Positions 1 to 64,000 of a stretch of DNA of 64,000 nucleotides are shown here, one piece after another. A program made the translations under genes and the position numbers. The stretch lies in assembly GCF_000317045.1 (NCBI RefSeq), contig NC_019703.1, positions 3,088,501 to 3,152,500 on the forward strand. The letters are read 5' to 3'. The notes under the pieces were generated by a model, which worked only from the letters and a program-made list of their open reading frames with translations, was not told where the DNA came from and did not search any database. Numbering within the stretch: the stretch's first letter is position 1; each line of letters opens with the position of its first letter. This stretch comes from Geitlerinema sp. PCC 7407 (GTDB taxonomy: Bacteria; Cyanobacteriota; Cyanobacteriia; PCC-7407).

Positions 1-34
1 ACCTTCAGCGATAAATCCTTATAAATATCTACGA

Positions 35-67
35 AAGGCCAGGAATCTTCGGATCCCTGGCCTTTTG
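35..67. terminator. Hairpin terminator with UUCG tetraloop
   Basis: A 9-bp outer stem (35-43 with 56-64) continues inward across one A/C mismatch into a C(UUCG)G-capped helix (45-47 with 52-54) and is followed by a short T run. It lies just beyond the stop codon of the leftward SLH gene. It could also end a rightward transcript entering from outside the window. Confidence 0.7.
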
Positions 68-106
68 TGTTGTCTAGTCAGTGAGCCCGCGTCTCGCGGG
101 CGATCG

Positions 107-1765
107 CTAGGGTTTGACCACGTAGGGCGAGTCGATGGGCTCTGCTTTGCCTGCATTCACCAGCGCTTGGTAGACCAGAGCCGCCACTTCTGCCCGGGTC
201 GCTTCGCGGTTGGGGTTGAGCTGAGTCGCGGTTGGGTAGTTCACCACCAGCTGGCGCTCTGTGGCTGCGGTCACCGGCCCCACGGCATAGGACGGGATCT
301 GCGCCCCATCCTGGTACACCGACAGCACGTTGGTATTGGTGGGCGAGAGCCCCAAGCCATTGGCCAAGGCCACCAGGATTTGCACTCGCGGAATGCGCTG
401 CTCAGGCCGGAAGATATTGCCGGGATAGCCCGCCAGGAAACCGCCCCGGTAGGCCGTCTGGATCACCTGGGTCGCCCAATAGCCCGAGCGAATGTCCGAG
501 AAGGTCGTCGCGCCCCGCTGGGGAGCCGGATTGAAGGCCTTAGCGACGATCGCCGCGAACTGAGCCCGCGTCACCGGTTCGCTAGGCCGAAAAGTGCCGT
601 CGGGGAAACCGGCAATAATGTCTTGGCTAGCCAAAGCGGCAATGTAGGCCTCGGCCCAGTGGCCCGTCACATCACTGAAGGAGCCAGAAGAAGGAATCGA
701 GGTAGCAACAAAGTCCACCTTGCCAACAATGCGATCGCGGTTAATGTCGTTGCCCACTGCCACGATCGTGTTGGTGCGGGTCGCGTTGTGCAGATCGTAG
801 CGACCGTTGTTGCGAAGGATATTTTCGCCTGGATCGTCCGCAGTGCCCAGATCGGGCTGGGCGTTGATGGTCGCCACCACGCCATCTCGGGTGTTGCGCT
901 CGATGGTGTTGCCCCGCAGCACCGGGCGAGCGTTGTCGTTCACGTAGATACCGTCGACATTTTCGATCACCCGGTTGGAAGCCAGTCTCGGCGCTGAGGT
1001 GCCGCCAACGGCAATGCCAAAGCCTGTACTTTGAAAGACGTTGTTTTCAATCTGTCCCTGGGCCGCGCGGGTCACCGATAGGCCGTTGCCGCCGTTGCGC
1101 ACAAAGACGTTGTCCGCGATGGTGGGGTTTGCGCTACCGGCAATCAAGATGCCGTCACGGCGACTGTTGGTGAAGGTGTTGTTGCGAATAACGGGGGTTC
1201 CATCTTCGACCCACAGCCCCGTTCCGCGGCTATCGGCGGTATTGGAAATGGTCACGCCCCGCACGGAAGCGGTCTTCTCTGCGCGTACAGCGACGCTCTG
1301 ACCTCCCCAGCTGGGACTGAGATAGGTGCCTCCCCCTACGATCAGCACGGTCTGGCCCTTGTTAGACTCATCCCCTCGCAAAATCACGCCAGCAGGAATG
1401 GTCAGCGGAAACACTTCGCCAGAGTCGCGGCTGTAGGTGCCAGGAGCAAGCTGAATGACGGTGTTGGCGCTGGCTTGGCGCAGGGCATAGGTGATGGTGC
1501 GATAGGCATTCGCTTCGCTGCCGCCGGCGCTGGAGCTGTCGTCACCCCGAGCTGGGTTGACGTAGAGGACCCGCGCTGAGGCTGGGATTTGGGCGGTCGA
1601 GGCGGGCGTGGGGCGATCGCGGGTCGCCGTCGGCAGCGAGCTGCTGGCGATCGCCGGAACTCCCAACGTCAACAGCAAAAGGCTCACCAATCCAGCCCGC
1701 AAGCTAACGGGGGCCAGTCGTCGGGCCATGCGACCTTGAGGCGAGACGCGGTCCTGATGAGTCAT
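107..1765 (-). CDS. DUF1565 beta-helix protein with C-terminal SLH domains
   Basis: A predicted exported envelope protein of about 552 residues. The start at 1765 is chosen because a GAGAGA ribosome-site-like stretch precedes it and a signal peptide follows (basic MARRLAP stretch, then a leucine-rich core ending PAIAS). Residues of about 70-340 read as a right-handed parallel beta-helix with repeated N-x-I-x-x-N rungs and the DUF1565 opening 'YVNPARGDD'. The last 190 residues hold three S-layer homology repeats; the first carries 'FSDVTGHWAE' and 'GFPDGTFRP'. SLH domains normally anchor proteins to peptidoglycan-linked polymer, so a surface or periplasmic location is inferred. The ligand of the beta-helix is unknown. 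The reading frame continues upstream to 1915 without a good start. Confidence 0.85.
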   Translation of the reverse strand: MTHQDRVSPQGRMARRLAPVSLRAGLVSLLLLTLGVPAIASSSLPTATRDRPTPASTAQIPASARVLYVNPARGDDSSSAGGSEANAYRTITYALRQASANTVIQLAPGTYSRDSGEVFPLTIPAGVILRGDESNKGQTVLIVGGGTYLSPSWGGQSVAVRAEKTASVRGVTISNTADSRGTGLWVEDGTPVIRNNTFTNSRRDGILIAGSANPTIADNVFVRNGGNGLSVTRAAQGQIENNVFQSTGFGIAVGGTSAPRLASNRVIENVDGIYVNDNARPVLRGNTIERNTRDGVVATINAQPDLGTADDPGENILRNNGRYDLHNATRTNTIVAVGNDINRDRIVGKVDFVATSIPSSGSFSDVTGHWAEAYIAALASQDIIAGFPDGTFRPSEPVTRAQFAAIVAKAFNPAPQRGATTFSDIRSGYWATQVIQTAYRGGFLAGYPGNIFRPEQRIPRVQILVALANGLGLSPTNTNVLSVYQDGAQIPSYAVGPVTAATERQLVVNYPTATQLNPNREATRAEVAALVYQALVNAGKAEPIDSPYVVKP

Positions 1766-2178
1766 CGATTTTTCTCTCGTATAGCAATTGGTATGGGCAA
1801 TGGGGTGAGTCATCGCAGTGGCGTTCTCTTGGTTCGAAGTCCAGGGCAGGCTGTCGCAGTTGATGTCCCGCGAAGCGCGCCTAGATCCAAGCAGAAACTC
1901 AGCCAAGCACCTCACCCTCTTTCGTTTGGCTGCTGGTTAGCCCTTAGATACGGTGCCAAACCCTAGTTTTCACGTTATTCAATTATTTTGAGGACTGACC
2001 GTCATCTTAAGTTCGATTTTTTTAGCAAAAACTCAGGTTTTCCGGATTTTTGGGCCACCGGAGGGTCGCCGAGCCCATCGAACCGGACAAACAAAACATT
2101 TCCCGAGGCAGTTGGCGGCTCAGGAGGGCACCTTCATTCTGGACGGTGAGTCAATAGATTTTGATAGCAGATGGCACT
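1766..2178. other. Divergent intergenic region
   Basis: About 410 bases between two divergently read genes, so both promoters should lie here. The part at 1970-2040 is AT-rich. I see no convincing small gene, repeat or named operator in it. Confidence 0.5.
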
Positions 2179-2751
2179 ATGCAACGACCAGCAACCAAAC
2201 AACCAAAAATCAAAGGACTATGGGTTATCCCCGCACTGGGCATCGCCGGTCTAGTGGCTTGGATGGCAACAGGGCGGGCGATCGCCGCTGAGCAGGTTCT
2301 GCTCAAGTACAGCATTTTGCGAGAAACGGTCTCCGTGGCAGATTTGACGGCTCTAGCGGAGCACGGTGAGCTTTCGTCCGGTTTACGCACCAATTTGAGC
2401 CTCGCAGGCCAAAATCCCGCCGAGGTGCGCAAAGCGTTATCGCGCACGGTGAAGGTCAATCCGCTCCTCGCTGACCGCTTGCTGAACAGCCGGGCAGGAA
2501 ATTTGGTGCTCGACGAGATGTCTACGGTGATCCATACGCCATCGGGACGGGGCGATCGCCAGGCGTTGCGGGGTGCGCTCGTCTTAGCCGCAGCCGATGA
2601 CGGCCAAGTGAGCCTGATCGAGGTGATCCAAAAGTACCCAACCCAGGAAGTGCAGGTTGAGGGCGATCGCCTAGTGGACGCTTACCGTCAGCTTCAGGTC
2701 CTCAGCGGCCAGCTGCCCGGCGTTGATCTGCTCAACAAGCTCCCCTTTTGA
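2179..2751 (+). CDS. DUF1400 (alpha/beta-hydrolase-associated) protein
   Basis: A 190-residue protein. A hydrophobic segment near the N-terminus (GLWVIPALGIAGLVAWMA) ends in 'AIAAEQ', which fits a signal peptide. The mature part starts 'VLLKYSILRETVSVADL' and contains the paired helical pattern typical of DUF1400, a module found in cyanobacteria alone or ahead of alpha/beta hydrolases. No hydrolase domain follows here, so no enzyme activity is implied. The ATG at 2179 is preferred over an in-frame TTG six codons upstream. A 10-bp stem terminator follows the stop. Confidence 0.75.
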   Translation: MQRPATKQPKIKGLWVIPALGIAGLVAWMATGRAIAAEQVLLKYSILRETVSVADLTALAEHGELSSGLRTNLSLAGQNPAEVRKALSRTVKVNPLLADRLLNSRAGNLVLDEMSTVIHTPSGRGDRQALRGALVLAAADDGQVSLIEVIQKYPTQEVQVEGDRLVDAYRQLQVLSGQLPGVDLLNKLPF

Positions 2752-2770
2752 GCCGCACCACTTCCAAAAT

Positions 2771-2796
2771 AAATGGGGGCACCAAGGCCCCCATTT
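2771..2796. terminator. Bidirectional hairpin terminator
   Basis: A perfect 10-bp stem (2771-2780 with 2787-2796) with a 6-base loop sits between the convergent DUF1400 gene and the small leftward gene. T-rich sequence lies on the outgoing side for both directions. Confidence 0.7.
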
Positions 2797-2869
2797 CGAT
2801 GAATCCAAAAGATGAATCCAAAAATTGTCAAACTTTGCCACGCGATCGCCATTCAGGCATCGCTCCTGC

Positions 2870-3070
2870 CTAGTAAGCCAGGGTCTCCAGCGTTTCTCGC
2901 AGGTAGCGGCGGACCTGCTGGTCCAGAGAGTTCTGACGGTTGCCATTGCTTTGGCGCTCCATCTGCCAGCGCTGGAAGCCAGAGCTAGAGGCGATCGCGC
3001 TTTTCAGGCTTTCCCAAATTTGAGAATCCTCAGAAAACTGGCCAATAGCGGGAGAAGAAAAAAGGCTCAT
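2870..3070 (-). CDS. Small conserved cyanobacterial protein (66 aa)
   Basis: A 66-residue protein beginning MSLFSSPAIGQFSEDSQ and ending in a charged helix, 'QVRRYLRETLETLAY'. The start at 3070 is fixed by a GAGGTG ribosome-binding site directly upstream; an upstream in-frame extension to 3160 lacks one. It has no membrane segment and no motif I can name. The Q/R/N-rich centre followed by an amphipathic helix suggests a small soluble protein with a protein- or nucleic-acid-binding helix. Its function is unknown, and I believe it is conserved only in cyanobacteria. Confidence 0.65.
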   Translation of the reverse strand: MSLFSSPAIGQFSEDSQIWESLKSAIASSSGFQRWQMERQSNGNRQNSLDQQVRRYLRETLETLAY

Positions 3071-3377
3071 AGACACCTCAACAATCGTGATACAGTCTCG
3101 CCGATTGGCGTCAGGTGAATGCGGTCCTTCCCAAGCACCTCTTCTAGAGCGTGCTGCCAACCCGACGCTTTGTCCTCTCCATTGTAGGCGTAAAAATTTT
3201 ACGCTGTCTGGTTACGCAGACAACGTTTCCCGGAAAGTACCGTAGAAATTTTGGAAAAAACTGCTTTCTGTAGCAAGGATGACACAATTGGCAAAAACTT
3301 GAACAAAATTGCAGACTATTTTTTCCAAACTTCTCGCAAAAGTTTGGCTGGAAAATCGCGGGTCCGCTCGTCTTGCC
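3071..3377. other. Intergenic region without a supported gene
   Basis: About 300 bases upstream of the 66-aa gene. The stretch 3190-3340 is AT-rich and probably holds the promoter for that leftward gene. Open frames here have no ribosome site or recognisable protein. Confidence 0.5.
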
Positions 3378-4070
3378 TCACTCCTGCTCTGGCGAAGACG
3401 AGGAAGCATCCGGGGGCGCCATCTCCTCAGCACTTCGCTTGGCCGCCGTCGGTGGAGCAGCTGCAACTTGTCCAGCCTCCTGCGCAAACGTCGGCAAGAT
3501 CTGATTCACCCGCAGCCCCGGCAAAAGAAAGTCGCGGTCAATGCGCTCAAGTGGGTAAGGCTGCGTCGCGCTAAAGGCCGATTCGCTAACCACCATGACC
3601 CGCACCACGCTGACCGGTACATGGAGAAACAAGTTTGCTCCCAAGAAAGCCACAGATGCCACGGCGAGGCCAACGACGTGGTCCTTGGGCGCTAGGGGAG
3701 TTGCGATCGCGGCGATGGGCGCTATTTGATAGAGCTTCCAGAGCACCAGCGCCATAAAGACCGAAGCGGCGATCGCCGCCACGTGACTTGCTGGCGTCCG
3801 AAACAGACTCAGCATTCGCCGTTGATCCAGCGATAGCTGCTCCGGCTTCAGCGACACCGCCAGCACGCTAAAAATCGAAAATGGACGCAGCCACTGCATC
3901 AGCAGCACCGGCCCAATTCCCACACCAGCCACCAGCAAAAACTCTAGCCACGCCGGCAAAATCGGATCGCCCGCTGCCAGCCCCAGGCACACCACCTCCA
4001 GCGCCAAAGGCACAGCAGCTAGTCCCGCCAAATGGATCCACAAAAACGGTTCTGACCAGAATGAACGCAT
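3378..4070 (-). CDS. Low-complexity-tail membrane protein
   Basis: About 230 residues if translation starts at MRSFWSEPFLWIHLAGLA (4070). Starts 3 and 7 codons further upstream are possible, and none has a strong ribosome site. There are about four hydrophobic segments (VPLALEVVCLGLA; FLLVAGVGIGPVLLM; AAIAASVFMALVLW; VVGLAVASVAFLGANLF). A short Pro/Ala/Ser/Glu-rich tail ending 'DASSSSPEQE' gives the family its name. It is a conserved cyanobacterial family of unknown function. It lies 62 bases downstream of infB on the same strand but behind a strong terminator, so it is probably transcribed separately or by read-through. Confidence 0.75.
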   Translation of the reverse strand: MRSFWSEPFLWIHLAGLAAVPLALEVVCLGLAAGDPILPAWLEFLLVAGVGIGPVLLMQWLRPFSIFSVLAVSLKPEQLSLDQRRMLSLFRTPASHVAAIAASVFMALVLWKLYQIAPIAAIATPLAPKDHVVGLAVASVAFLGANLFLHVPVSVVRVMVVSESAFSATQPYPLERIDRDFLLPGLRVNQILPTFAQEAGQVAAAPPTAAKRSAEEMAPPDASSSSPEQE

Positions 4071-4092
4071 AATCGCCATCACGCAAAACATC

Positions 4093-4122
4093 AAAAAGGG
4101 CAGCCCTTTAGAAGAGCTGCCC
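4093..4122 (-). terminator. Rho-independent terminator of infB
   Basis: Read leftward, a 7-bp GC stem (4116-4122 with 4098-4104) is followed by five T. It sits about ten bases after the infB stop codon and marks the likely end of the rimP-nusA-ylxR-infB transcript. Confidence 0.85.
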
Positions 4123-4132
4123 CTGACTCTAT

Positions 4133-7100
4133 CTAGGCCATCGACAGAGTCCGACGCTTCGAGACCATGCGGAAGGTCTCGATGATATCGCCCATCTCCC
4201 AAGCGCTGAACTTGTCAATGCCAATGCCACACTCAAAGCCAGAGTTGACTTCCTTGACATCCTCTTTCATCCGCTTCAGAGAATCGAGGTTCCCCTCGTA
4301 GACCACCTGGCCGCGGCGCTGGACCCGAACCTTGCAGTTTCGAATCGCCTTACCGGACTGAACATAGCAGCCCGCCACAGCTCCACGTCCCACCGGGAAC
4401 ACCGCCCGAACTTCGACTTGGCCGAGGGGCTCTTCCACCATTTCAGGCTCGAGCATCCCTTCCATCGCCGCCTGGACATCATCCAGCAAGTTGTAAATGA
4501 TGTCATATTCGCGCACGTCGACCCCAGCGTGATCTGCCGCAGCCCGAGAGCCGCTAGCCAGCGTCGTGTTGAAGCCAATGATGACCGCGCTACTAGCCGC
4601 CGCCAAATCTACATCCGTTTCGGTCACTTCGCCCGGCGCTGCCAGCAGCACCCGGACCTGCACCTCTTTCTGGGGAAGCTGTTGCAGCGCGCCCAGAATA
4701 GCCTCGACCGAGCCCTGTACGTCGGCCTTGAGAATCAAGTTGAGTTCCTTCAACTCGCCCTCTTGAGCCTGAGCCGAGAAGCTGTTGAGGGACACCCGGC
4801 GAGAAGCCATCGTCTGCTGCAAGCGGGACTGGCGCTGCTGAGCCGCGCGACTAGAAGCCGTTTGTCGCGCTTCTTTCTCATCGCGGTAGACTTCGAACTC
4901 GTCTCCAGCGGCAGGCACTTCGCCCAGACCTAGAACTTCGACGGCGAAGGAAGGCGACGCAATATCCACGCGCTTACCGCGATCGTTCACCATCGCCCGG
5001 ACCTTACCGAAGACCGAGCCCACAACCAGAATATCGCCAACGCGCAGGGTACCGTTCTGGACCAGAAGGGTCGCCACAGGGCCTCGAGCCTTGTCAAGAT
5101 TCGCCTCAATGACCGTTCCGCGGGCCGCCCGGTCGGAGTTGGCTTGGAGATCTTCGACCTCGGCCACCAGCAGGATCATTTCCAGCAGGGTGTCGAGATT
5201 TTCGCCATTGAGGGCGCTCACCGGCACCACAATGGTGTCTCCACCCCACTCCTCAGGTACCAGACCGTATTCCATCAGCTCTTGCTTCACGCGGTCCGGC
5301 TGAGCCGATTCTTTGTCGATCTTGTTGACCGCGACCACGATGGGCACCTCAGCCGCCTTGGCGTGGCTGATGGCCTCGATCGTCTGGGGACGCACACCGT
5401 CATCGGCGGCCACCACCAGAATGGCAATATCGGTGACGCGCGCACCTCGAGCCCGCATGGAGGTGAAGGCTTCGTGACCGGGCGTATCCAGGAAGACAAC
5501 TTGCTCAACCCGGCCATCGTGCTCCACATCAACGTGGTATGCGCCAATGTGCTGGGTGATACCGCCTGCTTCGCCCGCTGCCACTTTGGTCTTGCGGATC
5601 GAGTCGAGCAGGGTCGTTTTACCGTGGTCAACGTGGCCCATGATGGTCACGACCGGCGGACGTCGAGTGAGGCTCTCGAGGTCATTGGCATCGATCATCT
5701 CGGTGACCTTGCGAGCTTCGGCCGCTTGCTCAGCAGCCTCTAGCTCAACTCCTAGCTCCTCAGCCACGATGCGCGCTGTCGGGATGTCCAGGGTTTGGGT
5801 AACCGTGGCCATGATGCCCTTCATGAAGAGAATCTTCACGACCTCGGTTTCTGCTACAACGAGCTCATCAGCCAATTCCTGCACTGTGAGTTCGTTGGAA
5901 AGGGTGATCTTGGTAGGTCTTTCGCGCTTGGTTTCTTGGCGCTGTTCGCGGCGGGAGCTCCGCTGGTTGCTGTCGCCGCTGTTTCGGGTGGGCGGCTTGC
6001 GAGCGCGCTGGTGCGTCCCCGTGGGCTTGCTGGTGCCTTCGGCTTTGGGCTTGGCAGGCCGCATCAGGGATAGAGACACCAGGGTCGCGCCGTCGCCTTG
6101 GCCGTCCTCGAGGTCCGAATCGATGTCTTCTTCGTCGTCTTCCAGAAATTCTTGATGGCGACGCTTGCTCTTGGGTGCTGCTTTGGTGGGCTTATCAGCA
6201 AATTCTTCGCTCTCGTCGTCCTCACGCTGCTTCTTGCCAGCGACGCGCTTGAGGCGAGGCGGGGTGGGCCGCTTGAGCTCCAGGGGATCTTGATCGTCCA
6301 CGCTGGTGACTGCGATCTCTTCGCCCTCGTCTTCCGTTTCACCCGTGGAGCGGGTGGGTCGAACGGGCTTGGTTGGACGGCGCAGTTCAGGGACGCTGCT
6401 GGTGGAGCGATCGGTTCGCTCAGGAGGCCGTCCGCCTTCGCGACGCCGGGGCTCGCCAGTTCTGGCCTCGCGGGTTTCTGTGTCTTGGTCTGCGCGATCG
6501 CGCTTGAGGATAGGACGCTCGACCTGGGATGGCCGTATACCCTGGTCGTCGTCATCGGCTTGCTGAGACGAGGGCCGCGACGGGGGACCAAGGAGTTCAG
6601 CGGCCGAGCGGACTTGCCGAACGGCCGGCCGCGAAACGGGCGGGGTCACAGGCCCCTCTGAGGCGGCATTGCGAGTCGGGGTTGCCGGAGCTGCGGATTC
6701 TTTGACCTCAGCGGAGGCTGCTTCGTCCCGAGCCGGAGCGGGCTTTGCGGGCCGGACGGGCGGGGTCGGTCTCGAAGAGGGTTGGACGCTAGCAGGGCGC
6801 ACGGGTGCAGGCCCTGCTTTCAACGTGGAGTCGTCAGACTCTTGTGAACTTGACGGTTCGCGATGACGCACTTCTAGAATTTGAGGCTTCTTGACCGCAG
6901 GACGACCCTTTGATTCCTGAGACATGGTTCCAGCGCCGTGGCTTGGGGAGTTGGGTTTGATAGCGACTGCTGAAGCGTGGCTACCCGCCAGCTTCTCCGC
7001 CGATGCCCGAATCCGCTCGGCATCTGCTTCGCTAATGGTACTGCTATGGCTCTTGGCCGCAATATTCAGTTGGTCGCAAACCGCCAAAATATCTTTATTA

Positions 7101-7153
7101 TCCAAATTGAGTTCCCGTGATAGCTCGTAAATTCTGACTTTTCCGTTGTTCAT
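4133..7153 (-). CDS. infB: Translation initiation factor IF-2
   Basis: IF-2 is the GTPase that brings initiator tRNA to the 30S subunit and promotes subunit joining. At 1006 residues it has the long form seen in cyanobacteria. An IF2_N module comes first ([19 protein letters not shown]). About 380 residues of disordered Pro/Ser/Arg/Glu-rich linker follow, then a second IF2_N ([18 protein letters not shown]). The G domain carries 'GHVDHGKTT' (G1), 'DTPGHEAF' (G3) and 'NKID' (G4), and the C-terminal beta-barrel domains follow. Its position last after rimP, nusA and ylxR is the classic order. The start ATG at 7153 gives the expected [11 protein letters not shown]. Confidence 0.98.
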
Positions 7154-7469
7154 CCACGATTCCCTCTCGAAACGTTCGTTACCGTTTTACATAGGGCCTT
7201 ACCGTTTGAGTAACAGTGACACCTGCTGGAGATTTACCGCTGCCAGACTTCTGATCCTGTGAAGGATTGAACAGGTTTAGAAACATGACGGCACCGTAAA
7301 TTACTCTACTGTTTTTAATCTTGCATGAATCTCCCAAAAGCTGTGTAAGGTTGCGTTAACGCGCGGAGCGATCGCCTTCTGTCACAGGTGGTTTTGGGTG
7401 ACAGGAACAGAGCTGAGCCCCCTGCGGGCGATCGCGATGGGTTGGCTCTCTAGCGAGACTGGAGATGCT
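7154..7469. other. ylxR-infB spacer
   Basis: An unusually long (about 315-base) gap inside the nus/inf block. It contains two HIP1-type sites and an AT-rich patch at 7290-7330, so infB may have its own promoter here. No gene was found. Confidence 0.5.
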
Positions 7470-7775
7470 TCAACGCGTTGTGTCCTCGTTACTCAGTGCG
7501 TTGGGTAGGTTCGCTGCTAGGGCGGCCTGAGTGTGGAGGCGCTCCCAGAGCACGTCGTAGATACCGGGGGGTACCGGCGATCGCAGCGATCGCTGGAGAC
7601 GATTTTTTTTCTGCGCCGCCTGCAGGCAGTCGGATGTTCGGCAAAGGTAGGCAGAACGCCCCATTCCCTCATCTAATTGTATCGCCTGGGACGGATAGAC
7701 TCGAACCACCCGCCAAAAGGCCACTTTAGGCCCGGCTGTGCGGCAGCTAATGCAGCGGCGGCAGTTCGGTTGCAC
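7470..7775 (-). CDS. ylxR: YlxR-family (DUF448) putative RNA-binding protein
   Basis: A 101-residue basic protein of the YlxR family, which is encoded between nusA and infB in most bacteria and has been proposed to bind RNA and assist RNase P or transcription. The N-terminal 'NCRRCISCRTAGPK' aligns with the family's R-x-C-I/V-x-C-R opening. 'GRSAYLCRTSDCLQAAQKKNRL' carries the characteristic 'GRGAYLC' loop, here as GRSAYLC. Gene order (nusA upstream, infB downstream) supports the call. Confidence 0.9.
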   Translation of the reverse strand: MQPNCRRCISCRTAGPKVAFWRVVRVYPSQAIQLDEGMGRSAYLCRTSDCLQAAQKKNRLQRSLRSPVPPGIYDVLWERLHTQAALAANLPNALSNEDTTR

Positions 7776-7861
7776 GTCGGTTCCACCTCCCTCAAATGAC
7801 CGGCAGTAAGGTCAAAACTTTGTCGCGACTAAAGCTCTAGCCGCGACAGTTGTCTCCTATC

Positions 7862-9256
7862 TTACTCTTCTGAGTCGTCGTCGGCCTCCGCATCTGCCTC
7901 TTCGGCGATCGCCTCATCCTCGGAGAGCGTTTCAGCCTCGTCCTCAACCGGCTCAGCCGCCTCAGACTCCGGGGCCAGATCATCGTCCATTTCGTATTCG
8001 ATTTCGTCTTCGATCGCCGCCTGCCCCTCAGCCTCAAACGCTTCTAGCGCTTCCTCTTCTTCGGCTTGACGCGCTGCCATGAGAGCGTCAATCTTCGCCG
8101 TTTCAGCGTCGTAGTCGTACTTGGCAATGTCTTTGATGTCAATTTTCCAACCGGTCAAACGAGCAGCCAGACGGACGTTTTGCCCCTCTTTACCGATCGC
8201 CAAGCTGAGCTGATCTTCAGCCACCAGCACATGGGTTTGACGCGCATCCGGATCCACCAGACGCACCTCCTCCACTCGCGCCGGGCTCAGCGCATTGGCG
8301 ATGTAGGTTGCCGGGTCCGGAGACCAGCGAATCACGTCGATTTTTTCACCTCGCAGCTCATTGACCACCACCTGGATCCGCGAACCGCGCGCGCCAATGC
8401 AGGCGCCCACAGGATCCACGTCTCGCTCTAGGGTATCAACCGCAATCTTGGTGCGGGGGCCAACATGCCGCGAAGGAGGATTGGCTTCGCGGGCGACGGC
8501 CACAATGCGCACCACCTCATCTTCAATTTCGGGAACCTCTGTGGCAAACAGGTCCACCACCAAGCCCGCGTCTGCCCGAGACACCATGAGCTGAGGGCCG
8601 CGGTGGGATCCCTCATAGATTTTCTTCAAGAAGACTTTGAAGGTGGCGTTGGCGCGGTAGTTGTCGTTGGGGAGCTGTTCTCGCTTGGGCAGCTCGGCTT
8701 CGACCTCGGGCTGGCCATAGCTGCTGGTAACGGCCATGATCACAGACTGGCGCTCAAAGCGCAGCACTCTCGCCTGGAGGACAGTGCCTTCAAGATCTTG
8801 AAACTCTTCTTGAATTAGCTTGCGCTGCTGATCCCGAAGTTTTTGGGCGAGCACTTGCTTGGTCTGGATGGCGGCCATGCGGCCAAAGTCGGCCTGATCC
8901 GGCGTGACATCGAGCACGACGGTGTCGCCTAGCTGAGCCTCGGCTGCAACCTCCTGAACCTCCTGGAGCGAAATCTGGTGGTCAGGGTTGATGAGGCTAT
9001 CGCTATCGACGATGGTCTTGGTGGAGAGGACGCGGAAGCCTTCGCTTTCGATATCTAGCTCGACTTCGAAGTTGTTGAAGTAGTCTTCATCGAAGTTGAG
9101 GCCACCCGCAGACATGCGCATGGTACGCCGATAGCGCTCATACCCCTTGAGCAGAGCTTCTCGGAGAGCGGCTTGGACCGCGTGCTTGGGCAGGTTGCGC
9201 TCGCGGCTGATCCCATCGATCATTTCAGCCAGGCCTGGCAGGTTAACCATTGACAT
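7862..9256 (-). CDS. nusA: Transcription termination/antitermination factor NusA
   Basis: NusA binds RNA polymerase and nascent RNA and modulates pausing, termination and antitermination. The start at 9256 (MSMVNLPGLAEMID) is set by an AAGGAG site nine bases upstream. The 464-residue protein has the N-terminal polymerase-binding domain (to about 130), an S1 domain and two KH domains ('DPVGACIGARGSRI' and 'AIGKEGQNVRLAARL'). An acidic tail of about 60 residues rich in Glu/Asp/Ala takes the place of the repeat domains found in Escherichia coli. It lies between rimP and ylxR. Confidence 0.97.
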   Translation of the reverse strand: MSMVNLPGLAEMIDGISRERNLPKHAVQAALREALLKGYERYRRTMRMSAGGLNFDEDYFNNFEVELDIESEGFRVLSTKTIVDSDSLINPDHQISLQEVQEVAAEAQLGDTVVLDVTPDQADFGRMAAIQTKQVLAQKLRDQQRKLIQEEFQDLEGTVLQARVLRFERQSVIMAVTSSYGQPEVEAELPKREQLPNDNYRANATFKVFLKKIYEGSHRGPQLMVSRADAGLVVDLFATEVPEIEDEVVRIVAVAREANPPSRHVGPRTKIAVDTLERDVDPVGACIGARGSRIQVVVNELRGEKIDVIRWSPDPATYIANALSPARVEEVRLVDPDARQTHVLVAEDQLSLAIGKEGQNVRLAARLTGWKIDIKDIAKYDYDAETAKIDALMAARQAEEEEALEAFEAEGQAAIEDEIEYEMDDDLAPESEAAEPVEDEAETLSEDEAIAEEADAEADDDSEE

Positions 9257-9372
9257 CGCTCGAATCTCCTTAAACTCTCTAAACTTCCATGAATTCAGCG
9301 CGCGATCGACATCAGCATCAAAGGTAGTCAAAATGCTTGTGCCGGCAGGCTAGAGCTGATCCCCTACCGGTC

Positions 9373-9834
9373 TTAGCGACGCTCGTCTAGCTGCACCGTG
9401 GCCACGAGCGATCGCGGAAGGGTCAAAGTGCGTCCTTTGAGATTAAGGGACAGCGACTCTTCGTCCCTCTGAACCAGCTGCCCCGTCCAGGTTTTATGGC
9501 CGTTAAACGGTTCGGTAAGTTCAACGATGACCGCAAATCCTTTAAAAGAAATGAATTCGCGATCGGTGATGAGCTGGCGCGCGATGCCGGGGCTCGACAC
9601 TTCTAGCACGTAGCGATCGGGAATGAGATCGACGCTGTCGAGAACTTCCTCGAAGGCTCGGCTCATTCGTTCGCAGTCATCAAGGCCCGTGTCCTGCTGC
9701 AAATTCCGAATATCCACGCGCAGAACGGGGGGGTTTTGATTGGTATGGAACACAACCCCAACGACCTCTAAGCCCAGGTTCTCAGCAACTGGTACGGCCA
9801 GATCAATGATTTGAGGAACGAGTGGGTGCACCAT
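9373..9834 (-). CDS. rimP: Ribosome maturation factor RimP
   Basis: RimP acts in 30S subunit assembly. The 153-residue product from the ATG at 9834 (MVHPLVPQIIDLAVPVAENLG) has the family landmarks: 'LRVDIRN', 'DDCERMSRAFEEVLD' and 'YVLEVSSPGIARQL', with a C-terminal SH3-like barrel. It is the first gene of the nus/inf block and lies 116 bases upstream of nusA. The frame continues further upstream, but homologues begin near the chosen ATG. Confidence 0.95.
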   Translation of the reverse strand: MVHPLVPQIIDLAVPVAENLGLEVVGVVFHTNQNPPVLRVDIRNLQQDTGLDDCERMSRAFEEVLDSVDLIPDRYVLEVSSPGIARQLITDREFISFKGFAVIVELTEPFNGHKTWTGQLVQRDEESLSLNLKGRTLTLPRSLVATVQLDERR

Positions 9835-9956
9835 GGCTTCGGTGTGTCTGATGACGAGTCTCAACGAAGGGCTCACATCATTTCGGCAGATCATTATGGG
9901 CGAAGTTTGGGGGGCGATCGCCGCTCAAGCTCCGGTCCACAACCCCGCTTAGCCAA

Positions 9957-9982
9957 TAAAAAAAGTGGGCGCTGACCCACTT
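9957..9982 (-). terminator. Rho-independent terminator
   Basis: Read leftward, a perfect 7-bp stem (9976-9982 with 9963-9969) and 6-base loop are followed by a long T run. It lies downstream of the leftward 505-aa membrane protein gene and upstream of rimP, so it separates these two transcripts. Confidence 0.85.
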
Positions 9983-10127
9983 CCTCTTTGAAATGATGTC
10001 TGTTCACGCCAAAGGATAGGGCGATATCCTTCGGTTGAACTAATCTAATGTATCTTAGCCGGAAACTTAGCGACATGCCACAAGCTAGCCGCGCCCCAGC
10101 GGGGATCAAGGATGGGGCAGAGTTTGG

Positions 10128-11645
10128 CTAGTCTGAGGAGGCCAGAGAGCTGCGATCGCGAGCCGCAACCTGCGCCTGCCTCTGGGCCGAAAGCTGCTGC
10201 CGCAGTTCGCGCGTCTGGTCCAAGAGAGTTTCCACGTCTTCTTGGTTGAGACGGGCAATGTAGTTCACCTTGAACTCTTCGAGGAAATCGACCAGCAGCG
10301 TCTGGAGCTCATCGCTCGTGCGCTGGGACTGAAACTCTGTCCCCAACGCCTCGGAGAAGCTTTGCACGAGGCGCCCCGCTAGCTCGGCACCCACAGGATC
10401 TTCGAGCCCCCGAACTACGGCCTCATAGATCGTCTGGGTGATCTGGGCAGAAACCTGGTTCGTCACCTGGGCTGAAAACTGGTCCATACCCGGCAGCTGA
10501 TTCACCAACTGGGCTCCAGGCAGCTGGCCCACGGCCCCTTGGATATTGTGGCTGACGATCGCATCAATGTCGGGCTTCACCTTGGGCAGCACCCGATAAA
10601 TCAGCATCTGTATAAGCAGGTTGGTGACTGCCTCGACCTCATTAACATTGTTGAGATCAATATAGGAGCGACGCTCCGCTTCATTGCGGGTGAGCAAGCG
10701 GGTCAGCGTTCCCTGCTCCACGGCGGACTGCAGCTGATTGATCGTGCGGATCGCCACCAGCTCGGTCAGGTCTTCGGCAATGCTTGCGACCAATCCTTGG
10801 CTGGCCTGGGATCGGATCCGATCCATATCTACCAGGCCTGACTGGTCGAGGCGCAGAGTGACCGGGATAATCCGCAGCCAGCGCCAAAAGGGCAGCAGCA
10901 AGGGGATGTCGTACCAGCGCCACAGCATGGCATCGATCCAGCTCACGCCGTTGTGCTTGCGGCTGATGTAGAAGGTGCGGGCCAAGAACTCCGCCAAAAA
11001 AATGAAGACAAAGGGCGCGTCGATGGCCCAAAAATTACTGTAAAGCTCCCCATTCTCTCCCAGGGGCCGGTAGTAGTTGGTGGCGATCAGAGGACGGATG
11101 CGCCGATCGAAGTAGCCGATGGAGTCTTCCCAGCCTTCTCGGGTGAGGTAAGTCTGGGTCCAAAAAACATCGAAGGCTTCCTTGGAAGATTCGGTGCCGA
11201 CATGCTCGCGCAGGCGGTTTTTGATTTTTTCGAGGGTGCCGGTCTTGTCGGCGACCAGAAAGGGGTTGTCTTCGATCATGGCGATACTGCGATCGCGCAG
11301 ATCCGCCAGCAAAACCGCCACAGCCTCAGACTCTAAGCCTGTGCGGGCCACTTGGCGCTTTAGCTGATCGACCGTTTCGAGATAGATCTCTGTGTCTCGG
11401 TAGGGCTCGATCCCTTTGATGGGGTCATACCAGTCGGTGATCGGCGGCAGGGGAATCTGGATGGTGAAGTTCATGACCTGGACGGTGCCCCGCAGCCAAA
11501 AGTCCCGCATGGAGATGTAGGTCAGATCGAAGAGGACCAGGCCAAAGTTGAGAGCGGCAAGAGCAGCCATTGCCCGCTCGAACCAAAGGCTGGGCGAGTT
11601 TTTGCGGCGGGCGGACTTTTTTCGGAGGCGTTGGAGCGTTGACAT
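10128..11645 (-). CDS. Conserved cyanobacterial membrane protein, function unknown
   Basis: About 505 residues from the ATG at 11645. A very basic N-terminus (RLRKKSARRKN) precedes a first membrane segment (AMAALAALNFGLVLFDLTYI). A charged region of about 150 residues follows, then further hydrophobic stretches (APFVFIFLAEFLARTFYI; YDIPLLLPFWRWLRIIPVTLRL). The C-terminal half is predicted helical, with repeated 'QLPGAQLVNQLPGMDQFSA' and 'QVTNQVSAQITQ' heptad-like runs and a terminal coiled coil. I do not recognise a named domain. The layout suggests an ion-channel-like or envelope scaffold protein, but this is a guess. It is probably transcribed alone. Confidence 0.7.
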   Translation of the reverse strand: MSTLQRLRKKSARRKNSPSLWFERAMAALAALNFGLVLFDLTYISMRDFWLRGTVQVMNFTIQIPLPPITDWYDPIKGIEPYRDTEIYLETVDQLKRQVARTGLESEAVAVLLADLRDRSIAMIEDNPFLVADKTGTLEKIKNRLREHVGTESSKEAFDVFWTQTYLTREGWEDSIGYFDRRIRPLIATNYYRPLGENGELYSNFWAIDAPFVFIFLAEFLARTFYISRKHNGVSWIDAMLWRWYDIPLLLPFWRWLRIIPVTLRLDQSGLVDMDRIRSQASQGLVASIAEDLTELVAIRTINQLQSAVEQGTLTRLLTRNEAERRSYIDLNNVNEVEAVTNLLIQMLIYRVLPKVKPDIDAIVSHNIQGAVGQLPGAQLVNQLPGMDQFSAQVTNQVSAQITQTIYEAVVRGLEDPVGAELAGRLVQSFSEALGTEFQSQRTSDELQTLLVDFLEEFKVNYIARLNQEDVETLLDQTRELRQQLSAQRQAQVAARDRSSLASSD

Positions 11646-13137
<1,492 letters not shown>

Positions 13138-13181
13138 CCTTGGAGGAGATAGCACCTGTTGCTATCATGGGTCTGAGCCTT

Positions 13182-13255
13182 GGGGCTGTAGCTCAGCAGG
13201 ATAGAGCGATCGCCTCCTAAGCGATAGGCCGCGCGTTCGAATCGCGCCAGTCCCG
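13182..13255 (+). tRNA. tRNA-Arg (anticodon CCU)
   Basis: A 74-base cloverleaf. The acceptor GGGGCTG pairs with CAGTCCC through one G-T wobble. The D stem is GCTC/GAGC. The anticodon stem ATCGC/GCGAT encloses CTCCTAA, giving anticodon CCT for AGG codons. The T arm GCGCG/CGCGC encloses TTCGAAT, and the discriminator is G. CCA is not encoded. A full HIP1 octamer (13206-13213) lies across the D stem and anticodon stem. Confidence 0.95.
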
Positions 13256-13282
13256 TTTCCCCAACTCAAGCTGGATGCACGT

Positions 13283-13309
13283 CTCGATTAGGGCAATGCT
13301 CTAATCGAG
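13283..13309. repeat. 9-bp inverted repeat downstream of tRNA-Arg
   Basis: CTCGATTAG (13283-13291) and its exact complement (13301-13309) enclose a 9-base loop, about 28 bases past the tRNA 3' end. It may serve as a processing or termination hairpin for the tRNA transcript, but no T run follows. Confidence 0.6.
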
Positions 13310-13351
13310 GAACTCTAGTTTGGGTAATGTCTATCAAGCTTTGAAGCAATT

Positions 13352-13401
13352 CAGCGCTCAGCACTCAGCAACAGCCATGAATCACTCGAGGCTGAGCGCT
13401 G
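13352..13401. repeat. 11-bp inverted repeat with 28-base spacer
   Basis: CAGCGCTCAGC at 13352-13362 is the exact reverse complement of 13391-13401. The arms are too far apart for a normal terminator. They could form a stem with an internal loop or be a repeat family member. Confidence 0.55.
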
Positions 13402-13456
13402 GAAAATGCTGGTCTAAAAAACTGGCGCTAGATCATTAAGATTGGGCATAAATAGA

Positions 13457-13523
13457 GCCCCTAGTAGATGGGGCGATCGCGTTTGAAATACATCAAATAT
13501 TCGCGATCGCCGCTACTAGGGGC
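13457..13523. repeat. Large HIP1-containing palindrome
   Basis: A near-perfect 67-base hairpin. The outer arms (13457-13467 with 13513-13523) are 11 bp, the middle arms (13472-13481 with 13502-13511) are 10 bp and each contains GCGATCGC, and the inner arms (13482-13486 with 13493-13497) are 5 bp with a 6-base loop. About 26 bp are paired in all, interrupted only by short internal loops. No poly-T follows in either direction. Confidence 0.75.
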
Positions 13524-13675
13524 CGAAGATTCAAATTTCCCCACTTTAGGAAACTGAAATTATTACAGACCAGTTCGTTAATCGGGCTTTTGAAAGAGAC
13601 GTTTTCAGGGACTTTTCGTCAGTTTCTCTAGAGCATTGAGGCGCTCTAAAAACTATCAATTACCTTCACGCAAAT

Positions 13676-14719
13676 CTAGCGTTGAGGTGATTGATAGTAA
13701 ACTTTGCTGCCTTTATCAGGAACAAAGTAGCAAGAGCGATAGGAGCGCCAGAGAGACTTAAAGATAGGCTCTTTGGACTCGTGGTAGTACTCACCCAAGA
13801 CTGGCTTGATCGCTTCAGTTGCTTCACGCAGATAGTAATGGGGAATTCCCAAAAAGATATGGTGAGCAACGTGAGTGCCAATGTCGTGGTGAATCGGGTT
13901 AAAGATGCCGTAGTCGCGATCGATCGTCGACAGAGCACCCTTAAGGAAGTACCAGTCCTTGCCGCGATACCAGGGAATATCGGCTTCGGTATGGTGCAGG
14001 AAGGTCACTACATCCAGCCACATCACAAAGAAGAGATAGGGCATGAAGTAGTAGTTGAAAACGAAGCCAAATCCCTGATAAAAGCCCAGGCCAATCAGAA
14101 ATGCCAGCATCAGCGCGCAGCAAACTGTACTCGTGATCACGCCCCATTTTTCATGGGGTTTGAACAGGGGACTGTCGGGCAAGAAGTGCGAGCCTTGCTT
14201 ACCGGGCGATCGCCGGAAAAGATAAAGCGGATACACCACCAAAATCAAGTGGAAGCGGGCAAAACGCTCATACCAAGGCATACCGTTGTAGTAGCCTTCG
14301 GTGACCGGATACCAGCTTTCATCGGTTTCGATGTTGCCCGTGTTGGCGTGGTGGGTGCGGTGGCTAATTCGCCAGCCGTGATAGGGCACCAAAATAGGCG
14401 TATGGCTCAGGTGACCAATCAGATTATTGAGCCAGCGATAGCGAGAAAAGGAGCCATGACCGCAGTCATGACCTACCACAAACAAGGCCCAAAACATGGT
14501 GCCTTGCATAAACCAAAAAATGGGAAAAAACCAGGCGCTATCTATTTGGGCAGCGACCCAATACAGAAGCGCAATAATGCCAATGTCTAGGAAAAAGTAA
14601 GAGAGCGATCGCCAGGCTTTGGGCTGGAAGCAGTGGGCTGGGATCGCGCGGCGCACATCTTGGAGGGTAAACGGCAAAAATTCGCGCGCGGGCGGACGAG
14701 AGATCAGATTCGATGTCAC
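13676..14719 (-). CDS. desB: Acyl-lipid omega-3 (delta-15) desaturase
   Basis: Inserts the omega-3 double bond into linoleoyl groups of thylakoid and plasma-membrane glycerolipids, using ferredoxin-delivered electrons. The 347-residue protein has the three diiron histidine boxes of this type: HDCGHGSFS, HRTHHANTGNIETDESW, and HVAHHIF near the C-terminus. There are four hydrophobic segments. 'NPIHHDIGTHVAHH' and the ending 'GSKVYYQSPQ' match DesB rather than DesA. The start is the GTG at 14719. It is convergent with the tRNA side and two genes away from desA, the enzyme producing its substrate. Confidence 0.95.
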   Translation of the reverse strand: MTSNLISRPPAREFLPFTLQDVRRAIPAHCFQPKAWRSLSYFFLDIGIIALLYWVAAQIDSAWFFPIFWFMQGTMFWALFVVGHDCGHGSFSRYRWLNNLIGHLSHTPILVPYHGWRISHRTHHANTGNIETDESWYPVTEGYYNGMPWYERFARFHLILVVYPLYLFRRSPGKQGSHFLPDSPLFKPHEKWGVITSTVCCALMLAFLIGLGFYQGFGFVFNYYFMPYLFFVMWLDVVTFLHHTEADIPWYRGKDWYFLKGALSTIDRDYGIFNPIHHDIGTHVAHHIFLGIPHYYLREATEAIKPVLGEYYHESKEPIFKSLWRSYRSCYFVPDKGSKVYYQSPQR

Positions 14720-14922
14720 GTTATGAGAAATTCAGGGCGAAAAGAACAGGCAGGATAGTTTGTATATGGCAAAACCTTCGGTCTAGGCCGAAAACTATCA
14801 ACAGCCCGCTCATTGTACGGCTTTACATTCCTTCATGAACAGGGGGAAACTTGCGAAATCCTTTGGACCCCCAGCTCAGTTCAGTTGCCGCACCATTCTT
14901 TTTTAGGGTGACGCCCGGAACC

Positions 14923-15723
14923 CTAAGTTTTTGGCAAGAAAGGCAACAAAGTGCTAATCAGGGTAACCACAACGTGAACGCTCCCATGAGAAACCATGGC
15001 GGTTTCGAGGTTGTGCCGCCAGAAAAGCCAGCCAAAAATCAGCCCCCCCAACCCATTGAGTAGGAGCACGCGCAGCGCCAGGAGAGGAGAGAGGGGTGCA
15101 AAGGCGGCTACGGCTGGCAAATGGGCCAGGGCAAAGGCGATCGCAGCGATCGCGATCGCCACTTGAAACACAGGTTTTGACGGTTCAGCTCGCCGCCGCT
15201 GGAAGCCGCGCCATCCTAGCCACACCAAAAGCGAAATAGCTCCCCAGCGCAGCAGGATTTCCTCGGTAATGCCGCCATAGAGGAGCCCCAACAGCATCGT
15301 GCTCCAGGTTCGGGGCTGCAGCCGATTGGCCGCCTCAAAAAATTCTGGCATTTGGGGCTGAAACACTTGCCAGTCCAGCAGCGAGAAAAGCAAGCCCAGT
15401 CCTGTACCGGTTACTAGCGCAATGGGCAGCGTGGCAAACACGAGCTTTAGCGATCGCCCCTCTGCCACAAGCGATCGCAGGTTCACCCGATGGGCGAAGG
15501 CCGCCCCAAAAGCCGTTGCCACAGCCAGCAGGATCAGCGGTTGGAGCACCGATGCAGCGACGATCACCCCCAGCGGAGGCCGCGACGGCGGCAGCATTTC
15601 CCACTGCGATCGCAGCAGCGGCATCGAAACAACCGGCAAAAGCGCGATCCCCACTAGCCCCATGCAAAACAGGGATATAAAGCGCTGGCTAAAGGTTCGC
15701 GGAAGCGCCATTTTTTGAGTCAT
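14923..15723 (-). CDS. CPBP-family intramembrane metalloprotease (CAAX-like)
   Basis: A 266-residue integral membrane protein with about seven hydrophobic segments. It carries the CPBP (Rce1/Abi) signature: 'GGITEEILLRW' supplies the paired glutamates and arginine of motif 1, 'AFALAHLP' the histidine of motif 2, and 'AMVSHGSVHVVV' the histidine of motif 4. Such proteins are glutamate-type intramembrane proteases or membrane chaperone-like proteins of mostly unknown substrate. It lies between desB and desA, 203 bases upstream of desB on the same strand. A role in membrane or lipid physiology is suggested only by position. The ATG at 15723 is used; a second ATG lies four codons in. Confidence 0.85.
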   Translation of the reverse strand: MTQKMALPRTFSQRFISLFCMGLVGIALLPVVSMPLLRSQWEMLPPSRPPLGVIVAASVLQPLILLAVATAFGAAFAHRVNLRSLVAEGRSLKLVFATLPIALVTGTGLGLLFSLLDWQVFQPQMPEFFEAANRLQPRTWSTMLLGLLYGGITEEILLRWGAISLLVWLGWRGFQRRRAEPSKPVFQVAIAIAAIAFALAHLPAVAAFAPLSPLLALRVLLLNGLGGLIFGWLFWRHNLETAMVSHGSVHVVVTLISTLLPFLPKT

Positions 15724-16236
15724 AGGCCGAGTCCTTCAGAATTCTGTGATGTAAACGTGCGGACGCGAGACCAACCAATCTGGAGCATAGCGCTCTCGTC
15801 AAGGGCGATCGACCCAAAACCACCTTTACGATGTCAGCGAGAAATATCATTCCCGATCCTAGAGGGGCGATCGCGCTCGTTTTTTGGCGGCCGCAGGCGT
15901 CTCCAAGTTGATTAGGGGCCACGAAAGCGAAAATTTCTACAATTTTGACAAAAATTGCTCAGTTATAGCAAAATTCGGCACTTCTAGAAAACTAGAAAAC
16001 CCGCATTTCCCGCAGGGCGGAAACAAATTTACATGGTATAAATGTGAAGGTTTTTTAAACGCTCTCATCTCTGGAGCGCTAGTTTACCAAATCGGTTCCT
16101 TAAAGGCTGTACCGGCATTCACACACGCATTCAGCAGCATCGCTCGCTCAGTATATCAGTGAGCTCAGCGATCTTCTTGGTGTGAGGTCCCATAGCTACA
16201 AGCACTTTAACGCTATATGGAGATTTAATCTCGTTC
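15724..16236. other. desA upstream region
   Basis: A 513-base divergent region between the CPBP gene and desA. It turns AT-rich after about 15920 and should contain the desA promoter and a long leader. I could not fix a -35/-10 pair with confidence. No supported gene. Confidence 0.5.
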
Positions 16237-17286
16237 ATGACTGCAACGACCGAGAAGCTCACAAACGCATCCCGATCTTTAGTAGATGCTGACATTCAAC
16301 TGAAAGATATTATTAAAACGCTGCCTCGAGAATGCTTTCAGAAAAATAGCCGCAAGGCCTGGTTGTCTGTCCTTTTGAGCGTAACTGCCGTCATCCTGGG
16401 ATACACCAGCATCGTCTTTTCACCCTGGTTCCTGCTGCCCTTCGCTTGGTTTTTCACAGGTACCGCTCTCACGGGCTTTTTTGTAATTGCTCATGATTGC
16501 GGCCACCGCTCCTTTGCGAAGCGTCGCTGGGTGAATGACCTGGTCGGCCACGTTTTGATGCTGCCCCTTATCTATCCTTTTCATTGCTGGCGCATCCTCC
16601 ACGACCATCACCACATTCACACCAACAAGCTAGACATCGATAACGCTTGGCACCCGTGGACCCCTGAGACCTACGCCGCCGAGACCCCCGTCATCAGCAA
16701 GTCCTATGAGCTGCTGCGGGGCCGGTTCTGGTGGGTAGCGTCCGTTGCTCACTGGGCAGTGCTGCACTTTGATCTGTCCAATTTCTCCAAGCGGGATCAA
16801 GGGAAAGCCAAACTGTCGATCGCGGCTGTGCTGATTTTCGCAGCGATCGTCTTCCCCACCCTGATCATCACCACCGGCGTTTGGGGCTTTGTGAAGTTTT
16901 GGCTGATGCCGTGGCTGGGTTACCACTTCTGGATGAGCACCTTCACGCTGGTGCACCACACCGCCCCGGATATCCCCTTCTATCTAGAAAACGAGTGGAG
17001 CGCTGCTGAGTCTCAGCTCGCAGGTACCGTGCACTGCTCTTACCCCCGCTGGGTCGAGATCCTGTGCCACGACATCAATGTCCACATTCCCCACCACGTG
17101 TCGGTTGCGATTCCTTCTTACAACCTACGCATGGCTCACCACAAACTCAAAGAAACTTGGGGAGCGCACATGATTGAGCGCAAGTTCTCTTGGCCTCTGA
17201 TGAGGGAGATCGTGGATCAATGCCACATCTATGATCCCGAGACCATTTATATCTCTTTCAAAGATCTCAAGCGCAAGTCTGCTTAA
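16237..17286 (+). CDS. desA: Acyl-lipid delta-12 desaturase
   Basis: Converts oleoyl to linoleoyl groups in membrane glycerolipids, the step before DesB. The 349-residue protein has the histidine boxes [29 protein letters not shown] and [16 protein letters not shown], the last in the form diagnostic for cyanobacterial DesA. Four membrane-spanning stretches are visible. The start ATG at 16237 follows a distant GGAG. A strong terminator follows the stop. In studied cyanobacteria desA is induced at low temperature; nothing in this sequence proves it here. Confidence 0.96.
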
Positions 17287-17335
17287 ACGTTCAACCCATA
17301 CGTTAAGAAGCACTAATCGCTTTTGAAATTCTTTT

Positions 17336-17369
17336 GAGCGAAGCCAGCGTTGGCTTCGCTCTTTTTTTT
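17336..17369 (+). terminator. Rho-independent terminator of desA
   Basis: A perfect 11-bp stem (17336-17346 with 17351-17361) with a 4-base loop is followed by eight T. It lies 50 bases after the desA stop and faces the end of the leftward hybrid kinase gene. Confidence 0.92.
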
Positions 17370-17396
17370 GATCATTAAGCTGGGTCTGACTTTTAA

Positions 17397-18599
17397 TTAG
17401 TCTCGGTTTGGAAAGCCTACTTGATTCCTGGCTTCCACAAATTTTTGGTCTAGCAACCTTTGAAGCAGCGTCCCAACCGGTAAGACAACGGTCACTTCGG
17501 TCCCTTTTCCCGCATCACTCTCAACTTCAATTGTTCCATGATGCAAGTCAACGCAGCGTTTGACGATCGCCAAGCCTAGGCCCGTGCCAGGGACTTTGCC
17601 CACGTTACTACAGCGGCTAAAGGTTTCAAAAAGACGAGATTGATCGGCTTTAGGAATGCCAATTCCGCGATCGCTGACGTTGAAGATCACCTGCATTTCC
17701 TGGTAAGCCACTGTTAGTTTCACCACCGAGGCCGGAGGCGAGTACTTCAAGGCATTGGACAAAAGATTGGTGAGGATGTGCCTTAGGAGTCCAGCGTCGA
17801 GCTTAACCCGCTCTAACGGGGTATCAGAAACCAGTTGCAGAATATGCTGCTGCTCATCACTAAACTGTAAGGCCGAGATCAGTTCATTACAGAACGCCTG
17901 TAAGTCAACTTCGGTAAGATCTAGCTCAAGCTTACCGGTGTCCGCTCTGCCTAAGAGGATCACTTCGTCTAACAGCTGACACATGTGACTAATTGCGGTG
18001 TCTACTTGACGCAGATACTCTTGCTTTTTTTCTGGAGTGAGGCGGCCCTCGAAGCGCAGCAAAATGTCGCTCATCACCCGCAATGTGCTCAAGGGATTGC
18101 GAAACTCGTGGGAAACCATCGAGACAAAATAGGACTTGAGTTGATTGAGTTCACGCTCTTTATCCAGCGCTTCTAGGGTTTTCTTTTCGCTGCTTCTGAG
18201 CTGCTGGATAATCTGCGATCGCTCCACGGCATAGCGAACACTGCGACGCAGTAGCTGAGTGGTGACCTGGTCTTTGACCAAGTAGTCTTGGGCGCCCTGG
18301 GCCATCGCCTGGAGGGCAAGCTCCTCGTCATCGGTGGCTGTCAAAATAATGATCGGAATGTCGGGGGCGGCCTGATTGAATTGCGTGACGGTCTCTAGGC
18401 CGTCTGAATCCGGTAGGCGTAAGTCTAATAGCGCAACATCAAAGGACTGAGTTTGGCAATAATCAACGGCTTCGCTGAGACGCTCAGCATGCACAAGCGA
18501 CCATTTACCTGTTGCTGCTCGGAGAAATACATGCTGAAAGAGCTGGGCATCCGTTGGGCTATCTTCTACTAGGAGAACATGGAGAGATTCTGGATGCAT
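17397..18599 (-). CDS. Hybrid response regulator/histidine kinase (REC-HisKA-HATPase)
   Basis: A 400-residue cytosolic signalling protein with the receiver first. REC (about residues 5-125) has 'LLVEDSPTD', the phospho-acceptor aspartate in 'VALLDLRLPD' and 'LVKDQ' in place of the usual lysine-proline. A short coiled coil leads to HisKA with 'FVSMVSHEFRNPLSTLRV' (phospho-histidine). The HATPase_c domain has 'NLLSNALKYSPP', 'DRGIGIP' and 'GTGLGLAIVKRC'. Such REC-first kinases usually receive phosphate from a partner kinase and pass it on. It is the third gene of a leftward set with the Rcp1-like regulator and the GAF-PAS kinase. Confidence 0.92.
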   Translation of the reverse strand: MHPESLHVLLVEDSPTDAQLFQHVFLRAATGKWSLVHAERLSEAVDYCQTQSFDVALLDLRLPDSDGLETVTQFNQAAPDIPIIILTATDDEELALQAMAQGAQDYLVKDQVTTQLLRRSVRYAVERSQIIQQLRSSEKKTLEALDKERELNQLKSYFVSMVSHEFRNPLSTLRVMSDILLRFEGRLTPEKKQEYLRQVDTAISHMCQLLDEVILLGRADTGKLELDLTEVDLQAFCNELISALQFSDEQQHILQLVSDTPLERVKLDAGLLRHILTNLLSNALKYSPPASVVKLTVAYQEMQVIFNVSDRGIGIPKADQSRLFETFSRCSNVGKVPGTGLGLAIVKRCVDLHHGTIEVESDAGKGTEVTVVLPVGTLLQRLLDQKFVEARNQVGFPNRD

Positions 18600-18682
18600 G
18601 AGACTCTAGAGTTTCGTGAGAACCAGTTGTGATTTCGCAGTCAAAATCAGAGAGTGCTGAGATCTTTAGGAAGCGATCGCAC

Positions 18683-19129
18683 TTATTCAACCGGTAGTTT
18701 TACGGCTGCCAGCCAAAACTCATTAATGAGTTGAACAACGTGAATAAATTGATGAATATCAATGGGCTTAGTAACATAACAATTAGCATTCAGGTTATAG
18801 GAGCGCAAAACGTCCTCCTCATCCGCAGAAGTCGTCAAAACCACCACCGGGATTTGCTTGAGCGAGGCATCTGCTTTGACCTCCGCCAAGACTTCACGCC
18901 CATCCATTCCGGGTAGATTGAGATCCAGCAAGATCAAATCGGGCCGCACCGCATTGGCAAATTCTTCCTGGCACCTTAGATAGTTCATGGCGGATTCGCC
19001 ATCTTCTACCCAGTGAATATTGTTGGCAATTTTTGCTCTGCCAAACTCTCGAATCGTCAAATTCGCGTCACTGGGAGAGTCTTCCACGAGCAAAATTTCG
19101 ATCGGTCGGCAATCCAAACGGCGATTCAT
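18683..19129 (-). CDS. Rcp1-like single-domain response regulator
   Basis: A 148-residue stand-alone receiver. It has 'ILLVEDSPSDANLTIREF' (acidic pocket), 'LILLDLNLPGMDG' (phospho-acceptor Asp), 'LTTSADEED' (switch Thr) and 'YVTKPID' (Lys-Pro). The sequence type matches the Rcp1 family that partners phytochrome-like and GAF-bearing kinases. It starts only four bases after the stop of the upstream kinase gene, so the two are almost certainly co-translated and form a cognate pair. Confidence 0.93.
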   Translation of the reverse strand: MNRRLDCRPIEILLVEDSPSDANLTIREFGRAKIANNIHWVEDGESAMNYLRCQEEFANAVRPDLILLDLNLPGMDGREVLAEVKADASLKQIPVVVLTTSADEEDVLRSYNLNANCYVTKPIDIHQFIHVVQLINEFWLAAVKLPVE

Positions 19130-19133
19130 AACT

Positions 19134-20864
19134 TTAAGTGGGGATCGTGAAATAGAATGTTGTCCCTACACCCGGAGTGGACTCTGCCCAAATTTGCCCA
19201 TTATGACGCATCACAATTTTTTTGCAAATGGCGAGCCCAATGCCGGTTCCTGGATATTCTCGTCGAGTATGAAGACGCTTAAAGACTTCAAAAACTCGCT
19301 CTAGATACTGAGGCTTGATGCCAATTCCATTATCGGTGACTTCAAATAGATAGTCAGTTTCTCTTTGAGTTACTCGAATTTGGACTTTTGGATATTCTTC
19401 TTTACAGAATTTGATCGCATTCGCAATTAGATTTTGGAATAGTTGTCCTAGCTGATTTTGGTCAGCGCTGAGAATGGGTAAGGATTCAATCACAATTTCA
19501 GCGTTGCTTTCGGCGATCGCCATCTGCAAGTTTCTCAGCACCTCTTGCAAGACCGTATTACAGTCAGTCTCAGCAAATTCTTTGCCCCGAGTTCCAACCC
19601 GCGAATAGGCCAACAAATCCTGAATTAGCTGCTGCATTCGCTTGGCGCCGTCAATGACAAATTCAGCGTAGGAGCGCGAAGTGTCATCAAAGCGATCGCC
19701 ATATTCGCTCATCAACAGCTGCGTGTAGCCAGTCACTGCGCGCAAAGGCTCTTGGAGATCGTGGGAGGCGACATAGGCAAATTCTTCTAGCTCTTGATTC
19801 GATCGCTGCAACTCTTGATTAAGGAGCTGAAGCTGCTCTGTCGCTTGCGTTAGTTCCGCCGTTCGAGCCTCTACCCGCTGCTCAAGCTCCGAATTCATTT
19901 GCACAATTAGCTGCTCTGCTTGCCTACGCTCAGTCACATCTTCGATCGCAGAAATTGCGCAAGTCACGCCCTGAATTTGAATGAGCTCAGTCGAAAGAGA
20001 GCAAATGATAGGCCGATCACTAGAAGTTTTGAGCAATGCTTCATAATCTTTCAAAGATCCATGATCCCTGAGCAGGCCAATCATCTTGAGTCGATATTCG
20101 GGTCTTTGCCAAATTCCCAGCTCAAGAGTTGTCTTACCCAGTGCTTCCTCGCGCCGATAACCAAATAACTCCTCAAAACTCCAATTCACGTCTAAATATC
20201 GGCCGTCCTCCAGCGTTGTGATGCTTTTTGCCACAGGACTACTATAGAAAGCCTTCGCAAATTTCTCTTCGGATAGCTGCAAAGCCGCTTCTACTCGCTG
20301 GCGCTCTTGTTTCGCGCGCAGCACCGAAATTCCAAAGCTGAGGCTATCAGCTAGCTCTCGCAAAAGCTCCATCTCTCGCAGATCAAAGGCATCTGCTTCT
20401 GCGGAGTAAATGTTGAGGGCTCCAAAGACCTTTTCTCCTTCCAGCAGCGGCAAAACCAGCGAAGATTGGTAGCCCCGCTGCTGCGCCGCTGCTCGCCAGG
20501 GCAGAAAGCTTGGGTCTTCTAGCATGTTCTGGCAGGCCACAGGCTGACCAGATCGAATTGCGCGACCCGTCGGGCCCTGGCCTCGGGGAACATCTGCCCA
20601 GGTAATCTCAGCGGCTTTGAGATAGTCGGTTTCGTAGCCGGCCCAGGCCATCGGCTGTACCGTTTTTGCCTCATCATGGAGCGCGTAGCCCACCCAAGCC
20701 ATGCGATAGGCCGCTTCCTCAGTAATCAACTGACAAAGAGTTTGCAGCAGAGCGTTTTCGTCAGTCGCACGGATCACCGCCTGGGTACAGGCCCCTAGAA
20801 CCCGCAGCGCCCGATTGGCAATCTGTAAATCACGCTGAATTTTCTGCGATAGTTCTGGCGTCAA
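19134..20864 (-). CDS. GAF-PAS sensor histidine kinase
   Basis: A soluble 576-residue kinase without membrane segments. Residues of about 20-190 form a GAF domain ('VLPLLEGEKVFGALNIYS'). Residues of about 195-320 form a PAS domain ('YLDVNWSFEELFGYRREEALG') with its C-terminal motif. A coiled coil follows, then HisKA with 'ELEEFAYVASHDLQEPLRAV'. The HATPase_c domain has 'NLIANAIKFC', 'DNGIGIKP', 'VFKRLHTRREYPGTGIGL'. This is the phytochrome-like kinase class. The GAF lacks an obvious conserved chromophore-attaching cysteine motif, so the signal is unknown. Translation must begin at the TTG at 20864, because a stop lies just upstream in frame. Confidence 0.92.
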   Translation of the reverse strand: MTPELSQKIQRDLQIANRALRVLGACTQAVIRATDENALLQTLCQLITEEAAYRMAWVGYALHDEAKTVQPMAWAGYETDYLKAAEITWADVPRGQGPTGRAIRSGQPVACQNMLEDPSFLPWRAAAQQRGYQSSLVLPLLEGEKVFGALNIYSAEADAFDLREMELLRELADSLSFGISVLRAKQERQRVEAALQLSEEKFAKAFYSSPVAKSITTLEDGRYLDVNWSFEELFGYRREEALGKTTLELGIWQRPEYRLKMIGLLRDHGSLKDYEALLKTSSDRPIICSLSTELIQIQGVTCAISAIEDVTERRQAEQLIVQMNSELEQRVEARTAELTQATEQLQLLNQELQRSNQELEEFAYVASHDLQEPLRAVTGYTQLLMSEYGDRFDDTSRSYAEFVIDGAKRMQQLIQDLLAYSRVGTRGKEFAETDCNTVLQEVLRNLQMAIAESNAEIVIESLPILSADQNQLGQLFQNLIANAIKFCKEEYPKVQIRVTQRETDYLFEVTDNGIGIKPQYLERVFEVFKRLHTRREYPGTGIGLAICKKIVMRHNGQIWAESTPGVGTTFYFTIPT

Positions 20865-21290
20865 TTTCTTAGATTCAAAACTTCATCAATCATTAAACAG
20901 CTTCTGGGCAAAAGATCAAGCCAGCTCTATATTCAAAGAATATTTTTATATTAAAAAATAAGCGATGATTTTGGAATCTGAAAATTATAATTCAAATATA
21001 AATACCATAAGTTTTTTGTGCAAAATTTCACGGAAAAAATATTTAATTAATGGCTGGTTTTTTATCAGAATCTTGATGAAATAAAGACAGCTTTTACACA
21101 ATCTTTTAATCCAGTTTTTCAACACTGGCTATAGTGAACATGCAGCTTTTAGAGCCTGCTGGTCATCAGTTGTCCTTGATGGCTGGCTAGCGTATGACTC
21201 TTGGCCAAGAGGAGAAACAGCGGTGCCAGTTTGAGCAAAGGGAGGGCGATCGCCCTCCGGAGATCTTGCGCTACCTCCAGGGAGGTCACT
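20865..21290. other. AT-rich divergent intergenic region
   Basis: About 425 bases between the kinase gene and the PEP-CTERM gene. The part 20900-21120 is much richer in A and T than the surrounding DNA, and presumably holds both promoters. No gene was recognised. Confidence 0.5.
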
Positions 21291-21920
21291 ATGAAAGCGT
21301 TGTTGAATTCTCATTTTGCGACCGCTGTTTTTGCCGCTGTTGGGGCCACGACGATTTTGGGGATCCATCAGGGTAGTGCGATCGCGGCTGACTTGACTTA
21401 CCACTTCACCATTACTAACCTAACGGGTGCCCTCGCCGGTCAAGAATTCCGGGGATCGGTCACCATTGACGACACCCATTTTCAGCGCAGTGGATTTGAA
21501 TATTCTGGCGTCTCTTATACGAGCAATTCCCACGAATTCGATGGAAACGTTCGCTTCAGTTTCAACTTTTTGGACCAAACTTTTACAGAGGCAGATGAAG
21601 AGCTAGGCCGTTCTTACATTTATTTCCAAGATGGGACTCCCACTCATGTCTTTTATGATGGCGGCAATTATGAGCACAGCTATCAAGGGACTGGTCTAAT
21701 CTTTCAATTTTGGTATCCAGGAGGTACCGATGCGGCAGGGCAGCCCCTCCCCAGGCGCGAGTTTGAATATCAAACAGATTGGCCTTTGGAATGGTATGGC
21801 TACGGCAACGTGATTTTTGATCCGGTGAATCCTGTGCCAGAACCCAGTCTCATCGGGGGGTTGGGGGTACTAGGCGCTGGGTGGCTGCTGCGCTGGGGGA
21901 GACGGGCTGGGGCAGCATAG
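21291..21920 (+). CDS. PEP-CTERM sorting-domain protein
   Basis: A 209-residue exported protein. The start at 21291 has a near-perfect GGAGG site. A signal peptide ends 'GSAIAAD'. The mature domain of about 155 residues is beta-rich and tyrosine/phenylalanine-rich ('YHFTITNLTGALAGQEFRGS'), of no recognised enzymatic family. The C-terminus has the sorting signal VPEPS, then a glycine/leucine-rich membrane segment and an arginine cluster (RWGRR). Such proteins are processed by an exosortase, usually in species with exopolysaccharide. No exosortase is encoded in this window. Confidence 0.88.
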   Translation: MKALLNSHFATAVFAAVGATTILGIHQGSAIAADLTYHFTITNLTGALAGQEFRGSVTIDDTHFQRSGFEYSGVSYTSNSHEFDGNVRFSFNFLDQTFTEADEELGRSYIYFQDGTPTHVFYDGGNYEHSYQGTGLIFQFWYPGGTDAAGQPLPRREFEYQTDWPLEWYGYGNVIFDPVNPVPEPSLIGGLGVLGAGWLLRWGRRAGAA

Positions 21921-22101
21921 TATCTGGAAATAGCAGGGAGCGATCGCCCATCCGACTCAGCAAATTTTGGGGACAGTCTCCCTGCTTTGTTGCAATTTTT
22001 CACAGCTTCAAAGGACTTGTCAGGCCTTAGATTTTATTAATTTCACCACCGCGATCAACCCCCTACACTGAGTTCAGACAGGTCATTTGGAGCTGGTAAC
22101 C

Positions 22102-22455
22102 ATGTCAGACTTCCAGGATTTTTTGAAGCATGATTTCGCCTATGTCGCTATTGGTGAATTCAAGCCCGGGCGCTTTGATGAGGCCAAAAATCTATACTAC
22201 GAGGCGGTTTCCACCTACGGAAAAGGCTTTAGAGGGGCTTATTTGCTCCAGGAGCCGGGAACCGATCGCGGGATTTCGGTGATTTTTTGGGAAAACATCG
22301 AGGATATGGAGGCGCACAAGAGCGCGCTGTATGAGGCGATCTTGAAGAAGATGGCGCCTTTGTTTGCGGAGCCGCCCAAGCCCGTTTTTTATGAGGTGGT
22401 TTGCAGCCTCCATCCCCACGCCGAAAACCACGCCGATATGGCGATCGCCCACTGA
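22102..22455 (+). CDS. Antibiotic biosynthesis monooxygenase-like (ABM) dimeric barrel protein
   Basis: A 117-residue soluble protein beginning MSDFQDFLKHDFAYVAIGEF after a GGAG site. The pattern 'GEFKPGRFDEAKNLYYEAVSTYGKGFRGAYLLQ' and 'GISVIFWENIEDMEAH' is that of the small dimeric alpha/beta-barrel (ABM) fold, which includes monooxygenases and stress-related proteins. No catalytic residue set is obvious, so an enzyme role is not claimed. It stands alone between two unrelated rightward genes. Confidence 0.65.
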   Translation: MSDFQDFLKHDFAYVAIGEFKPGRFDEAKNLYYEAVSTYGKGFRGAYLLQEPGTDRGISVIFWENIEDMEAHKSALYEAILKKMAPLFAEPPKPVFYEVVCSLHPHAENHADMAIAH

Positions 22456-22724
22456 AAACGCGATCGCCCCTTGAGCCGGTATTCTGCATCAAATTCAGCT
22501 TGAGTGGGTAGACAGCGAAGTCGTCTATTTCTTCTGATTGTGCCCATTTCAGGGGGAATGCGTCAGCATGGGATCAAGAGGCGAACTCTGGGCAAGGAGA
22601 TGGCTCCAGTCTAGAGCAGGACGCCGAGGGAGCTGCGCTTCTAGGATGCTGGCCAGCTAGCACAAAGGTGTCGATGGCCCACGATAAACCGTTGCTCCCG
22701 CTCAGCGAGATAAGGAGTTAACCC

Positions 22725-23537
22725 ATGGCAAATCCTGTGAAAGAGCGCATTACGGCTGATCTGCAAAGGGCGAAGGATGAAGGTAAGCTCCGGGGCGATC
22801 GCCTGCGAGAGATCGTGCAGGCCGCCGTGGCTCAGGCAGGGTCTGAGCTGAAGGAGGGCTCGACGGAGTTTCGGGCCGTGGTGAAAGACATCTTTGCGGC
22901 GGTGGTCGATGCGCTGCGCGATCGCGGCGGCGAAGTCAAAGAAGACGTGACGGCCTCCCTGGAGGGGGCGATCGCCGGTCTCAGCCAGCAAAAGCGCCAG
23001 GCGATCGCCCAGTCCGAAGCCGAAATCCAGCAGCTCCAGGCCCAAGTCGAAGCCCAAGAAGCGGCCCTGCAAACCGAGGTCGATAGCCTGCTGATCGACA
23101 TTGAAGCCAGCGAGAGCACCGAGGGCGACGGCACCAAAGCAGACCAGGTGCGGGAAGCTCTCAACAGCGCCATCGATGGCTTCAAGAGCAGCGAAGAGGC
23201 AGCCCTGATGCGCAAGCGCTATGCGCAGCTTCAGGCCCAGCTTGCCGTGCTGCGAGCCAACCTGGCCGCCCGCTACGGCGAGCACGAAGAGATCCAAAAG
23301 TACCTGGATGATGCGAAATCCTGGTACGAAAGCGCCAAGCCTAAAGCAGAGGCCGTCGCCGAGCAGGTGAAGCAGCGGCACAGCACCTTTGAGCAGAAGC
23401 TCGGGGAAGCCGGAGGGGCGATCGCTCGCAAAGAAAAGCAGGTCAAGCAGGTCCTGCAAGAGCTCTGGCACGCTGTCACCGACAGCTTTAAAGATGGCAG
23501 CAGCTCGAAGGACGATAGCCCTCACAAGCCTGAATAG
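22725..23537 (+). CDS. Coiled-coil protein, conserved in cyanobacteria, function unknown
   Basis: A 270-residue, almost wholly helical, highly charged protein preceded by a perfect AAGGAG site. It opens 'VKERITADLQRAKDEGKLRGDRLREIV'-like, given as a landmark only, then a Gln/Glu-rich coiled coil ('IQQLQAQVEAQEAALQTEV'). A second helical block ('YAQLQAQLAVLRANLAARYG') is followed by a Lys-rich tail. There is no signal peptide, membrane segment or catalytic motif. Long amphipathic repeats suggest a structural, lipid- or membrane-associated role, but this is inference. A long open frame on the opposite strand is a by-product of codon bias. Confidence 0.75.
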   Translation: MANPVKERITADLQRAKDEGKLRGDRLREIVQAAVAQAGSELKEGSTEFRAVVKDIFAAVVDALRDRGGEVKEDVTASLEGAIAGLSQQKRQAIAQSEAEIQQLQAQVEAQEAALQTEVDSLLIDIEASESTEGDGTKADQVREALNSAIDGFKSSEEAALMRKRYAQLQAQLAVLRANLAARYGEHEEIQKYLDDAKSWYESAKPKAEAVAEQVKQRHSTFEQKLGEAGGAIARKEKQVKQVLQELWHAVTDSFKDGSSSKDDSPHKPE

Positions 23538-23701
23538 CCAAGATATCAAGTCCCGTCTTTGGGCTGCGAGATCGGGTATTTCCCAGAAGGATTTTATTAG
23601 CTTGAAGTAGCTTTCCTAGAGTCCTAAAAAGGCGATCTCAAACCAAACTTTGAAAGCGATTTAGACGGGATCTAGCTGCTATTTCAATGCCCTTGAAACG
23701 C

Positions 23702-23729
23702 AAAAAGGCGAGGAATTCCTCGCCTTTTT
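23702..23729. terminator. Perfect palindromic bidirectional terminator
   Basis: A 28-base perfect palindrome centred at 23715/23716, with GGCGAGG arms flanked by A5 on the left and T6 on the right. It lies between the convergent coiled-coil gene and clpP and can stop both. Confidence 0.9.
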
Positions 23730-23772
23730 TGTATAACCAGTATAGGCAGTCGCCCTTAGCGGGCGATCGCCC

Positions 23773-24375
23773 CTAGACTGCGATCGGGTTGCTCGCCGAA
23801 GGCTTGCGATCGATCACCTGGTCAATCAGACCATAGGTTCTCGCTTCTTCCGCCGACATAAAGAAGTCGCGATCGGTATCTGTTTCAATGCGATCGAGGG
23901 GCTGGCCCGTCCGCTCCGCCAGAATTTCATTCAGGCGGCGCTTGATGTACAAAATCTCCCGCGCCTGAATCTCGATATCCGTCGCCTGACCCTGGGCGCC
24001 GCCCAGCGGCTGGTGAATCATGATCCGGGAGTTGGGTAGGCTCATGCGCTTGCCTTTGGCCCCTGCCGCCAGCAGAAACGCGCCCATGCTGGCCGCCAGA
24101 CCCAGACAGATCGTGCAAACATCGGGCTTGACGTGATTCATCGTGTCAAAGATGCCCATCCCTGCACTCACCGAACCGCCGGGCGAGTTGATATAGAGAT
24201 AGATATCCTTTTCTGGATCCTCGGCTTCCAGAAACAACAGCTGCGCCACAATCAGGTTGGCGAGGTCAGAATCAACCGGTTGTCCCAAAAAGATGATGCG
24301 CTCTTGGAGCAGTTTGGAATAGATGTCAAAGGCGCGTTCGCCCCGACCAGACTGTTCAATGACAATAGGGATCAT
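23773..24375 (-). CDS. clpP: ATP-dependent Clp protease proteolytic subunit
   Basis: The tetradecameric serine peptidase that degrades unfolded substrates fed by a ClpC/ClpX chaperone. The 200-residue protein has the catalytic serine in '[14 protein letters not shown]', the histidine in '[14 protein letters not shown]' and the aspartate within '[16 protein letters not shown]'. '[19 protein letters not shown]' is the oxyanion/glycine-rich segment. The triad is complete, so this is an active ClpP rather than ClpR. Cyanobacteria carry several paralogues; which one this is cannot be fixed here. It is transcribed alone, after a 138-base gap from the GAF gene upstream. Confidence 0.97.
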
Positions 24376-24513
24376 TCAGCCCACCTGCGTTACTGCAACT
24401 TCTCTACATTTTAGGCGTTGTCCAGCGCGTCGGGCGGCTTTGAAGGTATTCGGCGATACGCAGTCTCGTCAGCGCATTGAGATTGACGGGGCTTGACGGT
24501 GTCGGGGGGGCGC

Positions 24514-27336
24514 TTAGCCCAGAGAGCTGCTTTTGGAGGAGCTGGAGATCGACGAATCCAGGGGGATTCCGGCTGCGACGGGCAGCAGCATACGCGTCAG
24601 GACTCGGCCATCTTCGAGTTGGCTGAAGGTGAGCTCTATATCGAGCTGCTTCATGATGGCCTGACAAATTTTGAGGTGCAGGCCGGGGGGCTGATCGAGG
24701 GTTGAGGGAGCCAGCAAATCCGCCGATCGCGCCGCCTGCAGCTCTTCTAGCAGGCGCGGCTCGACCACGCCACTGTCAGTAATCGAGAGATCCAGCAAGG
24801 TCGAGTCGATGGGCCGGCACCAGATGTCGATGCGGCCTCCTGAAGGCGATCGCAGACAAGCCGCCAGCAGCACTTCGTTCAGCACCGCCTCGATTTTCAG
24901 GACGTCGCCGCTGATGCTCAGGTTGAAGTCATTGTGCACCTGAGTCCACAGCTGACGCTGCTTGACCACGCCTTCCACTTGCTCAAGCGATCGCCGCAGC
25001 AGGCTCACCAGCGCCACATTCCCCTTATAGATGCGCATTCGCCACTCTTCGTTCTTGAGCACCTGGGTCAGGCTCGCCAAAGAATTCCCGAACTGCCGCA
25101 GAATCTGTTGATGGCGGGTTCCGGTCAGGGCATCCTGACGCGTTCCCAGCTCATTGAGCCGGCGAATTCCAGTCCCCAGCACCCGGTGGATATCCTCCAG
25201 GCGGCGGTGCTTGTACCAGTTCATGCGCTCGAGGTCTTCCCGCTGCGTCTTCAGCAGATCGGTCAAAATCAGCGCTCGCCGCGACCACGCAAACTGCCCA
25301 ATCAGCGTGCCCAGGGCTATCAGGTGTCGCTCCGCCCAGCGGCGACCTGGCCCATCCGCCACCAGCACAATGCCCATGGGCTGATGCTCCGGCGTGGTGC
25401 GCAGGGCCATCACCAGCAGCTCCCCCAGACCCGGCGCATTCAGCCACTGGCGAGTCTCGGCAGACAGCGACTCCGCCGACAGCGACAGCAGCTCATCGGA
25501 CTGCAGCACCCACTGGATCAGCGGATCGGTGTGCACCGGCACCACCGTATCCGGCTTCAGCAGAAACTGGTTGTTGCCGACCACCGGGGCTGCGATCCGG
25601 CCCGCGCGGCGGCCGGGCTGCCAGGTGACCAGGGTGGCCAAGGGGGCCTGGAGAATTTGGGCGACGTGCTGCATAGCGGACCATTCGAGCTGGTCCACGT
25701 TGGTGGTTTGCTGGAGCGCCGTCAGGCCCCAGTGAATGGTTTGGTGGATCTTGTTTTGCTGGTCGGTCTGGCGCTGGAGCTGCCACTGATGCAAGATCAC
25801 GCCGACTTGCTGGCTGACGATCTGAAGCAGATCGCGCTCGTTTTGCTGCCAGGTGCGGGTGGCTTCGTGGGTCAAGATCACCACGCCCTCGGGCAGGCCG
25901 CCGGGGGCGGTGCTGCAGACCAAGAGCGATCGCACGCCGAGCTCTAGAAACTGCTCCCGCCAAGCCATGAAGCGCAAGTCATCTTCTAGATTTTCGATGG
26001 CGATCGGCTCTGTGCTCTGCTCGAGGGTCTGGAAGTCGAGGCTGCTCAGGGGCGGCAGCGGCGTCGGCAGCAGACGGCGATTGGAGAGCTGGCTCTGGTA
26101 GCCCACAATGAAGTGGCGCTGATCGGGGTCATAGACCAGGACCCAAAAGCGCTCTGTATGGAAGCGATCGTTGAGGTGCCTGGCCGTGAAGGCTAGGGTC
26201 GACTTCCAATCTTCGTCGGAGTAGATGGCGCGGGCAATCTGGGCTGTCAAAATCTGGTCAGAGCGGGTTTGCTGAATGGCCGCTTCCATATCTTCGAGGG
26301 GAGCCATCAGGGCCACGAGCTGCGCCGCGCCCCGCATGTAGCGCTTTTCTTCGTCAGCCCAAATGCGGGGCTCGTTGCCCTCGACCGCCAAAAAGCCAAT
26401 CAGCTCATCCTGGAACAGGATCGGCGCTGCCAGGAGCGATCGCGCCCGGATCAGCTGCATCAGCCGCCCGGTCACCTCCGCCTTGAGGGAGCTGTGGGCC
26501 TCTCCGATCGAGACCAGCTGATCGGAGACCAGCGCCTGATAAAACCCGCCCACCTCCTGGACCGTGATGCCCGAGACGGCCTGAGCGGCTTCGCTAAAGG
26601 CCGCCGCTTTGCGCAGGTTGCCGACGCGCCGCCAAAAATAGCGCCGCTTGCGCTCAAACCAGTAAATATTGGTGCGGGACGGAGCGATGAAGCGGTGGGT
26701 TTCCTCGACGATGGCCTCCAGGCGCTGGGGAAAGTCGGGGAGCGATCGCAGCGAAGCCAGCAGACGCAGCAGCGGCTCATCGGGGTGCTTGGTTTGCTCC
26801 CGCTGCCAGTCCACCTCGATCTTGTGAAAAACCGTCGCCAGCTCTCCCAGCACGATCGACAGCCGCGCCTTCTCCTCGGCGCTGGGGGACACACCCCACA
26901 GAGACGAGCCCAGGAGCACCACGCCATAGCAAATGTCGCGGTAGCGGATCGGAAAAATGATGGTTCCCTGAATATTCAGGTTGCGGGCCAAGCGTCGCCA
27001 TTCCCCGGCGCGCATTTCTTCGCGCAGATCGGGCACCCCCACGGGCCGCTGCTCGATCACCACCTGCTCCAGCAAATCGCCGGGCTGCAGCATGAAGCGC
27101 TTATTCAAAAAGGCCACGTCGTTGTTGGGAATGAGGCCCCCTTTGCCGATCATGCAGTGATCGAGGCGATCGTAGAGGCCCAGCCACAGCAGGCTGTAGT
27201 CACAGGCTGTCTGGAGATAGCTCAGAGTCGTCTCCACGAGAACCGTCGTGTTCTCTTCCTCCCGCAAGGTTTGGAGAACCCGTCCCAGGGCAACAAGCTG
27301 TTTTTCGTAGGCGTTCGGTTCTTTGGGTTGACCCAT
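24514..27336 (-). CDS. Multi-GAF protein with degenerate histidine-kinase C-terminus
   Basis: A soluble signalling protein of about 940 residues. The start at 27336 has a GGGGAG site. Successive GAF-like modules are visible around residues 25-165, 180-360, 375-535 and 540-690, with typical 'GxLxxxGxxPR' and 'ILHQWQLQ' helix patterns. A helical stretch 'LERMNWYKHRRLEDIHRVLG' stands where a kinase would have its DHp domain. The final 150 residues resemble HATPase_c, but the N box is altered and the G1 box reads 'DSGVVE' instead of DxGxG. The glycine-rich lid is absent. It is therefore probably a pseudokinase or scaffold. It diverges from pyrD. Confidence 0.8.
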   Translation of the reverse strand: MGQPKEPNAYEKQLVALGRVLQTLREEENTTVLVETTLSYLQTACDYSLLWLGLYDRLDHCMIGKGGLIPNNDVAFLNKRFMLQPGDLLEQVVIEQRPVGVPDLREEMRAGEWRRLARNLNIQGTIIFPIRYRDICYGVVLLGSSLWGVSPSAEEKARLSIVLGELATVFHKIEVDWQREQTKHPDEPLLRLLASLRSLPDFPQRLEAIVEETHRFIAPSRTNIYWFERKRRYFWRRVGNLRKAAAFSEAAQAVSGITVQEVGGFYQALVSDQLVSIGEAHSSLKAEVTGRLMQLIRARSLLAAPILFQDELIGFLAVEGNEPRIWADEEKRYMRGAAQLVALMAPLEDMEAAIQQTRSDQILTAQIARAIYSDEDWKSTLAFTARHLNDRFHTERFWVLVYDPDQRHFIVGYQSQLSNRRLLPTPLPPLSSLDFQTLEQSTEPIAIENLEDDLRFMAWREQFLELGVRSLLVCSTAPGGLPEGVVILTHEATRTWQQNERDLLQIVSQQVGVILHQWQLQRQTDQQNKIHQTIHWGLTALQQTTNVDQLEWSAMQHVAQILQAPLATLVTWQPGRRAGRIAAPVVGNNQFLLKPDTVVPVHTDPLIQWVLQSDELLSLSAESLSAETRQWLNAPGLGELLVMALRTTPEHQPMGIVLVADGPGRRWAERHLIALGTLIGQFAWSRRALILTDLLKTQREDLERMNWYKHRRLEDIHRVLGTGIRRLNELGTRQDALTGTRHQQILRQFGNSLASLTQVLKNEEWRMRIYKGNVALVSLLRRSLEQVEGVVKQRQLWTQVHNDFNLSISGDVLKIEAVLNEVLLAACLRSPSGGRIDIWCRPIDSTLLDLSITDSGVVEPRLLEELQAARSADLLAPSTLDQPPGLHLKICQAIMKQLDIELTFSQLEDGRVLTRMLLPVAAGIPLDSSISSSSKSSSLG

Positions 27337-27791
27337 ATCTTCAGCTCCCCTGTGTGAGGGAGGTTCATCATCATCCAAGGGAAACGGGCAAGCTCTACTT
27401 TAAGCGCTGAGCACAGCAGCGGGGGCGATCGCCACAAGACCAGCAGCAGAGCGAGGAAGCGATAGGGGCATTGGCTGGGTTTTGCTAGCCGGGGATTTGC
27501 CAAGGAAGACCTCAGAGTGCGCTGAAACTGCTGGCAGGTCTAGAGCCGCCTGTTCCACCGTTTTGCCCAATACCAATGCACTAGAGCTGATTTGTTTTTA
27601 TACATTTATCATTGCCATCGCCAACGTAGATGCACTCAAGCGAACAGCAAATTTTGATGCAGAGGCTGCCGGGAAGAGAGCCGAGAGCGATCGCTAGAGT
27701 CGGGGTCCAGGAGGCTGATACTATGGCCTAGGGGCGATCGCACCGAGGCCACACGCGATGGGTCACGGGGATTCGTCCTTTCAATCTGCCC
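27337..27791. other. Divergent intergenic region
   Basis: About 455 bases between the multi-GAF gene and pyrD. It includes an AT-rich patch at 27590-27660 and HIP1 sites. No supported gene or repeat. Confidence 0.5.
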
Positions 27792-28955
27792 TTGTGTGTT
27801 GTCAAAAACGCTGCGCCCTTGGATATCTATCAAGCCGGTATACGTCCTATTTTGTTCTCTGGACTGAAAGTTGATCCAGAGTGGTTGCACCAACAGTCTA
27901 TTCGCACTCTGCGGCAGCTTCACCAAAGCAGCTTAAATCCGGCCAGTGCCTGGATGGAGAACCGCCTGGCTCAGTCTTGCCGATGGGAGGACGAAAGACT
28001 CTCCCAGCAGGTCTGGGGCTTGAACTTTGAGAATCCCGTGGGGCTGGCCGCTGGCTTTGACAAGGATGGCTTGGCCGCTGGCATTTGGTCTTCCCTGGGC
28101 TTTGGGTTTGCGGAGTTGGGTACGGTCACGCTGCACGCTCAGCCCGGCAATCCGCGTCCCCGTTTGTTTCGGCTGCCCCTCGACCAAGCGGCGCTCAACC
28201 GCATGGGGTTCAACAATCAGGGCGCCGCTGCCCTCGCGAGCAACCTCCAAGGGCTGTGGCAGCAGCGATCGCGGCAAATTCCCATTGGCATCAATCTGGG
28301 TAAGTCTAAGGTAACACCGCTCGAAGAGGCGGCAGCGGACTACGAGGGCAGCTTCCGGCAGCTCCAAGAACTGGGCGACTACTTTGTGGTGAACGTGTCT
28401 TCGCCCAATACCCCAGGACTGCGATCGCTCCAGGCCACAGATCAGCTCGCGCCTATTTTGGAGGCGCTCCAGCAGGCCAACACGACCCGCAAGCCGCTGC
28501 TGGTGAAGATCGCCCCGGATCTCGAGTGGGAGGCGATCGCCGACGTGATCGCCCTCGCCCAGCGCTACCAGCTCGCCGGCATCATCGCCACCAACACCAC
28601 CATTCGCCGCGACAACCTGCGCACCCAGATCATCGAGCAGACCGGCAACCCCGTCACCGAAGAAGCCGGCGGCATCAGCGGCGCTCCCGTTCGCCAGCGC
28701 TCCACCGAGGTGATTCGCTTCATCTATCAGCAGACCCAGGGCAGCCTGCCGATCATCGGCGTGGGCGGCATCTTCACCGCCGAGGACGCCTGGGCCAAAA
28801 TCACCGCCGGAGCCACCCTCATTCAGGTCTACACCGGCTGGATCTACGAAGGCCCCTGGATGGTGCGGCGCATTCTCGAAGGCCTCGTCCGCCAGCTCGA
28901 CGCCCACGGCCTGACGCACCTGCACGAGGCGGTAGGCCTCGATCACCGGCGCTGA
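27792..28955 (+). CDS. pyrD: Quinone-dependent dihydroorotate dehydrogenase (class 2)
   Basis: Oxidises dihydroorotate to orotate in pyrimidine synthesis and passes electrons to membrane quinone. The N-terminal helices ('[25 protein letters not shown]') form the class-2 quinone tunnel. '[13 protein letters not shown]', '[10 protein letters not shown]' and '[14 protein letters not shown]' bind FMN and orotate, with the class-2 catalytic serine in the last. '[12 protein letters not shown]' and '[10 protein letters not shown]' hold the FMN phosphate. No ATG starts the frame: the TTG at 27792 is the outer limit, and a second TTG at 27819 would give the MDIYQAG opening that homologues show. Confidence 0.95.
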
Positions 28956-29093
28956 TCCCCTGCCCGCTAGGACAAACCTCCCCCAAACCCCGCCTCAAAA
29001 ACGTTCTCGGCCAATTTGCAGCCAAATCGAGTGTGTACAATCCCTCGCAAAATGGTATGAAAAGTAGGGTGTCATTGGGGCGGTAGGACGTTG

Positions 29094-29987
29094 GTGAACA
29101 GTTGGTGGGAAATTCAGGTTCTCTGTGACGCTGCCCTAGACGATTTGATCTTTTGGCGCCTGGAGGAGTTTGGCTGTCGGGGCACCTCCAACGAGGTCAA
29201 AGGACACAGCTATTTGGTCCGCGCCTATCTGCCGCAGGAAGACGCTCAGCTTCTGGATTTGGCGGCCCTGGCCATCAACCTGCGCCAGGACGCGCTGTCG
29301 GTGGGCCTGCCGGTCCCGGTCACCCAGTGGAATCTGATCGATGAAGAGGACTGGTCCAGCAGTTGGAAAGACCACTGGCAACCAGAGGAAATCGGCGATC
29401 GCTTTTTGATCAACCCTGCCTGGATTCCGGTTCCGGAGGGGACCGATCGTCTGGTGATTCGCCTGGATCCAGGGGCGGCCTTTGGCACCGGCGCCCACGC
29501 CACCACCCAGCTTTGCCTAGAGTCTCTAGAAATGCGCCTGGGCGATCGCGAAGAGGCCAGCCAAAAGATCATTGCCGACGTGGGCTGCGGCTCCGGCATT
29601 CTCTCCATTGGCGCGCTGCTCTTGGGAGCCCAGCGGGTTTACGCCGTCGACACCGACAGCATGGCCATCAAGGCCACAATGAGCAACCGCAAACTCAACG
29701 GCCTCGACGCCGACCGGCTGATCGCTGAGCGGGGCAGCATGCAGCAGCTGATTGAGCTGTGCCCCGAGCCCGTTGACGGTTTTTTGTGTAATATTTTGGC
29801 GGAAATTGTCATTGATTTGACGCCCCACTTCGGGGCGATCGCCAAGCCGGGCACCTGGGGAATCATCAGCGGGGTGCTGATGGACCAGGCAAAACCCGTC
29901 GCAGACACCCTCGAGCAAAACGGCTGGATCGTCGCGACCCTCTGGCGACGCCAGGAATGGTGCTGCTTCAATATCCGCCGCGCCTAG
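29094..29987 (+). CDS. prmA: Ribosomal protein L11 methyltransferase
   Basis: Trimethylates ribosomal protein L11 using S-adenosylmethionine. The 297-residue protein has the N-terminal recognition domain ('[11 protein letters not shown]') and the central '[26 protein letters not shown]' segment, given as a landmark. The class-I methyltransferase motif '[20 protein letters not shown]' and the '[12 protein letters not shown]' active-site motif follow. The GTG at 29094 gives the MNSWWEI start; a TTG one codon earlier is also possible. It ends nine bases from the convergent membrane-hydrolase-like gene. Confidence 0.96.
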
Positions 29988-29996
29988 CCGCCCCCA

Positions 29997-30563
29997 TCAG
30001 ACCCCCGTTAAGACATAGAAGCGCACATAGGCCACAGCGTACAGACCGTTCACCACGGCCAGCAGCACCCGCCCCCCAGGCGCAGCGCCCCGCCACAGCA
30101 GCACCATCGCCCCCAGGACGAGCAGCGCTTCTGCCAGGGCGACCCACTGGCCGTAGTGTCGGGGGTCCCAGTAGGAGAGCGGGCTAAAAAAGCGGTAGTC
30201 CGTCAGGGGCCAGAAATGCCGGTGGGCGTCCTCGCTGTGGACGGGCAGATCGAGCAGAGAGTGAAGCAAGAGGCTCACGCACAGGAGCTCGGCCCCGGCA
30301 TGATTTTGGCTGCGGGCGATCGCCCACCCCGCCAGCGCCAGGGGCATCGAATGGGCGATCGCCACCACGTCCTGCCAAAACGGCTGGAAATAAATTTCGG
30401 ACCAGATTTTGTTGGGCGGCTGGCCATACACCCAGCGCTGCAGACCATAAAAGGCAAAAATCGGCAGGTCTGGCAGCACCGAGCCCAGCAACACGGGCCA
30501 GGGGTGATTTTGGGCGCGATCGAGCAGCACCAGGTTCAAGATCGCGTGGCTGGGGGTGTTCAT
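29997..30563 (-). CDS. YdjM/DUF457-like membrane-bound hydrolase homologue
   Basis: A 188-residue protein with about four hydrophobic segments. The opening 'MNTPSHAILNLVLL' with its early histidine, the 'GSVLPDLPIFAFY' segment and 'LLLHSLLDLPVHSEDAHRHFWPL' reproduce the conserved His/Asp pattern of the membrane-bound metal-dependent hydrolase group (YdjM/DUF457). Activity of this group is not well established. Its start codon overlaps the stop of the upstream cyclase-domain gene as ATGA, so the two are translationally coupled. Confidence 0.75.
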   Translation of the reverse strand: MNTPSHAILNLVLLDRAQNHPWPVLLGSVLPDLPIFAFYGLQRWVYGQPPNKIWSEIYFQPFWQDVVAIAHSMPLALAGWAIARSQNHAGAELLCVSLLLHSLLDLPVHSEDAHRHFWPLTDYRFFSPLSYWDPRHYGQWVALAEALLVLGAMVLLWRGAAPGGRVLLAVVNGLYAVAYVRFYVLTGV

Positions 30564-31273
30564 GGCTGCGCGGCGGGCTGCGTAGGCTGCCAGCGATGCA
30601 CCGTCAGCTCGAGCCCCGCAATTTCCAGCTCGTCGCGCTTCCACAGCTGCGCTTGGGCAGGCCGGGGCTGCCAGCGCTGGTAGGCCGTCTCCGTCAGCAA
30701 AATTTCGTTTCGCAGGGCTAGGTCCTCGCCCAGCTTAGAGGCAAGGTTTACTTCCTCGCCGTAGACGTCTTCGCTGGCGATCGCCAGGGTTTCGCCATAG
30801 CCGATGCCGATGCTCGCGCCCTGGCCCTTGGCCACCAGCGTCCGCAGGATATCCGCCGCCGCCGCCACGGCCTGATCTACGTCGGGAAACACCGCCAGCA
30901 CGTTATCCGCGTCAGCTTTGAGCATCTGGCCGCCGTGGCGGCGGATCAAGGGCACCGCGACGCTGCGCTGCCGCTGGATCATCGCCAGGGTTGGCACAAT
31001 GCCCAGCTCCGCCGCCGTGCGCGAAAACCCCGCCATGTCGATCATCATCACGGCCTGAGTTTTGCCAAAAATCTGCCAGATTTCTTGATCGATGGCCTCT
31101 ACTGCTTCTAGATGGGCGTTGCGCCGCTCCAGCAGCTGCTCTAGGGTCTCCGCCGTTGGGGGCGGCTCCGCAGCGAGCAGGGGGAGCGCTGGGCCGCCAG
31201 ACACAGAAGCGGCGATCGCCCCACCCATCAACATCCCCAACACGGCGCGGTGATTCAACACAGATTGCTCCAT
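30560..31273 (-). CDS. Class III nucleotidyl cyclase-domain protein with signal peptide
   Basis: A 237-residue protein. Residues 1-35 look like a secretion signal: a short polar start, 'AVLGMLMGGAIAASVSGGPA', then 'LPLLAAEPPP'. Residues of about 72-220 are a class III adenylate/guanylate cyclase catalytic domain. 'MMIDMAGFSR' gives the first metal-binding Asp, 'KADADNVLAVFPD' the second, and 'IGIGYGE' and 'VYGEEVNLASKLGED' the transition-state region with its Asn. Both metal aspartates are present, so activity is possible. An exported cyclase would lack ATP, which makes the N-terminus puzzling. It is the first gene of a two-gene coupled unit with the YdjM-like gene. Confidence 0.8.
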   Translation of the reverse strand: MEQSVLNHRAVLGMLMGGAIAASVSGGPALPLLAAEPPPTAETLEQLLERRNAHLEAVEAIDQEIWQIFGKTQAVMMIDMAGFSRTAAELGIVPTLAMIQRQRSVAVPLIRRHGGQMLKADADNVLAVFPDVDQAVAAAADILRTLVAKGQGASIGIGYGETLAIASEDVYGEEVNLASKLGEDLALRNEILLTETAYQRWQPRPAQAQLWKRDELEIAGLELTVHRWQPTQPAAQP

Positions 31274-31331
31274 AGTGGCGCTCAGGGCACAAGGAAAACG
31301 ACAAAAAACCTGATCCAGTGCCCCGCGATCG

Positions 31332-31649
31332 CTACAGGACGCTTTGCAGTCGCGAGATTAGCTGCTCTGCCTGCATCACCCCCTCAAGGCGATCCACCGG
31401 CTGTCCTTGCTTGAACACGACCAAGGTCGGCAGCGCCTGGATACCATAGCGAGAGGCTAGCTGGGGATAGCGATCGGTGTCAATCTTCACCACCTTGAGG
31501 CGGCCGCTCAGGCGGTGCTGCACCTGCTCCAAAATCGGGGCCATCATCTGGCATGGCCCGCACCACGCGGCATAAAAATCCACCAGCAGCGGCACCTCCG
31601 ACTCCGCCAGCAAATCCTGAAAGCTCGTAAATTGCTTTTTGATCGCCAT
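31332..31649 (-). CDS. Thioredoxin, y-type
   Basis: A 105-residue dithiol-disulphide oxidoreductase with the active site WCGPC in 'LLVDFYAAWCGPCQMMAPIL', followed by 'VVKIDTDRYPQLASRYGIQALPTLVVFKQG', given as a landmark, with the cis-proline. The opening 'MAIKKQFTSFQDLLAES' and the FYAxWCGPCQMMAP context resemble the plant and cyanobacterial y-type, which serves peroxiredoxins, more than m- or x-types. The start at 31649 has a GGAGG site. It lies 58 bases upstream of the cyclase-domain gene on the same strand. Confidence 0.93.
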   Translation of the reverse strand: MAIKKQFTSFQDLLAESEVPLLVDFYAAWCGPCQMMAPILEQVQHRLSGRLKVVKIDTDRYPQLASRYGIQALPTLVVFKQGQPVDRLEGVMQAEQLISRLQSVL

Positions 31650-31816
31650 GGAGTTTTTCCTCCAACAGAGCACGTTTGGGCCTATGCTAGCGCAGATTCT
31701 GGCCACGCTTGGGCAGGGCCTGGTCGCGGCAATTCGCGGGCAGTCTCAGTCCCTTTGCCGTTTTGTGATTGAATGAGCTCTTGTGAATTGGTGCTTTTTA
31801 GAAGGAAGAAATTGGG

Positions 31817-32581
31817 ATGGAAGCCTTGCCAGAAAAGCTGCAACGGTTACGGGGACAGGTCGCGATTGTCACGGGGGGTTCACGGGGGATTGGCCGAGCC
31901 ACGGCGATCGCCCTCGCAGCAGAAGGCGCCCACATCGTGGTCAACTACGCCAGCTCCAGCACCGCCGCTGACGAAGTCGTCGCCGAAGTCCAGGGCATGG
32001 GCGTCGAGGCGATCGCCGTCCAGGCGGACGTGTCCAGCGCGGAGCAAGTGGACGCCCTGGTCGAAGCAGCCATGAGCCGCTGGGGCCACGTTGACGTCTT
32101 GGTCAACAACGCGGGCATCACTCGGGACACCCTGCTGCTGCGCATGAAGCCCGAGGATTGGCAAGCCGTGATCAATCTGAACCTGACCGGCGTTTTCCTC
32201 TGCACCCGCGCCGTCAGCAAAATCATGCTCAAGCAGCGCTCCGGCCGCATCGTGAATATCACCTCTGTCGCAGGCCAGATGGGCAATCCCGGCCAAGCCA
32301 ACTACAGCGCCGCTAAGGCGGGCGTGATTGGCTTCACCAAAACCGTGGCCAAGGAACTGGCCAGTCGCGGGATCACCGTGAACGCGGTCGCGCCCGGCTT
32401 CATCGCCACCGACATGACCCACAGTCTGGACGCCGAGGGCATTCTCAAGTTCATTCCCCTGGGACGCTACGGTCAGCCCGAGGAAGTGGCCGGCCTGATT
32501 CGCTTCCTGGCCGCCGATCCGGCAGCGGCCTACATCACCGGCCAAGTCATGAACGTCGATGGCGGCATGGTAATGGCGTAG
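31817..32581 (+). CDS. fabG: 3-oxoacyl-[acyl-carrier-protein] reductase
   Basis: NADPH-dependent reductase of the fatty-acid elongation cycle. The 254-residue short-chain dehydrogenase has 'VTGGSRGIGRATAIAL' (cofactor), 'NNAGITRDTLLLRM', the catalytic Ser in 'ITSVAGQMGNPGQ', and Tyr and Lys in 'NYSAAKAG'. 'GFIATDMT' and the C-terminal 'YITGQVMNVDGGMVM' are typical of FabG. An AAGGAAG site precedes the ATG. A terminator follows 70 bases after the stop. Confidence 0.96.
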   Translation: MEALPEKLQRLRGQVAIVTGGSRGIGRATAIALAAEGAHIVVNYASSSTAADEVVAEVQGMGVEAIAVQADVSSAEQVDALVEAAMSRWGHVDVLVNNAGITRDTLLLRMKPEDWQAVINLNLTGVFLCTRAVSKIMLKQRSGRIVNITSVAGQMGNPGQANYSAAKAGVIGFTKTVAKELASRGITVNAVAPGFIATDMTHSLDAEGILKFIPLGRYGQPEEVAGLIRFLAADPAAAYITGQVMNVDGGMVMA

Positions 32582-32649
32582 TATATCCCGGTCTTTTTCC
32601 GACCCAGCGTCGCCCTCCGGGCGGCGTGGACTGCGGAATCCAGAAGATG

Positions 32650-32689
32650 AAGGGCTCGAGTTTCTCAAATTAGAACTCGAGCCCTTTTT
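32650..32689 (+). terminator. Rho-independent terminator of fabG
   Basis: A perfect 13-bp stem (32650-32662 with 32674-32686) and 11-base loop, ending in a T run. It separates fabG from the convergent DUF3122 gene. Confidence 0.9.
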
Positions 32690-32736
32690 GCCGGAGACAT
32701 TGGCCAAAGATCGATTAATTTATTGGCGCTAATCCA

Positions 32737-33300
32737 CTAGCGCGAGAGCGATCGCGCGTAGTCAATCTCATCGACGGCAAACAGCTCGGGAGATGGCCCC
32801 TGGAGCTGGGCGATCGCCCGCCACTCTGCCGCAACCGCCTGGGGCACCCGGATCTCCAGGGCCGTCCCGTCGGTCAGGGGCACCCGGAGCTGAAATCGCT
32901 CCGAGGGCAGCTGGTCTAGGAGGGGCAGTAGGTCATACTGCCCCACGCTGGGGGCCGGGGCATCCTGCTGAAACAGGTCGGGCGATCGCAGGACTGCCCC
33001 TGTGGTGCTCTCGATCTCGAGGGGCTGGGGATGGGCGATCGCCACCGCGCCCGGAAAGCCCACCAGACGCAGGCCCAGCTCTGCGGGCGTCGGTTCGCCC
33101 CGCCGAAACAGCACCACCTGCCACGATCGCCCCTCGCGATCGCGCAGGGTGTTCCAGGACTTGTAGAGCAGGTGGTCCGGCGCCTCCTGGGCCAGGCGCA
33201 GCTCAGCGTGTCCAGCAGGGGCGATCGCCAGCCCACCCAGCCAAAGAACGAGGCCCAGAAACCAGGTCATACCAATGCTTTGCCAACGCCGAAGGCCCAT
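32737..33300 (-). CDS. DUF3122 lipoprotein-less exported protein
   Basis: A 187-residue predicted periplasmic protein. The start at 33300 is set by a GGGAGGTG site. The signal peptide is 'WFLGLVLWLGGLAIAPAGHA'. The mature part contains 'DHLLYKSWNTLRDREGRSWQVVLFRR' (landmark) and 'LRLVGFPGAVAIAHPQPL', which match the DUF3122 family found in cyanobacteria. No catalytic motif is evident and the function is unknown. It lies 35 bases downstream of mtnP on the same strand, so it is probably its operon partner. Confidence 0.8.
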   Translation of the reverse strand: MGLRRWQSIGMTWFLGLVLWLGGLAIAPAGHAELRLAQEAPDHLLYKSWNTLRDREGRSWQVVLFRRGEPTPAELGLRLVGFPGAVAIAHPQPLEIESTTGAVLRSPDLFQQDAPAPSVGQYDLLPLLDQLPSERFQLRVPLTDGTALEIRVPQAVAAEWRAIAQLQGPSPELFAVDEIDYARSLSR

Positions 33301-33335
33301 CGCCACACCTCCCAAAACAAGGGGTTAACCGAGCA

Positions 33336-34208
33336 TTAGAGATACTTTTGCAGCAGCAGCTTCATCCGCTCTTTGGTCGCTGCGGGCACCTTGTCCAGCG
33401 GCGTCAAAATCGCGTACTTCAGCGCCGAGTGGGCCTCAGAGACCGGCGGATTTTCGCTCAGGCGGCGCACCGTCTCGCGAATCACCTGCTGGGCATTGGT
33501 GGCGTTGCGGTGCAGGTTGGCGACCACCATATCCACCGTCACGCTGTCGTGGTCGGGGTGCCAGCAGTCGTAGTCCGTCACCAGCGCCAGAGTCGCATAG
33601 GCGATTTCCGCTTCGCGCGCCAGCTTGGCCTCCGGCACATTGGTCATGCCGATCACCGTGGCGCCCCAGCTGCGGTACAGATTCGACTCCGCCTTAGTCG
33701 AGAAAGCTGGCCCCTCCATGCAAACATAGGTGCCGCCCTTGTGCAGCGTCACCTCCGGCAGATCCAGGCTCTCGACCGCCTCTGCCAGGATTTTAGCCAG
33801 GTGGCCGCACACCGGATCGCCAAAGGCGATGTGGGCCACGATGCCGTCCCCAAAGAAGGTCGAAATCCGGTTGCGGGTCCGGTCAATAAACTGATCCGGG
33901 ATCACCATGTCGAGGGGCTTGGCTTCTTGCTTGAGAGAGCCCACGGCCGACGCCGAAATCAAGTACTCAACGCCCAGGCTCTTCATGGCGTAGATATTGG
34001 CCCGGAAGGGAAGCTCAGTGGGGGTGAGGTGGTGGTTGCGACCGTGGCGCGCCAAAAAGGCCACCCGCGTGCCATCCAGAGTTCCGACGATCAGCGCATC
34101 CGAGGGATCGCCAAAGGGCGTCTCGACCCGCACTTCCTCAATGTCCTTGAGGGCTTCCATCTTGTAAAGGCCGCTGCCCCCGATAATGCCAATCTTTGCC
34201 TGCGCCAT
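33336..34208 (-). CDS. mtnP: S-methyl-5'-thioadenosine phosphorylase
   Basis: Cleaves methylthioadenosine to adenine and methylthioribose-1-phosphate in methionine salvage. The 290-residue protein has the phosphate-binding '[13 protein letters not shown]', '[22 protein letters not shown]' (landmark), '[15 protein letters not shown]' and '[18 protein letters not shown]'. 'LVTDYDCW' supplies the base-binding aspartates that favour the methylthioadenosine type over inosine/guanosine phosphorylase. The start ATG at 34208 agrees with family length. It heads a short leftward unit with the DUF3122 gene. Confidence 0.95.
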
Positions 34209-34275
34209 AAATTCTTCAGTTCGCTTGAGAGGGTGATAACCGTAGCCATTCTACAATCCCGTGGTTTGGCGCAGT

Positions 34276-35127
34276 CTAGGAGCCAAAGGGATCGGGGCGC
34301 AGAAGCCAAAAGGCCGTGGAGGTCTGGCCCGAGTCGTCAGGCTCAATCAGCAAAAAGTGCAGTCCCTGGCTGGCCTGCTGGCGCTCCTCGTAGGTGCGAG
34401 CCGCTGCGGCCATGTCGGGGTCTGTGGTCGTGGCGATCACCCAGCGATCGCTCAGGCCCGCTTCGAGGATCAGGCCGTCCGGGTCGCCCGTCCGGTAGTG
34501 GAGCGACACGGGCTGATGGGCCTGGAGCCAGCGGGCAATCTGGAGCGATCGCCGACCGCCTTCGAGGATGACGCCCGGAATGGGGGTCGTGGAGGCCAGC
34601 CCCAGCTGCACCGGCAGCAGCTCCGTGGGCATCTCCAAAATCGGCACCGGGCGATGCCGAAAGACCGAAATCAGATCCCCAGCGGCCATCGCCCCAAACC
34701 GCCAGCGATCGCCCCACAGCGTCTCGGGCAAAGGCGCAGGGGGCGCTTTCTCGATGTAGAGGGGCTGGTACGCTTCGCTGGAATACTCCGGCATCTGGGC
34801 GTAGGCCGAGGCGCGCGCCAGCAGCGCTGCCTTGATGGCCGGGGTGCGCCGCGTTCCTTCGACAGCGATTCCTAAGGGCTCGCAGGCCACCTGGAGCAGG
34901 CTCAGGGACTGGGGCCGAAACACCCGCAGGCGCTCTGGAGGCGTCACTCCCGCCGCAAAGTGCGATCGCAGCTGCCCCGTGAGCCAAGCCGCCGTTGCGT
35001 CCGGCTGAGGGCACATCGCACTCAAGATCAGCTGCCGCTGCTGATCACAGAGCAGCAGCTCCCAGAGAGGCTGGCCCGCCGCGTTTCGCAGCGGACGACG
35101 ATAAAAATCCGCTTCCCAGATCGTCAT
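34276..35127 (-). CDS. Tab2/Atab2-like RNA-binding protein (DUF1092)
   Basis: A 283-residue homologue of chloroplast Tab2/ATAB2, which bind psaA/psaB mRNA and are needed for photosystem I reaction-centre synthesis. The start at 35127 (MTIWEADFYRRP) matches the family opening 'WELDFYSRP'. 'GQPLWELLLCDQ', 'ERLRVFRPQSLSLLQVACEPLGI' (landmark), 'PIPGVILEGGRRSLQIARW' and the near-terminal 'FWLLRPD', with the conserved WLL, are all present. A photosystem I assembly role in cyanobacteria is inferred. The start overlaps the stop of the upstream membrane protein gene as ATGA. Confidence 0.88.
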   Translation of the reverse strand: MTIWEADFYRRPLRNAAGQPLWELLLCDQQRQLILSAMCPQPDATAAWLTGQLRSHFAAGVTPPERLRVFRPQSLSLLQVACEPLGIAVEGTRRTPAIKAALLARASAYAQMPEYSSEAYQPLYIEKAPPAPLPETLWGDRWRFGAMAAGDLISVFRHRPVPILEMPTELLPVQLGLASTTPIPGVILEGGRRSLQIARWLQAHQPVSLHYRTGDPDGLILEAGLSDRWVIATTTDPDMAAAARTYEERQQASQGLHFLLIEPDDSGQTSTAFWLLRPDPFGS

Positions 35128-35552
35128 TTCAGTTGGGGATCGTAGGGGGACCAGACCCAGCGCCACAGCGGGTGCACCGGACCCTGGTGCCGAATTTTGC
35201 GCACCTGTTTTTCTAGGCGTCGCTGCTCAACACGCGGCAGATCAAACAGAATATTTCGGCTCTGCCAGACCAAGACCGACAGCAGCATACCAATGCAGAA
35301 AGCGATGCCCAAGGTCGCCACCGGATGGTACACCAAGCCATAGCGCACTGCTGACCAGGTAAAGTACTCGCGCCACAGAGCAAATTCGCCCCGCAGCCGC
35401 CACAGACTCGCTGGCGCGATCGTCATCCACAAGATCCCCACCCACAGCCACCGCAAGCCCACCGTGATTCGGTGCAGGCGCCACGCCTGCAGCCGGAGGT
35501 CCGGCTCAACAGCCTTGAAGTGCAGGTAGGGATCAGGGAAGGGCGCAGGCAT
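35124..35552 (-). CDS. Small conserved membrane protein, function unknown
   Basis: A 142-residue protein with two clear hydrophobic segments (LWVGILWMTIAPASLW and ATLGIAFCIGMLLSVLVW) separated by an aromatic-rich loop, and a basic C-terminus (RRLEKQVRKIRHQ). I know no named domain; similar short proteins are found next to Tab2-like genes in cyanobacteria, as far as I recall. The ATGA overlap with the Tab2-like gene shows coupling and hints at a photosystem-related role. An in-frame GTG two codons upstream is an alternative start. Confidence 0.65.
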   Translation of the reverse strand: MPAPFPDPYLHFKAVEPDLRLQAWRLHRITVGLRWLWVGILWMTIAPASLWRLRGEFALWREYFTWSAVRYGLVYHPVATLGIAFCIGMLLSVLVWQSRNILFDLPRVEQRRLEKQVRKIRHQGPVHPLWRWVWSPYDPQLK

Positions 35553-35651
35553 AGTCACGCGCGTTCAGCAATTGCCTTCAAAATTTCGGCAGCCAGGAGC
35601 AAAAGCGCGATCGCCGCCTGGCAACCCAAGGGCGATCGCGCGATCGATCGT

Positions 35652-36653
35652 TTAGGACTCTTCAGCCGTCGTCTCTTCAGCCGGACCTTCTGTCGCCACC
35701 ACTGGCTGCAGCGTCGTGCGGCCAGTGCGCTCTCGCCACCAGGCCAGCATGGAGCTAGCGATAAAGATACTGGAGTACACCCCTGTCAAAAAGCCAATAA
35801 TCAGCGCCAGGGAGAAGTACTTGAGCGTCGATCCGCCAAACCAGAAAATCGCCACCAGGGGCAAAATCGTGGTCAAAGAGGTATTGATCGAGCGCGTCAG
35901 TGTTTGGTTAACCGCATCGTCCACAACCTCAGCAATGTGCTTGGTTGGGTTTTGCTGGATGACCTCTCGCACCCGGTCATAGATGACCACTGTGTCATTG
36001 ACCGAGAAACCAATAATCGTGAGCAGCGCCACGATAAAGAGGCTGTCAACCTCAGTTCCCAAGGTCAGGCCCAAAATGGCGAAGACGCCGACCGTCAGCA
36101 GGACATCATGGACTAGAGCCACGATGGCGAAGAAAGCGTAGTCAAACTGGAAGCGGAAGGTCAGGTAGACGATGATGCCAACGAAGGAAATGATCAGCGC
36201 CAGCATGCCGGAGATAAAGAGCTGGCGACCCAGGGTCGGACCCACGGAGTCAATCTGCGATCGCTCCGTGTCAAAGGTTCCCAACTCCTGCTCTAGGAGT
36301 CCCTGGAGCTCCAGTCGCTCCTCAGGAGAGAGGCTCGTCGTCTGGATCAAAACGCCCTGGCGATTCTCGCCAGTGACCTGAATGCTCCCAGTCAGATCTT
36401 TTTGATCTAGAATCTGGCGCACCGCCGCCGGGTCAATCGCCTTGGGCTCGTTGGAGTTTGGCTGCGTGCAGTTGTTGGGGACGGTGCAGTCGAGCTCTAG
36501 CTGCACCCGCGTCCCGCCCACAAAGTCCAGTCCAGGCCGCAGGGGCGTGCCGATGGTGGCCCAAGAAATCCCCATCGCCAACAAACCGCCCAGCAAAATC
36601 GCGACCGAGCTCACCCACCAGTAGCGGCGGTTTTTGTTGATTTCTAGTTTCAT
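35652..36653 (-). CDS. secF: Protein translocase subunit SecF
   Basis: With SecD, uses the proton gradient to complete Sec-dependent export across plasma and thylakoid membranes. The 333-residue protein has '[14 protein letters not shown]' (the conserved D-F-x-G-G-T), a periplasmic loop of about 90 residues, and then five hydrophobic segments. '[16 protein letters not shown]' in segment 4 and '[13 protein letters not shown]' follow. A Glu/Thr-rich tail closes it. Its start overlaps the secD stop by four bases. Confidence 0.97.
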
Positions 36654-38062
36654 CCTGTCACCTCCAGCTTGGGGCAGTACCAGGCCGGCTTCCGCAAAGA
36701 CGGCATGCTAATGGCAAACAGCAGCAAGGTGCGGCTACAGGTAACGGCTGTGAACATGCTCGTCAGGACGCCGATCGCCAGGGTCAGCGCAAAGCCTTTG
36801 ACCAGGCCGGAGCCCAGCCAAAACAGCGCTCCACAAGCAATCAGGGTAGTCACGTTACTGTCCAGAATGCTCGAGAAGGCGCGGTAAAATCCAGATTCCA
36901 CGGAGCGGAAGAGGGTTTTGCCGACGCGCAGCTCTTCCCGCATCCGCTCAAAAATCAAGACGTTGGCGTCGACAGCCATCCCGATGCTGAGAATGAAGCC
37001 TGCAATTCCCGGTAGGGTGAGGGTCACGCCCACGAGCTTGAACGCCGCCAGGGTCAATAGGGCGTAGATCAGCAGAGACAGATTCGCGACGAGTCCCGGC
37101 AAGCGGTAGTAAACGCCCATGAAGATTAAGACCAGCACCAAGCCGCCGATACCCGCGTAGAGGCTACGGTTGATGCTGTCGCGGCCCAGGGTAGCGCCCA
37201 CGGTCCGGTTTTCCACGATCTCGACGGGCACAGGCAAAGCGCCCCCGCGCAGCTGGACCGCCAGGTCCGTGGCCCTCTCCGCGTTGAAGCTGCCGGTGAT
37301 CACGGCGCGACCGCCCGCGATTCCGGTCTGGGCAAATTCGACGCCCACGGTAGGTGCGCTAATCAGCACTTCATCCAAGAAGATGCCGATGCTGCGCCCC
37401 GTGCCCGCCAAGGACTTGGTGAGCTCCGCAAAGCGATCGCCGCCTTGCCCGTCAAAGACAATGGCCACTTCCCAGCGATCGCCCGCGCCAGTCGGCTGGG
37501 GGCTCGCATCGGTCAGGTTTTCACCATTGAGGCCCACCTTCTCAAACAGCGGCTCGATCGCCTCATTGCTGCGACGCAAAGCAGCCTGAACTTCTTCGAT
37601 TTTCGCCAGATCGTCAGCCTGCCGAGCCTCGGCCAGATTTTTCTCGAGCTCTTGGCGCACCAGCAGCTCTGCTTGCAGTTGGCCTTCGGTGCCAGGTCGC
37701 TGACGACGGAAGTCGAGCTGAGCCGTGCCGCCCAAGACTCGCTCCGCCTGCTCCGGATTGCTGACGCCCGGCAGCTGCACCACGATCTGGTCACTGCCCG
37801 AGGTCTGAATAATCGGTTCTGAAACGCCCAAACCGTTGACGCGGTTTTCGATCACCCGCTTCACCCCTTCGAGGACCTCGGGCGTGATTTCTTTCACGTT
37901 CTCCGAGGGGTTGAGCTGAATGGTGAGCTGCGCTCCGCCGCGCAAATCGAGGCCCAGGGGCAAGAATTCTCGCTTGCCATTTTCATTGGGCCAAAACAAA
38001 AGGGCGATCGCCGCCAAAATGAGGGCGAAAATTAAAATCAAAACAGAACGCTGTTTTCCCAT
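36650..38062 (-). CDS. secD: Protein translocase subunit SecD
   Basis: A 470-residue membrane protein. One N-terminal segment ([18 protein letters not shown]) is followed by '[13 protein letters not shown]', the family's D-L-x-G-G motif. A large periplasmic region with '[15 protein letters not shown]' and '[18 protein letters not shown]' comes next. Five C-terminal segments include '[18 protein letters not shown]', which carries the conserved proton-path Asp. The pdhB-secD-secF order is shared by many cyanobacteria. It is coupled to secF by an ATGA overlap and lies 207 bases downstream of pdhB. Confidence 0.97.
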
Positions 38063-38269
38063 ACCAAGTCCCGCAGCGATAACAGCTATCTTACAGTGGC
38101 TCCTCAGAGCGCCTAGGACTGCCCAAAGCAGCTCCCAAGCGGACCCCTAGGCCACAAATCTTTCTAACTTGGGCGGCTAAAAGCCGTCAGACCCAAGGTT
38201 TCTTTTGATCATTTTCATCTTAAGGATAGGGCCAACGATAGCGCTGGCCCCACCCAGCGCTCAGCTGAT

Positions 38270-39253
38270 CTAGACGCGCAGAGCCACCATCTTGCGGACG
38301 GCCTCTACGATGTCCTCAGGCTGCACAATGGTCAGCCGCTCCAAAGCACCGTTGTAGGGAGTCGGGATGTCCTGGGAGGACATCCGCAGTACCGGGGCAT
38401 CGAGCTCATCAAAGAAGCGATCGTTGATGGAGGCGACGATTTCTGCACCGATTCCGCCAGTCCGCATGCACTCCTCAACCACGATGACGCGGTGAGTTTT
38501 GCGAATGGATTCGCCAATGGTGTCAAAGTCCAGCGGCTTGAGGGAAATCAAGTCGATGACTTCCGGGTCAAAGCCTTCTTTTTCGAGGGTTTTGAGCGCC
38601 TGGGTGACGTGGTGGCGCATCCGGGAATAGGTGAGGATGGTGACATCCTTGCCGCGCCGGACGATCTCTGCTTTGTCGAGGGGCAGGACATACTCCTCGT
38701 CGGGCAGGTTTTCCTTGAGGTTGTACAGGAGGACGTGCTCGAAGAAGAGCACCGGGTTGTCGTCTCGGATGGCGGCTTTGAGCAGGCCTTTGGCGTTGTA
38801 GGCCGTGGAGCAAGCAACGATCTTGAGGCCAGGGACGGCCTGGAAGTAAGCCTCGAGGCGCTGGGAGTGCTCAGCGCCGAGCTGACGACCGACACCGCCC
38901 GGTCCGCGAATCACCATGGGGATTTTGTAGTTGCCGCCCGAGGTATAGCGGAGCATCCCGGCGTTGTTGGCGATTTGGTTGAAGGCCAGGAGCAAAAAGC
39001 CCATGTTCATGCCCTCGATGATGGGGCGCAGGCCAGTCATGGCGGCGCCAACGGCCATGCCGGTAAAGCTGTTTTCGGCGATCGGGGTGTCGAGGACCCG
39101 CAAGTCGCCGTATTTCTTATACAGATCCTTGGTGACCTTGTAGGAACCGCCGTAGTGACCGACGTCTTCCCCCAGGACAAACACAGACGGATCGCGGGCC
39201 ATTTCTTCGTCGACAGCCTCGCGAAGGGCGTTGAACATGAAGGTTTCTGCCAT
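38270..39253 (-). CDS. pdhB: Pyruvate dehydrogenase E1 component, beta subunit
   Basis: Partner of PdhA in the thiamine-diphosphate E1 that feeds acetyl-CoA to lipid synthesis. The 327-residue protein has '[18 protein letters not shown]' (the glutamate that activates the thiamine ring lies in the following '[11 protein letters not shown]'). It also has '[19 protein letters not shown]' and '[19 protein letters not shown]'. The length and motifs match the plastid/cyanobacterial type. The alpha subunit gene is not in this window. Confidence 0.97.
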
Positions 39254-39393
39254 CTATAACCTCGTCAGCGGCTACGGTCTACGTCGAGTGGTTGCACGAA
39301 TTTTGATGCAGTCTAAGATTTTACCCCTTAACCGGGGGTTTCGCTGCGATGAGCGGGGATCTTCGAGGGATCGCCCTTGGGGGAAAGTCGCCG

Positions 39394-40341
39394 CTAGGAC
39401 TGAGCAATGGTCCACTGGGACTGCTGCAATCGCTGCTGCCAGAGCTGGTAGCCTTGGGCGCTTAGGTGAAGGCCGTCGGTCGTGAGTTCGGGGCGCAGGT
39501 TGCCATCAAAGTCTGCAAAGGCAGAGTAGAGATCGAGGTACTGGGCGTTTTCTTGGCGGGCGATCGCGGCGAGGCGCTGATTGAGGCGCGCCACGCGATC
39601 GCCTGGAATCCGGTCTAGGCGCGTGGGCAAAATCGACTGCACGACGATTTGGGCAGAGGGGTGGGTTTGGCGCAGTCGCCGCATGATCACCCGCAGATTC
39701 CACAGGACGGTGTTGTCTGAGGCACCTTGCTTGAGGTCATTGACCCCCGCCATCACGTAGATCGTGTCGGGCCGCGTCTGGGCGAAGTTTTGCAGACGGC
39801 TCAGGACGTGGGCCGAGGTCTCGCCGGAGATGCTTTGGTTGAGCCAGAGGCGATCGCCCGCCAAGTCCTCCGGGGGCAGCCACAGGGTGAGGGAGTCTCC
39901 CACCAGGACCGACAGGCGGCTGCGGCCCTGACTCTGGGCGACCACCCGCGCTTCTTGGGCCAGGAGACGCTTCCAGTCTTCGTGGGTGGGCTGGCGGGTC
40001 GCCCGAGACCACAGATCCTGAAAGCTGTCACTGGGCAAACGGGTGTAGAGCCGGCCCGCCCGCAGGGCGGCCCAGCGCTGGACAAAGAGCTGGCTGCCGG
40101 AGCGAGGCCGCGGAATTACCTGGGGCGGCGCTAGGGGCGTGAAGTCCGAGCGGCCGGGCGGCAGAGCGCCAAACTCGGGCTGAATCGCCACACCGGCGGG
40201 GGCTGGCGGATTAGCGGGAACAGCGGGCTCCGGAAGGGTCTTGGGAGCAGTCTGGAGAATGGGCACCGGATCGGGAGCGGACGCAGAGGCAGAAGCAGCA
40301 AGCTGGGCTTCGGTCAGAGCCAGGAGTTCCAAACCACTCAT
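39394..40341 (-). CDS. SGNH/GDSL-family hydrolase
   Basis: A 315-residue protein. An N-terminal Ala/Pro-rich segment (to about residue 100) leads into an SGNH esterase/lipase domain. 'VLVGDSLTLWLP' is block I with the catalytic Ser, the oxyanion Gly/Asn come in blocks II and III ('MAGVNDLKQG'), and 'DGLHLSAQGYQLW' is block V with catalytic Asp and His. The likely substrate is an ester on a lipid, polysaccharide or peptidoglycan; specificity cannot be read. The ATG at 40341 is used; a TTG in frame at 40482 would add a polar extension and bring it to 18 bases from nnr. Confidence 0.82.
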   Translation of the reverse strand: MSGLELLALTEAQLAASASASAPDPVPILQTAPKTLPEPAVPANPPAPAGVAIQPEFGALPPGRSDFTPLAPPQVIPRPRSGSQLFVQRWAALRAGRLYTRLPSDSFQDLWSRATRQPTHEDWKRLLAQEARVVAQSQGRSRLSVLVGDSLTLWLPPEDLAGDRLWLNQSISGETSAHVLSRLQNFAQTRPDTIYVMAGVNDLKQGASDNTVLWNLRVIMRRLRQTHPSAQIVVQSILPTRLDRIPGDRVARLNQRLAAIARQENAQYLDLYSAFADFDGNLRPELTTDGLHLSAQGYQLWQQRLQQSQWTIAQS

Positions 40342-40500
40342 GGGCAATTGCTGGTGAAACGACGCGGGGCGATCGCTCCTGAGCTGCAAATCTTGGCAGA
40401 CCACGGAGCGATCGCCTGTTTCTCTTTTGACACGGGTTTCTTCCGCAGTCAGGACAGTTGCCGGATTTCCTCGCTGGCCCAAAGCGCCGCAACAACTCTG

Positions 40501-42066
40501 TTACATCGGGGGACGGGCGATCGCCGCCCAGTCCCGCAGCGTCGGGATCAGGGCCTCGGTCAGGGTCACCGGATCCACGCCCAGGACGGTGCGCTCCTGA
40601 GCCGCTCGGCATGCCGCCTGGGCATGCCACCAGGCGGCGCTGCGCACGCTCGCCTCCGGGGCGATCCCTTTGGCGAGTCCCTGGGCCATCAGGCCACCGA
40701 TCAGCCCGGTCAAGACATCGCCGCTGCCGCCCCGAGCCAGGGCGGGCGTGCTCTCGGGATTGATCCAGACGGGGCCTTGGGGGCTGGCGATCGCCGTTCG
40801 CGCACCCTTAAGCAAAATGGTTGCACCCGTGGCCTGGGCCGCAGCCTGGGCCGCCTGGGGCCGGTTTTCGCGATCCCAGCCGGTCTCGGGAAACAGCCGC
40901 TGAAATTCGCCAGTGTGGGGGGTCAGCACCGTCGGGGCCGATCGCGATCGCAGGGTGGCGATGGGATCGATTTGGGCCAGCAAGTTCAGGCCGTCTGCGT
41001 CGAGGACCAAGGGGCGATCGCTCTCCAAAAGCGTTCTCATAACGCCCGCTGCGTCCAGGGTCAGGCCCGGTCCACAGGCGATCGCCTGGAATTTCGCCAA
41101 GTCGAGACTGGGCAATTGGGCGATCGCCCCGCTCTCGGTTTCCGGGCAGCCGTAGGCCACCACCTCGGGCAGGCGGCTCACCAGCCAGGGCTTCGCGGAC
41201 TCCGGCACCGCCATGGACACCATACCCACCCCCGTCGCCCGCGCCCCCAGCGCCGTCAGCAGCATCGCCCCCAGGTACTGCCGAGACCCGCACACCAGCA
41301 GGACGTGGCCCTGGCGATACTTGTGAGTGGAGGGCTGGCGGACCAGCGGCAGCCCCGAAAGAGCGACTTCTGGGGTGATCCGGCGCAGCCCAGGCGACTC
41401 TGATAGCACCGCCGCGATGTCCGCTAGGGGCAGATCAAAGTCAACTAGCTCTGTTTCTCCAACAAAGGCCAGGGCGCGATCCTGGAGCAAGCCCAGCTTC
41501 CAGAGGCCCAAACACAGGGTGCGATCGGCACAGATTGCGGTGCCCAGGGCCTCGCCGGTGTCGGTGTGCAGACCGGACGGCAGGTCAATGCTGACTACGG
41601 GGCACGGCAGGGCGTTGAGGTGGGCGATCGCCGCCGCCAAATCCCCGTCGATCGGGCGCTCCAGCCCAAAGCCAAACAGCCCATCCACAATCAAATCCAC
41701 GCCGTCCAGGCTCTCGGGGCGATCGCTCACCGAAGCGCCCAGGCTCTGGACATAGCGGGCGTGCTGAGCCGTCAAGTCTTTTAGCTTAGCGATGGGCTGC
41801 CACAGACGCACCTCATACCCCCGAAACAGCAGCTCCCGCGCCACCACCAGCCCATCGCCGCCATTGTGCCCCGGCCCCACCAGCACTCCCACCCGGCGCG
41901 TTGCAGGCTGGGGGTAGAGCACCTGAATTCGGCGCGCCACCTGGCCAGCGACCTTTTCCATTAGGGCCGCGACCGGCATCCCCGCCGCAAACACCCGCGA
42001 CTCGATGGCGCGCATCTGCTGGGCCGTCACCACAAAGGTTTGAAGTTGAGCCGCTCGGTCCTGCAT
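40501..42066 (-). CDS. nnr: Bifunctional NAD(P)H-hydrate epimerase/dehydratase
   Basis: Repairs hydrated NADH and NADPH. The 521-residue fusion has the YjeF_N epimerase domain first ('VLVGPGHNGGDGLVVARELL', 'DLIVDGLFGFGLERP', 'VSIDLPSGLHTDTG'). The ADP-dependent dehydratase follows from about residue 235, with 'GHVLLVCGSRQYLGAMLLTA' landmarks, 'ACGPGLT', 'TPHTGEFQRLFP', 'LLKGARTAIA' and the catalytic 'GGSGDVLTGLIGGL'. Both active centres look intact. It lies between the SPOR-like gene (37 bases upstream) and the SGNH hydrolase gene. Confidence 0.95.
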   Translation of the reverse strand: MQDRAAQLQTFVVTAQQMRAIESRVFAAGMPVAALMEKVAGQVARRIQVLYPQPATRRVGVLVGPGHNGGDGLVVARELLFRGYEVRLWQPIAKLKDLTAQHARYVQSLGASVSDRPESLDGVDLIVDGLFGFGLERPIDGDLAAAIAHLNALPCPVVSIDLPSGLHTDTGEALGTAICADRTLCLGLWKLGLLQDRALAFVGETELVDFDLPLADIAAVLSESPGLRRITPEVALSGLPLVRQPSTHKYRQGHVLLVCGSRQYLGAMLLTALGARATGVGMVSMAVPESAKPWLVSRLPEVVAYGCPETESGAIAQLPSLDLAKFQAIACGPGLTLDAAGVMRTLLESDRPLVLDADGLNLLAQIDPIATLRSRSAPTVLTPHTGEFQRLFPETGWDRENRPQAAQAAAQATGATILLKGARTAIASPQGPVWINPESTPALARGGSGDVLTGLIGGLMAQGLAKGIAPEASVRSAAWWHAQAACRAAQERTVLGVDPVTLTEALIPTLRDWAAIARPPM

Positions 42067-42103
42067 GGCGATGGGGCGCTCAAGCGTTGTTCAGTTCGTT
42101 CAG

Positions 42104-42889
42104 TTACCGATCGAAATAGACCCGCGCGTTGGGGAGGCCGATCCCCTTGAGGGCGTTCATGGAGCGCTCCGCCGCGTCGCGATCGCCGAAGGGACCGACC
42201 GCCACATGAGGTCCCAAAGGTGCCGTGCGCTGGAGCACCTGGCCACTGACCCCGGCACGGCGCACCGTTTCGGCAATGGACGGCAGCAGGGCGCGATCGG
42301 CCGGAATCACCACATAGTAGCCCTGGGCCACCGACCCAAAGTCCTCTCCGCCGTCCCCCGAGACCGAGATCAGGTTCGAGCGAATGCCCTGGGCCTGGAG
42401 CTGGGCCGCTCGCTGGGCGGCGTTTTCGCGGCTGTTGAAGGTGCCTGCCTGAATCACCGTGCGTCCTTTATAGGTCTTGCGGAAGGCCTCCGGCTCCACG
42501 CGCCGCACCTGCCCCAGCAGCAGATCGCTATCGCCGCTGATCAGCACGAAATAGCGTCCGGGCAGGCCAGCCGGGGTGGCGGGGCTCAGCGACGGCGCGG
42601 TCGTCGGCAGGGGCGCAGAAAATTCAATTTCCCGAGGGGCAGCGGCGGGAGCAGCCGACGGGTCCGAGGGCACGGTCACCGAGGGCAAGGGCGTGAGTTC
42701 TGGCGGCGGCGGCAGACCCTGAAACACATCCTGAGCGATGAGCTGGCTTTTGAGGAGAGGGGTTTCTGCGATCGCCCCCTCCGCGATCGCCCCCAACGCA
42801 CCCGAAACCACCGCTGCCCCCGCGAGCAGGCGCAGCTTTAGCCCAAAACGTAGCGGCCCAACTTGGCACCCATTGTGGTGACTCACCAT
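42104..42889 (-). CDS. SPOR-like repeat envelope protein
   Basis: A 261-residue predicted periplasmic protein. The signal peptide 'LLAGAAVVSGALGAIAEGAIA' is followed by a Pro/Ala-rich linker. Two repeats then resemble SPOR modules: 'TVIQAGTFNSRENAAQRAAQLQ' (landmark) and 'HVAVGPFGDRDAAERSMNALK'. SPOR domains bind denuded peptidoglycan glycan, so a cell-wall or septum role is plausible. The match is by pattern only. It is the first gene of a leftward set with nnr. Confidence 0.7.
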   Translation of the reverse strand: MVSHHNGCQVGPLRFGLKLRLLAGAAVVSGALGAIAEGAIAETPLLKSQLIAQDVFQGLPPPPELTPLPSVTVPSDPSAAPAAAPREIEFSAPLPTTAPSLSPATPAGLPGRYFVLISGDSDLLLGQVRRVEPEAFRKTYKGRTVIQAGTFNSRENAAQRAAQLQAQGIRSNLISVSGDGGEDFGSVAQGYYVVIPADRALLPSIAETVRRAGVSGQVLQRTAPLGPHVAVGPFGDRDAAERSMNALKGIGLPNARVYFDR

Positions 42890-43130
42890 GACTTCGAACC
42901 CAATGATTTTTGAGGAACTCCCCTAGGGCATGGGAAAATTTGCAGCCAGTGTAGCACGGGAGTTTGGCAAAACCCTGCCCTGGCTGCCAGAGGGCAATCG
43001 CCCCAGATTTTTGGCCCCTGACGCCCCTTGGCCAAAACCCACTACACTAAAACCCCAGAAGGACCAAAGTCCTCAAGGCGTTTTGGATCCGTCTCGCTGT
43101 TCTTTTGCGCTTCGCCGCCCCATAGCCCCC

Positions 43131-43490
43131 ATGAGCCATCTTTCCCCGCTCAAACTCAATCTCACCGAAGGCTCGGTTTCCCTTAGCTTCACGCCGGAGG
43201 CCGCCCGCGATTTGCAAGCGGCCCTCAGCACGCTGATGAGTCGTCTCAAGACGATCGCCGCCCAAGCCACCCCCGGCACCCCCGGCCGCCCCAATCCCCA
43301 GGAGCCCATCGAGTATCGCCACACCGGCGACGTCTTTCTCGAGATCTTCTGCAATCCCAATATTTGGCCCAGCCCCTTCGCTGCCAAGGTCCTGATCACC
43401 ATCCGGGACGAGCGCATTCGCCTCACCACCGAAGCCGAGCTGAGCCGCGTGATCGAGGACGTCAACTTTTATCTCGAGCAGGCTGGCTAA
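43131..43490 (+). CDS. Conserved cyanobacterial protein, function unknown
   Basis: A 119-residue soluble protein starting MSHLSPLKLNLTEGSVSLSF. It has alternating beta and helix patterns, a Pro/Gly-rich linker (ATPGTPGRPNP), then 'EYRHTGDVFLEIFCNPNIWP' and 'LITIRDERIRLTTEAELSRV'. No signal peptide, membrane segment or catalytic motif is apparent. The frame is open further upstream to 42930, but the Met at 43131 is the natural beginning of the folded part. Function is unknown. Confidence 0.65.
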   Translation: MSHLSPLKLNLTEGSVSLSFTPEAARDLQAALSTLMSRLKTIAAQATPGTPGRPNPQEPIEYRHTGDVFLEIFCNPNIWPSPFAAKVLITIRDERIRLTTEAELSRVIEDVNFYLEQAG

Positions 43491-43678
43491 AACGGACCTT
43501 TTGGCTAGAAAGCTCACCCACAACCAGCATTCTCAGAAGAGTTTTGTAGAATCGAGGCAGGCTCAGGCTCACACTGACAGCAGGCGATCGCCCCTAGACC
43601 CTCATTCTTGGGCATCCCACGCTTCGCGTTTCGCTGTCACCCCCTCCCTGCCCCATTCAAAATACCGACATAACCTCG

Positions 43679-44089
43679 ATGAACTCCGACACCGTACTTC
43701 AGTTACTCCAGCGAGGTTTTCGCGTCACCCTCGGCGCGACAGCTTCCCTAGTTGAGATCCTGCAAGATCCCCAACGGCGTGATGCCAACCTCTCCAAGCT
43801 GCGGACCGAGTTTGATCAGCTAGCCCAAGAGTGGGCCGAAAAGGGCAGCGTCACCGAGCAGGAAGCCCGCAACTTTGTGGACAGCATTTTCCGCCAGGGC
43901 GATCGCGCCGCCTCCAGCCCCGCCGAGAGTACCGGATACGACTACGGCAGCACCACCACCGTGGTCGCTCCGCCCTCGGCAGCCTCGCCGGACACGCAGC
44001 TAGAGCTGCAAGAGCTGACCGCTCAGCTTGCAGCCATCCGGGCCGAGCTCGAAGCCCTCAGAAACCAAGAATCTGACTCCGGACAGTAG
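43679..44089 (+). CDS. Phasin-like helical protein, conserved in cyanobacteria
   Basis: A 136-residue protein. The first 80 residues form two amphipathic helices ('LLQRGFRVTLGATASLVEIL', 'LRTEFDQLAQEWAEKGSVT') of the kind seen in phasin-like and polyhydroxyalkanoate-associated proteins. A Ser/Pro/Ala-rich linker follows, then a coiled-coil end (LELQELTAQLAAIRAELEAL). The phasin resemblance is by pattern alone; no polyhydroxyalkanoate gene is nearby. A terminator follows 38 bases after the stop. Confidence 0.65.
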   Translation: MNSDTVLQLLQRGFRVTLGATASLVEILQDPQRRDANLSKLRTEFDQLAQEWAEKGSVTEQEARNFVDSIFRQGDRAASSPAESTGYDYGSTTTVVAPPSAASPDTQLELQELTAQLAAIRAELEALRNQESDSGQ

Positions 44090-44127
44090 GCGATCGCCCC
44101 GGCAAAACAACTGCATCTTGATTCCCA

Positions 44128-44164
44128 AAAACGCCCTGCACTTTTATCAAGTACAGGGCGTTTT
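44128..44164. terminator. Bidirectional hairpin terminator
   Basis: An 11-bp stem (44128-44138 with 44154-44164) with A4 on one edge and T4 on the other lies between the convergent phasin-like and DUF4327 genes. Confidence 0.85.
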
Positions 44165-44210
44165 CCCAATGAAAACTATTCAATTTTTAGAAGCCTCACA
44201 CCTTTGGAAT

Positions 44211-44432
44211 CTAATCGTTTTCCCACTCTTCGTGGCCGAGCAAGTCACAAATCGGATCGCGCAACAAGAAATCATTACGCTCTAGTTCGCACTCCACCAA
44301 GGCCCACTCCCGAGGCGGGATGAACTGGCACAGAACGTAAATCGGCTGTTTGCGGCTAACTACCCCTTTGTGCACAAGCTGACGCGCTTCGTCCTGAATT
44401 ACATTTAAGGAGTATTGGACAGATTGAATCAT
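44211..44432 (-). CDS. DUF4327 family protein
   Basis: A 73-residue protein. 'VIQDEARQLVHKGVVSRKQPIY' (landmark), 'IPPREWALVECELERNDFL' and 'RDPICDLLG' match the small cyanobacterial DUF4327 family closely. It is soluble and acidic at the C-terminus. Function is unknown; one conserved Cys lies in 'VECEL' and another in 'PICDL'. Confidence 0.88.
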   Translation of the reverse strand: MIQSVQYSLNVIQDEARQLVHKGVVSRKQPIYVLCQFIPPREWALVECELERNDFLLRDPICDLLGHEEWEND

Positions 44433-44862
44433 GGTTCACCCTCATGTCTGTAGCGAGCTAACAAATCGAGACGGGGTAGCGAAACCAACGGTAAAGCTTT
44501 GGGCGAGCTGTGCCTTTTGTAATCGAGTATACTAACCAGTTTTTATTCTTACGCTACCCCTCTCTCAATTATATTAATAACCGTTAAGAGAGTCAGAACT
44601 CTCTGACATTATAATTTCTACAAAATGTGCCACCTTTGATACAATCCGCAGCGGCTTTTGGCAGTTCTAGAAAGTTTAAATTCGCTTATTTGAACGATAG
44701 AAATTCTTAAGAAGTTCCAAAGTTTCAGGCCAAGAGGAACCTCTAGAACTATTGTGGCAGCGATCGCCTGGGGCGCTTCAGATCAAAACAGAAACACACA
44801 ACTCCCAAAAGTTCGGGGCCTGAAACATTTTCTAAAGTTGCGATCGCCTGCACCTTCCAAGC
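44433..44862. other. Intergenic region upstream of DUF4327 and downstream of pdxA
   Basis: A 430-base stretch. The section 44510-44740 is AT-rich and should contain the DUF4327 promoter; the rest holds three HIP1-type sites at the pdxA end. No gene or T-tailed hairpin was recognised. Confidence 0.5.
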
Positions 44863-45930
44863 TTAAGAGGCGATCGCAGGTTGAGAGACGCCCTGGCGGC
44901 GCTGGACACACAGATCTACCGCTAGGTCTAGGGCCGCTTTCATACTGGCGGGGCTAGCGATTCCCCGGCCAGCGATATCAAAGGCGGTGCCGTGGTCCGG
45001 AGAGGTGCGCACGAAGGGCAAGCCGATGGAGGTGTTGACGGCGCGATCGAAGGCCATCAGCTTGACGGGAATGAGGCCCTGGTCGTGATAGAGGGCGAGG
45101 TAGCCGTCGTGGGCGATCGCGCCTGCGGGGCCAAACCAGGCCTGGCCGGGCTTGACCCACAGCGTGTCGGGGGGAATCGGTCCCTCAATCTGGACGTGGG
45201 GCCAGCGCTGGCGCGATCGCTCTAGCCAAGGTCCCAGCCACTCCACTTCTTCTCGGCCCAGCTGCCCCTGCTCGCCGCTGTGGGGGTTGAGGCCGGCAAC
45301 GGCAATGCGCGGCGTTTTGAGGCCAAAGTCTTGGTCCAGGCACCCTAGCAGCAGCTCCAGCTTCTGATCGAGCAGCTCCGGGGTGAGGGCGTCGGGCACC
45401 TGGCGCAGGGGAATGTGGGTGGTGGCCAAGAGGGTGCGCAGGATCCAGCCTGTATGGGGCGATCGCGCCACGAAGAGCATGCCGTAGCGCGGGGCGCCGC
45501 CCCGCTCAGCCAGCAGCTCTGTTTGGCCGGGATAGTGATGACCAGCTGCTTTCCAGGCGGACTTGGCGATGGGGCCGGTGACGATTCCCTGGAACTCGCC
45601 AGCAACGGCCCGAGCGATCGCCGTCTCCAGGTACGCGAAGCTGGCTGCGCCCGTGGCTGCGCTTTCTTGACCCCAGGTCAGCGTGCTCAGGGGAGTCGGC
45701 ACCTCCAGGACCGCCAGGGTTGCCGGGTCAGCCAGCGGCAGATCGGGGTGCTGGCGACGCAGGTGCTCGTAGGTCGTTTCCAGGAGCGATCGCTGGCCCA
45801 CCACCGTCACCTGAGCCCCTGGCAGCGGCTGAGACAGCGCCTTGAGCAGCACCTCAGGCCCGATACCCGCAGGATCTCCGAGGGTGACCGCCAACCGAAC
45901 CTGCTCTTGTTCCCGATGCTGCCCGTTCAT
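44863..45930 (-). CDS. pdxA: 4-hydroxythreonine-4-phosphate dehydrogenase
   Basis: An NAD-dependent enzyme in the DXP-dependent route to pyridoxal phosphate. The 355-residue product from the ATG at 45930 (AGGAGAA site just upstream) has '[20 protein letters not shown]', '[20 protein letters not shown]', '[19 protein letters not shown]' and '[19 protein letters not shown]'. The last two carry the metal-binding histidines; '[15 protein letters not shown]' closes the site. It diverges from petM. Confidence 0.96.
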
Positions 45931-46145
45931 ACCCGTTCTCCTGAAGATTGACCTATCCCAAACTCCGTTGGCCCAGCCGAGGAGGCCAGCCAGCAGCACC
46001 GCTCCAGCGGGCCACAAACCAACTATTCCAGCCCTGATTGACCTAAAATACTGGGTGCAGCCCCCGGCGTTCAGGCGACTTTCGCCGCATTCTAGAACCC
46101 AGGGAGCCTGTTTTCACGCAGCTACTGAGAGGAGCGAATACTGCA

Positions 46146-46250
46146 ATGGGCGAAATGTTCACCGCCGCCTTTCTATCCGCCAGCCTGATTCTGGTGGGCC
46201 TGTCCGCTGGTTTCCTGCTTCTGAAAATTCAGAAAGGCGCAGAAGGCTAA
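46146..46250 (+). CDS. petM: Cytochrome b6f complex subunit VII (PetM)
   Basis: A 34-residue single-span protein, MGEMFTAAFLSASLILVG followed by LSAGFLLLKIQKGAEG. The short polar start, a 20-residue membrane helix and the ending L-L-K-I-Q-x-(G)-A-E match PetM, one of the small subunits that wrap the cytochrome b6f core in the thylakoid membrane. A GAGAGGAG site precedes the ATG. It stands alone, diverging from pdxA and facing the ArsR-type gene 29 bases away, with ycf39 next on its strand. Confidence 0.9.
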   Translation: MGEMFTAAFLSASLILVGLSAGFLLLKIQKGAEG

Positions 46251-46279
46251 TTTCTCGTCAGTATGAGCCGGAGCACTGC

Positions 46280-46693
46280 TCAGTCCTCCGGTTCATCCAG
46301 GTGCTCCGCCACCTCTCGATACAAATTCAGCACGTGGCTGTCCTTGAGGCGATAAAACACGTTTCGCCCTTGCTTCCGGTAGCCCACCAGTCGGATCGAT
46401 CGCAGCGCCCGCAGCTGGTGCGACACCGCAGACTCGCTCATTTTGACGATCGCCGCTAGGTCACAGACGCACAGCTCTTGCATAGCCAGCGCCGACACAA
46501 TGCGCAGGCGGTTGGCGTCCCCCAGCAAACCAAAAAACTCAGCCATTCGCTGAGCCTTTTCTTGACTCAAAATTTCTCGGTGCAGTTGTCGAACCTGCTC
46601 CAGATTGACCGGATGCTGAACGTCGCAGTTCAGACTCTCCGAAGCCTGAACGGCATCCGCAGACGTTGAAAGCACAGGTTTGGGATTAGACAT
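46280..46693 (-). CDS. ArsR/SmtB-family zinc-type metal sensor repressor
   Basis: A 137-residue winged-helix repressor. 'ELCVCDLAAIVKMSESAVSHQLRALRSIRLVGYRKQG' (landmark region) is the DNA-reading part. The C-terminal helix has Asp-x-His and, ten residues after that His, His-x-x-Glu in 'DSHVLNLYREVAEHLDE', which is exactly the alpha5 zinc site of SmtB/ZiaR. The alpha3 helix has C-V-C and the N-terminal arm has 'NCDVQHP', so an alpha3N site can also form, as in ZiaR and BxmR. No transporter or metallothionein gene is adjacent and no classic 12-2-12 operator was seen upstream. Confidence 0.9.
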   Translation of the reverse strand: MSNPKPVLSTSADAVQASESLNCDVQHPVNLEQVRQLHREILSQEKAQRMAEFFGLLGDANRLRIVSALAMQELCVCDLAAIVKMSESAVSHQLRALRSIRLVGYRKQGRNVFYRLKDSHVLNLYREVAEHLDEPED

Positions 46694-46968
46694 TGCACAT
46701 CTCAAAACGCATCGGACCAGCGGCCAAAACTTTGGACGGGCTCAGCAGCCCCAATCCTACTTTAATCTTTCTGGCAGGCAGACGGCCGGGCTCGGATGCC
46801 CCTGTGCGCTGGTAGCTGAGCGGGCGCAGGCGATCGCCCCGTGGGTCACAGCTTGGGTCGCAGGTCCGTCAGGCCTTCGAGTTTTGGTCTTCTCAGCGCA
46901 TTTCTGAAAGGGGGACAAGGATTTCTGATAACATCTTATAAAAAGTTAACGAATCATCCTTATCCCTC

Positions 46969-47937
46969 ATGAATGTACTGGTGGTGGGTGCCACGGGCAC
47001 TTTAGGAAGACAAGTTACGCGGCGCGCCCTCGATGAGGGATATAAGGTGCGCTGTCTGGTGAGAAATTTCAAAAAGGCCTCGTTCTTGCGGGAGTGGGGC
47101 GCTGAGTTGGTCGAGGCCAATCTGTGCAATCCCGAAAGTCTGCCGCCCACCCTCGAAGGCATGGACATCGTGATCGATGCGGCGACCACTCGCCCCACCG
47201 ACAGTCAGCGGATGCAGAAGGTCGACTGGGACGGTAAAGTCGCCTTGATCCAGGCAGCCAAGGCTGCCAACATCAAGCGCTTTGTCTTTTTCTCGATCTT
47301 GGAGTGCGACCAGCATCCCGACGTGCCGCTGATGGACATCAAGCACTGCACGGAGAAATTTCTGGCGGAGTCGGGGCTCAACTACACGATTCTGCGGCCC
47401 TGCGGCTTCATGCAGGGTCTGATTGCCCAGTACGCCATTCCGGTTTTGGAAGGCCAAACGGTTTGGGTGACCGGAGAAGCGGCCCCCATCGCCTACATGG
47501 ACACCCTCGACATCGCCAAGTTTGCGGTGCGATCGCTGTCGGTCCCGGCCACCGAGAACCGCATCTTCCCCGTGGTGGGCACTCGACCCTGGGGAGGCTA
47601 CGAAATCATTCGCCTGTGCGAGCGGCTTTCGGGCCAAGACGCGAAGGTGGCTCGCATGCCGACGGGCCTGGTGCGCGGCGTTCGCCGCATTGCGCGCTTC
47701 TTCCAGTGGGGCCAAAACTTGGCGGACCGACTGGCCTTTGTGGAAGTGATCGCCGACGGAGAACCCTTTACGGCACCGATGGACGAGGTGTACGAGACTT
47801 TTGGGATCGATCGCCAGGAAACTACGACTCTAGAAGCCTACATGCAGGAGTATTTTGCCCGCATTATTAAGAAGCTAAAAGAGCTAGATTACGAAGTCTC
47901 GGCCAAGAAACAGAGCAAAAAGAAACTGCCTTTCTAA
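46969..47937 (+). CDS. ycf39: Ycf39-type NAD(P)-binding protein (PSII assembly)
   Basis: An atypical short-chain dehydrogenase that helps chlorophyll delivery to newly made photosystem II D1 protein. The 322-residue protein has 'VLVVGATGTLGRQVTRRAL' for NADP binding, 'LVRNFKKASFLREWGAELVE' (landmark), 'IDAATTRPTDS' and 'NYTILRPCGFMQGL'. The basic C-terminal tail ends KKQSKKKLPF. The Ser-Tyr-Lys triad of true dehydrogenases is not retained. It lies downstream of petM on the same strand but separated by the ArsR-type gene. Confidence 0.93.
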   Translation: MNVLVVGATGTLGRQVTRRALDEGYKVRCLVRNFKKASFLREWGAELVEANLCNPESLPPTLEGMDIVIDAATTRPTDSQRMQKVDWDGKVALIQAAKAANIKRFVFFSILECDQHPDVPLMDIKHCTEKFLAESGLNYTILRPCGFMQGLIAQYAIPVLEGQTVWVTGEAAPIAYMDTLDIAKFAVRSLSVPATENRIFPVVGTRPWGGYEIIRLCERLSGQDAKVARMPTGLVRGVRRIARFFQWGQNLADRLAFVEVIADGEPFTAPMDEVYETFGIDRQETTTLEAYMQEYFARIIKKLKELDYEVSAKKQSKKKLPF

Positions 47938-48176
47938 GGGCAGCTTTTGAGAGATAGCACCCTCTAGGCACTGTGGCTCGGGAAGGGTGCGGTAAGATTA
48001 AGCTTGAATGAGTGGGGCTTCTTTCAAAGTGAAGAATTCTCTCTTGCAGTGGCGTTCATAGTTGGTATGAGCGTGACCCATTGAGGAATTAGAATTCTGC
48101 ATTGAGGTTGAAGAATCCCCACTATTTGGGCGATCGCCCCTTTTTTAGACCTTCATTTAGACGTTGGATCACAAGC

Positions 48177-49094
48177 GTGCCCAAGGTTGGCATTATTTAC
48201 AACGACGTTAAGCCTGTTGCCTGTCGAACCGCAGAAGAGTTACACAGCAAGCTCATAGACCAGGGATGGGAAGTTTGTCTCGCCACCGGTTTGGGGGGGA
48301 TTCTGGGCTACTCCGAGCTAGAGGGCGAGGCTTGTCGTATTCCCATTGAGAGTCTGGTTCCGCCAGGTTTTGACGAAGAAATTCAGTTTGCGATCGTGCT
48401 GGGGGGAGACGGCACGGTCCTGTCGGCCTTTCGGCAAATAGCTCCCCTCGGGATTCCCCTGCTGACGGTCAACACAGGCCATATGGGGTTCTTGACGGAG
48501 GTCTACATCAATCAGCTCTCAACGGCCATCGATCAGATGCTGGCGGGAGAGTACGAGGTGGAGACCCGCAGTATGCTGGCGGTGCAGGTGTTCCGGCGCG
48601 ATCGCCTGCTGTGGGAGGCTCTGTGCCTCAACGAGATGGTGCTGCACCGGGAGCCACTGACGAGCATGTGCCACTTTGAGATTGGCATTGGTCGTCATGC
48701 CCCCGTCGATATTGCCGCCGACGGGATTATTCTTTCGACGCCCACGGGCTCGACGGCCTATTCGCTGTCGGCCGGGGGGCCTGTAGTAACGCCTGGGGTT
48801 TCTGTCCTACAGCTGGTGCCGATCTGCCCTCACTCGTTGGCTTCGCGAGCGCTGGTGTTTGATGATCAGGAAGTGGTGCAGATCTTCCCTGCCAACCTCG
48901 ATCGCTTGGTGATGGTGGTGGACGGCAACGCCGGTTGCTATGTGATGCCCGATGATCGGGTGCAGGTCGAGCGATCGCCCTACAACGCTCGATTTATTCG
49001 TCTGCAAGCCCCTGAGTTTTTTCAAGTGCTGCGCGAAAAGCTGGGCTGGGGCCTACCCCACATCGCCAAGCCAACCTCGGTCGAGCTGCCCTAG
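48177..49094 (+). CDS. nadK: NAD kinase
   Basis: Phosphorylates NAD to NADP. The 305-residue protein starts at the GTG at 48177 ([22 protein letters not shown]). It has '[13 protein letters not shown]' (GGDG motif), '[10 protein letters not shown]', '[10 protein letters not shown]' (NE motif) and '[21 protein letters not shown]'. The long form with the ' KPVACRTA' opening is one of two NAD kinase types found in cyanobacteria. The frame extends upstream without a good ribosome site. An NblR-like gene follows 77 bases later. Confidence 0.96.
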
Positions 49095-49171
49095 CCTTGC
49101 CTAGAAACCAGATAAAATTCGGTTGAGGCGATCGCGCGATCGCCCTTTTTGCTGCCGCTCTCCTCAGGCCT

Positions 49172-49870
49172 ATGAATCTCCCGGCTTCCGCTGTCCATGA
49201 TCCTTGCATTTTGCTGCTCGAGGCCGATGATCTGCTTGCCCAGCACATGAGTCTGGATCTCAAAGAAGCAGGGTACGACGCCGTCGTGGCCCACGACGCC
49301 AGCACTGGACTCCAGCAGCTCTCGCAGCTCCAGCCCGCCATGGTAGTGGTCGATCGCATGCTGGGGGGTGAGTCAGGGCTCCAGTTTTGCACGCAGCTGC
49401 GGGGATTGGGCTTTCGGGTGCCGGTCCTGCTGCTGATGGCGCGCGACACCGTCGAAGACCGCATCGCCTGCCTCGAAGCAGGAGCCGACGACTATTTCCT
49501 CAAGCCCTATCGCACCGAAGAGTTCTTGCGGCTGCTGCGGCTCTATCTGCGGCCCGAGACCACCGGCAATGAGCAGCTTCGCTTTGGGGAACTGGTCCTG
49601 GACCTGGCTACCCGGCGAGTGCTGCGCAATGGACGCACCATCGACCTGACGATGAAAGAATTTGACCTGCTGAAGTACCTGATGGAGCATCCACGGGAGG
49701 TCCTGACGCGGGAGCAAATCCTAGAGAATGTCTGGGGCTACGACTTCATGGGCGAATCCAACGTGATTGAGGTCTATATTCGCTATCTGCGGCTGAAAAT
49801 CGAGGACGAAGGCGAAAAACGGCTAATTCAGACTGTGCGCGGCGTGGGCTATGTGCTGCGTGAACCTTAA
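49172..49870 (+). CDS. nblR: NblR-like OmpR-family response regulator
   Basis: A 232-residue regulator with receiver (10-130) and winged-helix OmpR output (140-230, 'LTMKEFDLLKYLMEHPREVLTREQ' landmark). NblR is needed for phycobilisome breakdown and survival in nutrient stress. The receiver keeps the acceptor Asp ('MVVVDRMLGG') and Lys-Pro ('FLKPY') but has Met where the switch Thr should be ('LLMARDTVED'). Its acidic pocket is 'LLEADD'. This fits an atypical, possibly phosphorylation-independent regulator, as reported for NblR. Assignment as NblR rather than a paralogue rests on similarity by eye. Confidence 0.8.
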   Translation: MNLPASAVHDPCILLLEADDLLAQHMSLDLKEAGYDAVVAHDASTGLQQLSQLQPAMVVVDRMLGGESGLQFCTQLRGLGFRVPVLLLMARDTVEDRIACLEAGADDYFLKPYRTEEFLRLLRLYLRPETTGNEQLRFGELVLDLATRRVLRNGRTIDLTMKEFDLLKYLMEHPREVLTREQILENVWGYDFMGESNVIEVYIRYLRLKIEDEGEKRLIQTVRGVGYVLREP

Positions 49871-49951
49871 CCAAAATCGGCGCGATCGAAACTTCTCAGC
49901 CTCGCCTGCGGTCAATCCCTTTGCGTTGATAGATTTTTTGATTCATCTAGC

Positions 49952-50494
49952 ATGACTAACCGATCGGGCGATCGCCCTCATCTGTTTCTTCGGAGCACTG
50001 CGCTGGGACTCACGATGCTGCTCATGGGCTGCTCTGCTCCAGCGACCGAGCTACCCCCAGACACAGATTCGGCAGAGCAGATTCTCGAGAGCACGCTTCC
50101 GGCAGGTGCTCAGCTGCTCCCCGTTTCGGCTCAGGCGCGCATCGGTCAAGCGATCATCCGCCTGGAGGTGGCGAGGACTTCGGCAGAGCAAGCAACGGGG
50201 CTGATGTTCCGGCCAGCCCTTCCGGCCAATCGAGGGATGCTGTTTCCCTTTGAGCCGGCCCGACCGGTGCAGTTCTGGATGCGCAATGTGCCGGTGCCGC
50301 TGGATATGGTGTTTGTGTACAACGGTGAGGTGAAGGCGATCGCGGCTGAGGTGCCCCCCTGCACCACCCCAAGCTGCCCCACCTACGGCCCGACAGCTCT
50401 GATTGACCAAGTGATCGAGCTGCGAGCTGGCAGAGCCGCCGAGCTCGGTCTAGAAGTGGGCGATCGCGTCAGCATTGAAGCAATTTCGCCGTGA
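49952..50494 (+). CDS. DUF192 family lipoprotein
   Basis: A 180-residue protein. A lipobox 'LTMLLMGC' marks a lipid-anchored N-terminus at Cys 27 or so. The DUF192 domain follows: 'RLEVARTSAEQATGLMFRPALPANRGMLFPF' (landmark), 'FWMRNVPVPLDMVFVYNGEV' and 'VIELRAGRAAELGLEVGDRV'. DUF192 proteins are widespread and of unknown function. It is read in the same direction as nblR, 81 bases downstream. Confidence 0.88.
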   Translation: MTNRSGDRPHLFLRSTALGLTMLLMGCSAPATELPPDTDSAEQILESTLPAGAQLLPVSAQARIGQAIIRLEVARTSAEQATGLMFRPALPANRGMLFPFEPARPVQFWMRNVPVPLDMVFVYNGEVKAIAAEVPPCTTPSCPTYGPTALIDQVIELRAGRAAELGLEVGDRVSIEAISP

Positions 50495-50849
50495 TGTCTG
50501 CTTTTTGAGAGCTTTTTTTGAGAAAGTTTACAAAAAAACACTAAACTACTCATAATTAGACCTATACAAACCCGGTTGGAATTTGCTACGCTTGCAGTCC
50601 AAGTCGGCCCCAGGGTTCATCCGGGCGCATCCGGAGTTTATGAGCGTAGATTCTTCACACTGGGTTTTGCTCAGGTTGGGAGATCTTCGTCTATGCTTTG
50701 GGAAGACTTTAATCGGAGTGGTGATTCCTGCTCAGATTTAAGGCCAATAGGTCACATGGCTAGCTGTGCTGAACAGCAGAATCGAGTGTCCTAGAGACAA
50801 GCCTGACCAGGAATTTTGATTCGTTCTTTCGCCGAGCGAAATTTCCGAT
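50495..50849. other. Gene-poor region downstream of the DUF192 gene
   Basis: About 350 bases with no good open frame on either strand. The first 90 bases are AT-rich. Nothing named was recognised. Confidence 0.5.
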
Positions 50850-50951
50850 ATGGCGCTGCGGGTTGGTGTAGTCTTTGCCTACGCCGTGCGACGACAGTCT
50901 CGGGAATTTCTCAAGCGGCGGGTGTGAGGTCTTTGGTGTGAGGCGATCGCG

Positions 50952-51116
50952 GTGTTGCTTTTGCAAGCATCGCATCTGATCGGTAAAGAGCATTGGGACC
51001 AAGCGTTTCTTGGTCTGCTGAGGACTTGCGAAGAGCAGCGCAAGTCTCTCGATCTTGCTGTAGGTCTGCTGCTAGAAGTCGCTGAATCTCTGACGCTGGA
51101 GGCTCTGCTTCTCTAG
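50952..51116 (+). CDS. Possible small protein (54 aa), or end of a broken gene
   Basis: A GTG with GAGG eight bases upstream opens a 54-codon frame, VLLLQASHLIGKEHWDQAF and onward, ending 'SLTLEALLL'. It is Leu-rich and helical. The same frame is open back to an ATG at 50850 except for one TGA at 50925-50927. So this may be a short real gene, the larger part of a gene split by a nonsense codon, or chance. Its DNA also contains two strong hairpins (50997-51015 and 51023-51046). Confidence 0.3.
   Translation: MLLLQASHLIGKEHWDQAFLGLLRTCEEQRKSLDLAVGLLLEVAESLTLEALLL
50997..51046. repeat. Tandem hairpins
   Basis: Two perfect inverted repeats lie 7 bases apart. One is 7 bp with a 5-base loop (50997-51015) and the other is 8 bp with an 8-base loop (51023-51046). 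No T run follows. They may belong to an unrecognised structured RNA. Confidence 0.55.
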
Positions 51117-51281
51117 CTTAGGTCGGAGGTCTGGGGGTGTTGGCAGTGGCACACTGTGGACAGCTTAAAGACTGGCTGAGCAGTTTTCTGCAAGCGGCGA
51201 TCGCTGCGACACAATACAAGCTCAATCAACACATACAAGAGGGTAGAGACAACCAATGTTTTCGGGAGGTGAGTTTTAGTC

Positions 51282-51476
51282 GTGACTCCTGCAAGCTATT
51301 CACAACTGATCCGGTTTCTTCGGGAGGATTTAGCCTTATCTTCTTCCTCCATCGAGATGGCCCTGCGGCACTGCGCCCAAGATCCTGGCCCCTTGCCCAT
51401 GGTGCTTTGGCAGTACGGCCTTGTAACCCTTGATCAGCTCAATCGCATTTATGACTGGCTAGAGACGGCGGCTTAG
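51282..51476 (+). CDS. DUF2949 family protein
   Basis: A 64-residue protein from a GTG start with GGGAGGTGA upstream. 'SYSQLIRFLREDLALSSSSI', 'LPMVLWQYGLVTLDQLNRIYDW' (landmark) match the small cyanobacterial DUF2949 family. It is helical and soluble, and its function is unknown. Confidence 0.85.
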   Translation: MTPASYSQLIRFLREDLALSSSSIEMALRHCAQDPGPLPMVLWQYGLVTLDQLNRIYDWLETAA

Positions 51477-51645
51477 AGAGGAACGGAGAGACAGTCTAGC
51501 AACTGTCATTAGCAGACCGAAAAAGCTTTTCAGAAATTTTGGTCTAACTCCTAACAAATTCTCGTGGTTGGTCAGCCGTCAAACAGTCATCCGGCAAGGG
51601 GGAGGCAAGTCTCGTGCTGATATGCTGCAATGTTTGGTTCTATGC

Positions 51646-51677
51646 AAAAAAGCGGATTCGGTTGAATCCGCTTTTTT
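51646..51677. terminator. Bidirectional hairpin terminator
   Basis: An 8-bp stem GCGGATTC/GAATCCGC with a 4-base loop, flanked by A6 and T6, lies between the rightward DUF2949 gene and the leftward aminotransferase gene. Confidence 0.92.
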
Positions 51678-51707
51678 GTGTTTATGGGTTTTGTGCCTAG
51701 TTGGGCT

Positions 51708-52859
51708 TTAGCCGATCAGCACTTTGGCCGCAGCAGCAACCCCAGCGCCCGAGGTAAAGGTCTGGTGACCGAGGTCTTGCAGGGTGGCTTCGAGGGCCGC
51801 GATCGCCGTCAGAATATCGCGATCGCTCACAAAACCGAGGTGACCCACCCGGAAGATCTTGCCCTTGAGGTGGTCTTGGCCGCCCGCTAGCGCGATGTCA
51901 AAGCGCTTACGCATCGCTGAGCGGATTTGCTCTGCGTCCACCGATTGGGGCATGACCGCCGTGATAGCTGGGCTCGCTGCCTCATCCGGCGCAAACAGCG
52001 GCAGATCGCACGCCCGCATGGCGGCGCGAGTCGCCTGCATTTGGCGCTGGTGGCGAGCAAAGATATTCTCGAGACCCTCGGCTTTCATGATCCGCAGGGC
52101 TGCCTGCAAGCCAAAGAACAAATTCACCGGCGGCGTGAAGGGCGTACTGTTCTTGGCGGCGTCTTTGCGGTACTTGCCCAGATCCAGATAGAAGCGGGGC
52201 AGTTTTGCGGTTTTGTAGGCGTCCCACGCTTTGGCGCTGACGCTCACAAAGCCGAGACCCGGCGGCAGCATGTAGCCTTTCTGGGAGCCGGAGGCGACGA
52301 CGTCGAGGCCCCATTCATCGATGGGCACGTTCACAGCGCCGAGGCTGGTCACCGCGTCTACGATCATCAACGCTTGGCCGTGGGCTTTCACGTGGCGGTT
52401 GATGGCTTCGAGATCGTTGAGGACGCCGGTGGAGGTCTCACTGTGGGTGATGATGACCGCCCGGATTTCCTTGTTGGTGTCCGCTTCTAGAGCAGCGCGG
52501 AATTGCTCGGGGTCGAGGGGCTTGCCCCACTCGGCGGTGATCGCCTGGACCGTCAGACCGTAGGCTTCGCAGACTTCGCCCCAGCGCTCGCCAAACTTAC
52601 CGTTGTTGCCCACCAAAACGCGATCGCCCGGGCTCAGGAAGTTGATGATTCCCGCTTCCATGGCGCCGGTACCGCTGGAGGCTAGCACGAGCACGTCGTT
52701 TTGGGTTTGGTGCAGCCATTTGAGGCCTTCGGTGACCTCCGCCATAATCTTGTTGAAGTCTCCGCTGCGGTGACCGATGGGGTGCTTTGCCATCGCCAGC
52801 AGAACTTGCTCCGGCACCGGTGTGGGGCCGGGAATCATCAGCATTAACTTGTCATCCAT
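51708..52859 (-). CDS. Class V aminotransferase (alanine/serine-glyoxylate type)
   Basis: A pyridoxal-phosphate enzyme of 383 residues. 'MIPGPTPVPEQVLLAMAKHPIGHRS' (landmark), 'SSGTGAMEAGIINFL', 'HSETSTGVLNDL', 'VDAVTSLGAVNVP', the lysine in 'ASGSQKGYMLPPGLGF' and 'RVGHLGFVSDRDIL' match alanine-glyoxylate or serine-glyoxylate aminotransferases. In cyanobacteria this protein has often been annotated as a soluble hydrogenase 42-kDa subunit, a name with no support here. A photorespiratory role, converting glyoxylate to glycine, is the likely job. Confidence 0.93.
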   Translation of the reverse strand: MDDKLMLMIPGPTPVPEQVLLAMAKHPIGHRSGDFNKIMAEVTEGLKWLHQTQNDVLVLASSGTGAMEAGIINFLSPGDRVLVGNNGKFGERWGEVCEAYGLTVQAITAEWGKPLDPEQFRAALEADTNKEIRAVIITHSETSTGVLNDLEAINRHVKAHGQALMIVDAVTSLGAVNVPIDEWGLDVVASGSQKGYMLPPGLGFVSVSAKAWDAYKTAKLPRFYLDLGKYRKDAAKNSTPFTPPVNLFFGLQAALRIMKAEGLENIFARHQRQMQATRAAMRACDLPLFAPDEAASPAITAVMPQSVDAEQIRSAMRKRFDIALAGGQDHLKGKIFRVGHLGFVSDRDILTAIAALEATLQDLGHQTFTSGAGVAAAAKVLIG

Positions 52860-53253
52860 TGGTTCTGTCCAACCGTGTGAGGCATCTAAAATTTTGGCGT
52901 ATGATCCAGGATCGCATAACTCGCTCCTTTCGGCTTAGGGGAGGATGACGAGTCTGGGAAAGGGATTTAAGGAAAAATTCGGCAGCCTCAGGGCCTGAAT
53001 TTGGGGGGGATGATAGGCCCTCGCAAAAGAGGCAGGAGCGGGCAACCCAGGAGTGGGCGACGAAAAATTACAGTGGCGTGAAAAATGGCGGCGATCGCCC
53101 TTCGCTCCCACTAAATTACAAAAGACAACCGTAGAAATATCTATTTTCTGCCACAAGCTGCCCTTATCTAAACGGATCAAGGGTTAGCGGGTGCGTAGAG
53201 TGAGCTTAAAAACGCTGGTAGTCATCGCTGATCAGCGGTGGGGAGAAGGGTTT
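52860..53253. other. Divergent intergenic region
   Basis: About 390 bases between the aminotransferase gene and the secretion pore gene. It must hold both promoters. The stretch 53090-53170 is AT-rich. No supported gene. Confidence 0.5.
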
Positions 53254-55080
53254 ATGAATTGGGGATATGGAGCGAGATCTTGGTGGCGAGCGGCGCTGTT
53301 GACTGGGTGTTGGGGGCTGGGGGTCAGCTCGGAGGCGATCGCCCAGGGCACCGCGGACCCTCCGGAGCGAGAGCCGGGCATGGCGCAAGACGCGATCGCC
53401 CAGGTGCCGGACCCTAACCGCGATCGCCTACTGCCGTCACCGGGCCTGCCAGAGACCCTCCCGACAGACCCCGAGACTATCCTGCCGGAAGACGAGCCCC
53501 TGCTAGAGGAGGAGCCGCTCCTCGAGGAGGACACGCTGGCACCCGAGACTCCCGCAGAGGAGACCCCCGCAGAAGAGGCGAGCCCCCTGATTGCTGTCGA
53601 GCAGGTGCAGGTGGTTGGCAGCACGGTCTTTGAAGAAGCCGATTTCGAGGCGATCGTCGGTCCGCTAGAAGGCCGCCAAGTCACCCTTGAGGCGCTGCGC
53701 CAAGCCGCCGACAAAATCACCGAACTCTATCTTGGCGAGGGCTATATTACTTCGCGGGCCATTGTTGGCGACCAGACGGTGAGCAATGGCATCGTCCAGA
53801 TTCAGGTGATTGAGGGCAGCGTCGAGGACATTATTGTCGAGGGCAACCAGCGGGTGAGGGCGGACTACGTCCGCGATCGCATTCGCCTGGGCACCGGCCA
53901 GCCCCTGAACAAAAATCGCCTCGAAGACCAGCTGCGCCTCCTCAAGCTCAACCCGCTCTTTGCAAATGTGGAGGCCAGCCTGCGATCGGGCAAGCAAATA
54001 GGGCGCAGCCTGCTGTCGGTGCGGGTGGTCGAAGCAAATCCATTTCAGGCAACTTTTAGCGTTGACAACTACTCGCCTCCCAGCGTTGGCTCGGAGCGCA
54101 TGGGCATCGCGCTGCGCCATCGCAATCTCACAGGCAACGGCGATGAGCTAGCGGCAGCCTACAATCGCACCACGGCAGGCGGCGCCAATGTCTTTGACTT
54201 CAGCTACCAGATTCCGCTGAATGCCCGCGAGGGAACCCTGGCTCTGCGGGCAGCTCCCAACAACAATGAGATTATTGACCCGGCCTTTGCAGGTTTTGGG
54301 ATTCGGGGGGAGACGGAGCTCTATGAGGTGAGCTTTCGGCAGCCCCTGGTGCGATCGCCCCGCGAAGAGCTAGCCCTGTCCCTGGGCTTCACGCTGCAAA
54401 ACGGCCAGACGTTTTTGTTTGACAATCAGCCCACGCCCTTTGGCATCGGTCCCGACGCCGATGGCTTTAGCCGCACGCGCGTGCTCAAGCTTGGTCAAGA
54501 CTACGTGCGCCGGGACGTGGGCGGCGCTTGGGCCTTGCGATCGCAGTTCAACCTGGGCCTGGATATCTTGGACGCCACGATCAACGACGACCCCACGCCC
54601 GACGGGCGCTTTGTGAGCTGGCTGGGCCAGGCCCAGCGGGTCCAGATCCTCAATGACAGCAACCTGCTGATCGTGCAGGCTGACCTTCAGCTGACGCCTG
54701 ATACCCTGCTGCCGTCTCAGCAGTTTGTGATCGGGGGCGGCCAGTCCCTGCGCGGCTTTCGGCAAAATGCCCGCTCCGGGGACAACGGCTTTCGCTTTTC
54801 GGTGGAGGACCGGATCGCCATCGTTCGCAATGAAACCGGCAGCCCCACTGTGCAGCTGGCTCCCTTTGTGGATGTGGGCAAGGTTTGGAACACTTCGAAT
54901 AATCCCAATCGGCTGGCGGACCAGACCTTTTTGGCGGCGGCGGGCCTGGGACTACAGTGGGAGGCGCTGCCCGGTCTGACGATTCGCCTAGACTACGCGG
55001 TGCCGTTTATCGAGCTGAGCGATCGCACCCAAAACGCCCAGGACGAGAGCTTCTACTTTAGTGTCCGCTACACGCCCTAG
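53254..55080 (+). CDS. Two-partner secretion outer-membrane pore (TpsB/ShlB/FhaC family)
   Basis: A 608-residue outer-membrane protein, starting at 53254 behind a GGGGAGAAGG site. A signal peptide ends 'SEAIAQ'. An acidic Pro/Glu-rich linker ('EEPLLEEDTLAPETPAEE') follows, then POTRA modules: 'VEQVQVVGSTVFEEADF' with 'ITELYLGEGYITSRAI', and 'IVEGNQRVRADYVRDRI'. The C-terminal 340 residues form the 16-strand barrel, with the conserved 'GGGQSLRGFRQ' motif and a final Tyr/Phe strand (FYFSVRYTP). It would export proteins with a filamentous-haemagglutinin N-terminal domain, such as the neighbour, which is convergent with it. Confidence 0.92.
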   Translation: MNWGYGARSWWRAALLTGCWGLGVSSEAIAQGTADPPEREPGMAQDAIAQVPDPNRDRLLPSPGLPETLPTDPETILPEDEPLLEEEPLLEEDTLAPETPAEETPAEEASPLIAVEQVQVVGSTVFEEADFEAIVGPLEGRQVTLEALRQAADKITELYLGEGYITSRAIVGDQTVSNGIVQIQVIEGSVEDIIVEGNQRVRADYVRDRIRLGTGQPLNKNRLEDQLRLLKLNPLFANVEASLRSGKQIGRSLLSVRVVEANPFQATFSVDNYSPPSVGSERMGIALRHRNLTGNGDELAAAYNRTTAGGANVFDFSYQIPLNAREGTLALRAAPNNNEIIDPAFAGFGIRGETELYEVSFRQPLVRSPREELALSLGFTLQNGQTFLFDNQPTPFGIGPDADGFSRTRVLKLGQDYVRRDVGGAWALRSQFNLGLDILDATINDDPTPDGRFVSWLGQAQRVQILNDSNLLIVQADLQLTPDTLLPSQQFVIGGGQSLRGFRQNARSGDNGFRFSVEDRIAIVRNETGSPTVQLAPFVDVGKVWNTSNNPNRLADQTFLAAAGLGLQWEALPGLTIRLDYAVPFIELSDRTQNAQDESFYFSVRYTP

Positions 55081-55108
55081 GTCGCTCTGGGTAACGCCGT
55101 TGTCGCTT

Positions 55109-58100
55109 TTACCAGGGGTTCCCGATCAGGGTGAAACCGGCCCAGTAGTAAGGGTGAGACAGCACGCGATCGCTCACCAAGTCGGCACTCTCTGGCGGCA
55201 GCTCGACCGCTGGCAAGAACTCCAACCCTTGCAGCTTGCCGTCTTCAAGGGTGATTTGCCCCTGGGCCATGGCCAGCTGAGCCCTGCGCAGGGCTTCTGC
55301 TTTGATGGGGGCTGTCCGCAGATGGCCGTAGAACTCTGTCATCAGGCCCGCTGTTGCCGCATCGTTGACAAACCACAGACTGGCGATCGCGCTTTTGACC
55401 CCGGCCTTCACCGCAAAGCCCGCAAAGCCGAGCTCTGCTTCTTCGTTCCCCAGAGCCGTTCGGCAGGCGCTGAGCACCAGCAGCTCTACCGGCGGATTCG
55501 CCAGCCCCAGGGTGCGCAGCTGGTCTAGCTTGAGGCGGCTGTTCCAAAACTGCACGTAGGAGTTGGCCAGCGGCCCAGGCTCAAAGTCCGCATGGGTTGC
55601 CAGGTGAATGATGCCGTAGGGCCGCTCGGTGCGCAGGGCCTTGAGGCGATCGATGGTGAAGGACTCATTGAGCAGCGCCCGTCCTTGCCAGAGCTGCTCG
55701 ATAGCCGCCAGTTCCGCCGGCACCGCTGGCAGAGGCGGCTGCTCTTGGGTGCTCTCGGACACGCCCATGCCGAGGACCTGGGTATCGCGAATGTCACGAT
55801 AGCGGGTATCGGTCAGGGAGAGGCTGGGCATCATCCCAACGCTGAATTCTTCCACCAAGAACTGCTGACCGTTGTGGAGCGCCGCCATGGGGGTCGATCG
55901 CAAGCCGGGCTCCATGAGGAACACCAGATTGTTGATTCGGCGCTGCTCGAGCCTCAGGAGCACCGGCTCAATGATCCATTCATGGAGCTGCTGGGCCGGC
56001 AGCAGGTAGTCATCGGAGCTGGTGGAATCGGGGCTGGCAACGGCGGCCCGCAGATCGGCGGCGATCGCCATCACCCGCGATCGCGTCGCCTCTGGGATCC
56101 GCTGGAAGATCGGCTCTCCCTCCGCCGTCACCACCAACACCTCCAGCTGATCGCTGTCCTGGGGCTCAAACTCCGAAGTCGCCTCCGAAGACAAAGCCTG
56201 GGCGATCGCGCCAAACTGCCACTCCATTTGGCCTGCGCGGTTGGCGCTGCCGCCCCCACTGCCAAAGGCTTTTTCTGGATCTAGGGCCGTTGCTTGGCCG
56301 GGGGCGCCAGTTCTGGCCAGCACTTGGCCCTCGGGCAAAAAGCTGAGATAGACCAACGCAGGCCGCGCGCCCGTATTGTCCTCGATGTCGCGCAAGATTT
56401 CCCGTGCCTCGTCCAGCGTCACCGGGGGCGTCTCGATCGGGATGCCCAGATGGTCGGCAAACTCATTGGTCAGACGGCTTTCACGAGAGGCGATCGCCGT
56501 ATCAACCTCCGCAACCGGAACCCTTGTCGCCACATTAATGGGCGATCGCACCGGTTCCTGAGGCGGTCTAGGTCTACGGACCTCAGGCTCGGGAGACGGG
56601 GTTGGAGTTGGCTCAGGAGACGGAGTTGGGGTTGGTTCAGGGGTTGGCTCAGGAGATGGAGTTGGGGTTGGTTCAGGGGTTGGCTCAGGAGATGGGGTTG
56701 GCGGTGGTGGTGGTGGTGGTGGTGGTGGCGGTGGCGGTGGTGGCGGTGGCGGTGGCGGTGGCGGTGTTATCACCACATTCACTGAAATCTGGATAGGCGC
56801 CGATAGGGAAACGCGATCGGTAGCCCGCAGCGTAAAGAGCGGCAGCGTCCCCGTGACCCCCGGCGGCGCTTGGTATTCCACCACATCCGTTGGACTCAGC
56901 CGCGTTATCCCCGGCGAAATCGAGCTGCCATTGACCCGCACGATTACCCCCGGAGCCACCGAGTCAATAATGTAGGACTCACCCGCCACCGTCGGCAGAT
57001 CTTCAGGATTTGCGTCTCCCGGCGACAAGCCTAGAGCCGATGCGGAGAACGTAAAAACGCTGCCAGCCTCCGCATCTCCCACCGTAGGATTCGCCGCCGA
57101 AAGCGTTGGAGCCGTATTGCGATAGGTAATGCGCACCCCATCCACATTGGGGTCCCCCAGATCCGAATCCGTGTTGTTCGGAATCGGGGTTCCCGGAGCC
57201 GGAAACGTCTGCCCTGTGATCAGCACCCCAGTTCCTGGTGCAGTCGATCGGCTGTCGATCGAGCCCGCCGTACCATTACTCGTCGCATTCCCGACAATAA
57301 AGCGCGAATCGTCCACGCCCGTATTCGGCCCACCGTTGTGGCTGATTTTGACAAAGCCTCCTTGGTCACGGGCCGCCGTCAAAATCGTCTCTCCGGTAAT
57401 CAGAGTCCCCGTTCCGCGCACCACTCCCTCAGCGGTGATGCTGACTGGCCCGCCGCTGGCAACCGAATCCAAATCGTTTATGCGGCCCTGGGTGTTGATA
57501 CTTTCAAACAAGACATCTCCAGGGTTTCCAGGGAGCACCGATAGGGTCACAGATCCCCCCGATACCTGGGGTACCACGCTAGAGGCAACCGCAGTTGTGT
57601 CGATCGCCCCCGTCTCAATCGGGCCTCGGGAGACGATATTGACGGGTCCAGCAACATAGGGGGCAGAGACAAACCCAAAGCTGTTCACTCCCGTATTCAA
57701 AGCGCCAGTCTTGACCCCAGCCCCCTGAATCACAACCTCCCCGCCTCGCACCACAGAACTCGCCGAAGGATTGGTCGCCGTAGCCGTAATGTTGCCAACC
57801 TGCACGGTCTCCGATGCATTGATGTCAACGCGGCCCGCTTCACCCAGGCCAGGCAAGCCCACATAGCTACTGCTGGTGTTGATATTGCCTGCAACGATTC
57901 GCCCCCCACGGGCTTCGAGGATCACAGGACCGCCATACACTTCTGCTGTAAATTCAGAGCCCGGATCAGAGTCAATATTGCTAGAGGTATCAATATCCCC
58001 CACCTGGATATTGCCAGCAGAGAGAGTTCCGGGTGTCGAAAAAATCGTTCCTCCCAAAGGTGGCGAATTGGGGGGCAGGGTAAATACGCCGGGACCTGGA

Positions 58101-59557
58101 GCTGCCGTCAGGGTTGGCTGGCCAGCTCGCAAGATCAGGGCAGGACGAGTGGTGAGGAGGGTAATATCTGGGCTGGGTGGTTGACCCGTCAAGCCGATAT
58201 CTGGCCCCGTGATGCGAATGTTGCCTGCGGTGATGCTGCCACCAGACTCGATCTTCAGCGCCACGCCGTTGTAGTCACCTAAAAAGACATCGTTGGCTGA
58301 GCTGATGATGGGGTCGTAGTAGCTGAAGAAGTCACCCGGGCGCCCGTCCAGCTTCCTGAGTTCAAAGACGCCGCCGCTCGTGAAGTGGGCATCGCCTGAG
58401 ATGGGGCCGTCGCTGATCAGGCGCATGTCTTCGCCGCTGACGAAGGGCGTGATGTCCAGGTGGTTGAGAGCAAGGATGTCAACGGCTTGGCGGCCCTGGA
58501 GGGTGAGATCGCGGCCCGCCTGCGCCCGAAAAGGAACCGTGGCGCTGTCTCGGATGTAGATGCGGTTATCGGCTTGGAGGGTCAGGTCTTGGGCAGCGCT
58601 GAAGGTGCCTTCGAGCAGGTTAATGCTTTCGGTGGCCTGGACCCGGACGTTTTGGCCGCTGGCTTGGCGCAGGGTGACGTCTCCCGGCTGCAGGGCCAGG
58701 CTGGAGCCCTGGAGGCGGACGCTGCCGTCAGGGTCTACGGTGACGCTGGTGGCGTGGGGAGCAGGGCCGCCGGTGAGCAGCTCGGGCAGGCTGGCGATCG
58801 GCAAATTCCAGGTGCCGCCGAGGGGGACTGGATTGACCGCGGCGTCGTGGGGACTAATTTCTAGGCTGAGGACATCCCCGGGCTGAGTGAGACGAACGGT
58901 GCTCTGGCCCGGGACAGCGGCGATCGCCAGCTGGCCATTGGGCGTCAAGAGCGCTCCGGTGCTGATCACGCTGCCGCCCAGCAGGGTCAGGTTTTGGCCC
59001 GGTGCCAGCGTGCCCTCGTTGACCAAGCTGCCGGGCTGGTCCACCTGGAAGACAAAGCTTTCGGGATTGCCGACCAGGTTGGCGTAGTCTTGGCTGCCGA
59101 TGGCGCTCCACCAGCCCTCGGCGAACTTCAGGTGGGTAGCCGTGGCAGCGGTAAAGGAGCCGGGAATATCCAGGCGAGCGCTCGGCCCAAAGACAATGCC
59201 CGCTGGATTGAGCAAGTAGAGATGGGCGCTGCTGCCGACGACTTGCAGCAGGCCATTGATCTCCGACGGCGTGCCGCTGGTGATGCGCGACAGGATGTTT
59301 TGGGTTTCTGGGCTGGTCAGGAACCGGGCCGTTTCGGCGTCAGTGAGCCCAAATTGACTAAAGCTATGGAAGAGGTTTTGGCCGTCGCGCGATCGCGCCC
59401 CGCCCGTGATGTCATAGCGGCCTTGATTGAGCTGAACCTGGGTGTTTGTGCCGTCGGGGTTGGCCTGGATGGATTGAGCTTGGGCTTTGCCGGCCTCCGT
59501 ATTGATCAAAGGCGCGACGATCAGCAGAGCAGGCAGGAGTTTTGGGAGGAGGTTCAT
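55109..59557 (-). CDS. Two-partner secretion exoprotein with C-terminal CHAT protease domain
   Basis: A 1482-residue exported protein. The signal peptide ends 'GKAQAQS'. The TPS domain (about 25-270) has 'LLNPAGIVFGPSARLDIPG'. A long beta-helix follows to about 850, then a cadherin-like stretch. A 22-proline run and PTPSPEP repeats (about 925-990) precede the final domain. The last 320 residues are a CHAT domain, the caspase-like cysteine protease of cyanobacteria. The catalytic His is in 'IIHLATHADF' and Cys in 'VLSACRTALG', with 'SLWFVNDAAT' and the ending 'HPYYWAGFTLIGNPW'. The dyad is complete. It lies tail to tail with its probable pore, 28 bases apart. The ATG at 59557 is preferred to a TTG ten codons earlier. 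Confidence 0.92.
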   Translation of the reverse strand: MNLLPKLLPALLIVAPLINTEAGKAQAQSIQANPDGTNTQVQLNQGRYDITGGARSRDGQNLFHSFSQFGLTDAETARFLTSPETQNILSRITSGTPSEINGLLQVVGSSAHLYLLNPAGIVFGPSARLDIPGSFTAATATHLKFAEGWWSAIGSQDYANLVGNPESFVFQVDQPGSLVNEGTLAPGQNLTLLGGSVISTGALLTPNGQLAIAAVPGQSTVRLTQPGDVLSLEISPHDAAVNPVPLGGTWNLPIASLPELLTGGPAPHATSVTVDPDGSVRLQGSSLALQPGDVTLRQASGQNVRVQATESINLLEGTFSAAQDLTLQADNRIYIRDSATVPFRAQAGRDLTLQGRQAVDILALNHLDITPFVSGEDMRLISDGPISGDAHFTSGGVFELRKLDGRPGDFFSYYDPIISSANDVFLGDYNGVALKIESGGSITAGNIRITGPDIGLTGQPPSPDITLLTTRPALILRAGQPTLTAAPGPGVFTLPPNSPPLGGTIFSTPGTLSAGNIQVGDIDTSSNIDSDPGSEFTAEVYGGPVILEARGGRIVAGNINTSSSYVGLPGLGEAGRVDINASETVQVGNITATATNPSASSVVRGGEVVIQGAGVKTGALNTGVNSFGFVSAPYVAGPVNIVSRGPIETGAIDTTAVASSVVPQVSGGSVTLSVLPGNPGDVLFESINTQGRINDLDSVASGGPVSITAEGVVRGTGTLITGETILTAARDQGGFVKISHNGGPNTGVDDSRFIVGNATSNGTAGSIDSRSTAPGTGVLITGQTFPAPGTPIPNNTDSDLGDPNVDGVRITYRNTAPTLSAANPTVGDAEAGSVFTFSASALGLSPGDANPEDLPTVAGESYIIDSVAPGVIVRVNGSSISPGITRLSPTDVVEYQAPPGVTGTLPLFTLRATDRVSLSAPIQISVNVVITPPPPPPPPPPPPPPPPPPPPPPTPSPEPTPEPTPTPSPEPTPEPTPTPSPEPTPTPSPEPEVRRPRPPQEPVRSPINVATRVPVAEVDTAIASRESRLTNEFADHLGIPIETPPVTLDEAREILRDIEDNTGARPALVYLSFLPEGQVLARTGAPGQATALDPEKAFGSGGGSANRAGQMEWQFGAIAQALSSEATSEFEPQDSDQLEVLVVTAEGEPIFQRIPEATRSRVMAIAADLRAAVASPDSTSSDDYLLPAQQLHEWIIEPVLLRLEQRRINNLVFLMEPGLRSTPMAALHNGQQFLVEEFSVGMMPSLSLTDTRYRDIRDTQVLGMGVSESTQEQPPLPAVPAELAAIEQLWQGRALLNESFTIDRLKALRTERPYGIIHLATHADFEPGPLANSYVQFWNSRLKLDQLRTLGLANPPVELLVLSACRTALGNEEAELGFAGFAVKAGVKSAIASLWFVNDAATAGLMTEFYGHLRTAPIKAEALRRAQLAMAQGQITLEDGKLQGLEFLPAVELPPESADLVSDRVLSHPYYWAGFTLIGNPW
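56593..56765. repeat. Coding low-complexity repeat (proline tract and PTPSPEP units)
   Basis: On the + strand this reads as tandem near-identical copies of a 33-base unit (TTCAGG...GTTGG) and then 22 consecutive NGG triplets at 56699-56764. On the coding strand it gives PTPSPEPTPEP units followed, upstream, by 22 prolines. Such DNA is liable to slippage. Confidence 0.85.
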
Positions 59558-60116
59558 GGCAGTGACAAAACGCGGGCGATCGCCCAAAAGGTTGTAGGCA
59601 GCGGCACCACTTCCATCGAGAAAGTCTGGAAAGTATTCAGGTCAAGGATTCAGAACCAGGCGCGATCGCCCTTCAATCTGGACCCATATTTCGCAAACTT
59701 GGGAGTCTCTTGGTTGGCGGATCGACGTTGAAACCAGACCTCACCATCGAAGCACTTTGTTTGCCCTCAAAATCTCGCCCAGCCAGCGCGGAATCTGCCT
59801 CTAGTCTGCGGCACTTTTAGGCCACTTTCCGCCAAGATTTAGGAATACTTCACGGCGGGGTCAGGGCCCTTGGCAAAGCCGGTCCGGGCGGGTCTCTTTT
59901 CAGAGCCCCCAAGGGGTCAAACAGGCCGATCGCGGAACCTTTCGGAAAGGTTGGCAGGTTTCTAGAGGGTGCGTTATCGTCAACTGACGCAGTCTCTTGG
60001 CGTTTTTTGAGGTTATTGGCCCGAGTTCGCCGGGCAGGCGCAGCCAGTTAAAACGTCCTTGAGCGCGATCGCCCCTCACACTGTTCCGTCAACCTTTGTG
60101 CCTGAATGTTTTGCCC
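59558..60116. other. Divergent intergenic region
   Basis: About 560 bases between the CHAT exoprotein gene and the aldo/keto reductase gene. It has HIP1 sites and no plausible gene or strong hairpin. Both promoters should be here. Confidence 0.5.
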
Positions 60117-61058
60117 ATGACCCGTCTTCGTCCTTTACCGAACTCGCTCATCGTCGGCTGCTGGCAGCTTGACGATCGCAGTTGGAAAGCCCTTTCCGAA
60201 GCAGAGATTGCTCGGGCGATCGACCTTTATCAGGCCCACGGCATCAACTGCTTCGACACCGCCGACATCTACGGGCGCAGCGAAACCCTCTTGGGTCGAC
60301 TCCTCAAAGGCAGCGACAGTTTTGTCTTGACCAAAGCCGTCTTTTTTGGCGAGGCGCCGAGCGAGTTTCAGGTGCGCCGCAAAGTCGAGAATTCCCTGCG
60401 CAATCTCCAGCGAGACACCCTCGATGTCCTGCAAATTCACTGGCACGATCCGGAAGTGGATTTCGCAGGCACTTTCACCGCCCTAGCGGACCTCGTGGAC
60501 CAGGGCAAAATCCAGCGGCTCGGCGTGACCAACTTCACCACCGCCATGCTCGAGAAAGCGCTGCAATACGCCCCCATCAGCACTCACCAGGTCCAGTACA
60601 GCCTGATCGATCGGCGGGTCGAGGCGGCGATGCAGGCTCTGTGCGTGGCCAATGACGTCGCGCTGCTGCCCTACGGTCCCTTGGCGGGCGGCTTTTTGTC
60701 GGACCAGTTTCGCGGCACCCAAGCCCCCAAAATGGAGGGCGATCACGGGCGATCGTTCTATTACAGCCGCATGATCCGGCTTCATGGCGGCTGGCTGCCG
60801 GTCCTGCGGATGCTGGACACCCTGGCAGAGGTGGGCCAAAAGCACGGCAAAACCATTTCCCAGGTGGCGCTGAACTGGGTGAAGCAGCAGTCCGGCGTGC
60901 AGGCGGTGATTTCGGGCCTGACGCTGAAGCGATCGCAGATCCAGAGCAACGTCGAGGCGCTCCAGTGGACCCTAGACCCAGAAGACATCGAGATTCTCAG
61001 CGCGCGATCGCAGTCTCTCTTTGAGCAGCCCGGCGACATTTACTCCTACGAGCGCTAG
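60117..61058 (+). CDS. Aldo/keto reductase
   Basis: A 313-residue NADPH-dependent oxidoreductase of the AKR superfamily. The tetrad is visible: Asp and Tyr in 'NCFDTADIYGRSE', Lys in 'FVLTKAVF', His in 'LQIHWHDPEVD'. 'QRLGVTNFTTAMLE' and 'ALLPYGPLAGGFLSDQ' complete the barrel, and 'VISGLTLKRSQIQSN' is the cofactor phosphate region. The substrate is unknown. The ATG at 60117 is chosen; a further in-frame start lies seven codons upstream. Confidence 0.92.
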   Translation: MTRLRPLPNSLIVGCWQLDDRSWKALSEAEIARAIDLYQAHGINCFDTADIYGRSETLLGRLLKGSDSFVLTKAVFFGEAPSEFQVRRKVENSLRNLQRDTLDVLQIHWHDPEVDFAGTFTALADLVDQGKIQRLGVTNFTTAMLEKALQYAPISTHQVQYSLIDRRVEAAMQALCVANDVALLPYGPLAGGFLSDQFRGTQAPKMEGDHGRSFYYSRMIRLHGGWLPVLRMLDTLAEVGQKHGKTISQVALNWVKQQSGVQAVISGLTLKRSQIQSNVEALQWTLDPEDIEILSARSQSLFEQPGDIYSYER

Positions 61059-61096
61059 CGCGCCCGAGGCAGCGCCTCCCCAACTGGCAGACTGGC

Positions 61097-61660
61097 CTAG
61101 GGCGAGTCCACCGCCACCTTCAGGTATTGGGGAGGGACTGCCGCCGTCAGCCAGACCCCGTTTTCGGCGCGAAAAAACTCGTGGCCTGCCTGGTGCATCG
61201 CGCCGGAGGCCACGACCAGCACCACCGGCTTGCCGTGGCGCTGGCCAACCTGCCGAGCGGTGGCTGGGTCTGCCGACAGGTGCACGTGCTGACGAGACCC
61301 TGGCCGCAGCCCCTCCGCCAAGATGGCCTCTAGAAACCGCGTGGCCGTCCCGTGAAACAGCACCTCCGGCGGCGCGATCGGCGCGAGGCCCAGATCCACC
61401 GAGATCGAGTGGCCCTGGTTGGCCCGGATTCGCAGGCCGTCCTCGGACACGCTAAAGCGCTGTTTGCTGTTGGTGCGCACCACGTCCAAAATCACCTCCC
61501 GGGTGAGGGGCGATCGCGAGTTTTGGGACAGCCGAACCAAGTCTTCGATCAAGGCCCATCCCTGGGCATCCAGGCTCAGGCCGATCGCCTCGGGCTGATG
61601 GCGCAGAAGCAGGCTCATAAACTTGCTAGCAGTGACCAAAGAAGGCGAGTTTTCTGTCAT
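61097..61660 (-). CDS. kptA: RNA 2'-phosphotransferase (Tpt1/KptA family)
   Basis: Transfers a 2'-phosphate from RNA to NAD. The 187-residue protein has '[20 protein letters not shown]', '[14 protein letters not shown]' (catalytic Arg and His), '[14 protein letters not shown]', 'HVHLSAD' and '[14 protein letters not shown]'. The order and length are normal. The substrate in bacteria is uncertain, because tRNA splicing that makes such phosphates is not known there. The AGGAG site overlaps the end of coaR, so the gene is co-translated with coaR. Confidence 0.93.
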
Positions 61661-61675
61661 CGATCGCTTCTCCTG

Positions 61676-62788
61676 CTAAGTCCGAGTGAGATAGCAGTGG
61701 CAGTCTGGCTTGGCAATGAATGTTTCTGCTAGAGCGTTTAGGGCCACTGCGGCCAGTAGTCCCCCGCCGAGGCTCCCCTGAACCGTGATGGAAGGAACTG
61801 AGGTGGTCATCAGCTGTCGCTTCGCGGCTGGAGCATGGCTAAAGCCGATGGGCATGCCAATGACGAGAGCGGGCTGGATTGTCCCTTGCTCAATCAACTT
61901 ACAGGCGGTGAGCAACACAGACGGAGCATAGCCAACCACCAGCACGCAGCCCTGGGGAATCTGGTGGAGCCGCTGCTGCCAGCGGTCGTGGTTCCAAAAG
62001 GCTTGCTCGGCTTCGCTGACCCCCGTGACGTGAGGATCGTCAATCAGGGTTGCGATCGCGCATTTGAGATGGGCTAATCGAGTCTGATCGAGGGCCGCCG
62101 CGACCACCGGAACATCGGTCACAACCGAGCACCCGGCCTTCAGCGCCTCTCGGGCAGCGGCGATCGCCCCTGAGCTCAGCCGCACAGCGCTCACCAAGCT
62201 GACATCGCCACACGCCAGCACCAGCTGGTGCAGCAGATGGACCGTGATTTCAGAATAGCCAGACAAATCCGGCAGCAGGTGTTGCAGGGACTCCTGAAAT
62301 GCTTCTGGATGGTTGGTCGTCTCGGCGTCCAGATTGAGCCACAGCTGGTCGAGCTTTCCCAAGCCCTCCTGGGCGTCGACATCTAGCTGCTTGAGCTGTG
62401 CCAGCGCTTCGGCTTGGGTGATTTGGCAGTCTTGGTCGCGCCCCAGCAATCCCTCCAAGGCCGATGCCGTCTGGCGGAGGCGAGTAATCTGCTGAATCAC
62501 CGAGCGATACTGCTGCTGTAGCTGCGCCATCAGGGTGGGATCGCCATCGTCGTCTGAATGGCTGTCGAGCAGGTGCCGAATGTGGGACAGCTGAAACCCC
62601 TGCTGCTTCAGGGCGATGATCCGCTGGAGCCGCTGCACGTCCTGCTGAGTATAGAGGCGGTAGTTGCCTTCGGAGCGCTGGACCGGAGGCAGCAGTCCGA
62701 GGGTGTGATAGTGGCGCACCATGCGGGGCGTAACGCCACCGCCAACCGCATCGGTTAGTTCTTTGATCGTTAGGGGGTCGGTCTTCAT
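61676..62788 (-). CDS. coaR: Cobalt sensor CoaR (MerR-CbiC fusion regulator)
   Basis: A 370-residue MerR-family activator. Residues of about 5-75 are the winged-helix part ('TPRMVRHYHTLGLLPPVQ', 'GNYRLYTQQDVQRLQRI'). A coiled-coil helix follows. Residues of about 165-345 resemble precorrin-8 methylmutase (CbiC/CobH: 'SSGAIAAAREALKAG', 'GMPIGFSHAPAAKRQL'), in which the usual catalytic 'VHACG' reads 'VLACG'. The end 'KPDCHCYLTRT' has the Cys-His-Cys used for cobalt binding in the known CoaR. It is divergent from coaT across an 81-base promoter region with a perfect operator and heads a unit with kptA. Confidence 0.95.
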   Translation of the reverse strand: MKTDPLTIKELTDAVGGGVTPRMVRHYHTLGLLPPVQRSEGNYRLYTQQDVQRLQRIIALKQQGFQLSHIRHLLDSHSDDDGDPTLMAQLQQQYRSVIQQITRLRQTASALEGLLGRDQDCQITQAEALAQLKQLDVDAQEGLGKLDQLWLNLDAETTNHPEAFQESLQHLLPDLSGYSEITVHLLHQLVLACGDVSLVSAVRLSSGAIAAAREALKAGCSVVTDVPVVAAALDQTRLAHLKCAIATLIDDPHVTGVSEAEQAFWNHDRWQQRLHQIPQGCVLVVGYAPSVLLTACKLIEQGTIQPALVIGMPIGFSHAPAAKRQLMTTSVPSITVQGSLGGGLLAAVALNALAETFIAKPDCHCYLTRT

Positions 62789-62803
62789 TTTTTCAGTTTA
62801 CTC

Positions 62804-62835
62804 AAACCTTGACATTGACACTAATGTCAAGGTTT
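62804..62835. promoter_or_regulatory. CoaR operator: 13-bp perfect inverted repeat within the coaT promoter
   Basis: AAACCTTGACATT (62804-62816) is repeated in exact reverse complement at 62823-62835, with a 6-base spacer. It overlaps the coaT -35 and spacer, as expected for a MerR-family activator that twists an over-long promoter spacer. Confidence 0.9.
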
Positions 62836-62840
62836 AGGCT
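62809..62840 (+). promoter_or_regulatory. coaT promoter with 20-bp spacer
   Basis: A -35 hexamer TTGACA (62809-62814) and a -10-like TAGGCT (62835-62840) are separated by 20 bases, longer than the usual 17 and typical of MerR-activated promoters. Confidence 0.8.
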
Positions 62841-62869
62841 AGGAGGGCAGAAATCTGACGTTTTGAAGC

Positions 62870-64000
62870 ATGGTTGCAGCTCCCCCTCCTATCCCTCGAT
62901 TTTCTAACCTTCTCAAGGATCACCCTGACGCAGGAGCGGCGATCGCCTGCGCGGTGCTCGTCTTCCTAGGCTGGCAGATGCTCAACTTCGGCTGGCTGGG
63001 CATAGCCCTCTGGGTCCTGGCGGCAGCCTATGTGATCGGTGGGTTCGAGAGTGCCCGCGAGGGGCTCACCACCCTTTTTGAAGAAAAAGAACTGGACGTG
63101 GACCTGCTGATGATCGTGGCCGCGCTGGGAGCCGCAGGTCTGGGACTCTGGCGACGGGAGTATTACCTGATCGTCGATGGGGCGGTTCTGATTCTGATTT
63201 TTGCGATCAGCGGGGCGCTAGAGGGGTACGCGATGCAGCGCACCGAGCGGAGCATCCAGGGTCTGATGAGCCTCACCGCTGATACGGCGCGCGTGATGCG
63301 CAGCGGCCAGGAGCACATTCTTCCCGTTGCGGACCTCCAGATCGGCGATCAGGTGCTGGTGAAGCCGGGAGAACTGGTGCCAACCGATGGCTTGGTGATC
63401 GAAGGATTTAGCACGCTCAACCAGGCTTCGATCACCGGAGAATCCATCCCGGTGGAAAGGACGATCGGCGATGAGGTCTTTGCAGGCACCCTCAACGGCA
63501 GCGGGGCGCTGCGGCTAAAAATTCACCAGCCGCCCGAAAGTAGCTTGATTCAGCGGGTGATCCGTCTGGTGCAGCAAGCGCAAACGGAAGCGCCCCCCTC
63601 TCAGCAGTTCATTGAGCGATTTGAGCGCGGCTACGCCAAGGTGATTGTGCTGGCCGGGATCTTGCTGGGTACGCTGCCTCCCTTTCTGCTGGGCTGGAAC
63701 TGGGAAGAGACGATCTACCGAGCCCTAATTTTTTTGGTAGTGGCATCTCCCTGCGCTTTGATGGCTTCGATTATGCCTGCGCTGCTGTCGGGCATCGCCA
63801 ATGGGGCGCGCCAAGGCATCTTGTTCAAGAACGGGGCGCAGCTAGAGCAGATCGGGCGCGTGCGGGCGATCGCCTTTGACAAGACCGGAACGCTGACCAC
63901 AGGCAACCTGCAAGTCGTGAGCGTGCTCTCGGCCCAGCCCTCTACCAACAAACTTCTGCAAGTGGCGGCGGCGCTGGAAAGCTTGTCCGAGCATCCCATC
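62870..64000 (+). CDS. coaT: Cobalt-exporting P1B-4-type ATPase (CoaT), partial at window end
   Basis: The first 377 codons of a heavy-metal P-type ATPase, cut off by the window end. About four hydrophobic segments precede the actuator motif 'ASITGESIPVE'. The metal-site motif in the following pair reads 'VVASPCALMAS', with Ser-Pro-Cys in place of Cys-Pro-Cys, which is diagnostic of the P1B-4 cobalt class. The phosphorylation site 'AFDKTGTLTTG' is present. No N-terminal Cys-x-x-Cys metal domain is seen. The ATG at 62870 is the first start after an in-frame stop. Divergent coaR and its operator make cobalt-dependent induction very likely. Confidence 0.95.
   Translation, partial: MVAAPPPIPRFSNLLKDHPDAGAAIACAVLVFLGWQMLNFGWLGIALWVLAAAYVIGGFESAREGLTTLFEEKELDVDLLMIVAALGAAGLGLWRREYYLIVDGAVLILIFAISGALEGYAMQRTERSIQGLMSLTADTARVMRSGQEHILPVADLQIGDQVLVKPGELVPTDGLVIEGFSTLNQASITGESIPVERTIGDEVFAGTLNGSGALRLKIHQPPESSLIQRVIRLVQQAQTEAPPSQQFIERFERGYAKVIVLAGILLGTLPPFLLGWNWEETIYRALIFLVVASPCALMASIMPALLSGIANGARQGILFKNGAQLEQIGRVRAIAFDKTGTLTTGNLQVVSVLSAQPSTNKLLQVAAALESLSEHPI

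Follow-up and report, generated by a model that had tools for sequence, protein, structure and literature searches.

In this study we describe a protein of the cyanobacterium Geitlerinema sp. PCC 7407 in which a stand-alone class III nucleotidyl cyclase-type domain follows a signal-like N-terminus. Its gene lies in the window, by which we mean the whole 64,000-nucleotide stretch of contig NC_019703.1 that was analysed (Table 1). The accepted substrate of class III cyclases is cytosolic ATP, and ATP is scarce outside the cell interior. The stand-alone cyclase-type domain that looks exported is, in our judgement, real and uncommon; its export and its function are putative. Among the papers listed by literature searches, none was on an exported stand-alone class III cyclase, and a search on nucleotides within the thylakoid lumen yielded nothing of use. 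The recurrence of an export-like N-terminus together with retained metal- and base-binding residues would mean either that nucleotides are processed in the periplasm or thylakoid lumen, or that the fold has a use not yet recognised. The original prediction had placed a class III cyclase domain behind a signal-like N-terminus, and the reading frame, a confident structural model and an N-terminus that stands above its controls bear it out.

Table 1. The cyclase-type gene, its parts and its neighbours (window coordinates)
Feature	Position	Strand	Remarks
188-aa hydrophobic protein (P0002), weakly YdjM-like via homologues	29997..30563	-	overlaps the cyclase stop by ATGA
237-aa protein gene, signal-like N-terminus and stand-alone class III cyclase-type domain	30560..31273	-	ATG start
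Residues 67-232, cyclase fold: D79, K119, D123, D169, N176, K180, G182-E183-D184	30578..31075	-	alignment, model
Residues 41-69, two helices ahead of the cyclase fold	31067..31153	-	model and alignment
Residues 1-35, hydrophobic signal-like segment	31169..31273	-	hydrophobicity, pattern controls, codon score, pLDDT
GTG codon 24	31202..31204	-	last ATG/GTG/TTG ahead of the domain
Thioredoxin gene	31332..31649	-	58 nt upstream of the cyclase-type gene, same strand
fabG-like gene	31817..32581	+	divergent from thioredoxin

The domain and its nucleotide site

The AlphaFold2 model of the protein has a mean pLDDT of 89.1 and a pTM of 0.81, with residues 1-19 below 50. In a Foldseek search this predicted model comes closest to adenylyl cyclases of mycobacteria (E 1.2e-12), and comparison with Rv1900c (1ybu) gives a VIA-align Z of 22.7 and an rmsd of 1.8 over 160 residues. 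According to this model the protein carries the class III cyclase fold, at the level of the superfamily. The fold is common to Rv1900c and Ma1120 (4wp8/5d15), with Z of 22.0-22.7 at 18-24% identity, the signal-like N-terminus setting the window protein apart from both. CyaC (1wc1) and Cya2 (2w01) have the same fold at 15-20% identity; both are larger and carry their cyclase domain in the cytosol. The PF00211 score of the window protein is 19.1 bits against a curated cut-off of 21.9; in our set A1, 11 of 12 members match PF00211 at E values up to 1 (best 1.4e-7). The two helices ahead of the fold are found by alignment in short relatives as well. The gene is present as a single copy in the single-contig genome of 4,681,111 bases, which holds 12 further PF00211 domains above the cut-off, none of them close to the protein described here.

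Residue roles were assigned by HMM alignment to 3mr7, a cyclase domain of Silicibacter pomeroyi, and from established knowledge of class III cyclases. 3mr7 is the top PDB match to the family profile (E 6e-16), with Ma1120 and Rv1900c (LipJ) further down the same search of solved structures. The metal-binding Asp79 and Asp123 are present in all 117 distinct family sequences. The pair that specifies adenine, which the window protein has in full, is nearly as constant (Lys119 in 116 of 117, Asp169 in 110), and the transition-state Asn176 is found in 116 of 117, with one gap. The original prediction had rightly named the two metal-binding aspartates and the asparagine, and it had overlooked the position of the transition-state arginine. 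This position, 180, is a lysine in 115 of the 117 sequences, an arginine in L173 and a gap in one. Hence we do not file the window protein as a canonical class III adenylyl cyclase. 3mr7 itself has Arg where the family has Lys, and GD-G where the family has AD-N. Since the exchange of Arg for Lys is found throughout the family, it is unrelated to export.

Some other class III proteins depart from the canonical site in the opposite direction. According to PMC4215837, Ma1120 has a Lys/Asp base pair as in the window protein; its arginine, Arg168, is retained and its Asn is replaced by Ala, whereas the window protein keeps the Asn and has Lys for Arg. A second report, PMC4886424, describes nucleotide cyclase-like proteins from Actinobacteria, Bacteroidetes and Proteobacteria which, like the window family, diverge from the rest of class III and have no assigned role. 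As reported there they are without signal peptides, and the mycobacterial set has kept Arg and lost Asn, the reverse of the window family.

Leu-Gly-Glu-Asp follows position 180 in nearly all family sequences. The combination of this motif with the near-invariant Lys180 spans several phyla and may mark an undescribed cyclase-type family. A widespread family with a near-invariant lysine for the transition-state arginine would also be a natural test of how important this arginine is.

The N-terminal segment

Residues 1-35 comprise an n-region with Arg9, an h-region at about residues 10-22, and a putative cleavage site after Ala21 (by rule of thumb) or after Ala35 (between AA and EPPP, placed by eye). 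The best 15-residue Kyte-Doolittle mean is 1.97. Such a value is nothing unusual for an exported or membrane protein, as 53 of 293 gene N-termini of the genome attain it; among the non-coding controls, 3 of 190 open stretches lying upstream of genes do so, and 1.35% of 7110 alternative-frame windows. These controls, like those for the signal pattern and the codon score below, came from 21 stretches covering 464 kb of 4.68 Mb, with long ORFs rather than annotated genes taken as genes. A rule-of-thumb signal-peptide pattern with K/R fits the window protein; it also fits 37 of 293 genes, and among 2224 alternative-frame starts it fits 60. By the same kind of rule, the features of a Sec signal are present (Lys/Arg ahead of the hydrophobic core, small residues at -3/-1); the net charge of the n-region, 0 by script count, weighs against a signal. 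The N-terminus is thus signal-like beyond chance, yet not overwhelming by itself. A single Arg (N-H-R-A-V-L) and no twin Arg precedes the core, which rejects Tat export; the signal region contains no lipobox Cys of a lipoprotein signal, and by eye there is no second hydrophobic segment in the protein. A HIP1 octamer (GCGATCGC) at 31212-31219 encodes part of the h-region, so the hydrophobic Ala-Ile-Ala comes cheaply here.

It might be possible that the start has been mis-assigned and that translation from GTG24 or a non-standard codon yields a soluble product like most relatives. We consider this unlikely, though it is the rival that deserves most weight. Family members are short stand-alone proteins, most of which begin near the domain, and many soluble relatives start 5-9 residues ahead of it; GTG24 lies 19 ahead. 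The original prediction had regarded a start further downstream that drops the hydrophobic part as fatal to its proposal, and such a start exists in part: GTG24 is the sole alternative that removes most of the hydrophobic stretch, but it still leaves GGPALPLLAA. The window gene has no in-frame ATG, GTG or TTG between codon 24 and the domain, and by eye no evident Shine-Dalgarno-like run stands at the usual spacing ahead of GTG24, which speaks against its use.

Codons 2-24 have an in-frame codon score of 0.174, while the two remaining frames score -0.374 and -0.257; the in-frame score lies above that of 77% of 204 gene N-termini and is reached by 5.2% of 305 upstream open stretches. The score from synonymous codon choice alone does not favour the longer form, being an uninformative 0.022, with 9.8% of upstream stretches as high. 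The rarity of equal hydrophobicity in upstream open stretches, given above, further disfavours a mis-assigned start, as does a comparable extension in relatives. The lineage of the window has no close relative (its order consists of one genome), and the pN/pS evidence therefore comes from extensions of other family members. In the sisters L054 and L111, 25 sites differ in 45 extension codons, 17 of them at third positions, and pN/pS is 0.20 in the extension versus 0.21 in the domain. Both observations indicate that their extension is translated and constrained at the protein level. The extension of L008 and L045 is less constrained (pN/pS 0.53 vs 0.27 in the domain). On this indirect evidence, translation and export of the window protein's own extension are likely, short of proof.

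Extended members, topology and a possible role

Of 388 genomes of the class, 58 have an orthologue at E 1e-15 or better, the protein's own genome included. Among the 80 relatives kept of 146, the closest named ones are mostly cyanobacterial, in keeping with a cyanobacterial host, and Acidobacteria, Phenylobacterium, Patescibacteria and others are also present. A hydrophobic N-terminal extension is found in 8 of 117 sequences: the window protein, L008, L045, L054, L111, L061, L044 and L173. All eight fall inside one cyanobacterial group of 22 rows (SH-aLRT 94) in a tree of 103 rows that omits the 14 of 117 sequences scoring below 200 bits; none of the 81 other rows is extended. This count leaves out L156 (extension score 2.20 from a TTG) because an ATG marks the family start in L156 as in its sisters; counting it would give 1 of 81. 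In a more careful tree of 54 of the 103 rows, with 32 hand-picked from the 81 outside the group, the 22 rows form one side of a branch with support 80/92. Here the extended members require about five gains or losses, and at least five changes. L005 and L053, which group with the window protein in this tree, have no hydrophobic extension. A single origin of the extension without loss, that is one clade of extended members, is rejected (AU p 1.5e-5). Taken with the number of changes, this means that gain or loss of the extension was recurrent.

Seven of the eight extended members keep essentially the same active site as the soluble relatives. The divergent one, L173, has Ser124, Glu169 and Arg180; in L044, Glu174 is replaced by Gln and Ala122 by Val, two changes that also occur in non-extended members. 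Export is thus not tied to loss of the site. The original prediction had offered two readings: the N-terminus anchors the domain facing inward, or the domain is a periplasmic module without catalysis. The puzzle that it saw is real; the second reading, a simple dead module, finds no support in residue loss, and the first is disfavoured by charge, as set out below.

We tentatively favour, at a confidence slightly below even, a stand-alone cyclase-type domain with Lys for Arg, exported by an N-terminal Sec-type signal and with its nucleotide site intact. The reading frame, the predicted fold, the residues and the distribution of extensions are the observations that carry this proposal; from them we infer translation from the first ATG and export. 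The Sec-type signal would be cleaved or kept as a single N-in anchor, and the domain would be placed in the periplasm or the thylakoid lumen. There, like its fold relatives, it would pair head to tail as a homodimer, and each of the two sites would bind a nucleotide via a metal on Asp79/Asp123 and base contacts of Lys119/Asp169. The exported form would then be a nucleotide-binding, possibly slowly cyclising module. A broader claim goes further: a class III cyclase, active or ligand-binding, at work on the outer side of either the cytoplasmic or the thylakoid membrane, with repeated switching between cytosol and exoplasm in cyanobacteria by gain and loss of the signal while the site is kept. 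We hold this to be improbable; if true, it would mean cyclic nucleotide chemistry or nucleotide sensing outside the cytosol.

The inward-facing anchor would be an uncleaved N-out segment that leaves the domain on the cytosolic face, using ordinary ATP. The retention of the site in seven of eight extended members is most easily explained with ATP at hand, and L044, with a long hydrophobic run, fails the AxA-type cleavage rule. However, the charges point the other way. In the window protein Arg9 stands ahead of the hydrophobic segment and Glu-rich sequence follows it, which favours N-in with the domain out, and Lys/Arg lies ahead of or at the start of the run in six of eight extended members (L045 and L173 have none ahead of it). 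Hence an N-out anchor seems quite unlikely to us.

More improbable still is that the gene yields two products, a long form that is exported and a short one that stays in the cytosol, the latter initiated internally at the start position of the soluble relatives. Five of the eight extended members (L008, L045, L054, L111 and L061) keep an ATG there, which is compatible with two products, and a Met-Met is conserved between L054 and L111. Against this, an ATG at that position is missing from the window protein and from L044, and the internal ATG may be a leftover of the ancestral start.

Gene neighbourhood and relation to known systems

The neighbour downstream begins its ATG at 30563 and the TGA of the cyclase-type gene ends at 30560, so the ATGA overlap of the original prediction is confirmed. 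Its description of this neighbour as YdjM-like holds in part: the 188-residue protein itself gives no match to PF04307 (YdjM) and none to any other Pfam family above cut-off, and of six homologues scanned three have PF04307 matches that stay under the curated cut-off of 29 bits, the best at 25.3. Homologues of this neighbour occur in 29 of 96 cyanobacterial genomes, its own included. The proposed membrane signalling pair is rejected, as 10 other genomes contain both genes and in none of them are the two adjacent. Except for the window's own locus, a YdjM-like homologue lies near the cyclase-type gene in 0 of 115 loci (flanks of about 1.5-4 kb, shorter at contig ends, duplicates included).

Upstream, a thioredoxin gene on the same strand is found in 16 of 117 family loci, including six of the eight extended members, in which 21-95 nt separate the long start from thioredoxin. 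Cyanobacteria repeatedly show the order fabG/thioredoxin/cyclase; in some relatives two more genes follow, which by eye are folK-like and NUDIX-like. Overall the recurrent neighbours resemble housekeeping genes and offer no clue to function. The window protein's domain contains no Cys, which excludes redox control by the adjoining thioredoxin through a disulfide switch within the domain. The thioredoxin-cyclase pair recurs across cyanobacteria all the same.

The window protein shows a weak PADLOC profile similarity to the Pycsar cyclase PycC (8.4e-5), covering part of the domain; profile PDLC02367 is matched by 7 of 12 members, and the fold of 7r65 is reached with Z 19.3. The neighbour P0002 has no PADLOC match, so that a paired PycTIR/PycTM effector was not found. 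We rejected a filing as Pycsar on the neighbour's lack of a PADLOC match, on the pairing, which is not conserved, and on the housekeeping nature of the recurrent neighbours.

Three further observations concern the window as a whole. A DUF3122 protein (PF11320, 1.4e-44) at 32737-33315 on the reverse strand has a signal-like N-terminus and is a useful local comparison. Positions 56586-56766 hold a block of short tandem repeats with units of 6 to 36 bases, and HIP1 sites (GCGATCGC) number 161 in the window against 3 expected.

Follow-up and report, generated by a model that had tools for sequence, protein, structure and literature searches.

A predicted two-partner secretion pair with a C-terminal CHAT protease domain as cargo in Geitlerinema sp. 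PCC 7407

CHAT/separase-like proteases are known mainly from intracellular immunity, development and the cell cycle. A locus of Geitlerinema sp. PCC 7407, in which a CHAT domain forms the C-terminus of a two-partner secretion (TPS) exoprotein, raises the question of whether such a protease is displayed outside the cell. We examined a stretch of 64,000 nucleotides (the window) in which one frame is open from 53191 to 55080 on the + strand (ATG at 53254) and another from 55109 to 59587 on the - strand (ATG at 59557). A first-pass annotation of this DNA had described the two as a TpsB gene and a TpsA gene that converge with a 28-base gap, and the coordinates of both genes agree with this description. 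The features of the pair are as follows.

53254..55080, + strand: TpsB outer-membrane pore, 608 aa, ATG start, frame open from 53191; assigned by Pfam matches
53593..54033, + strand: two POTRA domains of TpsB (PF08479, frame aa 135-209; PF07244, frame aa 211-281)
55081..55108, no strand: intergenic gap of the convergent genes, stop to stop, 28 bp, with no terminator-like hairpin
55109..59557, - strand: TPS-CHAT exoprotein (TpsA), 1482 aa from ATG, 1492 aa from TTG 59587
55112..56545, - strand: CHAT module with conserved N-terminal part, aa 1015-1492 (PF12770, E 3.4e-69)
55463..55465, - strand: predicted catalytic Cys1375 (LSAC), the sole cysteine of the mature protein; Cys kept in 118/118 copies
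55592..55594, - strand: predicted catalytic His1332 (HLATH), by direct reading; His kept in 118/118 copies
56546..56764, - strand: proline-rich linker PPPP...PEPTPTPSPEP, about aa 942-1014, by direct reading
57098..58858, - strand: beta-helix stalk (end approximate) followed by a beta-rich domain, from the AlphaFold model
58859..59470, - strand: TPS secretion domain with NPAG-type motif (PF05860, E 3.7e-40), with structure matches
59477..59557, - strand: predicted Sec signal peptide MNLLPKLLPALLIVAPLINTEAGKAQA, cut between MNLLPKLLPALLIVAPLINTEAGKAQA and Q, by direct reading with the cleavage site placed by eye

An operon is a usual, though not strict, trait of TPS genes, and it is absent here. 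The gap sequence contained no terminator-like hairpin, shared or intrinsic (fold z-score -0.64), and promoter-like matches occurred at about chance level. The orientation of the genes is what suggests that tpsA and tpsB are separately promoted, as had been proposed; the promoter-like matches and the gap bring no further support.

From its N-terminus, the exoprotein consists of the signal peptide, the TPS domain, a beta-helix, a beta-rich domain, the proline-rich linker and the CHAT module (478 aa). The TPS and CHAT domains were both matched by Pfam, and the NCBIfam family adhes_NPXG also matched the exoprotein. The AlphaFold model of the stalk (mean pLDDT 81) is almost all strand, and its best PDB match was HxuA (4rt6), with further matches to the secretion domains of EtpA, HMW1, FHA and HpmA. 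Since the global TM-scores, at no more than 0.3 on the query, were modest, we describe the stalk as a beta-helix of the TPS kind and assign it no specific relative. The beta-rich domain that follows resembles weak Cadherin_5 matches in relatives, and the position of the linker is occupied in relatives by TPTP, SPSP, PEPD or DTDP repeats. TpsB matched POTRA_2 (E 4.5e-22), POTRA, ShlB (E 4.9e-28) and Omp85. An N-terminal TPS domain, a TpsB with POTRA domains and a barrel, and a stalk that is beta-helical in the predicted model are the marks of a type Vb system. The parts ascribed to the passenger in the first-pass annotation, namely a TPS domain, a beta-helix, a proline linker and a CHAT domain with a His/Cys dyad, were all confirmed by Pfam, AlphaFold or direct reading.

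The model of the CHAT module (pLDDT 88.7) was compared with the PDB by Foldseek. The best match was Csx29/TPR-CHAT (E 1.3e-12), followed by separase, SAVED-CHAT and gingipain RgpB (E 5.8e-5). The PF12770 match, the CHAT fold and the His/Cys dyad, which is intact in all 118 distinct TPS-CHAT ORFs read in this study, mark the module as a putative CHAT peptidase. The mature window exoprotein (1459 aa) has one cysteine, and it is the catalytic one. Across the 118 copies, the number of cysteines was 1 in 42, 3 in 63, 5 in 7, 2 in 4 and 6 in 2, and was therefore odd (1, 3 or 5) in 112 (p = 2e-26, indicative only, the rows being related). A C-x(3-6)-C pair was present in the linker before CHAT in 46/118 copies. 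The density of non-catalytic cysteines was 0.97 per 1000 aa; for four neighbouring genes, the figure was ~11 per 1000. This pattern, a free catalytic cysteine together with pairs capable of forming disulfides, is what would be expected of an exported cysteine protease.

The first-pass annotation had suggested a search for the same architecture beside TpsB genes in other genomes, and this search was productive. In a survey of 291 cyanobacterial genomes, a CHAT match at E ≤ 1e-30 was found in 94, and the strong class (E ≤ 1e-70) in 66, with a clear gap before the next match (2e-59). When genome contigs were scanned, relatives of the CHAT module proved to be encoded at no fewer than 573 loci. The 80 of these that were kept were all cyanobacterial, and most of the best loci were TPS-CHAT fusions. 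Related loci number in the hundreds in filamentous cyanobacteria. The retrieved loci yielded 118 distinct TPS-CHAT ORFs for reading; where a kept locus had no TPS domain in its ORF, the ORF was in most cases truncated, either at the end of a contig or at the limit of the retrieved stretch. In the records examined, public annotation already labels both halves of the protein, and the family is annotated piecemeal. TPS systems are known, and so are CHAT proteases. Our literature search, for which most subscription journals were outside the scope, found no paper that joins the two, and their fusion appears to be undescribed in the literature searched.

About 28 of the 116 complete TPS-CHAT ORFs carry a GT2 glycosyltransferase domain at the N-terminus (PF00535, E about 1e-30, DxDD motif), for example at L042:4227-9482 (+), L084:4383-9050 (+) and L061:4374-9239 (-); the window exoprotein has no GT2 domain. 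In these ORFs, GT2 is separated from the downstream TPS and CHAT by an internal stretch that resembles a signal peptide and in most cases has AxA at its end. Most have no Met right before the internal stretch, so they look like true fusions of a cytosolic enzyme with an exported protein.

We next compared the distribution of TpsB with that of CHAT. In the same 291 genomes, the TpsB clade (match at E ≤ 1e-130) was found in 59, all of which have the strong CHAT class. It was present in 59/66 genomes with strong CHAT and in 0/225 without (Fisher p 2.6e-54, uncorrected for phylogeny), leaving 7/66 strong-CHAT genomes that lack the clade. In a tree of 57 TpsBs, made by a quick method and with low support at many inner branches and some long rows, the TpsBs adjacent to TPS-CHAT genes were intermixed, in every orientation, with orphan TpsBs. 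The group of the window TpsB holds nearly all TpsBs that adjoin TPS-CHAT genes, whether divergent, convergent or co-directional. Two other TpsBs of the Geitlerinema genome (L038 and L039), together with one from Mojavia, form a separate, long and well-supported branch. Many cyanobacterial TpsBs belong to the Hmw1B subgroup (PMC4104836).

The tail-to-tail order, which the first-pass annotation had taken as the key oddity of the locus, turned out to be one layout among several. TpsB was divergent from the TPS-CHAT gene in 23 of the 118 cases, convergent in 4, co-directional in 3 and distantly convergent in 1; in the other 87, no TpsB lay within the stretch read, some stretches being short. Convergent gaps measured 28 bp in the window, 28 bp in G303/L164, 37 bp in L139 and 88 bp in L056. 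The G303/L164 gap, identical in length, is unrelated in sequence to that of the window, and nearby synteny between the window and G303 is limited to the TpsB/TPS-CHAT pair itself; one further L164 ORF matches a window gene 13 kb off. On the TpsB tree, the convergent label needs at least 2 changes, so that convergence was gained or lost more than once. The tail-to-tail order is thus real, its 28-bp gap recurring in another genome, but minor, and the 23 divergent, 3 co-directional and 87 TpsB-free cases rule it out as a conserved design.

The structure models, the cysteine economy and the co-occurrence with a distinct TpsB clade indicate a TPS system with a CHAT cargo that is built for export. 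With a probability of roughly 0.62, we consider that the type Vb exoprotein brings a caspase-like protease to the cell surface or into the sheath, where it would act on itself or on surface proteins. In this mechanism, the signal peptide would take the exoprotein into the periplasm, where the POTRA domains of TpsB, its convergent neighbour, would recognise the TPS domain. The protein would then be threaded N-to-C through the TpsB pore, the beta-helix stalk would fold outside the cell, and the proline-rich linker would hold out the C-terminal CHAT, a predicted caspase-like protease with a His/Cys dyad, on the cell surface or within the sheath. Its most likely task there would be to trim or release the stalk that carries it or surface proteins nearby, in adhesion or in filament or sheath remodelling. 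Export by TpsB is the best supported of these steps. Self-processing may occur, and the choice of substrate is a guess; as a point against this reading, nothing encoded nearby stands out as a substrate. Conservation of the dyad in 118/118 copies, the cysteine economy and the TpsB co-occurrence all argue for an exported enzyme, and the earlier proposal of a caspase-like protease outside the cell is strengthened in that the protein appears built for export, while we infer its actual export and final location. In proteomics of a Nostoc water extract, the peptide SLSLLGGTVV was assigned to a 'CHAT domain-containing protein' of Nostoc sp. NIES-2111 (PMC9895726). This peptide occurs in the TPS domain of two relatives (L044 and L099), and, as a single short peptide, it is no more than a hint that proteins of this kind are produced. 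A point against the surface reading is that the characterised CHAT proteases, HetF and Craspase, act intracellularly.

The CHAT domain might instead reach the periplasm only, with the linker stalled in the pore and the stalk outside, as a regulated protease that releases the stalk or reacts to contact. The prodomain of FhaB stays periplasmic, and the proline-rich region/prodomain of FhaB and half of CdiA arrest in export. In the exoprotein, a proline-rich linker likewise immediately precedes the C-terminal domain, and CHAT-TPR proteins of the same genome have signal-peptide-like N-termini, so that extracytoplasmic CHATs look common here. However, an FhaB-like prodomain was not seen in the exoprotein, the linker sequence is variable (TPTP, SPSP, DTDP) and unconserved, and the very low cysteine content is compatible with periplasm and surface alike. 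We regard this periplasmic location as unlikely, though it deserves some weight. It is improbable that the adjacent TpsB is merely non-specific, one porter serving several dispersed passengers so that adjacency means little. TpsB was absent from the stretch read at 87/118 TPS-CHAT genes, many genomes combine one orphan clade TpsB with several TPS-CHAT genes, and in G303 several TPS-CHAT copies stand against a single TpsB match, all of which would suit a shared porter. In the Geitlerinema genome, however, there is only one TPS-CHAT gene, and two further TpsBs, of another group, lie in regions with TPS exoproteins of their own, so in the window the two genes seem to be paired exclusively with each other.

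In contact-dependent inhibition (CDI), too, a TPS stalk bears an enzyme at its C-terminus, and a CHAT domain delivered into neighbour cells like a CdiA tip would fit the contact-dependent system considered earlier. We hold this to be very improbable, since there is no immunity gene (the next downstream gene is the convergent TpsB) and the C-terminus is not polymorphic but conserved at about 47-60% identity across the phylum; the downstream immunity gene and polymorphic tip of a CdiA-like toxin are both missing. Hardly credible is an intracellular CHAT effector of immunity or cell death with an incidental TPS-like repeat region. Its nearest CHAT fold is indeed Csx29/TPR-CHAT, but the signal peptide, the bona fide TPS domain, the near absence of cysteine and the TpsB co-occurrence speak against it. 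The suggested link to Craspase-type immunity is not supported either: no TPR Pfam match was found in the exoprotein, which has a beta-helix and a proline-rich linker instead, unlike the Craspase TPR-CHAT proteins, and no RNA-guided partner was noticed.

Surface display thus remains our preferred reading. If export is true, a large cyanobacterial family puts CHAT/separase-like proteases outside the cell, which would matter for the adhesion of filaments, the turnover of the sheath and multicellularity. More tentatively, and with the odds against it, there may be phylum-wide surface proteolysis in filamentous cyanobacteria, in which a single dedicated TpsB would carry separase-like TPS-CHATs, be they one or many, to the outside of multicellular filaments; in some lineages a cytosolic GT2 would be cut off at the internal signal peptide, so that one gene yields a modifying enzyme and its exported substrate.

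The window pair shares with FHA/FhaC, HMW1A/HMW1B, HxuA/HxuB and EtpA/EtpB a signal peptide, an N-terminal TPS domain, a beta-helix stalk and a TpsB with two POTRA domains and a ShlB/Omp85 barrel, but its cargo ends in a CHAT protease and its genes are convergent and outside an operon. LepA is a trypsin-like serine protease, whereas the window cargo is a predicted cysteine protease of caspase fold. In LepA/LepB of Pseudomonas aeruginosa, protease export occurs by two-partner secretion, as proposed for the window pair, and LepA is listed as type Vb (PMC6555100). Csx29/TPR-CHAT of Craspase, which works inside cells (PMC9729208), and the cyanobacterial CHAT protease HetF, which cleaves PatU3 (PMC12288457), share the CHAT fold and the His/Cys dyad with the window exoprotein; unlike them, the latter lacks a TPR region and is predicted to be extracytoplasmic. 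Gingipain RgpB, matched by the window CHAT as described above, is an exported caspase-fold cysteine protease, but of a different family. Its export route is type IX and not type Vb.

Several further observations were made. In the Geitlerinema genome, an unfused TPS exoprotein, a TpsB and a CHAT protein whose N-terminus resembles a signal peptide are encoded co-directionally and nearly overlapping at L039:4411-13660, and the same three kinds of gene are spread across 15 kb at L038:2586-17340. Lone GT2 proteins on Aulosira and Calothrix plasmids (L234:7001-7759 and L235:7001-7759) are annotated as 'filamentous hemagglutinin outer membrane protein', a label probably transferred from GT2-TPS fusions; the Aulosira protein has as neighbours an ABC transporter for secretion and a polymorphic membrane protein of very large size. 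Within the window, a MerR-type regulator is fused to a CbiC (precorrin-8X methylmutase) domain at 61676-62788, and is adjoined by an ORF from 62870 resembling a metal P-type ATPase.
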